A stretch of 42,033 nucleotides of DNA from Hydrogenophilales bacterium (GTDB lineage: Bacteria; Pseudomonadota; Gammaproteobacteria; Burkholderiales; Thiobacillaceae): positions 1 to 42,033 of the forward strand of contig JAGXGM010000051.1 of the NCBI GenBank assembly GCA_024636675.1, given 5' to 3'. This document shows positions 1 to 42,033 of this stretch, in pieces. A program made the position numbers and the translations under genes. The notes under the pieces are model-generated. The model was not told where the DNA came from. It made no database searches and saw only the letters and a list, made by a program, of their open reading frames with translations. Every line of letters starts with the position of its first letter. Position 1 is the stretch's first letter.

Positions 1-128
1 CCTCTTCTTGGCGGCGTACTCAAGGTCAGAAAAGCTTCGTTGCATCGCTGTCTTTCAATCAATCGTCACCACGCCAATTCTCGCAAACCCCGCATCACTT
101 CGATACCATCGCTGGCGAATAAATCAGC

Positions 129-764
129 GTGTCCCTAAGCGTCAGGGAGGGAAGCCTCGCGGTTGCGGCTACGTTGATGTACTGCGCACCGGTGTTCGTG
201 TATCTCGTGTCATTCAGCCTGAAGCTTGAACGGTCTACCCCGCTGAAGTGGGCCGCGATCACGGTGGTGATGCTCGGTATCGTGTTGCTTACACAAATCT
301 ACGACATTGGTCCGGGTAGCGTCTCGGCGATTGGTGTCGGCGCCGGGCTGCTTGCCGGGCTGTCCTATGCGATATTCATTTTCGGCTTCAAGTATGCGGC
401 GCCGCACGGCAGCCCGCAGGCGATTCTATCTATAGCGTTTGCAGTACTTGCCATCGTCCTGGTCTGGCCGGCCGATGGCGGCCAGACTGTCACCGCTCTG
501 GGCTCTCCGGATTGGCCGTTGTTCGTTGGACTGGGTGTGCTCGGCGCGGGATTGTCGTTCGTTCTTTACATCATCGGTCTGAAGCATACAGCGCCGGCCG
601 TGGCCTCAATTGTGGCAATGGTCGAACCGGTCACCGCTTCGTTGTTCGGCATCGCGGCTTTAAACGAAAACCTGGCGGGTCCGCAAATTGTCGGAATGGG
701 GCTGATATTAATCGCAGTGACCGCGCTGACCGTATATTCGAGTTCCGAGAACAAGGAACAATAG
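129..764 (+). pseudogene. 5'-truncated EamA/DMT-family transporter
   Basis: This is the C-terminal two thirds of a drug/metabolite transporter (EamA fold), an inner-membrane permease whose substrate cannot be told. The 211 residues hold about seven hydrophobic segments, including the end of the first EamA repeat (MYCAPVFVYLVSFSLKLERS) and a complete second repeat ending ALNENLAGPQIVGMGLIL. Intact members are near 290-300 residues, so roughly the first 80-90 residues (two to three helices) are missing. The frame is closed by TAA at 120-122, and the nine bases up to the possible GTG at 129 have no convincing ribosome site. None of the three plus frames in bases 1-128 continues the family. I read it as a decayed or truncated gene; an assembly frameshift is the alternative. 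Confidence 0.6.
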
Positions 765-800
765 GGAACAGACCCCGGTTTCTCGTGAGCAGAGAAAATG

Positions 801-850
801 AGGGCAGACACCATTGCATTCCCGGGTTGGCTCTGCACGTAAATCCTCTG
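801..850. repeat. REP-like intergenic repeat, copy A
   Basis: This stretch shares about 50 bases with 1795-1843 in the same orientation. The core CAGACACCATTGC is identical, and the GGGTTGG and AAATC...CTG blocks follow at the same spacing. Just upstream (767-786), GAACAGACCCCGGTTTCTC resembles the GGGGTCAGACCCC-type boxes often found in REP elements mobilised by Y1 transposases. No transposase is present here. Confidence 0.5.
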
Positions 851-905
851 TCCCGTCTTGAATCGCAAAACTTGTTTAAAAAATTATGCTTCTGGCACCT
901 TGACC

Positions 906-1535
906 TCAGGGCCGAGCCAAACGCCTTAAGAAACCTTCACGCGACCCGGCGTTGATCCAGCCGGTGGCGATTGTCTTGCTGAGCTCGCTATTCACCCGGC
1001 CACGATGGATGTGAGAGGGCGAGGCTGGAAAGATCAGCAGCTTGCCCCGCTCCGCCACTTCGTGATGCTGTTGCCAGTGGAATTCCGTGCCGGCCTCGTC
1101 CACCGAATTGCAGTAGAGGATCCAGGCCAGCACGCGGTGCACCGGCTCGGTGGCTTCGTCGCCAATCGTCCAGTCGCAGTGCCACTGACGGAAGCCCTCG
1201 CCGGGCGCGTAACGCTGCAGATTAAGCACCGGCATCACAAACAACTCCTGGTCCGGGCAGACCTGTCGGAATAGCGGTCGCTCCTGCACGTAGCGCTCAA
1301 GGCCTGCTGAGACACCTCGCACGATCAGATCTGCAAGCGCGAATGCCTCGGGATCTGAACGGCTGAACGCCACGAGGCTGATGTCCGTCGATACCTTGGC
1401 AGGCTCCGCGTCACTGCCGCCAGAACCGAAGGCTATGCCCGGCCGCTGCAGATCCCGTCGCCGCTCAAAGAAATCCATGACGCCATCAGCAACCGCCTCG
1501 AAGCCGGCATTGTGGTAGCGAGCGATCAGTTGCAT
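906..1535 (-). CDS. 2OG-Fe(II) oxygenase (prolyl-hydroxylase-like)
   Basis: This is probably a cytoplasmic non-haem iron dioxygenase that uses 2-oxoglutarate and O2 to hydroxylate an unknown substrate. The iron-binding HxD is at H119-D121 in WHCDW. The distal histidine lies in SHIHRG (H177, or possibly H175), and a basic residue follows in SKTIATGW, where K stands in for the usual Arg that binds 2-oxoglutarate. I chose the start at 1535 because AAGGAG sits nine bases upstream; a longer form starting at 1622 is possible but has no ribosome site. The protein is 209 residues long, as expected for the family. It is transcribed alone and is bracketed by two copies of the same intergenic repeat. 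Confidence 0.75.
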   Translation of the reverse strand: MQLIARYHNAGFEAVADGVMDFFERRRDLQRPGIAFGSGGSDAEPAKVSTDISLVAFSRSDPEAFALADLIVRGVSAGLERYVQERPLFRQVCPDQELFVMPVLNLQRYAPGEGFRQWHCDWTIGDEATEPVHRVLAWILYCNSVDEAGTEFHWQQHHEVAERGKLLIFPASPSHIHRGRVNSELSKTIATGWINAGSREGFLRRLARP

Positions 1536-1794
1536 GCCCGGGGCTCCTTCCAAGAGATGGCGATCACGGCATCCCGCCGTTGCCAGTGACTCCGCGAACG
1601 GCTCAAGGCTGTCGCAGCCCATAGGAACGCAATTAAGGAGGGTAATTTGATTTTACCCAGCAGCTGAACTGGAGCTGACAGAAGCGCCAAAAGAGCCACG
1701 AGGCGCGATTTCATGCCGTGTTGAATAGTGTTAATAAACATCGCTTTCGCCTTTTTTCTGAACCGACGACTGATCCGCGCAAATGGGGTCATGG

Positions 1795-1843
1795 GGTCAG
1801 ACACCATTGCCTCCTCGGGTTGGCGCTGCCCGCAAATCTTCTG
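1795..1843. repeat. REP-like intergenic repeat, copy B
   Basis: This is a second copy of the 801-850 repeat, starting with GGGGTCAGACACCATTGCC and continuing through CGGGTTGG and GCAAATCTTCTG. It ends about 35 bases before the start of the next gene, so it lies in that gene's leader. The box ATGGGGTC is doubled (1783-1790 and 1791-1798). Confidence 0.5.
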
Positions 1844-1876
1844 CACAATGCCGCTTTTGCATGACAGGAGTTCCAC

Positions 1877-2302
1877 ATGGCTTCGGGACAAATCCACATC
1901 GCCATCTTGAATCCCGGTGTCGAGATCACGCCGCTGCGCCTGCGCGGCTGGCTGCAGAAGGAGGCGGCGGTGATCAACAACCGCGCCAACCCGGGCGACG
2001 GAGCAATTCTACGGCTGTTTCTCACCAAGCAGCTGCGCTACGGCCTGCCTGGCAAAAAACTCGACGCGATCCTGCAGGCGCTGACCGAGAAATATCCTGC
2101 GGTTCTGCGCATCGAGGTGCGGTTGATCGACGCGCCTCTGACCGCCGAGGAAATGGAGGAACAGACCCGCGTCGCCAACGCCGATCTTCAGAAATTCTTG
2201 CAGCGTGCGGAGGAATACGCCAAACGCAAGCAGGCCGAGGCGCTGGAGAACACGCCGGTCGCGCCGATCCAGTGGCATACGCTAAAAAGCGGACTGGATT
2301 GA
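1877..2302 (+). CDS. conserved hypothetical protein, C-terminal helix
   Basis: I do not recognise a family for these 141 residues. The start is supported by CAGGAG seven bases upstream. The first half looks globular (LRLRGWLQKEAAVINNR, then a stretch on reading out tail residues, LRYGLPGKKLDAILQALTEK). Residues about 92-122 form a charged, helix-prone segment (AEEMEEQTRVANADLQKFL, then QRAEEYAKRKQAEALEN) that may be a coiled coil. There is no signal peptide or membrane segment, so it is probably cytoplasmic. Codon use and GC content match a real gene, and no competing frame is better. It stands alone between two repeat-containing gaps. Confidence 0.6.
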   Translation: MASGQIHIAILNPGVEITPLRLRGWLQKEAAVINNRANPGDGAILRLFLTKQLRYGLPGKKLDAILQALTEKYPAVLRIEVRLIDAPLTAEEMEEQTRVANADLQKFLQRAEEYAKRKQAEALENTPVAPIQWHTLKSGLD

Positions 2303-2347
2303 GCGAATGGAAGTGCGACGGGCTAGGCCCACTCCAAAGCGACTAAA

Positions 2348-2375
2348 GGGGTCAGCGTCAAATAGCATTGCCGCC
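2348..2375. repeat. REP-like repeat fragment, copy C
   Basis: GGGGTCAG followed by CATTGCCGCC has the same ends as the GGGGTCAGACACCATTGCC core of copy B, with a different ten-base middle (CGTCAAATAG). It has the same orientation as copies A and B. It occupies the gap between the hypothetical gene and the DUF411 gene. The rest of that gap (2376-2512) has no recognisable feature. Confidence 0.3.
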
Positions 2376-2512
2376 AGAATTCGATGTCTACAGAGTGCTC
2401 CGAACTCCACTGCCGTTGAACCTGGCGCGTCGGGTGAACGAACCAAAGCCAATGGAGTCTGGTCCATTGATTGCCCCGATCGTTCAACCAAACTCGTCCA
2501 CCCGACCACATC

Positions 2513-2971
2513 ATGCAAAAGACACGCTTCGCAAAACCCGCCCTTTCCCTGGCCCTGCTCATCGGACTGTCTGCCCCGGCCGCTTGGGCCGCGCCGGCGG
2601 TGCCGACCATCGATGTATACAAGAGTCCGACGTGCGGTTGTTGCGTCAAGTGGATCGACCATCTCGAGGCCAACGGCTTCACGGTGCGCAGCCACGACAC
2701 CGGCGATCTGGCGCAACACAAGCAGCGCCTGGGCATACCGGCCGGCTACCAGTCCTGCCACACCGCAGAGGTCGGCGGTTATGTCATCGAGGGCCACGTG
2801 CCCGCCAAGGACATCAAGCGCCTGCTGAAGGGCAAACCGCAAGCACGCGGGCTGACGGTGCCCGGGATGCCAGTCGGTTCGCCCGGGATGGAACAGGGCA
2901 GCCACAAGGATGCGTACGAGGTGATCCTGCTGGACAAGAACGGCGCGCCGCAGGTTTATTCGAGATATTGA
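2513..2971 (+). CDS. secreted DUF411 family protein (putative metal-binding)
   Basis: This is a small exported protein of the DUF411 family, members of which often sit near copper or silver resistance genes; the exact role is not established. Residues 1-26 form a Sec signal peptide (basic start, LSLALLIGLSAPAAWA). The mature part begins with a thioredoxin-like beta strand and the family motif CGCC at residues 41-44, followed by a single later Cys in YQSCHTAEVGGYVIEGH, where the GH...P block is also typical. The ORF is open further upstream, but the ATG at 2513 is chosen because the signal peptide begins there. No copper genes flank it in this window, which is unusual for the family. Confidence 0.85.
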   Translation: MQKTRFAKPALSLALLIGLSAPAAWAAPAVPTIDVYKSPTCGCCVKWIDHLEANGFTVRSHDTGDLAQHKQRLGIPAGYQSCHTAEVGGYVIEGHVPAKDIKRLLKGKPQARGLTVPGMPVGSPGMEQGSHKDAYEVILLDKNGAPQVYSRY

Positions 2972-3095
2972 GCTGGAGGTAGGCTCCATTTCCCCTGGGG
3001 CCGCCAGGCCTCACGCATGAAAATCAAAGAGGCCACGCTCGAATACTGCCCGACGTAAATCCGTTATCGCCGTTGAAGGAATCGGTTTCGAGCAT

Positions 3096-5108
3096 TCAGG
3101 CTGCCATGAAGCTGACCGGGCTGCGGAGTAATGCTTCCAATTCCTGCGCCGGCACGGGTCGGCTGAACAGGAAGCCTTGCAGTTCATGGCATCCCAGGTT
3201 TCCCAGGAAATCAACCTGCGCCTGATCCTCGACGCCTTCGGCCACCAGCTTCAGATTCAGGCTATGGGCGAGTGCCGAGATGGCGGTGGTGATCGCGGCG
3301 TCCTTGCTGTTGGTGGAGAGATCGTGGATGAAGGAACGGTCGATTTTCAGATAATCGACGGGGAATTGCTTGAGGTAGGCGAGCGAAGAATAACCCGAGC
3401 CGAAATCGTCGATCGAGAGGCTGACGCCGAGTAGTTTGAGCGTATGCATGGCCTCGATCGAGCGCTCGGTGTTATCGATGAACATGCTCTCGGTGAGCTC
3501 GAGTTCGAGATAGCGCGACTCCAGGCCCGAGGCCTCCAATGCACGGCGAACCGTGCCGATCAGCGTCGGATGGCGGAACTGCTTGCCCGAGATATTGACC
3601 GACATGCGCATCGGTTTCAGTCCTGCTGCGATCCACGCCTGGGCCTGGCGCGTGGCCTCCATCAGCACCCATTCGCCGACCTCGTTGATCATGCCAGTGT
3701 CTTCCAGCAGCGGGATGAAGTCGTTAGGCTGCACGATGCCTTTCGTCGAATGATTCCAGCGCAGCAGCGCCTCGACGCTGACGAGCGCCCCGCTCGCGGC
3801 ATCGATCTTGGGCTGGTAGTGCAACAGAAACTCGCCGCGCTGCAGCGCGCGCTGCAGGTCGGTTTCCATCGACAGCCGCTCGGAGGCGACGGTGTTCATT
3901 TCCTGCGTGTAAAAAACGTATTGGTTGTGGCCGATTGCCTTGGCGCGGTACATCGCGGTGTCGGCTTCTTTCACCAAGGCTTCGATGTCGTCCTCTTTAC
4001 CGCTGAATGTGGTGATGCCGATGCTTAGGTTGATGATGACCTCGCAGTCACCGAGCGAAACCGGGCTAGCCGTTGCCTCCAGAATCCGCCGCGCAGCGAG
4101 CGCGGCGCACTCGATGCGGTCAAGGTCTTCCAGGATCACCGTGAATTCATCGCCGCTCAAACGGAATGCCAGGTCGGTTTCGCGCAGGCATTTCTGAATG
4201 CGCGAGGCGGTCACGCGCAACAACTGATCGCCAGCGTCGTGGCCGAGGCTGTCGTTGATCAGCTTGAAACGGTCAAGATCCAGGAACAGCAGGGCACCGC
4301 CCTTGCCATGTCTCTGCGCGCGTCCGATCGCATCGGTGATGCGCTCACCAAAGGCATTGCGGTTGGGCAGTTCGGTGAGCGAATCATGGAAGGCTTGATA
4401 GCGAATGCGGTCCTCGTTGAGCCTGCGCTCCGCATCCTGCTCGCCAAGGACGCGGTCAGCGCGGCGAACGATCAGGAACAGGAACAGATACAGCAGCAGC
4501 AGCGCCAGGCCGACTCCGCCGACGATCATGGTTTTCGTCTTCTGCGCTTTCGCGACCAGCGGGGTGACGTCGGTGTAGACCTCGAAGACGGCCTTCACTA
4601 CCCCCTCATCCGAATCACGGATCGGGATGTAAGTGGCGATCAGGTTTCGGTCCACGATTACCTGTTCCATCGCATAAAACTGGTTGCGGAATACGATCTC
4701 GCTAAGGACCTCACCAGCCCGGGCCGACTGGAAACCGGCATTGGCGCGCTTGTCCTCGCCAATCTGCTTTGCCTCGGTGGAGAACACCGTCATGCCGTCC
4801 AGATTGTAGACTTTCACCTTGACGACGTTCATGCCCTTCATCTGCGCCTGCGTCGCGCGCTGGATCACCGCCATTTCCGGCCGCTGACGCAGTGCCTCGG
4901 CCGACAAACCTTCGGAAACGGCTACCAGCTGGTCGATCCGGCCCCCCATCGCATTCGCGTAGCTGCGGGTCAGGTCGACGTTGGAGCGTGTCTGTTGGGC
5001 CAGCAGCATCTGCATGGCCAGCTGCCGCAGAAACAGGGAGAGCCCAACCACGATCACGACCATTCCAATCAGGCTGGCAATCGAGTAATAGCGGCTCAAG
5101 CGGAACAT
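3096..5108 (-). CDS. membrane GGDEF-EAL c-di-GMP signalling protein
   Basis: This 670-residue protein is anchored in the inner membrane and can make and/or break cyclic di-GMP. Two membrane helices (about 9-32 and 192-212) flank a periplasmic sensor region of about 160 residues. The GGDEF domain reads SGDEF at residues 318-322, a common first-Gly to Ser change, with a RETD inhibitory site five residues before it. The EAL domain begins EALLRW (446-451) and keeps DDFGSGYSS, KIDRSFI and EGVE, so phosphodiesterase activity is likely. Net direction cannot be decided by reading. It is transcribed alone, divergent from the mazEF remnant side, and is one of two GGDEF genes within 6 kb. Confidence 0.93.
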   Translation of the reverse strand: MFRLSRYYSIASLIGMVVIVVGLSLFLRQLAMQMLLAQQTRSNVDLTRSYANAMGGRIDQLVAVSEGLSAEALRQRPEMAVIQRATQAQMKGMNVVKVKVYNLDGMTVFSTEAKQIGEDKRANAGFQSARAGEVLSEIVFRNQFYAMEQVIVDRNLIATYIPIRDSDEGVVKAVFEVYTDVTPLVAKAQKTKTMIVGGVGLALLLLYLFLFLIVRRADRVLGEQDAERRLNEDRIRYQAFHDSLTELPNRNAFGERITDAIGRAQRHGKGGALLFLDLDRFKLINDSLGHDAGDQLLRVTASRIQKCLRETDLAFRLSGDEFTVILEDLDRIECAALAARRILEATASPVSLGDCEVIINLSIGITTFSGKEDDIEALVKEADTAMYRAKAIGHNQYVFYTQEMNTVASERLSMETDLQRALQRGEFLLHYQPKIDAASGALVSVEALLRWNHSTKGIVQPNDFIPLLEDTGMINEVGEWVLMEATRQAQAWIAAGLKPMRMSVNISGKQFRHPTLIGTVRRALEASGLESRYLELELTESMFIDNTERSIEAMHTLKLLGVSLSIDDFGSGYSSLAYLKQFPVDYLKIDRSFIHDLSTNSKDAAITTAISALAHSLNLKLVAEGVEDQAQVDFLGNLGCHELQGFLFSRPVPAQELEALLRSPVSFMAA

Positions 5109-5235
5109 AGATGCATGCCTCGGGCAGCTCCCAATTGGATGGATGGGAATAGGGTTTTCATCCAGTCAAATCGGCAGCGGCTTGTATAACTTGAGGACAA
5201 TAGCTGGCCAGCGACCGATATATTTGGCTTATCCC

Positions 5236-5313
5236 TCTCGCGCTGGACCCGCCGTCGAGCTGCGCGCCGGTAAGCAGGACTTCAGCGAAGCGCAGGGTAA
5301 GGAACTGCTTTAG
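5236..5313 (+). pseudogene. possible MazE-like antitoxin C-terminal remnant
   Basis: The frame ending at TAG 5311-5313 reads VELRAGKQDFSEAQGKELL at its C-terminus, which resembles the acidic MazE tail (the Escherichia protein ends DWGEPKDKEVW). The TAG overlaps the GTG of the MazF-like frame by one base, the coupling expected of an antitoxin-toxin pair. No MazE DNA-binding N-terminus (WGNSxAVRIP) exists upstream; the frame runs back into the GGDEF-EAL promoter. The match is short, so this call depends mainly on its position. Confidence 0.3.
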
Positions 5314-5475
5314 TGGCTGCGTCCTCCGTACCCGATGAAGGCGACATCATCTGGTTGAATTTCACGCCGCAGCGCGGGCCTGAACAAGAGGGACTACAGA
5401 CTGAAGAGGCAAAAACCGGAAATAAAAGCGTATTGCCCCATTCCCTGAGCCAGCCAGTCAGGATGATAATCAAAG
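5313..5475 (+). pseudogene. decayed MazF/PemK toxin fragment
   Basis: Starting at GTG 5313, the frame reads VPDEGDIIWLNFTPQRGPEQ, which is the conserved N-terminus of MazF-type mRNA interferases (VPDxGDIVWLDFDPQxGHEQ). The block that should follow (GRRPALVLSP, containing the catalytic arginine) is missing; the frame continues EGLQTEEAKTG and then only a weak echo of the central CPIT region. The frame then runs without a stop into the next genes, so no normal C-terminus remains. This is a dead toxin remnant. The rest of the 5109-5499 gap holds only the possible MazE tail and the promoter region of the GGDEF-EAL gene. Confidence 0.6.
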
Positions 5476-5499
5476 CGTTCCGATGTAAACGGCAGCAGC

Positions 5500-5880
5500 A
5501 TGCAAACACTTTTTTCCCTGATCGAATCCCCCTTCCCGCCCGATTTCAGTGCCTTGTATCAGAAGCTTGGCATCGTGGCGGAGCGTTTCGACACGGCCCG
5601 CAATCTTCACCGGGCCTTGCAAAAGCAGCCGCCCGATTTCTTCGTCGGGGAATTCATCTACGGCTGGGGCAACAACTACGCCGGCGCGAACGTCTCGAAT
5701 CTGGACGTCACGATCCGCACCCTGCAACGCTTTGCGCCGCAGGCGAAGGTGATCGTGTTCATTCAGGCCCGCGAAGAGCCCCATATCGGCAAGCTGCTGG
5801 AACTGTTTCCCGTCCATGCGGTGTTGACCTACCCGGTGAGCGGGCAGGCGATGCAAGCCGCATTGCAAGCCGCGGCGTAA
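5500..5880 (+). CDS. hypothetical protein, possibly receiver-like fold
   Basis: I do not recognise a named family for this 126-residue protein. It has no signal peptide or membrane helix. The second half alternates strand and helix in the manner of a response-regulator receiver: a strand AKVIVFI, a helix, then AVLTYPVSGQAMQAAL, which looks like the last strand, the KP switch (here YP) and helix 5. If so, the phosphorylatable Asp and the conserved Lys are not evident and it would be a degenerate receiver. It lies 12 bases upstream of rlmA, so the two probably share a transcript. Confidence 0.55.
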   Translation: MQTLFSLIESPFPPDFSALYQKLGIVAERFDTARNLHRALQKQPPDFFVGEFIYGWGNNYAGANVSNLDVTIRTLQRFAPQAKVIVFIQAREEPHIGKLLELFPVHAVLTYPVSGQAMQAALQAAA

Positions 5881-5892
5881 ATACTTTAGCCA

Positions 5893-6741
5893 ATGAGCAC
5901 CACGCCCTTCCAGGCGCTCGCCTGCCCGCTGGACGGTACGCCCCTGCATTGCAACGGGCCCGCCTGGACCTGCGCGTCCGGCCACAGCTTTGACATCGCC
6001 AGTCAGGGCTACACGAACCTGTTGCCGGTGCAGCACAAGCGCTCGCGCGATCCCGGCGACAGCAAGGAGATGGTCGCGGCGCGGCGGCGTTTTCTGACGG
6101 CGGGCTTTTACCAGCCGATTGCCGCTGCGGTGAGCCGGGTGGTGCTGGCCGGTCTGCCGGCCGACGCGGGCATCAGCTGCCTCGATGCCGGGTGCGGCGA
6201 GGGCTACTACATGCGCCAGCTGGCCGCAGCGCTGGGGGAAGAACAAACGCTGGCGCTGCTGGGGCTGGATATTTCCAAATGGGCGGTGCTGTCGGCCGCG
6301 AAGCAGGACCAGCGGCCCAGCTGGGTGGTGGGCACCAACGCCAGGCTGCCGGTGCTGCCGGGCACGCTGGATCGGGTGCTGTGCATGTTCGGCTTCCCGG
6401 TGGTTGCCGAGTTTGCGCGGGTGCTGAAGCCGGGCGGCCTGCTGGTGCAGGTCGATGCCGGGCCCGATCATCTGCGCGAACTGCGCGAGATCATCTACCC
6501 CAGCCTGAAGCCGGAACGCCCGGCCGACCTGCAAGTGCCAGATGGCTTCAGCCGCTTGCCGATGGAAACGGTCCGCTTCCCGATCGAACTCACGAGCGCC
6601 GAACAGATTGCCGATCTGCTGGCGATGACGCCGCATCTCTTCCGCGCCAGTGCCGAGGGCCGCGCGGCGGCCGCGGCGTTGACAGCGCTTTCGCTCGGCG
6701 TGGATGTTCGGCTGACGTGTTTTGAACGGGGCATCGGCTAG
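5893..6741 (+). CDS. rlmA: 23S rRNA (guanine-N1)-methyltransferase RlmA family
   Basis: RlmA transfers a methyl group from SAM to N1 of a guanine in 23S rRNA (G745 in Escherichia coli) in the cytoplasm. The N-terminal zinc-binding region is followed by the family signature GYTNLLPVQHKRSRDPGDS, then SAM motif I (LDAGCGEGYY) and the FARVLKPGG block. At 282 residues it matches the family length. One deviation: the first CxxC of the zinc site reads CPLD, so the second cysteine is Asp; C27 and H31 (CASGH) are kept. Another Cys at position 20 might substitute. It is preceded by the short hypothetical gene and followed by the mug/alkB scar. Confidence 0.92.
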   Translation: MSTTPFQALACPLDGTPLHCNGPAWTCASGHSFDIASQGYTNLLPVQHKRSRDPGDSKEMVAARRRFLTAGFYQPIAAAVSRVVLAGLPADAGISCLDAGCGEGYYMRQLAAALGEEQTLALLGLDISKWAVLSAAKQDQRPSWVVGTNARLPVLPGTLDRVLCMFGFPVVAEFARVLKPGGLLVQVDAGPDHLRELREIIYPSLKPERPADLQVPDGFSRLPMETVRFPIELTSAEQIADLLAMTPHLFRASAEGRAAAAALTALSLGVDVRLTCFERGIG

Positions 6742-6821
6742 AAAATAGCCTGGCTAGAAAATGTTTTTAATACCCAGCAAGAAGAGACAAATGGAGACAG
6801 CCCCCAGTTTCGCTTTAGCCA

Positions 6822-6998
6822 ATGGCTGACAAATGCTTCCCGCCCATCGCCGACGCGCACGTTCGGGTTCTAATCCTTGGAAGCCTGCCCGGACAGGTTT
6901 CGCTCCAGCGGCAGCAGTACTATGCCCAGCCGCAAAATGCGTTCTGGAAAATCATGGGCCGACTCTTTGGTGCGGGCCCGGAGTTGCCCTATGAGTAA
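6822..6998 (+). pseudogene. truncated Mug-like DNA glycosylase (DNA-deoxyinosine glycosylase family)
   Basis: The 58-codon frame from ATG 6822 reads as the N-terminal third of the Mug-like / DNA-deoxyinosine glycosylase family (intact length about 165-180 residues), which removes deaminated or mismatched bases. Visible family blocks are CFPPIADAHVRVLILGSLPG, YYAQPQNAFWKIMG and LFGAGPELPYE. The frame then meets TAA at 6996-6998, exactly where homology to alkB on the other strand begins. The C-terminal two thirds are absent, so the product is not functional. The truncation looks like a deletion junction and not a point mutation, because no other frame continues the family afterwards. Confidence 0.8.
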
Positions 6999-7320
6999 CG
7001 AGCGCCTGCTGCAAGGCTTCCGGCGCCATGTCGCCAAACGCGGCTGCGGTTGCCCGAAGCGCGTGCAGAAACCCCAGTATGCGCTCCGCCTGCCGGAGCT
7101 GGCGTCCGGCGAAATCGTATCGCCAGCCGAAGGAGACGACGCGACGCTTGCCGGTGTAACCGTGGAATTCGAATGCCCGGAAAGGCAGCTCGCGCACGCG
7201 CGCAACGAGCATTGCTTCGTCGGCCGCGCCAATCAGTTCGGGCTGGTAGCGCAAGCCCTCTGGACGCTTCAACGGCTCGGGCACATCCGCGCCGGCAAAA
7301 AGCTCGAACTGCGCGGTCAT
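6994..7320 (-). pseudogene. alkB: 3'-truncated alkB (2OG DNA/RNA demethylase)
   Basis: Reading leftward from ATG 7320, the first 109 residues match the AlkB family: FELFAGADVPEPL, then ELPFRAFEFHGYTGKRRVVS and FGDMAPEALQQALVT. At that point normal AlkB would continue with the turn that leads to the catalytic HxD. Here the frame runs into HRATPGPHQRVGP, which is antisense of the Mug-like fragment, and stops at 6952. All iron ligands (HxD and the distal His) and the 2OG-binding Arg are lost, so the gene is dead. It lies 52 bases downstream of doxX on the same strand, suggesting an original doxX-alkB transcript. The join lies within about 6990-6996. Confidence 0.8.
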
Positions 7321-7372
7321 GGCCGGGGCGCTGGGGGCACAGGATGGAAAGGGGTCGCGTCGGGATCGTGGA

Positions 7373-7765
7373 TCACCGCCGGTTGATGCCGATCCGCCCC
7401 GGCCCCATGAGCACAAGCGCCACCGCAGTGAACAAAAACATGCCCTGCAGCTCCAGCGCCCAGCCGCCGTTTTGGGTGAGGCGGGTGAGTTCGCCCATGT
7501 GCGCGAGCGCAAAGGCGAACAGCATGTTGGTGGCGATCAGCGCGGCGCCGATGCGCGCGTAGAAACCGATGATGAGCAGGAGCGGCCCCAGCACTTCACC
7601 CGCATAGACGCCATAAGCGACGAATGCGGGCATGCCCATGCCGGTCACCATGCCCTGGATCGGGTCGATGCCGTTCCTGAGCTTGAAGATGCCGTGGAGC
7701 AGGATCAGGATGCCCAGGGTCAGGCGCAAGACCAGCTTGCCGACGTCGTTCAGGTTGTTGTGCAT
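7373..7765 (-). CDS. DoxX family membrane protein
   Basis: A 130-residue inner-membrane protein with four hydrophobic helices and the DoxX hallmarks: LRLTLGILILLHGIFKL at the start, GMVTGMGMPAFVAYGVYAGE in the middle, and LLLIIGFYARIGA. DoxX-like proteins are linked to thiosulfate:quinone oxidoreductase subunits or, in other bacteria, to oxidative-stress membrane complexes; the role of this stand-alone form is unknown. It is upstream of, and probably co-transcribed with, the broken alkB. The 7766-8030 gap to the divergent GGDEF gene carries an 11-base direct repeat (TTCGTGCACCG at 7921 and 7934) and nothing else I can name. Confidence 0.85.
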   Translation of the reverse strand: MHNNLNDVGKLVLRLTLGILILLHGIFKLRNGIDPIQGMVTGMGMPAFVAYGVYAGEVLGPLLLIIGFYARIGAALIATNMLFAFALAHMGELTRLTQNGGWALELQGMFLFTAVALVLMGPGRIGINRR

Positions 7766-8030
7766 CGCTACGCTCCCGGTTGAGGAATCAAGCAGTTCCG
7801 CCGCTTGCCGAGGTCTCAGGCTGGCAAGCCGCCCTGTTACGTCAACATAGAAGCTGAATTCCCGGCGTCAAATGCGTGGCAATTCTGCCGCGGCACGGAC
7901 TCTGCTTTAAACTTCGCTATTTCGTGCACCGGGTTCGTGCACCGAGCGACGCGGCTAACCCATTCGCCGATCGATTTCAGGAACGCCCAGCCAGGGATCC
8001 GGCCTTGCCTCAACCGTCAGACACCAAGCA

Positions 8031-9215
8031 ATGAACGCCCCGCTGATCATTTTGATGACTTCGTGTTTCGTGGCGTTTGCCATGGCCGGGGTGATGTTCG
8101 TCATTTCGCGGACTTACCCGAAAAACATACGCGGGTTGACCGACTGGAGCCTGGCGGCGCTCGTCATGGGACTCGGCCTGCCCCTGCTTATCGCCAAGGG
8201 CCATGTGCCCGATCTGTTCAGCGTTGTTCTCGCCACGCTGATGATCCTGGCGGGCTTCATGCTGATGAATGCCGGCCTGCGGAAGTTTTGCGGGATGCCA
8301 GCACGAATCAGTCGCGCCTTGCTGAGCCTGTTTGTTCTTGCTTATGTTTCGCTGTTCGTCTGGTTCACCTACGTGCAGCCTGATGTCACGATGCGGGTGG
8401 CGACCCTGAACCTGTTCACCCTAGTGGTGATTTTCGATCTGCTGAGGGTTGCGTTAAAGCAATTGCCGGGAACGGCGGGCCGCAATGTCCTGGTCTTTGC
8501 GCTGACGATCCTGATCGGTGCGCGCGTCGTCCGCCTGGCCAGCCTGATGCTCGGACTCGATCAGCCTACCGGCATTTTCGACGCCTCGGTCTTGCAGCTG
8601 GTCTATCTCGCGATCCCCACCATCATGATTCCGCTTGGAACCATCAGCTTCGTCCTGCTCGCATCGGAGAAGCTGCGCCGGGATCTGGAATTTACGAGCC
8701 GCTACGACGATCTGACGCAATGTCTCAACAAAAGGGCGGCCATGGAAGCGCTGCAGCGGGAAATTGCCCGCGCCAGACGCCGCGGCAACAAGTTCTCGAT
8801 CATGCTGGTCGACCTGGATCACTTCAAGAACATCAACGATACGCACGGCCACCTTGAAGGCGACAGAGTGCTGGTCGATTTTTCGAGGCGGGCAAAATCC
8901 TCTCTCCGGGAAACCGACCTGCTCTCCCGCTTCGGCGGGGATGAATTCATGGCCATCCTTCCGGACACCGACCTTGAGCAGGCCTCGCTGATTGCCCAGC
9001 GCCTGCATGAAGCGACAAGGGAAGGTCAGTCGATCGCCTGGTCGGTCAGCATCGGCCTGTCGGAATGGCTGGTCCAGGACGACTCGGTGGCGGCCTTGCT
9101 GACCCGGGCAGACAAGGCGCTATACAAGTCCAAGGCGTCCGGCCGCAATCAGACGCAGGCCATCTCGGGCCTGCCCTCCGCCCTCCTCGCACAGCCTTCG
9201 CCCATATCACCATGA
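8031..9215 (+). CDS. membrane-bound diguanylate cyclase (GGDEF)
   Basis: This 394-residue protein probably makes cyclic di-GMP from two GTP at the inner membrane. The N-terminal 210 residues contain six or seven membrane helices of an unassigned sensor type. The catalytic domain has an intact GGDEF at 302-306, the LDHFKNINDTHGH substrate/metal block, and a RETD inhibitory I-site just before the active site. There is no EAL domain, so it is predicted to be a synthase only. Its stop codon overlaps the methyltransferase start by four bases (ATGA), so the two are co-translated. The upstream ribosome site is weak. Confidence 0.93.
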   Translation: MNAPLIILMTSCFVAFAMAGVMFVISRTYPKNIRGLTDWSLAALVMGLGLPLLIAKGHVPDLFSVVLATLMILAGFMLMNAGLRKFCGMPARISRALLSLFVLAYVSLFVWFTYVQPDVTMRVATLNLFTLVVIFDLLRVALKQLPGTAGRNVLVFALTILIGARVVRLASLMLGLDQPTGIFDASVLQLVYLAIPTIMIPLGTISFVLLASEKLRRDLEFTSRYDDLTQCLNKRAAMEALQREIARARRRGNKFSIMLVDLDHFKNINDTHGHLEGDRVLVDFSRRAKSSLRETDLLSRFGGDEFMAILPDTDLEQASLIAQRLHEATREGQSIAWSVSIGLSEWLVQDDSVAALLTRADKALYKSKASGRNQTQAISGLPSALLAQPSPISP

Positions 9216-9862
9216 CCAACGCTCAATCCACCAAACTCGACGCCGCACACTTCGACGGCAAAGCCCGTCAATGGGACGAAAACCCGCTGTTCCGGGAACG
9301 CGGGCTGAAGATTGCCGAAGCGATCCGCCAAGCCGTGCCCCTGCGTCAAGACATGAATGCCCTCGATTACGGCTGCGGCACCGGCCTGCTTTCGTTTCCC
9401 GTCAGGGATGCGCTCGGCACCATCGTGATGGCCGACAGTTCGGGCGGCATGCTCGAGGTGGTGGCCGGAAAGATCGCCGCGCAAGGGGTGACCAACATGA
9501 CGCCGATGAAGCTGGACCTGATGGTCGACCCGCCGCCGGCACAACGCTTCGACCTGATCGTCACCGCGATGACGCTGCACCACGTGCCGGACACCGACCA
9601 CATCCTGCGCATCTTCCACGACCTGCTGAAGCCCGGCGGTTATCTGTGCATCGCCGACCTGGACAAGGAAGACGGCTCGTTCCACGGCCCGGAGGTCGAC
9701 GTGCACCATGGCTTCGACCAGGCCGACCTGACCCTGCGCACCGCACAGGCCGGGTTTGCCGAGATTCATTTCCAGACCGTGTTCAGCATCGCCAAGGAAC
9801 ACGCGAGCGGGACGCGGGCCTACCCGGTGTTCCTGATGACCGCCCGACGTCCAGGCGCCTAG
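9212..9862 (+). CDS. class I SAM-dependent methyltransferase
   Basis: A 216-residue cytoplasmic methyltransferase of unknown substrate. SAM motif I is ALDYGCGTGLLSF; the acidic residue of motif II is in MADSSGGM, followed by LIVTAMTLHHVPD and LLKPGGYLCIADL. The start at 9212 overlaps the GGDEF stop (ATGA), which fixes the N-terminus and implies translational coupling. A longer reading frame exists upstream but runs inside the GGDEF gene. Coupling a methyltransferase to a cyclase is uncommon. It may simply be operon economy. Confidence 0.85.
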   Translation: MTNAQSTKLDAAHFDGKARQWDENPLFRERGLKIAEAIRQAVPLRQDMNALDYGCGTGLLSFPVRDALGTIVMADSSGGMLEVVAGKIAAQGVTNMTPMKLDLMVDPPPAQRFDLIVTAMTLHHVPDTDHILRIFHDLLKPGGYLCIADLDKEDGSFHGPEVDVHHGFDQADLTLRTAQAGFAEIHFQTVFSIAKEHASGTRAYPVFLMTARRPGA

Positions 9863-9915
9863 CAGTCAGCCTCCTCAGGGGATATGCCGGTGCGTGACCA
9901 TCGCGCACACTGCAT

Positions 9916-10359
9916 TCACGACTCAAGCCGCTTTTCCGCCCAGGCCAGAACGGGCTGCAGGCGCGGCGGCAGCAGGCGCGCGGCCTCGCCGAAGCTGACC
10001 CAGCGCCACTCGTCGTGTTCGGGGCGCCCCAGTTCCGGCGAAACCGGCAGGGTGATGGCCGTGCGGGTGGTTTCTGCCAGGTAGTAGCGCGCCACCTTGC
10101 CCTGTCGATAGGGTTCGGTTTCGCAGTACGCCTTGCCCCAGTGGAAGGCGAGATCGCTGATCCCAGCTTCTTCCGCCGTCTCCCGGATGGCCGCATCGAG
10201 CGGCGTCTCGCCCGGCTCCAGCCTGCCCTTGGGAAAGTCCCCGTTGCGGTAGGCCCGCAGCACCAGCAGGCGCCCGCCGCTGCCGGCGCGGCGGGCGACG
10301 ACCACCCCGGCCGAGAAGGCGGGAGGTGGGGCGTCTGCTGGCGCTTGTGGTCCGGACAT
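9916..10359 (-). CDS. Nudix hydrolase
   Basis: A 147-residue cytoplasmic pyrophosphohydrolase. The full Nudix box is present: GRLEPGETPLDAAIRETAEE followed by AGI, matching G-x5-E-x7-REUxEExGU. The N-terminal strand AGVVVARRAGSGGRLLVLRA and the DFPKG turn before the box resemble the subgroup that hydrolyses diadenosine polyphosphates or nucleotides (MutT/Ap4A type), but the substrate cannot be fixed by reading. The start at 10359 is preferred because GAGG lies just upstream; ATGs at 10377 and 10380 are alternatives. It probably shares a transcript with the small gene upstream. Confidence 0.88.
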   Translation of the reverse strand: MSGPQAPADAPPPAFSAGVVVARRAGSGGRLLVLRAYRNGDFPKGRLEPGETPLDAAIRETAEEAGISDLAFHWGKAYCETEPYRQGKVARYYLAETTRTAITLPVSPELGRPEHDEWRWVSFGEAARLLPPRLQPVLAWAEKRLES

Positions 10360-10418
10360 GAGTCCCTCTGAGCCCATCATGGCACGTGTATCCGTTGCCA
10401 CCGGGCACCGCTGTGGTG

Positions 10419-10679
10419 TCAATCCGTTTTGCAAGCGGCGAGACGCGTCCGCCATTCGGCAAGCAGGGCCGCCTGGGCGTCCGTGTCGCCACGGGTCGCG
10501 GCAAGCAGTTCAGGACCCGCCAACAGCCAGCCGGACTCGGTGGCGCATTCCACGATGACCGCCCACCGCCCTTCCCTCGGTTCGACCGCATAGAGGTAGG
10601 CGGAAAGCCCCAGGTTGTCCAGGAGGGTGCCGACGGCAACCCGGGCCGGCGCCAGATCGGCCTCGGTCGGGGCGGCCAT
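10419..10679 (-). CDS. hypothetical protein, 86 residues
   Basis: An unrecognised small soluble protein. It has an AxxAVGTLLDNLGLSAYLYA segment, a strand-rich middle (RWAVIVECATESGWLLAG), and a helical end (DAQAALLAEWRTRLAAC). There is no signal peptide or membrane helix. I chose ATG 10679 over the earlier 10763 because the extra residues look like non-coding sequence and GGACGAAG lies before 10679. The gap to the Nudix gene is 59 bases on the same strand. Composition is consistent with a real gene, but the function is unknown. Confidence 0.5.
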   Translation of the reverse strand: MAAPTEADLAPARVAVGTLLDNLGLSAYLYAVEPREGRWAVIVECATESGWLLAGPELLAATRGDTDAQAALLAEWRTRLAACKTD

Positions 10680-10873
10680 CTTCGTCCGCTGGGCCGGTGC
10701 ATGCGCAGACGCGCGTTGCTTCCTGCAATAGGGATGTCTCATGAGCGCCCTCCACAAGAACAAGGTGAAAACTCATCATAGTGGGTGGTCGCGCATTTGC
10801 TTCGTGCCTTGCATCCGCAACGGTGCTTTACACCCGGGTAGCCCAAACTAAGATGGATTGGAAGGGGGCGGTC

Positions 10874-10963
10874 ATGAAGATCGACCACGACCAGGCAAGC
10901 GACCGCGGCAAGATTGCCGGCATCGGGATGCTGATCGGGATGCTGATGGCGGCCGCCCCATGA
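10874..10963 (+). CDS. possible 29-residue small protein
   Basis: An ATG with AGGGGG five bases upstream opens a 29-codon frame that ends in a hydrophobic stretch (IAGIGMLIGMLMAAAP). It could be a small membrane peptide or chance. The rest of the 10680-11106 gap has no other gene. Confidence 0.2.
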   Translation: MKIDHDQASDRGKIAGIGMLIGMLMAAAP

Positions 10964-11087
10964 CCTCTCCACGCTGGGCTTACCACCAAGGCGGCCGGGC
11001 GCAGGGGGGATGAAAAATAGCTGATAATCGTCACCGGCTCCCGCCCCCGTTTTCCGGGTGGAAATCATGGCTATTAAATTATGGAAC

Positions 11088-11099
11088 GTTCTTAAGAAC
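11088..11099. promoter_or_regulatory. 12-base perfect palindrome upstream of PLD gene
   Basis: GTTCTTAAGAAC is a perfect palindrome ending seven bases before the phospholipase D start codon. Its place in the leader fits an operator or a translational control site, but the motif is not one I recognise. Confidence 0.3.
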
Positions 11100-11106
11100 C
11101 AAAAGA

Positions 11107-12366
11107 ATGCTTGTTTTCCTGGTCGTCATCGCCTCGATTATTGTCACCATCATCGCGCTGAAATTTATTCCGCGCGAGAAGAAGGTGCAAATCCGAATCA
11201 GCGAAATCTACGCCGTACACGACCCGCAATTCCTGCGCTCGATGAGCCATTTACTCGGTCCGCCCGTGGTGCCGGGCAATCAGATCAAGGAACTGGTCAA
11301 CGGCGACGAAATTTTTCCATCGATGCTGGCGGCCATTCGTTCTGCCGAAAAAACCATCACGTTTGAAACTTATATCTACTGGTCCGGCAAAATCGGCAAG
11401 ACATTTGCCGAGGCACTCGCGGAGCGCTCACGCGCGGGCGTCAAAGTCCATGTGCTGGTCGACTGGGCCGGCAGTGCCAAAATGGACGATCAGTTATTGC
11501 AGCTGATGAAAGACGCCGGGGTCGATATCTTCAAATACCATCCAGTACACTGGTACCACATTGCCCACATGAACAACCGAACCCACCGCAAGCTGCTGGT
11601 GGTCGACGGCAAGATCGGCTTCACCGGTGGCGTTGGCATTGCCGACAACTGGCTGGGGGATGCGCAGGATGCCGATCATTGGCGCGACACGCATTTTCGT
11701 ATCGAAGGTCCGGCGGTGGCGCACATGCAGGCGGCCTTCATGGACAACTGGATGAAAACCAGCGGCGAAGTTCAGCACAGCAAGGAATATTTCCCACCGA
11801 TCGAACCGGTCGGCGAGCACTACGCGCAGGTATTCAAAAGCTCGTCGTCTGCGGGCAGCGAAAGTGTGCGCCTGATGTATCTGCTGTCGATCGCCTCGGC
11901 ACGCAAAACGGTTTATATCGCGAATGCCTATTTCATACCCGACGACCTGTCGGTTCACACCATCGTGCGTGCGCTGCAGCGCGGCGTGAAAATCAAGATT
12001 CTGTTGCCCGGCACGCGGATCGATACGGAGCCGGTGCGCCGCGCCTCCCGCGCCCGCTGGGGGGACCTGCTCAAGGCGGGCGCCGAGATTCATGAATACC
12101 AGCCGACCATGTTTCACTGCAAGGTGATGATTGTCGATGACGTGTGGGTATCGGTCGGCTCGACCAATTTCGATTCGCGTTCGTTTCGCCTCAATGATGA
12201 AGCCAACCTCAATATTTACAATCGTGCGTTTGCGCAACGACAGATCGACATCTTCGAGGACGACCTGAAAAGATCCCGGCAGATTACCTACGAGGCATGG
12301 CAGCGCCGTCCTTGGGGTGAAAAATTGCTTGAGCACACCATGACATTGCTGCGGGCGCAGATGTAG
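11107..12366 (+). CDS. phospholipase D / cardiolipin synthase-like protein
   Basis: A 419-residue membrane-anchored enzyme with two HKD catalytic motifs, H160-x-K162-x4-D167 (THRKLLVVDG) and H337-x-K339-x4-D344 (FHCKVMIVDD). These are the marks of cardiolipin synthase and related phosphatidyl transferases, which join phospholipid head groups at the inner membrane. One N-terminal helix (MLVFLVVIASIIVTIIALKF) anchors it. The other landmarks (FETYIYWSG, GVKVHVLVDWAGS, VGSTNFDSRSF) agree with ClsA/ClsB-type enzymes; with a single anchor helix it is nearer ClsB or ClsC than ClsA. The start has only a weak AAGAA upstream. It is followed by a permease on the same strand after 78 bases. Confidence 0.88.
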   Translation: MLVFLVVIASIIVTIIALKFIPREKKVQIRISEIYAVHDPQFLRSMSHLLGPPVVPGNQIKELVNGDEIFPSMLAAIRSAEKTITFETYIYWSGKIGKTFAEALAERSRAGVKVHVLVDWAGSAKMDDQLLQLMKDAGVDIFKYHPVHWYHIAHMNNRTHRKLLVVDGKIGFTGGVGIADNWLGDAQDADHWRDTHFRIEGPAVAHMQAAFMDNWMKTSGEVQHSKEYFPPIEPVGEHYAQVFKSSSSAGSESVRLMYLLSIASARKTVYIANAYFIPDDLSVHTIVRALQRGVKIKILLPGTRIDTEPVRRASRARWGDLLKAGAEIHEYQPTMFHCKVMIVDDVWVSVGSTNFDSRSFRLNDEANLNIYNRAFAQRQIDIFEDDLKRSRQITYEAWQRRPWGEKLLEHTMTLLRAQM

Positions 12367-12444
12367 CCTGGAGACCGAGGCCGACAGGCCCATCCAGCAT
12401 TCGCCCGGCAAGCATGCAATTCCGGACTCCCGATTTCAACGGCA

Positions 12445-14427
12445 ATGACTCGCATGAACCAATCTCCTGAAAAGTTTCGCTCCACGCTCCTGTTGCTGAT
12501 TGCGGCGCCGGCATTTCTGCTGCTCGGCGCAGCTGCGGCCGCAGTGGCGCCCACGATCGAGATTCTGGTGGTGCTTTTGCTGCTGATGCTGACGATCTTC
12601 CTGTTCGTGTTCGAGGTGGTGGAGGTGGACGTGGCTGCGATCAGCATCATGGTGCTGATCGGCCTGATCAGCGCGGCGAGCGATGCGTTCGGCCTGATGA
12701 AACCGCTGGTGCCGGTCGCGGATCTGTTCAACGGATTTTCCAGCAACGCAGTCATCTCGATTATGGCGGTGATGATCCTCGGCGCGGGCCTCGACAAAAC
12801 CGGAATCATGAACCGGGTGGCGGCCACGATTCTGAAACGGGCAGGCTATACCGAACGGCGCATCGTTCCAGCCATCTCCGGCTCGGTCGGGATCATCTCG
12901 GGCCTCATGCAGAACGTCGGTGCCGCGGCGCTGTTCATTCCGGTAGTGGGGCGTATCGCCGCGCGAACGGGATTGCCGATGTCCAGGCTGATGATGCCGA
13001 TGGGATTCGCCGCCATTCTCGGTGGCACGCTCACCATGGTGGGCTCGAGTCCGCTGATCCTCTTGAACGACCTTCTGCTCGTCTCCAACAAGACGCTGCC
13101 GCCCGACCAGCAGATCGCGACCTGGTCGATGTTCTCGGTAACACCGATCGGCCTGGCTCTGCTCGCAGCCGGAATCGCCTACTTCAAGCTGGCCGGCCGC
13201 TACGTGCTGCCCGCGGAGAAAGTGAAGCCCCAGGAACACGCGCGGGCGACCCACACCATGCGCTACTTCCAGGAATTGTATGGGCTTGAGGACAGCGTCT
13301 TCGAAGTGGCGGTGCCCACCGGCAGCCCCTTGATCGGCAGGGTGCTCGACGAGGTGGAGCACGAGGCCCACATCCGGATGGTTGCGGCACTGCTGCCCGG
13401 CGACGAGATAAGCGTCGGGCCCAGCGGGCTGGATCGGGAGATGGCGATCAAGGCCGGCACCGTGTTCGGCCTGCTGGCCTCGCCGCAGCACCTGACCCGC
13501 TTCGTGGAGCGAAACGGTCTTGATCTGAGTGCAGACCTCAAGACCTTCGCGGAAATCCTGTCCTCGGCCCGGGCCGGCATCGCCGAGGTGGTGATCCCGC
13601 CCGGCTCGCACCTGATCGACAAGAGCGCGCATGAAATCTGGATGCGCAAAACCTACGGAATCGCCGTGCTGGCGCTGCACCGCGGCGGCAAGACGCTGCT
13701 GGAAGGCGATGGCATCCGCGACATTCCCCTGCAGGCGGGCGACGCCCTCGTGGTGCACACGGCATGGGACGCCCTCGCCCGGCTGGAAAAAGACAGCAAT
13801 TTCGTGGTCGTCACCAGCGATTACCCCCACGAGGAACTGCGTCCGCAGAAGGAGAAGTCCGCCCTGTTCTTTTTCGGAATCGCGCTTTTCCTGCTGATAT
13901 TCACCGACGTGCGTCTATCGCTGGCGCTGTTGACCGGCGCCATCGGCATGATCCTGTCCGGGGTGCTGCGCGTCGAGGAAGCCTATCAGGCGGTGAGTTG
14001 GAAAACAGTGTTCCTGCTGGCGAGTCTGATCCCCTTGGGGCTCGCAGTCGAGACCAGCGGAACCGCCGCCTGGATTGCCGCGCACATTCTGTCGATGCTC
14101 GGCGAGTTGCCGCACTGGGTGCTGATGCTCGCGTTGGCCGTGCTGGCGACCTTCTTCTCGCTGGTGATGTCGAACGTCGGCGCCACCGTGCTGCTGGTTC
14201 CGCTGGCGGTCAATATCGCCCTCGGCGTCGGCGCCAATCCGGCGGTTTTCGCGCTGACCGTGGCGCTCGCCACTTCCAATGCCTTCATCCTGCCCACCCA
14301 CCAGGTCAATGCCCTGATCATGGGGCCGGCCGGCTACAAGGTGGCGGATTTCATCCGCGCCGGCGGCATCATGAGCATACTGTTCATCCTTGTTCTGATG
14401 CTGATGCTGGGGCTTTTCTATACCTGA
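12445..14427 (+). CDS. SLC13/DASS-type permease with two RCK_C domains
   Basis: A 660-residue inner-membrane transporter. The two membrane halves (about residues 15-260 and 470-660) carry SLC13-family motifs: SNAVISIMAVMILGAGLDKT, the substrate/sodium loop TMVGSSPLI, and in the second half SNVGATVLLVPLAVN and NAFILPTHQVNALI. Between them lie two TrkA-C (RCK_C) domains at about 280-360 and 375-450, regulatory modules that bind small ligands. This architecture is typical of bacterial permeases proposed to carry sulfate or other anions, but the substrate is unknown here. ATG 12454 is an alternative start three codons in. The gap to the preceding PLD gene is 78 bases. Confidence 0.88.
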   Translation: MTRMNQSPEKFRSTLLLLIAAPAFLLLGAAAAAVAPTIEILVVLLLLMLTIFLFVFEVVEVDVAAISIMVLIGLISAASDAFGLMKPLVPVADLFNGFSSNAVISIMAVMILGAGLDKTGIMNRVAATILKRAGYTERRIVPAISGSVGIISGLMQNVGAAALFIPVVGRIAARTGLPMSRLMMPMGFAAILGGTLTMVGSSPLILLNDLLLVSNKTLPPDQQIATWSMFSVTPIGLALLAAGIAYFKLAGRYVLPAEKVKPQEHARATHTMRYFQELYGLEDSVFEVAVPTGSPLIGRVLDEVEHEAHIRMVAALLPGDEISVGPSGLDREMAIKAGTVFGLLASPQHLTRFVERNGLDLSADLKTFAEILSSARAGIAEVVIPPGSHLIDKSAHEIWMRKTYGIAVLALHRGGKTLLEGDGIRDIPLQAGDALVVHTAWDALARLEKDSNFVVVTSDYPHEELRPQKEKSALFFFGIALFLLIFTDVRLSLALLTGAIGMILSGVLRVEEAYQAVSWKTVFLLASLIPLGLAVETSGTAAWIAAHILSMLGELPHWVLMLALAVLATFFSLVMSNVGATVLLVPLAVNIALGVGANPAVFALTVALATSNAFILPTHQVNALIMGPAGYKVADFIRAGGIMSILFILVLMLMLGLFYT

Positions 14428-14670
14428 CGACCACCGGGCCGGACAAACGGGTGCAGCACTGCTGCGCCAAAGGAGGAAATCGGCCTATCGTGTCGGGCTG
14501 TGGTGATCCACCTGCAAGAAATCGCAACGCGCCCGGAAGACGGCGGGGGCTAATGCGGATGTCACGCTGCGCCCGACAGCATCCAAATAAGTGGCGCAGG
14601 AATAAAATCAACGCATAATCCTGCTGGATTCACGTCAATTCAACGAATATCAAAGCCGAATAAACCCGAC

Positions 14671-15414
14671 ATGTCAAAAAAGGCAGCAGTAAACGCTTCG
14701 ATTCCTGATCCAAAACAAAATCACATCCTTGCAGCGCTTCCAGCGAAGGATTACGAGCGCCTGTTGCCCGATCTTGAACTCGTTGAGCTCCCATTGGGAT
14801 GGACCATGTCCGAGTCGGGCGACCATGTCAATTTTCTGCATTTTCCAACCAGCGGCATCGTCTCGCTGATTTATGCCCTGGAAAACGGTTCCTCCAGAGA
14901 AACCGCGCTGGTCGGTGACGAAGGCATGGTCGGCATTTCCATTTTCATGGGGGGGGGGAGCATGCCGAGCAGCACGGAAGTGCAAAGCGCAGGCCAGGCT
15001 TACCGACTCAGCCGCAAAGTGATGCAACGAGAATTCTCGTCCGGCGGGCAACTGCAACATGTGGCACTGCTTTTCACGCAGGCACTGTTTTGCCAAACCT
15101 CTCAAACGGCAGTGTGCAACCAGCACCATTCGCTGGATCAGCAAATGTGCCGATGGCTGCTGATGAGCATGGATCGCTTGCACACCAACGAATTGGCGGT
15201 CACGCAACAGATGATCGGGAAGTTGTTGGGGGTACGCCGGGAGAGTGTGACAAAAACGCTTGGGCAACTGGAAAAAGACGGTTTGATTGTTCGGTCACGC
15301 GGCCACATCACCATGGTGGATCGCCCCAGGTTTGAACAACGCGTATGCGAGTGCTATGAGGTGGTTCAGAAGGAGTATGCGCGTTTGCTCCCAGCCCGCC
15401 GAAATTCAAAGTAG
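14671..15414 (+). CDS. Crp/Fnr-family transcriptional regulator
   Basis: A 247-residue DNA-binding regulator. Residues about 20-140 form a cyclic-nucleotide-binding-type beta barrel (HFPTSGIVSLIYALENGSS, ALVGDEGMVGIS), without the residues that would identify cAMP binding and without an iron-sulfur cysteine cluster. The C-terminal winged helix contains QMIGKLLGVRRESVTKTLGQ followed by LEKDGLIV. The effector is unknown. Ten consecutive G residues at 14949-14958 encode the MGGG segment of the barrel, a conserved glycine loop in this family. A one-base change there would shift the frame midway. It is monocistronic, with no obvious target next to it except the upstream permease. Confidence 0.88.
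   Translation: MSKKAAVNASIPDPKQNHILAALPAKDYERLLPDLELVELPLGWTMSESGDHVNFLHFPTSGIVSLIYALENGSSRETALVGDEGMVGISIFMGGGSMPSSTEVQSAGQAYRLSRKVMQREFSSGGQLQHVALLFTQALFCQTSQTAVCNQHHSLDQQMCRWLLMSMDRLHTNELAVTQQMIGKLLGVRRESVTKTLGQLEKDGLIVRSRGHITMVDRPRFEQRVCECYEVVQKEYARLLPARRNSK
14949..14958. repeat. G10 homopolymer inside regulator gene
   Basis: The sequence ATGGGGGGGGGGAGC contains ten G in a row within the Crp-family coding region. It is in frame for a full-length product at this length. Such tracts are prone to slippage in replication and to sequencing error. Confidence 0.9.
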
Positions 15415-15415
15415 G

Positions 15416-15586
15416 GCGGCTTTGAAGCGCCTCGATATCGACCGCGGCCCGCAGGGAACTGGCCAACTGGGCTGGCCGGCGGACCTGATGGGCGATTCGG
15501 CGAAGATGAACATGTGGCTGCACCAGACCGTGCTCGCGCACATTGCCGCGAATGGCGGTAATGTCCCGACGGTACTGCTGGACTGA
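15416..15586 (+). pseudogene. orphan C-terminal fragment of an unknown protein
   Basis: Directly after the regulator stop, a frame reads ALKRLDIDRGPQGTGQLGWP and then MWLHQTVLAHIAANGGNVPT to VLLD and a stop. It has clear coding character, with well-formed amphipathic sequence, but no start codon of its own; the frame is open only because it overlaps the end of the regulator gene. I do not recognise the parent family. It looks like the 3' end of a gene whose 5' part was removed when the regulator gene came to lie here. Confidence 0.4.
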
Positions 15587-15623
15587 ACCGGACGGCGCAA
15601 CCGCTCACCGAGGGCGCAGCCGG

Positions 15624-16001
15624 TCAGCGAGTCTCGATAAACTCCAGCGTGTTTGCATCCGGGTCGCGGCAGAACAGCGCCGCGCGTCCGGACTTGCTGG
15701 CGGTGTACTTCACCCCGGCGGCATCGAGCCGGCGTTTCAGCGCATCCATATTCGCAACCGCCAGCGCAATGTGGCGGTCGCGGCCGCCGTGCTCGGGGCG
15801 AATTGAAGCGGCATCGGGGTTGGCCAGCTGCATCAGGTGCAGTTGCTGGCCGCCGCCCAGTTCGTACCACTCGCCGGGATAAGGCAGGTCGGGGCGATTC
15901 GGATGCAAGGTCAGCCCCAGCACCGATTCGTAAAAGACTCTAGCCCGCGCCAGATCGGACACCAGCAGGCCTGCATGCAACAGCGCAGTGATATCAGACA
16001 T
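15624..16001 (-). CDS. VOC family protein (glyoxalase/dioxygenase-like)
   Basis: A 125-residue protein with the paired beta-alpha-beta-beta-beta units of the vicinal oxygen chelate fold: HAGLLVSDLARARVFYESVL at the start and HIALAVANMDALKRRLDAAG in the second half, ending FCRDPDANTLEFIET. Candidate metal ligands are H9, H55, H78 and E122. The family includes glyoxalase I, fosfomycin/bleomycin resistance proteins and dioxygenases, so the substrate is open. Its start codon lies inside the end of the upstream transporter gene (eight-base overlap, ATGTCTGA), so it is translationally coupled to it. Confidence 0.85.
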   Translation of the reverse strand: MSDITALLHAGLLVSDLARARVFYESVLGLTLHPNRPDLPYPGEWYELGGGQQLHLMQLANPDAASIRPEHGGRDRHIALAVANMDALKRRLDAAGVKYTASKSGRAALFCRDPDANTLEFIETR

Positions 16002-16899
16002 GGGGTTTTACTTTCGCTTTATTTTCTTCCATGTGACCGGAGAACAGGCTGGCGGCGATGATCATGATCGCGCCCACCCACTCCTGCAGCCCCATGCGTT
16101 CCATGGACAGGAAGTAGGCCGCGACCGCCGCCACCACCAGTTCGAACAGGAAAATGACAATGGCCTGGTTGGCCGGCACACGGGCAAGGCCATACTGCAC
16201 CGCGTAGGTCATGCTGCCGATGGCGAGACCGACGCCCCCCAGCAGCAGCCAGATGTGCCATCCCGCGTGTTCGATAAAATCGAGTTCGCCGGGATACAGC
16301 CACAGGCCGGTCAGCGTCAGCATCGCCACTCCGGCCCAGATCGATACCGATTTGGCGCCTTCGGTGACGCTGACGAGGTAACGGCTGATGACGTTGCTGA
16401 AAGCGAACATCACCCCTGCCGACAGCGCGAGCCACTCGGCGCGGTTGGTCGGCAGCGGCAGGCCGCCATCGGGTTGCCACAGCATCACCATGGCGCCGCC
16501 AAGCGCCAGCACCATGACCATCACCCCCATGCGGTTGAGCTTTTCGCGCAGCAAAATACGCGCGAACAGCACCGTCCACAGTGGTGACAGAAAAAACAAC
16601 AACAGCACGCGGACCACTTCGCCCTGCAGCACCGCCAGCACATAGGCCAGGTTGGTCCAGCCCGCCGCCAGCCCCAGCGCGAGCAGCCAGATCCACCGGT
16701 CACGCGCACGGTGAAGCTCACGGCCGTGCAGCCAGCCGATCGCCAGCAGCGGCAAGACGTAAGTGATGAAGCTCGAAGCGATGCCGCCGACGCCGGCCTC
16801 GTTGAGCAGGCGGTAGGGATACCACATCAGCCCCCATAGGCTGGCGGCGTAGAGCAGGCTGGTGATGGCAAGGGTGCGCTGCAGGGGAATCGGGGGCAT
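15994..16899 (-). CDS. EamA/DMT-family transporter
   Basis: A complete 301-residue inner-membrane permease with about ten helices in two EamA repeats. Repeat one ends SPLWTVLFARILLREKLNRM and repeat two contains ANQAIVIFLFELVVAAVAAY. Members export metabolites or amino acids; the substrate is unknown. It overlaps the VOC gene downstream by eight bases, so the pair probably works together, for example export or detoxification of a small metabolite. It is divergent from dapC, with only 41 bases between the starts, so the two promoters must overlap the start of one another. Confidence 0.88.
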   Translation of the reverse strand: MPPIPLQRTLAITSLLYAASLWGLMWYPYRLLNEAGVGGIASSFITYVLPLLAIGWLHGRELHRARDRWIWLLALGLAAGWTNLAYVLAVLQGEVVRVLLLFFLSPLWTVLFARILLREKLNRMGVMVMVLALGGAMVMLWQPDGGLPLPTNRAEWLALSAGVMFAFSNVISRYLVSVTEGAKSVSIWAGVAMLTLTGLWLYPGELDFIEHAGWHIWLLLGGVGLAIGSMTYAVQYGLARVPANQAIVIFLFELVVAAVAAYFLSMERMGLQEWVGAIMIIAASLFSGHMEENKAKVKPHV

Positions 16900-16906
16900 G
16901 GGGCTT

Positions 16907-16912
16907 TATAAT
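16907..16912 (+). promoter_or_regulatory. putative -10 box of dapC
   Basis: A perfect TATAAT lies 28 bases before the dapC start, in the 41-base divergent gap. No good TTGACA is seen 17 bases further upstream, where the sequence is already inside the transporter gene. Confidence 0.4.
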
Positions 16913-16940
16913 GCGTGGCTTAGTTAAATTCCGTACAGCA

Positions 16941-18137
16941 ATGAATCCGCGTCTCGAACAACTCCATCCCTATCCGTTTCAAAAGTTGCGCGAACTGTTC
17001 GCGGAGGTGGCGCCGAATCCCGGCCTCGCGCCGATCAACCTGTCGATCGGCGAACCCAGGCATCCAACGCCGCAGTTCATCAAGGATGCGCTGGTCGCGG
17101 GCCTCGGCGGGCTGTCGAATTATCCCATCACTCAGGGCTCGGATGCGCTGCGTGGCGCGATTGCTGCGTGGGCGCAGCGCCGCTACGGCGTGAAGCTCGA
17201 TCCCGCGACCGAGGTGCTGCCGGTGAACGGCTCGCGCGAGGCGCTGTTCGCGTTTGCCCAGGCCAGCGTCGATTCCAGCCGTCATGGCCGTCGCGTGATC
17301 ATTTCGCCCAACCCGTTCTACCAGATATACGAAGGCGCGGCGCTCCTTGCCGGCGCCCGTCCCTTTTTTCTTAACACCCTGCCGGAAAACGGCTTTGCCA
17401 TGGACTGGTCGCGGGTGCCGGAAGACCTGTGGGAACAGGTCAACCTGGTTTTCGTCTGCTCGCCCGGCAACCCGACCGGCAAGGCGATGGCACTGGCCGA
17501 CTGGAAGGAACTGTTCGACCTGTCGGACCGGCATGGCTTTGTGATCGCGGCCGACGAATGCTATTCGGAAATCTACTTCGAGGAAGGCGCCCCGCCGCTC
17601 GGCGCGCTCACCGCGTCGCAGCAGCTCGGTCGCGGCTTCAAAAACCTGATCGTGTTCAACTCGCTGTCGAAGCGCTCCAACGTGCCCGGCCTGCGCTCCG
17701 GCATGGTGGCGGGTGACGCCGCGCTGATGAAGGCCTTCCTGCTCTACCGCACCTATCACGGCAGCGCGATGAGCCCGGTGGTGCAGGCGGCCAGCATCGC
17801 GGCGTGGAACGACGAGACGCACGTGGTCGAGAACCGCCGCCAGTACGCCGAAAAGTTCGCCGCGGTGATGCCGCTGTTGCAGGACGTGCTGCAGTTCGAC
17901 GCGCCCGACGCCGCCTTCTACCTGTGGGCGCGGGTGCCGGGCGGCGACGATGCCGCGTTCGCGCGCGGGCTGTATGAAACGCAGCATGTCACCGTGCTGC
18001 CCGGCAGCTTCCTTGCGCGCAACGCTGCCAACGTCAATCCCGGCCGAGGGTTTGTCCGCATCGCGCTGGTCGACAGCCTGGAGGCCTGCATCGAGGCGGC
18101 CCGACGCATCGTCCGCTTCGTCGGCGAGGCTGCATGA
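16941..18137 (+). CDS. dapC: N-succinyldiaminopimelate aminotransferase DapC
   Basis: A 398-residue PLP enzyme that transaminates N-succinyl-2-amino-6-oxopimelate with glutamate, in the succinylase branch of lysine and meso-diaminopimelate synthesis. Fold type I signatures are visible: INLSIGEPRHPTPQFIKDAL, the SPGNPTGKAM block, AADECYSEIYFEE, and the PLP lysine K244 in NSLSKRSNVPGLRSG. The C-terminal arginine motif FVRIALVDS follows. The start at ATG 16941 is preferred to an upstream in-frame one, because it matches the usual MNPRLEQLxPYPF opening. dapD follows 60 bases later, which supports the assignment over a generic aspartate aminotransferase. Confidence 0.93.
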   Translation: MNPRLEQLHPYPFQKLRELFAEVAPNPGLAPINLSIGEPRHPTPQFIKDALVAGLGGLSNYPITQGSDALRGAIAAWAQRRYGVKLDPATEVLPVNGSREALFAFAQASVDSSRHGRRVIISPNPFYQIYEGAALLAGARPFFLNTLPENGFAMDWSRVPEDLWEQVNLVFVCSPGNPTGKAMALADWKELFDLSDRHGFVIAADECYSEIYFEEGAPPLGALTASQQLGRGFKNLIVFNSLSKRSNVPGLRSGMVAGDAALMKAFLLYRTYHGSAMSPVVQAASIAAWNDETHVVENRRQYAEKFAAVMPLLQDVLQFDAPDAAFYLWARVPGGDDAAFARGLYETQHVTVLPGSFLARNAANVNPGRGFVRIALVDSLEACIEAARRIVRFVGEAA

Positions 18138-18197
18138 ATCACACCCATTGCCGTCCCATTCGTTAAACACCTCCTACTCAACAAAAAGGAAACCCTC

Positions 18198-19022
18198 ATG
18201 CAAGATCTGCAAAAAACCATCGAAGACGCTTTCGAACGCCGCGCCGAGATCACCCCGCGCAACGTCGAGCCCCAGGTCAAGGACGCGGTCATGGCCGTGA
18301 TCGACCTGCTCGACATGGGTGAACTGCGCGTCGCCGAGCGCACAGACGGCCAGAACTGGATCACCCACCAATGGCTGAAGAAGGCGGTGCTGCTGTCGTT
18401 CCGCCTGGAAGACAATGCTTTCATCAAAGGCGGCTACACCAACTACTACGACAAGGTGCCGTCGAAATTCGCCGACTTCAACTCCAGGGATTTCCGCGAA
18501 GGCGGCTTCCGCGTGGTGCCGCCGGCGGCCGTGCGCAAGGGCTCCTACATCGGCAAGAACGTGGTGCTCATGCCCAGCTACGTCAACATCGGCGCCTACG
18601 TCGGCGAAGGCACCATGGTGGATACCTGGGCCACCGTCGGCTCCTGCGCCCAGATCGGCAAGAACGTGCACCTGTCCGGCGGCGTCGGCATCGGCGGCGT
18701 GCTCGAACCGGTGCAGGCCAACCCCACCATCATCGGCGACAACTGCTTCGTCGGCGCACGCTCCGAAGTGGTCGAGGGCGTGATCGTCGAGGACAACAGC
18801 GTGATCTCGATGGGCGTCTACATCGGCCAGTCGACCAAAATCTACGACCGTGAGACCGGCGAAGTCACCTACGGCCGCATTCCCGCCGGCTCGGTGGTGG
18901 TGTCCGGCAATTTGCCGTCCAAAGATGGCAGCTATAGTCTTTACTGTGCGGTGATCGTGAAGAAGGTCGACGCGAAGACGCTGTCCAAGGTCGGCATCAA
19001 CGAACTGCTGCGCGGGATCTGA
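18198..19022 (+). CDS. dapD: tetrahydrodipicolinate N-succinyltransferase DapD
   Basis: A 274-residue cytoplasmic acyltransferase that moves succinyl from succinyl-CoA to tetrahydrodipicolinate, the step two before DapE in meso-DAP and lysine synthesis (DapC acts just after it). The N-terminal helical domain ([20 protein letters not shown]) is followed by left-handed beta-helix hexapeptide repeats (about 105-220), including [20 protein letters not shown] and [18 protein letters not shown]. Length matches the family. AAGGA precedes the ATG. It forms a natural pair with dapC. Confidence 0.96.
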
Positions 19023-19031
19023 GCATGCGCT

Positions 19032-19048
19032 TTCCGGCAACGCCGGAA
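19032..19048 (+). terminator. hairpin after dapD
   Basis: TTCCGGC-AAC-GCCGGAA forms a perfect seven-base-pair stem ten bases after the dapD stop. No U-tract follows, so it may be a weak or factor-dependent stop, or an mRNA-stabilising structure. Confidence 0.35.
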
Positions 19049-19127
19049 CGGCAGCAAAGCGGACACCGGCCCTTCCGGTATGAAGGTCATCCTGTTTTTC
19101 GGGCCTGATCAGTTTCAAGGAGTCGCC

Positions 19128-19901
19128 ATGAAATACACACTCATCGTCACCGCCCTGCTCTCCGCCAGCCTCGCCGGCTGTCAGGCCAACCCGGTGTCCG
19201 GCCGCCAGCAACTGGTGCTGGTATCCGAAGACCAGGCGCAAGCCTCGTCGGCCCAGGCCTACACGCAAACGCTCAGCGAAGCGCAGAAAAAGGGCAAGCT
19301 CAGCACCGACGCCGCGCTGAACAGCCGTGTCAGGCGCATCACCGACCGCCTCGTCGCCGAGGCCAAGCAGATGTATCCGCCCAGCCGCGACTGGCAATGG
19401 TCGGTCGCGGTGATCGACGAGCCCACGCTCAACGCCTGGTGCATGCCCGGCGGCAAGATGGCGATCTACACCGGCATCGTCCACAAGCTGAAGCTCACCG
19501 ACGACGAAATCGCCCAGATCATGGGCCACGAAATCGCCCATGCCCTGCTGGGACATGGCCGTGAGCGCATGTCGCGCGCCATCGCCATGCAGGGCGGCAT
19601 GCAGCTCGGCTCCATTCTCGCCGGGCGCGATCTCAGCATCCTGTCGCCGGTGGCCGACATCGCAGTGAACCTCCCCCACAGCCGCGCCAGCGAATCCGAA
19701 GCCGACCGCTACGGCATCGAACTCGCCGCCCGCGCCGGATTCAACCCGCACGCCGCGGTGCGCCTGTGGGAGAAAATGGACGCCGCCAGCGGCAACGGGC
19801 CACCGCAATTCCTCAGCACCCACCCTGCCCCCGGCGACCGCATCCAGGCGCTTAACGCGCTGGTGCCGCAAATGATGCCGATTTACGAGAAAGCGCGTTG
19901 A
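19128..19901 (+). CDS. M48 family metalloprotease lipoprotein
   Basis: A 257-residue periplasm-facing zinc protease. The signal peptide ends at a lipobox (ASLAGC), so it is anchored as a lipoprotein. The catalytic site is H134-E135-IA-H138 in MGHEIAHALLGHG, with the third zinc ligand Glu189 in SESEADRYG. These are the marks of the LoiP/YggG-type M48 group, which cuts misfolded or hyper-assembled envelope proteins. The start at 19128 is chosen because it begins the signal peptide and has AAGGAG upstream. Its stop overlaps the next gene's ATG by one base. The downstream neighbours are also envelope genes. Confidence 0.9.
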   Translation: MKYTLIVTALLSASLAGCQANPVSGRQQLVLVSEDQAQASSAQAYTQTLSEAQKKGKLSTDAALNSRVRRITDRLVAEAKQMYPPSRDWQWSVAVIDEPTLNAWCMPGGKMAIYTGIVHKLKLTDDEIAQIMGHEIAHALLGHGRERMSRAIAMQGGMQLGSILAGRDLSILSPVADIAVNLPHSRASESEADRYGIELAARAGFNPHAAVRLWEKMDAASGNGPPQFLSTHPAPGDRIQALNALVPQMMPIYEKAR

Positions 19902-20254
19902 TGAGCATGGACCTTACCCCGGTATCCGACGAAAAAATCGCAAGCCTCAAAACCCTGACCACGGTGATCTATGCGTTGTATGCCGTCTCGCTGTTTATCG
20001 GCGTCACCGCCATCGTCGCCATCGTGCTGAACTACATCAAGCGCGAGGAAGCCCGCGGCACCTGGCTGGAAAGCCACTTCAGCTGGCAGATCAGAACCTT
20101 CTGGTGGGGGCTGTTGTGGCTGATCGTCGGCACAATCACCTGGATTATCCTGCTCGGCTGGCTCGTCTGGGCTATGGCCAGCATCTGGTTCATCTACCGC
20201 ATCGCCAAGGGCTGGCTCAACCTCAATGACAACAAGCCGATGCCGCTTCAATAA
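19901..20254 (+). CDS. small inner-membrane protein (DUF4870-like)
   Basis: A 117-residue membrane protein with three hydrophobic helices (about 20-44, 66-90 and a third near 90-102) and short polar tails. The segment YIKREEARGTWLESHFSWQI followed by RTFWW resembles the DUF4870-like group, whose function is unknown. TGATG couples its start to the end of the M48 gene. The gene is probably translated as part of the M48 to MepK run. Confidence 0.7.
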   Translation: MSMDLTPVSDEKIASLKTLTTVIYALYAVSLFIGVTAIVAIVLNYIKREEARGTWLESHFSWQIRTFWWGLLWLIVGTITWIILLGWLVWAMASIWFIYRIAKGWLNLNDNKPMPLQ

Positions 20255-20285
20255 CAGCGCAATCTCTCCGTTGCTGCCGGTTCGA

Positions 20286-21215
20286 ATGACGGCAGCACAC
20301 CTGGCCGCGCGGGCGATGCGTTTGTTCGCCTACCTCATCCTGGGGATCTGCCTTCCGGCCTGGGCAGGTGAGCTGCCACCGCTTTCCCACAGCGTGACGG
20401 GGGGCGACACCGAATACATCGTCCAGCGCGGGGATTTCCTGATCGCCATCGGCGCCCGTTTCGGCGTCGCGCCCAAGCTCCTGGCCCGGCAGAACGGCAT
20501 TCCCTACGATGCAGTCATCCACCCCGGTCAGCGCCTCCGCATCCACAATCCCCATATCGTTCCGGAGGCGCTCGACGACGGCATCCTGATCAACCTGCCG
20601 CAACGCATGTTGTTCCACTTCAGCCAGGGCAAGCTGCGCGAGGCCTATCCGGTCGGCCTGGGCAAGCCCAGCTGGGCCACGCCGCAAGACGAATTCAAGG
20701 TCGTCTCAAAGGTGGAGAACAAGACCTGGGTGGTGCCCAAATCCATCCAGGAAGAAATGCGCCGCGAGGGAAAAATCGTTCGGGAAAAAGTGCCGCCCGG
20801 TCCGGACAACCCCCTGGGGAAGTACTGGCTCGGGCTGGACCTGTGGGGCTACGGCATCCACAGCACCATCGCGCCCACGAGCATCTACCAATTCCGCAGC
20901 CATGGCTGCATCCGCCTGCATCCTGACGATATCGCCGAACTATTCGAGCAGGTGAGGGTCGGTACCCAGGGCCGCATTATTTACCAGCCCGTCCTCCTGG
21001 CGGTGATCGAGGACGGCCGCATCCTGCTCGAAGTCCATCGGGACATCTACAAAAAGGGCATCGACCCGGCGCAGACCGTGCGCGACATGGCTGAAGCCAA
21101 CGGCTTCAGCCACGCGCTCGACTGGCCTGCGGTGGACGCGGTGATCGCGGCGCAGGACGGCATTGCCCGCGAGGTGGGCCGCCTCGGGCCTTATGATTTA
21201 AAAGGAACTCCATGA
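20286..21215 (+). CDS. LysM L,D-transpeptidase (YkuD domain)
   Basis: A periplasmic peptidoglycan enzyme of about 309 residues. After a signal peptide (MRLFAYLILGICLPAWA) comes one LysM carbohydrate-binding module (EYIVQRGDFLIAIGARFGVA to HPGQRLRI), then a YkuD catalytic domain whose nucleophile is Cys208 in SHGCIRLHP, with GIHSTIAPTS upstream. L,D-transpeptidases join DAP to DAP (3-3 crosslinks) or attach lipoproteins to the wall. No ribosome site picks between ATG 20286 and 20316; the signal peptide starts at 20316, so the shorter form may be the true one. Its stop overlaps the MepK-like start (ATGA). Confidence 0.9.
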   Translation: MTAAHLAARAMRLFAYLILGICLPAWAGELPPLSHSVTGGDTEYIVQRGDFLIAIGARFGVAPKLLARQNGIPYDAVIHPGQRLRIHNPHIVPEALDDGILINLPQRMLFHFSQGKLREAYPVGLGKPSWATPQDEFKVVSKVENKTWVVPKSIQEEMRREGKIVREKVPPGPDNPLGKYWLGLDLWGYGIHSTIAPTSIYQFRSHGCIRLHPDDIAELFEQVRVGTQGRIIYQPVLLAVIEDGRILLEVHRDIYKKGIDPAQTVRDMAEANGFSHALDWPAVDAVIAAQDGIAREVGRLGPYDLKGTP

Positions 21216-21757
21216 AGCATCTGATCAGTCGACGCAATTTTCTCAAGCTGGGCTTGTTTGCCGCCGCCCTGCCGGGTCCGGCATTCGCCAGCCAGGGATT
21301 GTCGGCACCCGAGCGCCGGCTCGGTTTTCTCAACCTGCATACCGGTGAAAAGGCCGCCCTGTCCTACTGGGTCCAGGGCGACTACGTGCCGGAATCGCTG
21401 GCGCAAATCAACCACGTCCTGCGCGACCACCGCACCGGCGAGGTGGCCGCCATCGATACCCGGCTGCTGGATCTGCTCCATCGCATCAGTGCCGAAGTGG
21501 GCGCCTCCCGGCCCTTCCATGTAATTTCCGGCTACCGTTCGCCGGCCAGCAACCGGAAGCTGGCCAAAAACAGTTCCGGTGTCGCCACCCGCAGCCTGCA
21601 CATGCAGGGCAAGGCCATCGACGTCCGTCTGCCCGGCATTACCCTGGCCGATCTGCGCCGGGCCGGGCTCATGCTGAAAGGCGGCGGCGTAGGCTACTAC
21701 CCGGGTTCCGACTTCGTGCATCTGGACGTGGGGCGCGTGCGGACCTGGGGCGGCTAG
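21212..21757 (+). CDS. MepK/YcbK-like murein endopeptidase (DUF882)
   Basis: A 181-residue periplasmic peptidase of the YcbK/DUF882 (M15-like) group. The N-terminus is a Tat signal (SRRNFLKLGLFAAALPGPAFA). The zinc-site motifs are SLHMQGKAIDV and DFVHLDVG, with GYRSPASN before them. In Escherichia coli MepK cleaves DAP-DAP crosslinks and ycbK lies next to the L,D-transpeptidase gene ldtD. The same pairing here, with four-base overlap, makes the same role likely: one gene forms 3-3 links, the other cuts them. The 21758-21887 gap after it has no feature. Confidence 0.88.
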   Translation: MKHLISRRNFLKLGLFAAALPGPAFASQGLSAPERRLGFLNLHTGEKAALSYWVQGDYVPESLAQINHVLRDHRTGEVAAIDTRLLDLLHRISAEVGASRPFHVISGYRSPASNRKLAKNSSGVATRSLHMQGKAIDVRLPGITLADLRRAGLMLKGGGVGYYPGSDFVHLDVGRVRTWGG

Positions 21758-21887
21758 TTCCCGCAGACCGTCCGCCCCGACGCCGCAGACGCGCTGCGCG
21801 GCAGACAACGCTTCGCTTTCGTTCGCAGAAAATTCCCGCAAGTCTGTCTATATCTTTAAATTGGCAAATTTGATTGAGGACAAGAAC

Positions 21888-22241
21888 ATGGCGAAGCAGA
21901 AACCCACTCCCGCCAATCCGCCCAGCGCCCCCGACCTCACGTGGGGAGGCCTCACTCCTGAGCAGCGCGAAGCGATGATTCGCGATTCTGCCTATTTCTT
22001 CTACGCAAATCGCGGCTACGCCCCCGGGTATGATTTTGACGACTGGCTTGCAGCCGAAGCCGAGGTCAAAAGCCGGATGGCCGAGCCGCCGGAATTTCCG
22101 CCGGACACCGAAGTGCATCAAAGCAGCGTCCATGGCGCCAGGATGGACGACGAATTGAAACGGATCGCCCGGCAGCACCCGCAAAAGGGCATTCCCCAGG
22201 TCGAGGGCATCGACCCGGAAAATGCCCCTTTCAAGGAATGA
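21888..22241 (+). CDS. DUF2934 domain protein
   Basis: A 117-residue soluble protein with one DUF2934 module (REAMIRDSAYFFYANRGYAP then GYDFDDWLAAEAEV), a short helix-turn-helix-like fold of unknown role found in many proteobacteria. A Pro-rich N-terminal tail precedes it. I take ATG 21888 because GAGGAC precedes it; the TTG at 21861 is a weaker choice. Its stop overlaps the next start (ATGA). Confidence 0.75.
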   Translation: MAKQKPTPANPPSAPDLTWGGLTPEQREAMIRDSAYFFYANRGYAPGYDFDDWLAAEAEVKSRMAEPPEFPPDTEVHQSSVHGARMDDELKRIARQHPQKGIPQVEGIDPENAPFKE

Positions 22242-22507
22242 AGCCGGCATCGAAGTCCACGCCAGGAAAAGGCAGATCCATGACCAGCCATGTGACGCAG
22301 GTCGCCCCCCCCGATCCCGAACTCAGGACTTCGCCGATTTTCGATGAATATGCTGAGCTCTCGCTCGACCTGGAGCTCGAAACCGGCGCCTGTTACTTCA
22401 ACAACAGGGTCTACCCGGTAGGCCAGTACCTGTTGTGCGGCAGCGAACTGTTGCATTGCGAAGAACGGGGCGTATGGGTGCGCAAAGGGGAAAAACGGCC
22501 CGAATAG
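22238..22507 (+). CDS. hypothetical protein, 89 residues
   Basis: No family recognised. The C-terminal half is strand-rich with two close cysteines (LLCGSELLHCEERGVWVR), preceded by an acidic segment (FDEYAELSLDLELETGACYF). A zinc or redox role is possible but unsupported. The start at 22238 overlaps the preceding stop (ATGA); ATG 22280 is an alternative that would remove the basic leader. It is co-translated with the DUF2934 gene. Confidence 0.55.
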   Translation: MKPASKSTPGKGRSMTSHVTQVAPPDPELRTSPIFDEYAELSLDLELETGACYFNNRVYPVGQYLLCGSELLHCEERGVWVRKGEKRPE

Positions 22508-22521
22508 CCCCGGCTGTTTGT

Positions 22522-23787
22522 TCACCGCCGAAGTACCAAACCGCCCTCCGACCCCGCCTCCACCCGGGTGCCGAAGGGCTGTCCCTCGCGATCCAGCACG
22601 CCACGCAGCCAGCGGCTGTCCGTTGCCGAAGCGCGGTTGAGGCGGAAGCGCCGTATCTGCATGGGAACCATCCGCACATGCAGCAGCGCGCCGCTGGCCG
22701 GATCCATCTCCAGAAAATACATCAGGCTCAGATCGCCCCGGTACGCCTCGTGGCCGGCGATGCCTTCGTAGTCGTTGAGAAAATCGCCACAGCCATAGAA
22801 AATCGGCCGCTCCCGGTACACCTCGATGCCCATGGGATGATGCGAGGAATGGCCGTGCACCACGTCCACCCCGCACTGGTCGATCAGCCCGCGGGCGAAG
22901 CGCTGATGGGCCGCAGGCACGGCATAGCCCCAGTTGCCGCCCCAATGGATCGAGGCCACCACCACATCCGCCGGCTGCTTGATCGCCTGCACCTGCGCCG
23001 CGATCGCTTGCAGGGTCGCCGGCGATAAATCCGGCAACAGGTTCACCCCCGGCATGCCCGCCGCCGCAGACCAGTCCGGCGGGATTCCGCTGCTTTGCGC
23101 ACCGTAGGCGAACACCAGCACGCGGCCCTTGCCAGCCACGCCCAGCACCGCCGGCGCCGCCGCCTCGGCCTCGGCCTGGTCGCGCCCGGCGCCGGCGCGC
23201 TGCAGCCCCGCGCGGCGCAGCGTCTCCAGCGTCTCGGCGAGTCCCGCATACCCCCAGTCCAGCACGTGGTTGTTGGCCAGCACGCAGCAGTCGATTCCGG
23301 CCGTCGTGAGGCACGGCACATTGGCCGGGTGCATGCGGTAATGGATGCCTTTGCCGCGCTGCCAGTCGTCGCGGGTGCTCACCGCCGTTTCCAGGTTGAT
23401 GATCCGCAGGTCCGGCGCGATGCGCGCCCACTCCGCCAGCGCGTCGCCCCACACATAGGCGAATTCCGCCGGCCGCGGGATCGGGCCGTTGGCGCGTTCC
23501 GCCAGCGCCACGTAATCCAGGGCGGAGGTCGCATAGCCCTCGTGCAGGACCGGGTCGCCGGGATGGGGCAGTATTTGGTCGATCCCGCGCCCGGTCATGA
23601 CGTCCCCGCACAGGAACAGGGTCATGTCGGGCCCGCCTGCCGCTGGTTTTGCCGTCGCCTCGGTCATCTTTCGCGTCCTCCCGGATGCCGCCGCTGCCGC
23701 ACCGGAAACGGCGGTCGCCGCCGCCCCGCCCAGCAGCAGGCGGCCCGCCCGGTCAAAAAACATTCGCCGGTTCATCGTCTCGACCAT
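22522..23787 (-). CDS. CapA-like phosphoesterase-fold protein
   Basis: A 421-residue protein of the CapA (PGA_cap) family, which has a metallophosphatase-like fold and is named after poly-gamma-glutamate capsule synthesis, though most members have no proven role. The blocks are present in order: GDVMTGRGID, INLETAVST, LANNHVLDWG, SIHWGGNWGYAVP, VHGHSSHHPMGIEVYRERPI. The N-terminus has a Tat-like signal (NRRMFFDRAGRLLLGG), so it acts in the periplasm. I start at ATG 23787 because GGAG precedes it; 23775 is the next candidate. No other capsule genes are nearby, so a capsule function is not supported. Confidence 0.85.
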   Translation of the reverse strand: MVETMNRRMFFDRAGRLLLGGAAATAVSGAAAAASGRTRKMTEATAKPAAGGPDMTLFLCGDVMTGRGIDQILPHPGDPVLHEGYATSALDYVALAERANGPIPRPAEFAYVWGDALAEWARIAPDLRIINLETAVSTRDDWQRGKGIHYRMHPANVPCLTTAGIDCCVLANNHVLDWGYAGLAETLETLRRAGLQRAGAGRDQAEAEAAAPAVLGVAGKGRVLVFAYGAQSSGIPPDWSAAAGMPGVNLLPDLSPATLQAIAAQVQAIKQPADVVVASIHWGGNWGYAVPAAHQRFARGLIDQCGVDVVHGHSSHHPMGIEVYRERPIFYGCGDFLNDYEGIAGHEAYRGDLSLMYFLEMDPASGALLHVRMVPMQIRRFRLNRASATDSRWLRGVLDREGQPFGTRVEAGSEGGLVLRR

Positions 23788-23856
23788 GCGCTCCGCTCCA
23801 GAATTTTCCTGCCATGCCGGCTGCCGGATTGGCCTGTTGCCCAAGGGCCGCGCGGC

Positions 23857-24225
23857 TCAGCGAACCAGACGCGCGAGATGCGGCACGAACACCAGCAGAC
23901 CGATCACCGCTGCGCCCAGCGCGGCAATCAGCACCGCGGCGGCGGCCGCATCCTTGGCGCGGCCAATACCGGGATGCGGCGCCGGATGCAGGACATCGGC
24001 CAGCTGTTCGAAGGCCGTGTTGAAGGTCTCGGCACTCCACACCAGCACGATGGCGATGCTGACCCACAGCCACTCCGCCCGGTCCAATCCAACATACACC
24101 CCGACAACACACACCAGCACCGCGACCAGCAGATGCAGCCGCGCATTGGGCTGCGTGCGCACGACGTGGTCCACGCCGCGCAGGGCGTGGGCCAGGCTTT
24201 TCAGGCGCATCGAGAGCTTTTTCAT
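23857..24225 (-). CDS. dgkA: DgkA-type diacylglycerol / undecaprenol kinase
   Basis: A 122-residue inner-membrane lipid kinase with three helices. The family motifs are AETFNTAFEQLADVL and HPGIGRAKDAAAAAVL (the E, NT and KDxxAAAV catalytic residues). DgkA phosphorylates diacylglycerol, and related enzymes phosphorylate undecaprenol. It lies upstream of the CapA-like gene on the same strand, with a gap of 69 bases, and is divergent from the phosphodiesterase gene. A role in recycling lipid carriers would fit the envelope context, but this is inference. Confidence 0.9.
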   Translation of the reverse strand: MKKLSMRLKSLAHALRGVDHVVRTQPNARLHLLVAVLVCVVGVYVGLDRAEWLWVSIAIVLVWSAETFNTAFEQLADVLHPAPHPGIGRAKDAAAAAVLIAALGAAVIGLLVFVPHLARLVR

Positions 24226-24321
24226 GGTGAGCGATCGCGGGAGGCTATATTCACCTTAGGCCGGCCTGATCCGGCAGGTGGATTTTTCAAGGCGCAACAT
24301 GCGCATCACAACGGAACAGCC

Positions 24322-25509
24322 ATGACCCCGGCACCCGGCATAACCCCCACCGAGGACGACTTCAGCCTGCCCGACTACCGTGGCGGCGGCATCGTCAATC
24401 TCATGAGTTCGATCGCCACCGCGCTGGGCGGCAGCAGCCCCTATGCGCCGCTCGCGGCGCTGCCGCCAGACGCCCTGGCCGGGGCGCGCCATCTGGGGCT
24501 GCTGGTGGTCGACGGCCTCGGCCACGATTACCTGCTCGGCCACGAGGGGTGCCTGCGTCAGCATCTGCGCGGACAGATGACCTCGGTCTTCCCCTCCACC
24601 ACGGCGAGCGCCATTCCCAGCTTCCTCACCGGCCTCGCGCCGCAACAGCACGGACTGACCGGCTGGCACATGTATTTCCGCGAGGTCGGCGCCATCGTCG
24701 CGCCGCTGCCCTTCCGCGTGCGCACCGGCCGCCATCCCCTGCGCGAGGCCGGCGTCAGGCCGGCGGAACTGTTCGGCCTCTCCCCGCTGACTGACCGTCT
24801 GCCCCGGTACTGCCATACGGTGAGCCCGCGCCGCATCATCCATTCGGACTTCAACGTCGCCTTCGCCGGCCAGGCCAAGCAGCATGGCTACGACAGCCTG
24901 GAGGAGATGACCGCCCGGATCGGCGGCCTCCTGCGCAGCGCCGGGCCGCCCAGTTACATCCATGCCTACTGGCCCCAGCACGACAGCCTGGCCCACGAAC
25001 ACGGCGTCCACAGCGCTGTGGTGGCCGACGCCTTCGCCGCGCTCGACGCGGCATTCTCCCAGCTGGTCGAGATGGCGCGCGACAACGACAGCCTCATCAT
25101 CGTCACCGCCGACCATGGATTCATCGACACCTCGGCAGCAGACACCATCGATCTCGACGATCACCCGCGGCTGCGCGAAACCCTGCTGCTGCCCCTGTGC
25201 GGCGAATCGCGCGCGGCCTACGCCTACGTTCGCGCCGGCCGCGAGACGCAATTCGAGGACTACGTGCGGGAGCGGCTGCACGACCGGGTTCGGCTGTTCA
25301 GGAGCGAGGATGTCGTGCGCCAGGGCTGGCTGGGCCTGGGCGAAGCCCATCCCGGCCTTGCCGACCGGATCGGCGACTACGTTCTCGTCCCGCGCGGCCG
25401 GGCCGTCCTGCGCGACTGGCTGCGCGGCGAAGAACGCCATACCCACATCGGCGTGCACGGCGGACTGTCGACGGCCGAGATGACGGTGCCGCTGGTCGTC
25501 GCCCCCTGA
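24322..25509 (+). CDS. type I phosphodiesterase / nucleotide pyrophosphatase
   Basis: A 395-residue protein of the alkaline-phosphatase superfamily (phosphodiest, PF01663). Metal-site blocks include LLVVDGLGHDYL, the nucleophile region FPSTTASAIPSFLTG with the catalytic Thr/Ser, HAYWPQHDSLAHEHG, and IVTADHGFIDTS. No signal peptide or membrane helix is visible, so it is probably cytoplasmic or peripheral. It could hydrolyse phosphodiester or phosphonate-type bonds; the substrate is unknown. The start at 24322 lacks a strong ribosome site. It is divergent from dgkA, with 96 bases between. Confidence 0.82.
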   Translation: MTPAPGITPTEDDFSLPDYRGGGIVNLMSSIATALGGSSPYAPLAALPPDALAGARHLGLLVVDGLGHDYLLGHEGCLRQHLRGQMTSVFPSTTASAIPSFLTGLAPQQHGLTGWHMYFREVGAIVAPLPFRVRTGRHPLREAGVRPAELFGLSPLTDRLPRYCHTVSPRRIIHSDFNVAFAGQAKQHGYDSLEEMTARIGGLLRSAGPPSYIHAYWPQHDSLAHEHGVHSAVVADAFAALDAAFSQLVEMARDNDSLIIVTADHGFIDTSAADTIDLDDHPRLRETLLLPLCGESRAAYAYVRAGRETQFEDYVRERLHDRVRLFRSEDVVRQGWLGLGEAHPGLADRIGDYVLVPRGRAVLRDWLRGEERHTHIGVHGGLSTAEMTVPLVVAP

Positions 25510-25611
25510 TTTGAAGGCAAGGCAACCCCGCGTCGCGCCGCGCCGCAACCATGCGCCCCAGCGGCACGCTGTCCGGTTCCAGCACAGCGACATCGCCACC
25601 GTGCCATACGC

Positions 25612-26730
25612 TCAATACATGCGATGCCGGAACAGCCAGGCGGCGGTCGCCAGAGCCACCAGTCCGATCGCGGCCATCGGCCATAACTGCGGGATCAACA
25701 ACTGGAATGGCGTGCCTTCGAGAAAGACCCCGCGCAGCACCACCAGGAAATAGCGCATCGGATTGAGCAGCGTCAGCTGCTGGATCAGCCAGGGCATGTT
25801 GGCGATCGGCGTGGCGAAGCCGGACAGGATGATCGCCGGCACCATGAAAAAGAACGCGCCCAGCATGCCCTGCTGCTGGGTCACCGCGAGCGAGGAAATC
25901 ATCAGCCCGACGCCCACTGCGGACAGCAGGAACAGCAGCACCCCGACATACAGGGTGAGCAGGCTCCCCATCAGCGGGACGCCGAACCAGAACACCGTCG
26001 CGGCAACGATCAGCGACGCTTCGACGATACCGATAATGAATCCCGGCAAGGCCTTGCCGATGAGGATTTCAACCGGCCGCATCGGCGTGACCAGCAGCTG
26101 GTCGAAGGTGCCCTGCTCGCGCTCGCGCGCCACTGAAAGCGAAGTCACCAGCAGCGTCACCAGCAGGGTAAGCAGACCGACGATGCCGGGCAGGAAAAAC
26201 CAGCGGCTTTCCAGGTTCGGGTTGAACCATGCGCGCGTTTCGATGTACGCCGGCGGCAGGCGGGTGCCGTGGGCCTCGGCCCAGTCGCGATTGAACTGAT
26301 CGACGATGGCGCGCACGTAGTTGACCACCAGCAAGGCGGTGTTCGAGTTACGGCCGTCGACGATAACCTGCAGCGGCGCGGTGCGTCCGCTCAACAGGTC
26401 GGCGCTGAATCGCGGCCCGATGCGCACCACCATGAGCGCCTCCTTGCTGTTGATCAGCGGCGCGATTTCGCCGCTATGGGACAGTTGCGCCACCTCCGTG
26501 AAACTGGGCGAGCCGCGCAAGGCGGCGGCCAGGTCGCGCGCGGCATAGCCGGCGTCCTCGTTGAATAGCGCATAGGGCACGTTCTTGAGATCGAACGTGG
26601 CCGCATAGCCGAACACCAGCAGCTGGATCAGCGGCGGCACGATCAGCACAAAACGGCTGCGCCTGTCTTTCAGCAGGGCCAGGAACTCCTTGCCCATCAG
26701 GGCCAGGATGCGTCTGAATACGCTGGTCAT
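25612..26730 (-). CDS. ABC exporter permease (YbhR-like)
   Basis: A 372-residue ABC-2 type membrane subunit with six helices, one near the N-terminus (FVLIVPPLIQLLVFGYAATF) and five in the last 200 residues, and a periplasmic domain of about 140 residues between the first two. It contains EREQGTFDQLLVTPMRPVEI, the coupling-helix segment of this family. It is the last gene of a four-gene run; its ATG overlaps the upstream permease stop (ATGA). The start was placed there although a longer frame exists upstream. It pairs with the neighbouring permease to form the channel of an MFP-linked exporter. Confidence 0.9.
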   Translation of the reverse strand: MTSVFRRILALMGKEFLALLKDRRSRFVLIVPPLIQLLVFGYAATFDLKNVPYALFNEDAGYAARDLAAALRGSPSFTEVAQLSHSGEIAPLINSKEALMVVRIGPRFSADLLSGRTAPLQVIVDGRNSNTALLVVNYVRAIVDQFNRDWAEAHGTRLPPAYIETRAWFNPNLESRWFFLPGIVGLLTLLVTLLVTSLSVAREREQGTFDQLLVTPMRPVEILIGKALPGFIIGIVEASLIVAATVFWFGVPLMGSLLTLYVGVLLFLLSAVGVGLMISSLAVTQQQGMLGAFFFMVPAIILSGFATPIANMPWLIQQLTLLNPMRYFLVVLRGVFLEGTPFQLLIPQLWPMAAIGLVALATAAWLFRHRMY

Positions 26731-27887
26731 TCCAGCCGCTTGCGCGCGTTGCGCCGGGTCAGACCGAGAAACACCGCGGCGAGCACGACCAGCGCGCCTG
26801 CATTGGGCAGAATCACGCTCCACACGTCGCCGGCCAGGAATACGGTTTGCAGAATCGCCACGTAGTAGCGCGCCGCGACGATGTGGGTGATGGCCTGGAC
26901 CACCACGGGCATGCTGCCGATATCGAAAATGAAGCCGGACAGCAAAAATGCCGGCAGGAATGTGGTGATGATGGCGATCTGACCGGCGACAAACTGGTTC
27001 TTTGCCACAGTGGAAATCAGCAAGCCCATCCCCAGCGCGGTAATGAGGAACAACGCCGATGCCACGAACAGCACCCACAGGGAGCCGCGCAGCGGCACCT
27101 CGAACAGCCAGATGGCCATGCTCACCGACAGCGCCAGCCCGCCCATGCCGAGAATGAAATACGGCAGCAGCTTGCCCAGGATCACTTCGCGCATCGCCAG
27201 CGGCGTCACCAGCAGCGCCTCCATGGTGCCCCGCTCCCATTCGCGCGCCATCACCATGGCGGTGAGCAGCGCGCCGATCAGCGTCATGATGACCGCAATC
27301 AGTCCGGGCACCAGGTAATTGCGGCTTTCCAGCTCGCTGTTGAACCACACGCGCTGCGTCAGCGATACCGGAGCGTCGAACGACTGCCCGCTCAGTCGTG
27401 CTGTCTGCTGCAGCCAGGTGCCCCAGGCGCCTTCCACATAGCCCATGACAATGCGCGCGGTATTGGCGTCAACGCCATTGACGATGAGCTGGATCGGCGT
27501 GCCGCCTGCCTGCTGCAGCTGGCGCTCGAAATCCTGGCGCAGCACCACGATGGCGTCGACGCGGCCGGCCATCATCGCCGCTTCCGCCTGCTGCAAATCG
27601 TTGTAGCGGGACGGCCGGAAATAGCGGGAACCCTGGAACGACGCGGTGAAACTTGCGGTGTCCGCGCTCGGCTGTTCGACCACCAGCGCGATCGGAATGT
27701 TTTTGGCATCGAGCGAGACGCCGTAGCCGAACAGCAGCAACAGCACCAGCGGCATCAGGAAGGCGATGGCGATACTGCTGGGGTCGCGCATGATCTGCAG
27801 GAATTCCTTGCGCATCAGGCCGCGCAGCCGCATGGACGCGCCGCCGCCCGAGGGCGCGGCGGCCGGGGTGGGGGGCGCCTCGCTCAT
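26727..27887 (-). CDS. ABC exporter permease (YbhS-like)
   Basis: A 386-residue ABC-2 membrane subunit with six helices and a large periplasmic loop after the first. Motifs: RKEFLQIMRDPSSIAIAFLM at the N-terminus and EWERGTMEALLVTPLAMREV in the coupling region. The N-terminal 20 residues are Pro/Ala-rich. It overlaps the ATPase gene by four bases and the second permease by four. Together with the ATPase, adaptor and second permease it matches the ybhGFSR layout of Escherichia coli. Confidence 0.9.
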   Translation of the reverse strand: MSEAPPTPAAAPSGGGASMRLRGLMRKEFLQIMRDPSSIAIAFLMPLVLLLLFGYGVSLDAKNIPIALVVEQPSADTASFTASFQGSRYFRPSRYNDLQQAEAAMMAGRVDAIVVLRQDFERQLQQAGGTPIQLIVNGVDANTARIVMGYVEGAWGTWLQQTARLSGQSFDAPVSLTQRVWFNSELESRNYLVPGLIAVIMTLIGALLTAMVMAREWERGTMEALLVTPLAMREVILGKLLPYFILGMGGLALSVSMAIWLFEVPLRGSLWVLFVASALFLITALGMGLLISTVAKNQFVAGQIAIITTFLPAFLLSGFIFDIGSMPVVVQAITHIVAARYYVAILQTVFLAGDVWSVILPNAGALVVLAAVFLGLTRRNARKRLE

Positions 27888-29656
27888 GCGGCTTCGGCCT
27901 CCTTGTCGTGAGCTTGGATCAGCTCCACGAAGGCGTCTTCCATGGTCGGCTCCGGCATCTCGGGCGTCTGCGCCTGTGCCTTGATGTCGGCCGGCGTGCC
28001 TTCGGTGAGGATCTCGCCCGCCACCATGATCGCCAGACGGTCGCAGTACTCCGCCTCCTCCATGAAATGCGTCGTCACCATGATGGTCACGCCCTGCCCC
28101 GCCAGCTCGCCGATGCGCTGCCAGAATTCCCGCCGCGCCAGGGGATCGACGCCGGACGTCGGCTCGTCGAGAAACAGGATGCCGGGCTCGTGCATCAGCG
28201 CGCAGGCGAGCGACAGCCGCTGCTTGTAGCCCAGCGACAGACCGGCACTGACCGAATTCGCGATCGGCGCCAGGGCGAACTCCTCCAGCGCCCAGTCGAT
28301 GCGCTGGGCGCCGTGACGGCCGAACAGCCCATAGGCGCTGCTGAAAAAACGCAGGTTCTCGGCCACGCTGAGGTTGCCGTAGAGCGAAAATTTCTGCGAC
28401 ATGTAGCCGATGCGCGCGCGCGCCTCCGCTCCCGCGGTACGCAGATCGGCGCCGGCCACGCGCAGCGTGCCGCCGCTGGGCGGCAACAGCCCGCAGAGCA
28501 TGCGGAAGGTGGTGGATTTGCCGGCGCCGTTGGCGCCCAGCAGGCCGAAGACCTCGCCCTCCTTCACCGCAAAGCTGACATTGCGCACCGCATAAAAGCT
28601 GCCGAAGCGCCGCTGCAGATCCTGCACCTCGATCACCACATGATCCGACTGTGCCGGTTCGAGCGGCACTTCCGCGGCATCGCTGCGCGGCGTTTCGTCT
28701 GGTTGCGTCCGCGCCTTGAGCAGGTCGACGAACGCATCCTCGAAGCGCGGCGGCGCCGGCTCCACCCGGGCCTGCTTCGCCTCCGGCAGCACAGCCTCGA
28801 GGTCAGGCGGCGTGTCGTCCTCCATCACCACCCGCACGTGATCGCCCTGCACCAGCGCATCGATCACCCCATCAGCCCGGGCCAGCCGGGCCTGCAGCGC
28901 GCGTTTCGGCAGGTCTGCCGCCGTCACCGCAAACGTGCGGCCGCGCACCGGCTCGCGCAGCGTGTCGGGCGTTCCCTGGTCGAGCAAATCGCCATCGTGC
29001 AGCACCACCACCTCGCTGCAGCGCTCTGCCTCGTCGAGATACGCCGTGCTCAGCAGCACGCTGGTGCCGTGCTGTTCCACCATGCGGTAGACAATGTCCC
29101 ACAACTCGCGCCGCGAAACCGGGTCGACGCCGACGGTCGGCTCGTCCAGCATCAGCAGCGGCGGCTGGCGCACCAGCGCGCAGGCGAGGCCGAGCTTCTG
29201 CTTCATGCCGCCGGACAGTTTCCCGGCCAGCCGGTCGGTGAACGGGGCCAGGCCCGCCATGTGCAGCAGTTCGTCGTAGCGGTCCGAACGCGCAGCCGGC
29301 GAAACGCCTTGCAGGTCGGCGTACAAATCGAGGTTTTCCTGCACCGTCAGGTCTTCGTAGAGACCGAAGCGTTGCGGCATATAGCCGATGGTGCCCTGCA
29401 CCTGCAGCGGCTGGCGGGCGACATCCATGCCCAGCACCTCGATGCGGCCCTGGTCCGGCATCAACAGGCCGGCGGCCAGCCGCATCAGCGTGGTCTTGCC
29501 GGCGCCATCCGGGCCGATGAGGCCGGTGACGATGCCCGGCTTGACGCTGAAGCTGACGTCCCTGAGCGCCTGTACCTCGCGGCCGCCGGCTCGAAAGCGC
29601 TTGCACAGGCTGGTAGCCTGCAGGGCCGCGCCGCGGGGGCTGGAGGCGTCGGCCAT
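27884..29656 (-). CDS. dual ABC ATPase (YbhF-like)
   Basis: A 590-residue protein with two fused nucleotide-binding domains that drive the exporter from the cytoplasmic face. Walker A is at about residues 46-53 (GPDGAGKTTL) and 373-380 (GANGAGKSTT). The first signature is LSGGMKQKLGLACAL with LMLDEPTVGVDP; the second is changed to LSLGYKQRLSLACAL with LFLDEPTSGVDP. Both H-loop regions are present (the second in MVTTHFMEE). A charged linker of about 60 residues joins the domains. The start overlaps the adaptor stop by one base, and the end overlaps the permease start by four. Confidence 0.94.
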   Translation of the reverse strand: MADASSPRGAALQATSLCKRFRAGGREVQALRDVSFSVKPGIVTGLIGPDGAGKTTLMRLAAGLLMPDQGRIEVLGMDVARQPLQVQGTIGYMPQRFGLYEDLTVQENLDLYADLQGVSPAARSDRYDELLHMAGLAPFTDRLAGKLSGGMKQKLGLACALVRQPPLLMLDEPTVGVDPVSRRELWDIVYRMVEQHGTSVLLSTAYLDEAERCSEVVVLHDGDLLDQGTPDTLREPVRGRTFAVTAADLPKRALQARLARADGVIDALVQGDHVRVVMEDDTPPDLEAVLPEAKQARVEPAPPRFEDAFVDLLKARTQPDETPRSDAAEVPLEPAQSDHVVIEVQDLQRRFGSFYAVRNVSFAVKEGEVFGLLGANGAGKSTTFRMLCGLLPPSGGTLRVAGADLRTAGAEARARIGYMSQKFSLYGNLSVAENLRFFSSAYGLFGRHGAQRIDWALEEFALAPIANSVSAGLSLGYKQRLSLACALMHEPGILFLDEPTSGVDPLARREFWQRIGELAGQGVTIMVTTHFMEEAEYCDRLAIMVAGEILTEGTPADIKAQAQTPEMPEPTMEDAFVELIQAHDKEAEAA

Positions 29657-30693
29657 CAGGACTGCGGGCAGGGCTGAGCAGCGGCCCCGCTGTCGGCGGG
29701 CTGATCGAACGGAATGGTGACGGTGGCAGGCATGCCCAGGCGCAGTTCATTGCGCGGATCGCACACGAAGACCCGCATCTGGTAGACCAGGCTGGTGCGC
29801 ACTTCGGTGGTTTCAACCGATTTCGGCGTGAACTCGGCCGTCGGCGAGAGGTAACCGACCCAGGCCTGATAGCGCTTGTCCGGATAGCTGTCGGTGGTCA
29901 CCACCGCACGCATGCCCGGATGGAGCTTGCCCAGTTGCGGCCCCGGCACATAGGCACGCACCCAGACCGGATCGGTCAGCGCCAGCGTATACACGGGCTT
30001 CTGCGGCGACGCCATGTCGCCCGGCTCCAGGATGCGGGTCCGGATGACGCCGTCGGCCGGCGCGTGGAGCACGGCGTCTGCCAGCTGCTGGCGGGCGATG
30101 GCGAGGGCAGCACGGTTGGCCTCCAGCGTAGCCCGGGCCGCTGCAATGTCCTCCTTGCGCGCGCCCAGCTGGGCGAGCTGCAGGGTTTCACGCGCCGCCT
30201 TCAGTTGCGCCTGGGCGCCGTCGGCGGCGGCACGCGCATCGTTGGCCTGCTGTTCCGCCACGAACTGCCGCGCCACCAGCGCCTTGATTCGCGCATAGGT
30301 GCGTTCCGCATTGTCGGCAGCCACCTGGGCGGCTTCGACTTCCGCACGCGCCTTGCGGATTTCCTGCGGCCGGCTGCCCGCCACCAGGCGCGCCACCACC
30401 TGCTCCTGGGCCGCCATTTGCGCTGCGCGCTGATCAACGTTCTGCGACAGGCTGCGCGCATCCAGCATGGCCAGCGGCTGGCCCTTGTGGACCCGTTCGC
30501 CCTCGCGCACCTGCATCTCGTCAATGCGTTCCGCAGCATTGAAGGCCAGTTCGACCTGGCGGATCTCCACGTTGCCATAGGCCACCAGCTGCGTGACCGG
30601 TTCGTCACGATCGTGCCGGACCCACCAGAACACCGCAATGGCCGCCACAACGGCGACAACGATAACGACGGGAAGGGCTATTTTTCGTTTCAT
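29656..30693 (-). CDS. HlyD-family periplasmic adaptor (YbhG-like)
   Basis: A 345-residue membrane-fusion protein with one N-terminal helix (ALPVVIVVAVVAAIAVFWWV). The barrel-sandwich halves are FNAAERIDEMQVREGERVHK and APADGVIRTRILEPGDMAS, separated by an alpha-helical hairpin of about 120 residues (about 85-205) rich in Ala, Glu, Arg and Lys. It links the inner-membrane ABC exporter to an outer-membrane channel of TolC type, which is not encoded here. It is the first gene of the exporter operon, and no TetR-type regulator (CecR in Escherichia coli) is seen beside it. Confidence 0.92.
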   Translation of the reverse strand: MKRKIALPVVIVVAVVAAIAVFWWVRHDRDEPVTQLVAYGNVEIRQVELAFNAAERIDEMQVREGERVHKGQPLAMLDARSLSQNVDQRAAQMAAQEQVVARLVAGSRPQEIRKARAEVEAAQVAADNAERTYARIKALVARQFVAEQQANDARAAADGAQAQLKAARETLQLAQLGARKEDIAAARATLEANRAALAIARQQLADAVLHAPADGVIRTRILEPGDMASPQKPVYTLALTDPVWVRAYVPGPQLGKLHPGMRAVVTTDSYPDKRYQAWVGYLSPTAEFTPKSVETTEVRTSLVYQMRVFVCDPRNELRLGMPATVTIPFDQPADSGAAAQPCPQS

Positions 30694-31277
30694 GCGACCT
30701 CGGCGATTCGATCAGCAGCCCCGCAAGCGGCAAGCGGCTGCCATTCCGGAACCGCGCTATACGCCCTATACGGCGGATGCTTGCCCTTTTCGTCGGGGAT
30801 AGACCATCCGGCGCAAGGGCCATGCGCCGCCAGCCCGGAGGGCCGGGCAACCCCGGCGCGCCGCAGGAACAGCCTGGCCGTGCCGGACAGCGCTGTCATG
30901 GGGCATTCCGCTGCACGCCGCACAACAGCGGGCAATTTGAAAAACCTGGCTTTTGCACCGGTTTCACGGGATTTCCTCCAATGCAGTTTTGGACCGTGGG
31001 CGACTCTTCCCCTTTTTGAGCATAGTCACAATCCTGCGCGACCCGCTCCGCGGCGAGAAACGCCACATTGGCAGCCACGCGGGCTTTCCGCGGTCGGGAT
31101 CGTGCCACGCGTCGTCGGCCCGCTGCCATGCCCCGAATCCGCGGCCACCCGGCCGGCTAATGCACCTGAATCGTGTACCTATACTGAATTTTCGCCGGCA
31201 TACCAGCGCCGCATGGCAGCAACCGTGGCGGCGTGCAAAAAGCCGCTTTCCCACCTCACTTTCAAGGAGCGAGCATC
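30694..31277. other. 584-base intergenic region
   Basis: This divergent gap carries the promoters of the exporter operon (left) and the HbpS-like gene (right). I see no recognisable gene, riboswitch or terminator. Visible features are two CTATACGCC/CTATACGGC half-repeats near 30758-30776 and a slightly AT-richer stretch near 30940-31030. Several reading frames are open here, but none looks like a known protein. Confidence 0.6.
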
Positions 31278-31784
31278 ATGCAACTGCCAATCACCCGACT
31301 ACTGCTGATCGCCCTGGCGCTGGGCGTTTCCGTTTCCGCCCGGGGCCAGGACGATGCCACGTTCAGCAGCGCCAGCCTGACCCCGGACAGCGCCCTGAAA
31401 GCGGCGCAGGCCGCGCTCAAGACCTGCCGGGATGCCGGTTTCAATGTGGCCGTGGCGGTGGCCGACCGCAGCGGCGTGACCCAGGTCATGCTGCGAGACC
31501 GTTTCGCCGGCGCCCACACCCCGCAGACCGCCATGGGCAAAGCCTGGACCGCAGCGAGTTTCCGCACCAATACCACCGACCTCATCGCCTTGACCCTGCC
31601 GGGCACCCCCTCCGCCGGTATCCGCCAGCTGCCCGGCGTAGTGATTCTGGGCGGCGGTATGCCCATCGAATCGAAAGGCAGCCTGGTCGGATCGATCGGG
31701 ATTTCCGGTGCCCCGACCGGGGCCGATGACGATCGCTGCGCCAAGGCCGGTATCGATGCCATCCAGGTAGAACTAGCCTTCTAA
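31278..31784 (+). CDS. HbpS/GlcG family (DUF336) periplasmic protein
   Basis: A 168-residue exported protein of the GlcG/HbpS family, whose Streptomyces member binds haem; the general function is unsettled. Residues 1-23 form a Sec signal peptide (LLLIALALGVSVSARGQ). The fold motifs are LKAAQAALKTCRDAGFNVAV, VAVADRSGVTQVMLRD, GKAWTAASF, LPGVVILGGGMPIES and LVGSIGISGA, with GADDDRCAKAGIDAI at the end. AAGGAG precedes ATG 31278. It is probably transcribed alone; the 31785-31903 gap before the next gene has no terminator I can name. Confidence 0.85.
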   Translation: MQLPITRLLLIALALGVSVSARGQDDATFSSASLTPDSALKAAQAALKTCRDAGFNVAVAVADRSGVTQVMLRDRFAGAHTPQTAMGKAWTAASFRTNTTDLIALTLPGTPSAGIRQLPGVVILGGGMPIESKGSLVGSIGISGAPTGADDDRCAKAGIDAIQVELAF

Positions 31785-31903
31785 GGCTGCGCAGTTGCCT
31801 GGCTTATGCGGAGTAAAAAAACGGCCTGTGGCTGACGATGCCAGCTGTCGCGACGCGCTGGCTTGAATCCAGCGCTGACTGAACTGGAGGAAAGGCTCCC
31901 ACC

Positions 31904-32539
31904 ATGAAAGAGATTCTTCCCGGCGTGTTTCACTGGAAGACCTTCCACGAAGGCATTCAGGCCTATGTCCACTCCTGCTACATCAATGCAACCGACCCGC
32001 CGGTGCTGATCGACCCGCGCGTGCCGGCGCAGGGAATCGAGTGGTTCGCGTCGCACGGCGCGCCCCGGCACATCTACCTGACCAATCGCCATCACTACCG
32101 GCACAGCGGCCGCTTTGCCGCGCGCTACGGCGCCGAGGTGTGGTGCCACAAGGACGGGCTGCACGAATTCACCCAGGGCGAGAAGGTCAATGGATTCAGT
32201 CACGGCAAGGAACTGCGGGGCGGCATCCTGGCGTTGAAGATCGGCGCGCTGTGCCCCGAGGAAACCGCGCTTTATCTGTCGCTGAACGGCGGGCTGCTGA
32301 GCCTTGGCGACGCCATCGTGCGCGATCGCGGCAGACTCGGCTTCGTACCGGACGCCTACATGGGCGACGACCCGGAAGGCGTCAAGCGCGGCCTGCGCAA
32401 AGCATTTCGCCAGCACCTGCGCGAACGCGAATTCGACCACCTGCTGTTTGCCCACGGGGCCCCCTGGATCGGCGGCGCGAGACATGCGCTCGAGGTTTTT
32501 TGCAGGGAGCCGAATCGCCAGGCGCAGTCGCCCTCATGA
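31904..32539 (+). CDS. MBL-fold-like protein with degenerate metal site
   Basis: A 211-residue cytoplasmic protein with the metallo-beta-lactamase outline: an N-terminal HWKTFHEG region, LIDPRVPAQG, IYLTNRHHYRHSGRFAARYG, then ALYLSLNGGLLSLGDAIVRD and LLFAHGAPWIGG. The metal motif THxHxDH reads T60-N-R-H-H-Y-R with H67 next, so the first His, the Asp and the last His are replaced. It may bind one metal, or none, and so act as a binding protein or an altered hydrolase. GGAGG precedes the ATG. It is 51 bases upstream of the SDR-VKOR fusion on the same strand, so it is probably the first gene of that operon. Confidence 0.75.
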   Translation: MKEILPGVFHWKTFHEGIQAYVHSCYINATDPPVLIDPRVPAQGIEWFASHGAPRHIYLTNRHHYRHSGRFAARYGAEVWCHKDGLHEFTQGEKVNGFSHGKELRGGILALKIGALCPEETALYLSLNGGLLSLGDAIVRDRGRLGFVPDAYMGDDPEGVKRGLRKAFRQHLREREFDHLLFAHGAPWIGGARHALEVFCREPNRQAQSPS

Positions 32540-32590
32540 GGGGCGCGCAGGTTCAAACACGCGAACGGATGACCACTGAGCAAAAAATTC

Positions 32591-35080
32591 ATGGCTGAAG
32601 CGAAAAAAAGCACCAGCCGCAGCAAGAAACGCCCGGCCCCGAAAAAGCCGGTCGTGCTGATGACCGGTGCCACCGGATTCCTCGGCCGCGCCATCGGCCA
32701 AGCGCTGGCGGCGGACTACACCGTGGTCGGACTGGACCGCAAGCAGAAGGATCAGGCGCACGCAGAATCCGTGCGCTGCGATTTCACGTCGGACGATAGC
32801 GTCGATGAGGCGCTGCGCGAAGTGTGGTCGCGCTTTGGCACCCGGATCGCCTCGGTGGTCCATCTGGCCGGCTATTTCGATTTCAGCGGCGAACCCAACC
32901 CGCTCTACCGGAAGGTCAATGTCGAAGGCACCCGCCGCCTCCTGCGCAAGCTGCAGGCCCTCGACGTCGAACAGTTCGTCTACGCCTCCACCATGCTGGT
33001 CCATGCACCTACCGAGCCGGGGGTGCCGATCAGCGAAACCTCGCGCGTCGAGCCGCGATGGGTGTATCCCCAATCCAAGCTGGAGACCGAAAACGTGGTC
33101 GCGCACGCGCACGGCGCCATCCCCAGCGTGGTGCTGCGCATCGCCGGGGTCTACACCCAGACGGTGCAGCCACCGACGCTGGCGCATCAGATCAGCTGGA
33201 TCTATGAACGCCAGTTCAAGGGCCGGGTCTTCCCCGGCGAAACCTCGCATGGCCAGTCGTTCGTCCACCTTGACGACCTGGTGGATGCCGTGGTGCGCAC
33301 CGTGGATCGGCGCGGCACCCTGCCGCCCGACCTCAAACTGCTGGTGGGCGAGGCGACGCCCCTGAGCTACGCCGCGCTGCAGAACCGGCTCGGCACGCTG
33401 ATCCACGGCGAGCAATGGGAAACCGAAACGGTGCCCAAGCCGCTGGCCAAGCTGGGCGCGCGACTGCAGGACAAGCTCGAAGCGGTGGTGCCGGATGCCA
33501 TCGACCGAGGCAAGAAGCCCTTCGTCAAACCCTTCATGGTCGAGCTGGCCGACGATCATTACGAGCTCGACATCGCGCGCGCGCAGGAACTGCTGGGCTG
33601 GTCGCCGCGCCACGCACTACGCGAGGAACTGCCCGCCATGGTGGCGATGCTGAAGGAGGATCCGCTGGCGTGGTATCAGGCCAACCGGATTCCCACGCCC
33701 GAGTGGATCGAGACGATCGCCGAACACCCCGCCGCCGCGCACGCCTTGCTGGAGAAATACGAACGATCGGTTCGTCTGCAGCACCGCCAGAACCTGTGGG
33801 CGCACTTCCTCAACCTGGGACTCGGCCTGTGGCTGGTCACCAGTCCGTCCGTGCTTGGCTATCCGGACTGGCCGATGACCCTGAGCGACCTGGCGAGCGG
33901 CGCTCTGATCATGCTGTTCAGCCTGCTGTCGCTGTCGCGGCACATGGCATGGGCCCGCTTCGCCAATGCCGGGGTGGGCGTATGGCTGCTGTTCGCGCCG
34001 CTCGTGTTCTGGGCGCCCACCGCCGCCGGCTACCTCAACGACACCCTGGTCGGCGCGCTGGTGATCGGCTTTTCCCTGCTGGTGCGGCCGTCCCCGGGGG
34101 TCGGGGTGGCGGCGCGCACCACCGGCCCCGACGTTCCGCCCGGCTGGCACTACAGCCCCTCCGCCTGGACGCAGCGGCTGCCCATCATCGCGCTGGCCTT
34201 CGTCGGCCTCTACATTTCGCGCTATCTCGCGGCCTTCCAGCTGGGCCACACGCCGGGCGCGTGGGACCCGTTCTTCGGCGACGGCACCGAACGCGTCATC
34301 ACCTCCGACGTCTCGAAAGCGTGGCCGGTGCCCGACGCCGGACTGGGCGCGCTGGTCTACGTCCTGGAAATCCTCACCGGCATCATCGGCGGGCGCTCGC
34401 GCTGGCGCACCATGCCCTGGCTGGTGATGCTGTTCGGCGTGATGATCGTGCCGCTGGGCGCGGTGAGTATCTTCTTCATCATCATCCAGCCCATCGTGAT
34501 CGGCACCTGGTGCAGCCTGTGCCTGCTCGCCGCGGTGGCGATGCTGCTGCAGATCCCCTACTCGCTCGACGAGCTGATAGCGAGCGGCCAGTTCCTGCTG
34601 GAGCGGCGGCGGCGCGGCAAGTCGGTGCTGCTGGCCTTCCTGCGCGGCGACACCATGGAAGGCGGCAGGCGGATTCCGCCGGACGACTTCGAGCGGCCTG
34701 CGCGGGCGGTGGTCAAGGAGATGCTGGGCGACGGCGTCAACGTGCCGTGGACCCTCGCCCTGAGCACAGTCCTCGGGATCTGGCTGATGTGCACCCGGCT
34801 GGTTTTCGGCACCGAAGGCGCGCAGGCCGACAGCGACCATCTCCTTGGCGCCCTGATCGTCACCGTGTCGATCACCGCCATGGGCGAAGCGGCTCGTCCC
34901 GTCCGCTTCATCAACATCCTGCTCGCCGTCGCCCTGATGTTCGCCCCCTTCATGTTCGACGGCGGCAGCCTCGTTGCCGACGCCGCAGGCGTGGCGACAG
35001 GACTGCTGCTGATCGCCTTGAGCATCCCCCGCGGCCGCATCGACAACCCCTACGGCAGCTGGAGCCGCTATCTGGTGTGA
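32591..35080 (+). CDS. SDR - SPW - VKOR - SPW fusion membrane protein
   Basis: An 829-residue protein with an unusual domain set. Residues 1-20 are a basic tail. Residues 20-320 form an extended SDR (NAD-dependent epimerase/dehydratase) domain with the GATGFLG nucleotide loop (26-32), VYAST and the YPQSK active site. About 395-500 is a four-helix SPW-type domain (LGLWLVTSPSVLGY, GVWLLFAPLVFWAP). About 525-670 is a VKOR-like domain with the CxxC active site Cys641-S-L-Cys644 and the VITSDVSKAWPVPDAGLGA loop. The last 110 residues are a second SPW-like domain. The loop cysteines that shuttle electrons in four-Cys VKORs are absent. The SDR half faces the cytoplasm and the rest is in the inner membrane. 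A disulfide reductase follows 25 bases later. Confidence 0.85.
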   Translation: MAEAKKSTSRSKKRPAPKKPVVLMTGATGFLGRAIGQALAADYTVVGLDRKQKDQAHAESVRCDFTSDDSVDEALREVWSRFGTRIASVVHLAGYFDFSGEPNPLYRKVNVEGTRRLLRKLQALDVEQFVYASTMLVHAPTEPGVPISETSRVEPRWVYPQSKLETENVVAHAHGAIPSVVLRIAGVYTQTVQPPTLAHQISWIYERQFKGRVFPGETSHGQSFVHLDDLVDAVVRTVDRRGTLPPDLKLLVGEATPLSYAALQNRLGTLIHGEQWETETVPKPLAKLGARLQDKLEAVVPDAIDRGKKPFVKPFMVELADDHYELDIARAQELLGWSPRHALREELPAMVAMLKEDPLAWYQANRIPTPEWIETIAEHPAAAHALLEKYERSVRLQHRQNLWAHFLNLGLGLWLVTSPSVLGYPDWPMTLSDLASGALIMLFSLLSLSRHMAWARFANAGVGVWLLFAPLVFWAPTAAGYLNDTLVGALVIGFSLLVRPSPGVGVAARTTGPDVPPGWHYSPSAWTQRLPIIALAFVGLYISRYLAAFQLGHTPGAWDPFFGDGTERVITSDVSKAWPVPDAGLGALVYVLEILTGIIGGRSRWRTMPWLVMLFGVMIVPLGAVSIFFIIIQPIVIGTWCSLCLLAAVAMLLQIPYSLDELIASGQFLLERRRRGKSVLLAFLRGDTMEGGRRIPPDDFERPARAVVKEMLGDGVNVPWTLALSTVLGIWLMCTRLVFGTEGAQADSDHLLGALIVTVSITAMGEAARPVRFINILLAVALMFAPFMFDGGSLVADAAGVATGLLLIALSIPRGRIDNPYGSWSRYLV

Positions 35081-35105
35081 ACCGCGCCGGCCGAGAGGAG
35101 ACCTT

Positions 35106-36518
35106 ATGGAAACGAACACGCAAGCGCCCGAAAAATTCGATGCCCTCATCATCGGCGCCGGGCAGGCTGCAGCGCCGCTGGCCCATGCGCTGGGCGAGGC
35201 GGGCTGGAAGATTGCCGTCGTCGAGCGCAAGCATGTCGGCGGTTCCTGCATCAATTTCGGCTGCACCCCCACCAAGGCCATGGCCGCCAGCGCCCGGGTG
35301 GCGTATCTCGCCCGGCGCGCCGAAGAATACGGCGTGCGCACCGGGACGGTGGCGGTCGATCTCGCAAGGGTGCTGGCGCGCAGGAATGCGATCGTCGATC
35401 GCTTCCGCGACGGCATACGGGAAGGACTCGAGTGCGCGGACAAGGTGGAGCTCATTTTCGGGCACGCCGCCTTCGAAGGCCCCCATGTTGTTGCGGTACA
35501 GCTGAACGCAGGCGGCAGCCGCCGGCTCGCCGCCGATCACATTTTCATCGATAGCGGTACGCGGGCGGCGATCCCGCCCATCCCCGGCCTCGAGCAGGTG
35601 CCGTTTCTGGACGCCTCCTCGATCCAGCAGCTGGACCGGCTGCCCGAGCATCTTCTCGTCATCGGCGGCAGCTACATCGGGCTGGAGTTCGGCCAGATGT
35701 TCCGCCGCTTCGGCAGCCGGGTCAGCATCGTCCAGCGGGGGCCGCAGCTGATGAAACGGGAGGACCCGGACGTCGCCGAAGCCGTGCGCGAAATCCTGGT
35801 GGAGGACGGGCTCGATGTATACCTCAATGCAGACGTTCTGGGCGCAGGGCACAGGCAGCGCGGAGACGGAGTCATGCTGAATCTGGAACTGCCGGGCGGC
35901 CTGGTGCGGCTGGAGGGGTCCCACCTGCTGGTCGCCACCGGCAGAACCCCCAACAGCGACGACCTCAATCTCGACGCGGCAGGCGTGGAGACGGATGACG
36001 CAGGCAACATCCGGGTGAACGGACGGCTGGAGACGAGTGTGCCGGGCATCTACGCCATGGGCGACGTCAAGGGCGGGCCTGCCTTCACCCACATTGCCTA
36101 TGACGACTATCGGGTGCTGAAGCAGAACCTGCTGAAGAAAGGAGATGCCACGGTCGATACGCGGCCGGCTCCCTACACGATGTTCATCGATCCGCAGCTC
36201 GGACGCATCGGCCTCACCGAAGCCGAGGCGAAAGAAAGCGGACGCCGGATTCTGCTGGCGAAACTGCCCATGAGCCAGGTGGCAAGGGCGCTGGAAACGG
36301 GCGAATCGCGCGGTTTCATGAAAGCCGTGGTGGATGCCGACAGCGGGCTCATCCTCGGAGGCGCCGTCCTCGGCCTGGAAGGCGGCGAGTTGATGGCCAT
36401 GCTGCAACTCGCGATGATGGGCGAGTTACCCTACTCCTGCCTGCGCGACGCCATTTTCGCCCACCCCACGCTGGCGGAGTCGCTGAACAGCCTGTTCGCC
36501 GCGCCGGAGCAGGCATGA
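35106..36518 (+). CDS. FAD-dependent pyridine nucleotide-disulfide oxidoreductase (mercuric-reductase-like)
   Basis: A 470-residue cytoplasmic flavoenzyme. It has the FAD motif IIGAGQAAAPLAHAL, the redox-active pair C48 and C53 in GGSCINFGCTPTKA, the NAD(P)H site VIGGSYIGLEFGQ, the FAD motif GIYAMGDVKGGPAFTHIAY, and a C-terminal interface domain ending FAHPTLAESLNSLF. This is the class I disulfide reductase group (LpdA, Gor, MerA). It lacks the C-terminal vicinal cysteines and the N-terminal heavy-metal domain of MerA, so mercury reduction is not supported. It follows the SDR-VKOR fusion gene after 25 bases, with GGAG upstream, which suggests it supplies electrons to, or takes them from, a thiol partner. 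Confidence 0.9.
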   Translation: METNTQAPEKFDALIIGAGQAAAPLAHALGEAGWKIAVVERKHVGGSCINFGCTPTKAMAASARVAYLARRAEEYGVRTGTVAVDLARVLARRNAIVDRFRDGIREGLECADKVELIFGHAAFEGPHVVAVQLNAGGSRRLAADHIFIDSGTRAAIPPIPGLEQVPFLDASSIQQLDRLPEHLLVIGGSYIGLEFGQMFRRFGSRVSIVQRGPQLMKREDPDVAEAVREILVEDGLDVYLNADVLGAGHRQRGDGVMLNLELPGGLVRLEGSHLLVATGRTPNSDDLNLDAAGVETDDAGNIRVNGRLETSVPGIYAMGDVKGGPAFTHIAYDDYRVLKQNLLKKGDATVDTRPAPYTMFIDPQLGRIGLTEAEAKESGRRILLAKLPMSQVARALETGESRGFMKAVVDADSGLILGGAVLGLEGGELMAMLQLAMMGELPYSCLRDAIFAHPTLAESLNSLFAAPEQA

Positions 36519-36722
36519 TCGAACCGTCAGGGCGGACCTCTTACACACCACACCTGCAGGAGCGGCGCTTCGCCGCGATTGCGCAGCGTTGCTTCACCGC
36601 GAACCCCCGCATCGCACGACCGCCCGCAATCGGCCCGGGGGCGGACCTCCTACACCACACCCGTTGGCCGCAATCGGCCCGAGGACGGGCTTCCAACCGC
36701 GGCGGCCGCCGGAATGAGGGTT
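36519..36722. repeat. intergenic short-repeat cluster
   Basis: GGGCGGACCTC occurs at 36530-36540 and again at 36640-36650, each followed by a TACAC-rich stretch. CGCAATCGGCCCG occurs at 36625-36637 and 36669-36681. Between them, CAGGAGCGGCGCTTCGCCGCGA contains a GGCG-CTT-CGCC hairpin of the kind scattered between genes in Pseudomonas and Xanthomonas. The gap separates two convergent genes, so the hairpin may act as a bidirectional transcript end. Confidence 0.6.
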
Positions 36723-36724
36723 CG

Positions 36725-37291
36725 CTATGCCTGCATCAATTCGCACGCCACCGCGTCGCCCACCCGGATCAGGCCGCCCGTCAGGATCCGCGCATTGACG
36801 CCGCCGTGTCCGCGCATCGCGTTGTAGCCGCCCGGTCCCAGCACCGCTTCCATGCGCGAGCAGGGGTCGCAATGCCCCGTCACCGCCAGCACCACCCTGG
36901 CGCCGATGCGCAGCACCAGCGGCCGGTCGCGGAACAGGGCGTGCGCCGCCAGCAGGTTCAGCCCCGACACCACCAGATTGCGCCGCAACAAGGACGCATC
37001 GACACGCGCCCGCCCCGTCAGCGCCGCCACCACCGGCAGATGCTCGGCCTGGATCAGCGTCACCTGCCTGTTGCCGCCATCCACCCGGCTGCGCGAAGGC
37101 TGCGCGTAGTGGTCGCCTTCGAGCCCGCACGCGGCAATGGCCATGACGGATTCGACCGCGACCACGTCACCCCGGCGCTGCGGGCGCAGGCTGATCGCCT
37201 CGATCCGGCCCGGATGGGGAAAGCGGGCCGTCAGCTCGCGCAGGCCGGCTTCGCTCGGGGATTGCTCCGCCCGGTCACGTTCCGGGCTCAT
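36725..37291 (-). CDS. MOSC domain protein
   Basis: A 188-residue protein with a single MOSC domain, the C-terminal module of molybdenum-cofactor sulfurases and of YiiM/YcbX-type reductases, which carry molybdenum or sulfur species. Visible blocks are [32 protein letters not shown] and the Cys region [20 protein letters not shown] followed by the glycine-rich segment. There is no Fe-S domain. Its substrate is unknown. It is convergent with the disulfide oxidoreductase across the repeat cluster. Confidence 0.88.
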
Positions 37292-37746
37292 GCAGCCAGC
37301 CGCTGCGCCGGCCGGATCAAGTCGCCTGCAGCCGCCAGGCAGATTAGCCGGGCGGGCAGGATGTTGGAAAATTCTGGCATCGGTTTGGACGTTTTCTGTT
37401 CGCTATTCGGAGCCGGCAGGATAGCCCAGGTTCGATAGCTGTTGCGGCGCGGCGCGGCTGGCTGCGCACCGCGCATCCACAGTTGCACGATGCCGAACCG
37501 GTGGGGGACAAGAGGAGTCCAGCGGCCGTGCGTCATGACGCTGCCGCAAGCACACTGAAATGGATGGCCGTTTCGGCCTGGAAAATCCCCCGGGCCCGCG
37601 TGGCGGACCGGGCAGCCATGGGGGGCGGCTGTCAGGTGCGCTGCTCAACGTCGCCCTCGCCTTCACCATGATCGGCGTATTCCTCGACCCCTGCTGTAAG
37701 CGTGCGCCCGGGGCAGCGGCCGACTAATCAAAGTCCGGCCGTGAGA
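37292..37746. other. 455-base intergenic region
   Basis: This lies between the exonuclease gene and the MOSC gene, both on the minus strand. Only short frames occur. One of 55 codons (37560-37727, plus strand) has a single hydrophobic stretch (LLNVALAFTMIGVFL) but no ribosome site and a Gly/Pro-rich start typical of random GC-rich sequence, so I do not call it. No terminator, riboswitch or repeat that I can name is seen. Confidence 0.6.
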
Positions 37747-38253
37747 CTAGGCCCCATGACACCATCCGCCCGCCTGCGCCGCCATCACGATCTGCGCGCA
37801 CGCTTCGGCATCCGAATCCGCCTGGTGATGCCGAAGATCGAGGCCCAGGTAGCGACACACATCGGGCAGCTTGGTCGGGCGGATATTCCACTGCGCGCGC
37901 GCCAGCTTCACCGTGCACACAAAAGGCAGCCGGGGCGCCGCAAGCGCATACGTCTCGCAGCAGGCGCCCAGCACGCCCTTGTCGAAAGGCGCGTTGTGCG
38001 CGGCAAGGAACTCCACGCCCGCCAGCGCGCGCGTCAACCCCGCCCACACCGCGTCGAAAGGCTGCGCGCCCTTCACGTCGTCCCACGACAGGCCATGGAT
38101 ATGCGTAAACAGGAACTGGCGCGACGGCGGGCGGATCAGCGCAGAAAAACGGTCGACAATGCGGCCGTCCTCGACGATCACCACCCCCACCGCGCAGGCG
38201 CTGTCGCGGGCGTTGTTGGCGGTTTCGAAGTCAATGGCGGCGAAGCGGGTCAT
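37747..38253 (-). CDS. 3'-5' exonuclease (DEDDh, DnaQ-like)
   Basis: A 168-residue cytoplasmic nuclease of the DnaQ/RNase T family. The DEDDh motifs are AIDFETAN (D8, E10), HNAPFDKGVL (second Asp), and HHQADSDAEACA (His and last Asp). It is a single-domain protein without a polymerase or UvrC partner, so it could trim DNA or RNA 3' ends. Short proteins of this type are often annotated as DNA polymerase III epsilon-like. It is transcribed alone. Confidence 0.9.
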   Translation of the reverse strand: MTRFAAIDFETANNARDSACAVGVVIVEDGRIVDRFSALIRPPSRQFLFTHIHGLSWDDVKGAQPFDAVWAGLTRALAGVEFLAAHNAPFDKGVLGACCETYALAAPRLPFVCTVKLARAQWNIRPTKLPDVCRYLGLDLRHHQADSDAEACAQIVMAAQAGGWCHGA

Positions 38254-38334
38254 GGCGGGGGGTCAGTCTTTTAAACAATATTTGTCAGGAATGGCCACGA
38301 TGCGCGACCAAGCATGCTGATTCATTCAGTCTAA

Positions 38335-38424
38335 CCGTCATTGCGAGGAGCGCAGCGACGCGGCAATCCAGCGCATTCATCAAGCAGGCATTTCTGGATT
38401 GCCGCGCTGCGCTCGCAATGACGG
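38335..38424. repeat. imperfect inverted repeat (palindromic intergenic element)
   Basis: The left arm CCGTCATTGCGAGGAGCGCA is mirrored by the right arm ending GCGCTCGCAATGACGG, and both inner ends read TGGATTGCCGCG on one strand (GCGGCAATCCA on the other). The arms are 31-37 bases with a 22-base centre. This is the common dispersed CGTCATTGCGAGGAGCG element, which probably folds into a long mRNA hairpin and lies 74 bases before the msr gene. No coding capacity. Confidence 0.85.
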
Positions 38425-38497
38425 ATTAACGTGTGGGTAAGCAAGCCTGGCCCAGGCCCCGATCATAATGAACTGCAAGCCGAACGAGAAATCGCCC

Positions 38498-39823
38498 ATG
38501 TCATCAATCCGAATGCTGCAAGCCCTCCTTCTGACCCTGTCCCTGGGCACCCTGTTGAGCGCCTGCGCCAGGGACACCCCCGCCGCGCCCGCCAAACCGG
38601 CGCCGAGCGCCCCCGCTGCCAAGCTCGACACCATCGTGCTGGGCATGGGCTGCTTCTGGGGGGCGGAAAAGCGCATGTCCGAAGTGCCGGGCGTGGTCGA
38701 CGTGGAAAGCGGCTATGCCAATGGCGACATCGAGGGCAGCTACAAAGCCGTGCTCGCCCACGAGCGCGCCGTGCGTGCCGGCGACACCCGCCAGCGCAAC
38801 CATGCCGAAGTGGTCAAGGTGAGCTTCGACCCCGCCCGCACCACGCTGGAAACCGTGCTGATCAAGTTCTGGGAAAGCCACGACCCCACCCAGGGCGACC
38901 GCCAGGGCAACGACGTCGGCACCAACTATCGCAGCGCCCTCTACACCCATGGCCCGGCCCAGCAAGCCGTCGCCCTGAAAACCCGCGCCGCCTACCAGCA
39001 GGCGCTGACGAAGGCCGGGCGCGGCACCATCACCACCGAAATCGCCCCGCTCGAGAACTACTTTCCCGCCGAGGACTACCACCAGGACTACCTGAAGAAA
39101 AACCCCAAGGGCTATTGCGGCCTCGGCGGCACCGGCGTGAAGTACCCCGGCTCGAACAGCGCCGCGCCAACGACCGCGCCCCGGCTCGACGGCAAGGCCC
39201 TGGCCTTCGAGCGGCAACTGGTGGTGTTCGAAGCGGAGGATTGCGCGTTCTGCAAGCAGTTCAAGGCCGACGTCCTCGACCACTGGCAGTCTCCCGTTGC
39301 CGTGACCAGCACGCTGAACGCCAATCCGCCCATCGGCTGGAAGCTGGAAAAGGCCTTGTTCGCCACCCCCACCATCGTGCTGTTTGAGCAGGGCCGCGAA
39401 GTCTCCCGCCATACCGGCTACAGCGGCGAGCAGACCGCCTTCTGGAAATGGCTGGGCTTTCGGCTGCTGACGCCCTCGCAGCAGAAGATCGCCTTCGAGC
39501 AAGGCACCGAGCGTGCCTTCAGCGGATCGCACCTGGACGAAAAGCGCGCCGGCACCTTTGTCGACCCCATCACCGGCGCGCCCCTGTTCCGCAACAACAC
39601 CAAGTTCGAAAGCGGCACCGGCTGGCCCAGCTTTTTCGACCCGGTGGAGGGCGCCATCAGCCTTCATGAAGACAGGGACCACGGCATGAAGCGCGTCGAA
39701 GTGCGCAGCGCAAGTTCCGACATCCACCTCGGCCACGTCTTCGACGACGGCCCGCCGCCCACCCACAAGCGCTACTGCATCAACGGCAACGTGCTGAAGT
39801 TCGTGCCCGACGCGGGGAAGTGA
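38498..39823 (+). CDS. secreted MsrA - thioredoxin-like - MsrB lipoprotein
   Basis: A 441-residue envelope protein that repairs oxidised methionines. Residues 1-23 are a lipoprotein signal ending LLSAC, so it is anchored in a membrane facing the periplasm. The MsrA domain has its catalytic Cys52 in GCFWGAE. The middle domain has a thioredoxin-like C249-A-F-C252 pair and TPTIVLFEQG. The MsrB domain has SGTGWPSF and its catalytic Cys427 in RYCINGN, and lacks the zinc cysteines. Neisseria PilB carries the same three units in the order Trx-MsrA-MsrB, so here the thioredoxin-like unit sits in the middle. The start is chosen at the signal peptide. Confidence 0.93.
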   Translation: MSSIRMLQALLLTLSLGTLLSACARDTPAAPAKPAPSAPAAKLDTIVLGMGCFWGAEKRMSEVPGVVDVESGYANGDIEGSYKAVLAHERAVRAGDTRQRNHAEVVKVSFDPARTTLETVLIKFWESHDPTQGDRQGNDVGTNYRSALYTHGPAQQAVALKTRAAYQQALTKAGRGTITTEIAPLENYFPAEDYHQDYLKKNPKGYCGLGGTGVKYPGSNSAAPTTAPRLDGKALAFERQLVVFEAEDCAFCKQFKADVLDHWQSPVAVTSTLNANPPIGWKLEKALFATPTIVLFEQGREVSRHTGYSGEQTAFWKWLGFRLLTPSQQKIAFEQGTERAFSGSHLDEKRAGTFVDPITGAPLFRNNTKFESGTGWPSFFDPVEGAISLHEDRDHGMKRVEVRSASSDIHLGHVFDDGPPPTHKRYCINGNVLKFVPDAGK

Positions 39824-39913
39824 GGGGGACATCGAAATTCATGCCCGGCATTTCCACTTTTTCTGACTGGTGCCATATTCTGGCCGGCCTAGACAGAACT
39901 CCCGGAGGGCGTC

Positions 39914-40168
39914 ATGCACAGCGAATGGCAGTTGCAGGAAGCAAAGAACAATCTCAGCCAGCTGATCAAAGCGGCTACAAAGGGCGAGCCCCAAGTCGTC
40001 ACCGTGCACGGCAAGCCGACGGCAGTGGTGGTTTCGGCGGATGAATTCGCCCGGCTGACGCGCCCGCAGCGCGGCAAGCTCTCCTCCGCGCTGCTGCGCC
40101 CAGACATCGCAGGCGAGGACCTCGACTTCACCCGCAGCCGCGACACCGGCCGGAGCGTCGAATTGTGA
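39914..40168 (+). CDS. Phd/YefM-type antitoxin (orphan)
   Basis: An 84-residue antitoxin of a type II toxin-antitoxin system. The N-terminus is the Phd fold (WQLQEAKNNLSQLIKAATKG, VVTVHGKPTAVVVSADEFAR) that binds operator DNA; the C-terminus (LLRPDIAGEDLDFTRSRDTG) is the flexible toxin-binding tail. GGAGG precedes the ATG. Its TGA overlaps a GTG that opens a PIN-toxin start (VSWLLDT), but only that stub remains. So the antitoxin is present without its toxin. Confidence 0.88.
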   Translation: MHSEWQLQEAKNNLSQLIKAATKGEPQVVTVHGKPTAVVVSADEFARLTRPQRGKLSSALLRPDIAGEDLDFTRSRDTGRSVEL

Positions 40169-40209
40169 GCTGGCTGCTGGACACTGCGTCTTCTTTGGTA
40201 AGCGTTTAA
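40165..40209 (+). pseudogene. vapC (PIN toxin) stub, seven matching residues
   Basis: Starting at GTG 40165, overlapping the antitoxin stop by three bases, the frame reads VSWLLDT, the invariant opening of VapC toxins with the first catalytic Asp. It then reads ASSLVSV and stops at 40207-40209. The rest of the roughly 130-residue PIN domain is missing. The sequence past 40185 belongs to another stub on the opposite strand. Confidence 0.65.
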
Positions 40210-40214
40210 CTCAT
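40186..40214 (-). pseudogene. possible RelE/ParE-type toxin stub
   Basis: The antitoxin gene on the minus strand ends with TGA inside ATGAGTTAA, so a coupled toxin start (ATGA overlap) exists at 40214, but the frame stops after two codons. The following sequence, read through the stop, gives TLTKEDA, which loosely resembles the LVYTKQAxKDA opening of RelE-family toxins. After that the DNA is antisense of the VapC stub. The evidence is position and a very short match. Confidence 0.35.
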
Positions 40215-40483
40215 GCCGCCGGTTCGCTGTCCAGGTGCTGCATCAGCGCCTCGACGCTGTCGTGGCGGATGACACGGCCCGCCTTGGCATCTTCCAGCGA
40301 TGCCTTGATGCGGGCCAAGGCGGCTTCTTCCTGGGACTCGAGCAGTTTGCGGTAGCGCTCTTCGGTCAGCACGACATATTGCGGGCGGTTGTTCTTGATG
40401 ATGTGCACCGGGCCTTGGGCCAGGGCATCATCCACGGCTGCGATGCCGCGACGCTTGATTTCCTGGGCGGGGATGACGTTCAT
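40211..40483 (-). CDS. Phd/RelB-type antitoxin (orphan)
   Basis: A 90-residue antitoxin-like protein. The N-terminus is a prevent-host-death type fold (VIPAQEIKRRGIAAVDDALA, HIIKNNRPQYVVLTEERYRK) and the C-terminus is a charged helix. AAGGAGG lies five bases before ATG 40483, a very strong site. Its toxin would follow to the left at an ATGA overlap, but only a two-codon stub is left. The gene lies 84 bases downstream of the RhuM-Fic gene on the same strand, so it might also act on that protein, although this is not its expected partner. Confidence 0.8.
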   Translation of the reverse strand: MNVIPAQEIKRRGIAAVDDALAQGPVHIIKNNRPQYVVLTEERYRKLLESQEEAALARIKASLEDAKAGRVIRHDSVEALMQHLDSEPAA

Positions 40484-40567
40484 GGCTGCCTCCTTGATCT
40501 GCACCGATTAATGCACCGTGTAGGGTATCTGTAAAGCATGGTTCTCGACACACCCCGTCGGCTTCGC

Positions 40568-41530
40568 TCAGGCGTTTCGCCGGTTGATCAGGTTCACCAC
40601 CACGCGGGTGAGAACATCCTTCTCGTCCGGTCGGCTTTCGGCGATCAGCAGCGTCATCGCTACCAGGGCATTGTCGGCGATGCGCTTGCCGCCGTCGGCG
40701 CTGTAGAGCGCCAGGTTCTTCTGCAGAAACCACAGGAACAGCGCCGCCGCGATGCGTTTGTTGCCGTCGACGAAGTGGTGGTTCTTCACCAGGAAGTACA
40801 GCAGGTGCGCCGCCTTTTCTTCCAGGCTGGGATAGACCTCCTGTCCGCCGAAAGTCTGCATCACGGCGGACAGCGAGCCTTCCAGTCCCTCATCCTTTTC
40901 CCGCCCGAACAAGCCGGTGGGGCCGAAGCGCTCGCCCATGCGCACGATCACCTGGCGCGCCTCGTCCAGCGCCAGCGCCGCGACCGGGCCGGGCGACACA
41001 TCACCCAGGCGCACCCGCTGGTGGTCGTAGTCGTCCAGCACCTCCAGCGCGTAAGCATAGTCCGCTACCACCTCGAGCAGCGCGGTCGCCTCGTCGCCGC
41101 TTAGCGTGCGGCGATGTGCTACGTCGGCAACCAGACGTACCGCCTGATTGAGCTCCTTCAACCGCCGCTCATGAACGGTGTAGCCCTGCACCAGGTGCTG
41201 GCGCAGCACGTTGGTGGCCCAGATGCGGAACTGGGTGCCGCGCAGAGATTTGACCCGGTAGCCGACGGAGATGATGACGTCGAGGTTGTAGAAGACAACT
41301 GGCTTGTCAGAACCGGCAATATGCATTTTTTGCATATTGCTTTCTTCCGGCAATTCGCCCTCCTTGAAGACATTGCGTAAATGCCTGGAAATAACGGATT
41401 GATCCCGCTGGAACAAATCGACAAGCTGAGCTTGTGACAACCAAACCGTCTCCCGCTCCAACCGCACATCCAGTGCAGGCCCGCCATCGGCCGCCCGATA
41501 CAGAATGACTTCACCCAGCCCTGTGCTCAT
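40568..41530 (-). CDS. RhuM-Fic/Doc fusion protein
   Basis: A 320-residue protein. The N-terminal two thirds are the RhuM family (VWLSQAQLVDLFQRDQSVIS, FYNLDVIISVGYRVKS, FRIWATNVLRQHLVQGY), a virulence-associated group thought to bind DNA. The C-terminus is a Fic domain with the motif HHFVDGNKR (about 251-258), which is the Doc-like variant (HxFxDxNKR). Doc proteins phosphorylate elongation factor Tu, whereas canonical Fic proteins transfer AMP, so the Doc-like motif hints at a kinase-type toxin; this is inference. GGGGAGG precedes the ATG. It is followed by the orphan antitoxin gene and preceded by lexA on the same strand. Confidence 0.88.
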   Translation of the reverse strand: MSTGLGEVILYRAADGGPALDVRLERETVWLSQAQLVDLFQRDQSVISRHLRNVFKEGELPEESNMQKMHIAGSDKPVVFYNLDVIISVGYRVKSLRGTQFRIWATNVLRQHLVQGYTVHERRLKELNQAVRLVADVAHRRTLSGDEATALLEVVADYAYALEVLDDYDHQRVRLGDVSPGPVAALALDEARQVIVRMGERFGPTGLFGREKDEGLEGSLSAVMQTFGGQEVYPSLEEKAAHLLYFLVKNHHFVDGNKRIAAALFLWFLQKNLALYSADGGKRIADNALVAMTLLIAESRPDEKDVLTRVVVNLINRRNA

Positions 41531-41598
41531 CGTGATGCCTCCCCATTCAAACCGCCGTCGTATAGCCGCTGCCCGGGCACGCCCGTTTCAGCGCAGGC

Positions 41599-42033
41599 TT
41601 ACAGACTCTTGCCGCAGCGGATCACCCCCACCGCGATGCCTTCGATCACCAGCTCCTGGCGCTTGAGGTCGACGACGATGGGCGCGAAGTCGGGGTTTTC
41701 CGGCATGAGCTGCACAGTGTGGCCGCGCTGCTGGAAACGCTTCACCGTGACCTCGTCGCCGATCCGCGCCACCACCACCTGCCCCGCACGGGCCTCGGCG
41801 CTGCGATGCACCGCGAGCAGGTCGCCGTCGAGGATGCCGGCGTCCTTCATGCTCATGCCGTGCACCGTAAGAAGATAGTCCGCGCGCGGCGTAAACATCG
41901 CGGGGTCGAACTGGTAGTGCCGCTCGATGTTCTCCTGCGCCAGGATCGGGCTGCCTGCCGCCACCCGGCCCACCAGCGGCACCCCGCCGCCGCCCTTCAG
42001 CCGGATGCCGCGCGACATCCCCGGCACCAGATC
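41599..42033 (-). CDS. lexA: LexA repressor, C-terminal part (runs off window)
   Basis: The SOS repressor LexA, of which the window holds about the last 144 residues; the N-terminal DNA-binding domain lies beyond position 42033. The self-cleavage site is Ala-Gly in GRVAAGSP, and the catalytic dyad is Ser in HGMSMKDAG and Lys in DEVTVKRF. The tail [15 protein letters not shown]-like end ([15 protein letters not shown]) matches betaproteobacterial LexA. It represses DNA-repair genes, and cleaves itself with RecA after damage. The downstream gap of 68 bases separates it from the RhuM-Fic gene; no SOS box is seen before that gene. Confidence 0.94.

Follow-up and report, generated by a model that had tools for sequence, protein, structure and literature searches.

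A widespread SDR-SPW-VKOR-SPW fusion family and its gene neighbourhood in Thiobacillus

Three genes on the forward strand of a 42,033-nucleotide stretch of DNA from a Hydrogenophilales bacterium related to Thiobacillus (the whole stretch analysed, hereafter the window) encode a metallo-beta-lactamase (MBL)-like protein, a large fusion of SDR, SPW and VKOR domains, and a class I flavin disulfide reductase. The original prediction saw in them a possible thiol-redox operon, and the locus raises two questions: whether the three genes belong together, and what the fusion at their centre does. The features concerned are as follows.

31904..32539, + strand: MBL-like gene (211 aa ORF)
32591..35080, + strand: SDR-SPW-VKOR-SPW fusion gene (829 aa ORF)
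32654..33625, + strand: extended SDR domain (residues ~22-345; TGxxGxxG, Asp49, Thr134, Tyr159, Lys163)
33797..34078, + strand: SPW repeat domain 1 (residues 403-496; four helices, by Pfam and model)
34181..34564, + strand: VKOR domain (residues 531-658; without shuttle cysteines)
34511..34522, + strand: Cys641-x-x-Cys644, the CxxC of the VKOR domain
34748..35023, + strand: second SPW unit (residues ~720-811; four helices; boundaries from the model)
35106..36518, + strand: class I flavin disulfide reductase gene (470 aa ORF)

The ORF coordinates confirm the close, co-oriented spacing, with 51 bases between the MBL-like and fusion genes and 25 between the fusion and flavoenzyme genes, and as all three ORFs are conserved in related genomes, they are not chance. 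A promoter scan of 31600-36900 found none (0.6 expected), and terminator-like matches in the same interval numbered 8 against 3.0 expected, one of them, on the + strand, falling within the 3'-terminal part of the MBL-like gene. The wider window includes an HbpS-like protein of the haem-degrading family just upstream of the MBL-like gene (31233-31784); an MsrA-thioredoxin-MsrB fusion (38468-39823) in the same orientation as the flavoenzyme and some 2 kb further downstream, possibly an oxidant-stress context; and two Phd/YefM-type antitoxin genes, at 39914-40165 (+; 59.9 bits) and 40214-40504 (-; 28.8 bits, narrowly missing the cut-off of 29.8).

The SDR-SPW-VKOR-SPW reading of the 829-residue protein proved right, every Pfam match being over its cut-off: Epimerase at residues 22-240 (E 2.6e-26); SPW (PF03779) in two stretches, the best at 403-496 (E 7.3e-22; 78.1 bits against 31.5); and VKOR (PF07884) at 531-658 (E 2.2e-24; 86.5 bits against 27.5), covering positions 2-133 of the 134 in the profile. 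An AlphaFold2 model (pLDDT 89.4, pTM 0.80) has one Rossmann domain and twelve helices that are read as transmembrane. Charged stretches occur before helix 609 (RSRWR) and near residue 672 (RRRR), and applying the positive-inside rule to the model, these would fit a cytosolic SDR with the CxxC at the outer face. The SDR part matches the UDP-glucose 4-epimerase 4zrm (Foldseek E 6.6e-15), and because the best 50 Foldseek matches are all SDRs, such as UDP-glucose 4-epimerases, the VKOR assignment rests on the Pfam match.

The window fusion carries the extended-SDR motifs GxxGxxG and YxxxK, and its Asp49 is aligned to the Asp that follows beta2 in GalE, a position taken here to be that of an NAD-type Asp. 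In fold, TGxxGxxG, YxxxK and this Asp it resembles extended SDRs of the GalE, RmlB and HpnA type. Unlike these, it is membrane-anchored, reaches the cut-off of none of the 25 NCBIfam models listed, and has Gly186 where GalE 7ys8 has an Asn, presumably a sugar-nucleotide substrate-site residue; Gly occupies this position in every row of a 69-row alignment. That the SPW repeat (PF03779) can occur together with VKOR or epimerase domains has been published; the accessible text of PMC8078820 pairs SPW with either one or the other, whereas the present protein has both on one chain, with two SPW units. No functional study of the SDR-SPW-VKOR-SPW fusion was found in the open-access papers searched.

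The fusion is a widespread, little-studied family that turns up in stress and copper-resistance islands of bacteria. Matches were found in 220 plasmid records, 117 of them over at least 80% of the query, and in genome contigs there are at least 554 relatives, which need not all be full-length fusions; the closest among the matches listed come from MAGs of Thiobacillus, Gammaproteobacteria and Hydrogenophilales. Its distribution is patchy, with matches in eight of 397 phylum-sample genomes at E <= 1e-60, the window's own genome included, one of which covers the C-terminal half only. The alignment and tree comprise 112 rows, or 110 distinct sequences, some rows being the same genome reached by two routes. 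Since the genome loci are the best 80 of the at least 554 relatives, the tree is weighted towards the window's clade; the later plasmid loci were chosen by sequence match, organism and whether they were annotated, with their context still unseen. Left out beforehand were L056 (broken), L003 (the same genome as L038), L192 (in two pieces), L166, and other partial or duplicate Thiobacillus loci. The tree splits into clades of 17 and 95 rows, referred to as the metal clade (a label given after the tree was seen) and the general clade, and the window fusion belongs to the latter. Neighbour counts given below are lower bounds, because some loci are short.

Cysteines are the defining feature of VKOR and DsbB enzymes. 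With the VKOR family (PF07884), including Synechococcus VKOR and human VKORC1, the fusion shares a full-length domain of four helices and, in most members, a CxxC at the start of helix 4. It differs in having an SDR and two SPW units attached, in that no Trx domain was matched, and in lacking the shuttle cysteines. The only cysteines of the window protein are 63, 641, 644 and 734, so none stands at a shuttle position, and this absence, noted originally for the window protein, is borne out across the family, no Cys occurring in the periplasmic loop 551-581 in any of the 112 rows.

The CxxC itself has a more complex history. The expectation that it would be conserved holds for 92 of the 112 rows and fails for the other 20, in which both cysteines are gone, with no intermediate; the replacements are Ser/Ala in 19 rows and Gly/Thr in one. 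On the tree, this loss requires a minimum of three changes under both LG+G4 and the default mixture model. In quick trees under LG+G4, the grouping of all CxxC-less rows as one clade was rejected (p-AU 3.5e-5), as was that of the two tested pairs among the three CxxC-less groups (p-AU 1.6e-6 and 1.2e-5). The mean pairwise identity of the VKOR domain, from at most 600 sampled pairs per group, is 0.71 with the CxxC and 0.70 without it, the highest of the four fusion domains in both groups, and T571, S572, D582, G586, Y590, W605, W610, S626, Q633 and P634 are invariant in all 112 rows. As the domain is equally conserved with and without the pair, something besides disulfide exchange conserves it.

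The SDR catalytic residues have their own exception. Tyr159 and Lys163 are kept in 110 of the 111 tree rows having the region, and in a Cupriavidus-type branch (L202, 5986-8571; L166, 133-2823) they are replaced by Leu and Met while the CxxC is kept, the opposite of what an SDR-centred enzyme would predict. Judged from the alignment, the SDR and VKOR catalytic sites appear to be separately dispensable. The accessible text of PMC4555120, a study of VKOR phylogeny, describes the two loop (shuttle) cysteines as fully conserved, treats all four cysteines as such, and culls sequences without known conserved residues, which may be why a cysteine-poor branch is not discussed in that text.

With an NAD-type Asp present and the sugar-site Asn replaced by Gly, the sequence points to an enzyme linked to NAD(H) that would take a membrane-soluble substrate. 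Tentatively, and at well below even probability, the fusion is best viewed as an NAD(H)-linked oxidoreductase of 12 helices, whose VKOR-like bundle would provide a quinone or lipid site and the CxxC an optional thiol outlet; we infer its topology, cofactor, substrate and electron path. A cytosolic, NAD(H)-type extended SDR would be carried on three four-helix units, two of them SPW and one VKOR-like. The VKOR-like bundle would hold a putative substrate that resembles a quinone or lipid and is soluble in the membrane, and this would exchange hydride or electrons with NAD(H). Where it is kept, the CxxC at the periplasmic end would serve as an accessory thiol outlet rather than the reaction core.

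A thiol role is nonetheless a serious rival to this NAD(H)-linked oxidoreductase, given that the CxxC is mostly kept, that Dsb, TlpA or SCO genes occur in copper islands and that flavoenzymes lie beside some fusions; retention of the pair in most rows may mean that thiol chemistry is the main function in most lineages. One such proposal, which we consider rather unlikely, is that the VKOR domain is a quinone-linked, DsbB-like thiol oxidase for one envelope partner, with the SDR regulatory or feeding it, and the CxxC-less branches decayed or repurposed. The 92 rows with an intact pair speak for this, as does the presence of DsbA, DsbD/CcdA, TlpA or SCO genes within 6 kb in five of the 17 metal-clade rows, four of which keep the CxxC. 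Against it, every row is without a shuttle cysteine, the undiminished conservation of the VKOR domain after CxxC loss is unlike what decay predicts, and L203, the fifth of those metal-clade rows, has lost its CxxC despite four thiol-redox genes beside the fusion. Among 56 Thiobacillus genomes, each searched with all three window proteins, the VKOR domain is over cut-off in eight, exactly the fusion bearers, and no other VKOR domain reaches it. DsbB is present in six of these eight, so the VKOR part need not be a disulfide generator, and its role as a DsbB replacement is not supported.

The metal clade is located in copper-resistance islands, and the neighbourhoods of the two clades differ markedly in their metal-related genes. 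Of the 17 metal-clade rows, 13 have copper, RND or thiol-redox genes no further than 6 kb away, against three weak single matches in the 95 general-clade rows, and for plasmid rows alone the figures are 13/15 and 0/8 (Fisher p 9e-5, kinship ignored). A copper-gene match near L006 proved to be a self-match of an HMBD stretch in the fusion and was removed from the counts. The proteins differ too: the median fraction of M+H+C in the SDR-SPW linker is 0.179 in the metal clade and 0.057 in the other, metal-clade fusions have a MMPGMSM-type Met-rich loop, some of their linkers carry MDH or HE repeats, and the L006 fusion contains three heavy-metal-binding HMBD domains between SDR and SPW. His/Met-rich linkers are also seen in the L194, L200, L202 and L166 fusions, while L204, also of the metal clade, lacks both a metal marker and a linker of this kind. 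The His/Met-rich repeats, HMBD domains and MMPGMSM loop are likely to bind copper.

These features would suit an envelope copper or stress enzyme for maintaining or sensing metal or redox state, its metal-clade linker binding Cu(I), which NAD(H) and quinone would serve to hold in one oxidation state. As an account of the fusion this is unlikely, however, since the window protein lies in the other clade, has no metal marker beside its gene and has a plain linker. In the general clade the neighbours are of another kind: by raw counts, LigD/Ku lies near 11 of the 95 rows and COX1 near 10. Leaving Thiobacillus aside, the LigD/Ku figure is 8/90, in which one genome is counted twice. Both look recurrent as fusion neighbours in unrelated bacteria; loci with LigD/Ku or a cytochrome oxidase beside the fusion include L070, L091, L113, L162, L033, L094 and L105.

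Whether the three window genes act together depends also on the two partners of the fusion. The third gene encodes, as proposed, a class I pyridine nucleotide-disulfide oxidoreductase, with Pfam matches to Pyr_redox_2 and the dimerisation domain and a CxxxxC at residues 48-53. These features are common to the mercuric reductase/RclA-like class I flavoenzymes (PRK06370 group), and four of its seven plasmid matches at E <= 1e-120 are annotated as mercuric reductase. It differs in having no C-terminal Cys pair, its only cysteines being 48, 53, 110 and 445, and it falls below the cut-off of every one of the 25 NCBIfam models listed, including the equivalogs for MerA (347.4; cut-off 454.45) and RclA (392.1; cut-off 740).

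The first gene is more obscure. A metallo-beta-lactamase fold has the motif HxHxDH, which is absent here, TNRHHYRHS standing instead in all 14 genus rows (two of which are one genome). The description of the protein as a degenerate MBL therefore stands as regards the altered histidine motif, but the MBL-likeness itself is below threshold, at 17.8 bits against the Pfam cut-off of 28.4 for PF14597; 12 of the 14 rows match this profile at E <= 1, the best at 5.8e-4. A PDB profile search gave only chance-level, antibody-like matches, and the AlphaFold2 model, from a 3-row alignment only, has a pLDDT of 34.5. The gene is present in 25 of the 56 Thiobacillus genomes, 19 of them without a close fusion, and was found neither in 24 genomes from other genera of the same order nor in any plasmid record searched. 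It is a resident gene of many Thiobacillus genomes and is not tied to the fusion.

Within this genus sample, six genomes (G000, G022, G071, G031, G011, G032) carry a close fusion (>= 77% identity) and another two (G065, G012) a distant one, while the genomes with a close flavoenzyme (>= 69%) number four (G000, G071, G073, G011); the G022 contig ends inside the start of another. All three genes are contiguous in only three of the 56 genomes, G000, G011 and G022, the third gene being cut by the contig end in the last, and as a conserved set the operon does not survive. G071 has its flavoenzyme some 2.7 kb downstream of the fusion, separated from it by other ORFs, and G063 lacks a fusion but has LigD and Ku along with the MBL-like gene. 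In G031 and G032, two of the six close-fusion genomes, the gene after the fusion is LigD (LigD and Ku confirmed by Pfam). Among L168, L169, L170, L175 and other Thiobacillus loci, too, the combinations of fusion, flavoenzyme, LigD and Ku behind the MBL-like gene vary. The place behind this gene is a slot with exchangeable cargo, and the trio would be a local mosaic in which accessory cargo, the fusion with or without flavoenzyme or LigD/Ku, has come to lie behind a resident gene.

Beyond the genus the pairing is rarer still. Counting matches of at least 300 bits within 6 kb, a close flavoenzyme accompanies the fusion in three of the 112 rows (L037, L169 and the window), all Thiobacillus, and in none of the 106 rows outside the genus. 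Four of these 106 do have a class I flavoenzyme of another kind on the same strand, no more than 6 kb away. In L048 and L090, which are unrelated hosts, the enzyme is directly after and directly before the fusion, respectively, with gaps of tens of bases, and both (7426-8838 and 8371-9921) pass the cut-off of the same dihydrolipoyl dehydrogenase NCBIfam model; the glutathione-reductase-like enzyme of L191 and the MerA-type one of L197 lie further off. A weaker match 9.5 kb from L045 was left out of the count. In 24 annotated plasmid neighbourhoods, other flavin oxidoreductases occur near five fusions (L033, L188, L194, L200 and L203; raw count), none similar to the window flavoenzyme at E 1e-8.

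The genus-wide and wider scans together speak against a conserved three-gene operon. In a looser form, flavoenzyme, VKOR and SDR would still pass electrons across the membrane as one thiol-redox unit, with the flavoenzyme differing by host. The close gene spacing in the window, the contiguous trios and the same-strand flavoenzymes of L048, L090, L191 and L197 agree with this, but it is very unlikely: any class I flavoenzyme lies within 6 kb in only seven of 112 rows (raw count), such enzymes are common in bacteria, G073 has a close flavoenzyme with no fusion (and with the MBL-like gene some 35 kb away), LigD takes the flavoenzyme's place in two genomes, and the CxxC is not universal. The original prediction had named fusion homologues that usually lack a disulfide reductase neighbour, and an unconserved CxxC, as findings that would speak against it; with most fusions lacking the neighbour and 20 rows lacking the pair, both are largely what was found.

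Least probable of all is that the SDR is a nucleotide-sugar or lipid-precursor epimerase or dehydrogenase of envelope biogenesis, with the membrane part an anchor and lipid site only, for although the nearest solved structures are UDP-glucose 4-epimerase-like and cardiolipin synthase lies near the fusion in two Sphingomonad plasmids, the GalE-site Asn is Gly throughout the 69-row alignment and a mere anchor would not need the degree of conservation seen in the membrane part.

For the family as a whole, the NAD(H)-linked oxidoreductase extends to a broader picture, offered with more reserve: a VKOR fold that would work without cysteines, in NAD(H)-linked transmembrane oxidoreductases with a quinone or lipid site, whose optional thiol pair would have been dropped at least three times, and of which one deep clade would have taken on a role in copper resistance, with a metal-binding linker of its own. 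A conserved VKOR-like domain without the shuttle pair, and with a CxxC repeatedly lost, suggests that this fold can use its quinone site otherwise, and the copper clade provides a testable phenotype for a family that is listed in databases.
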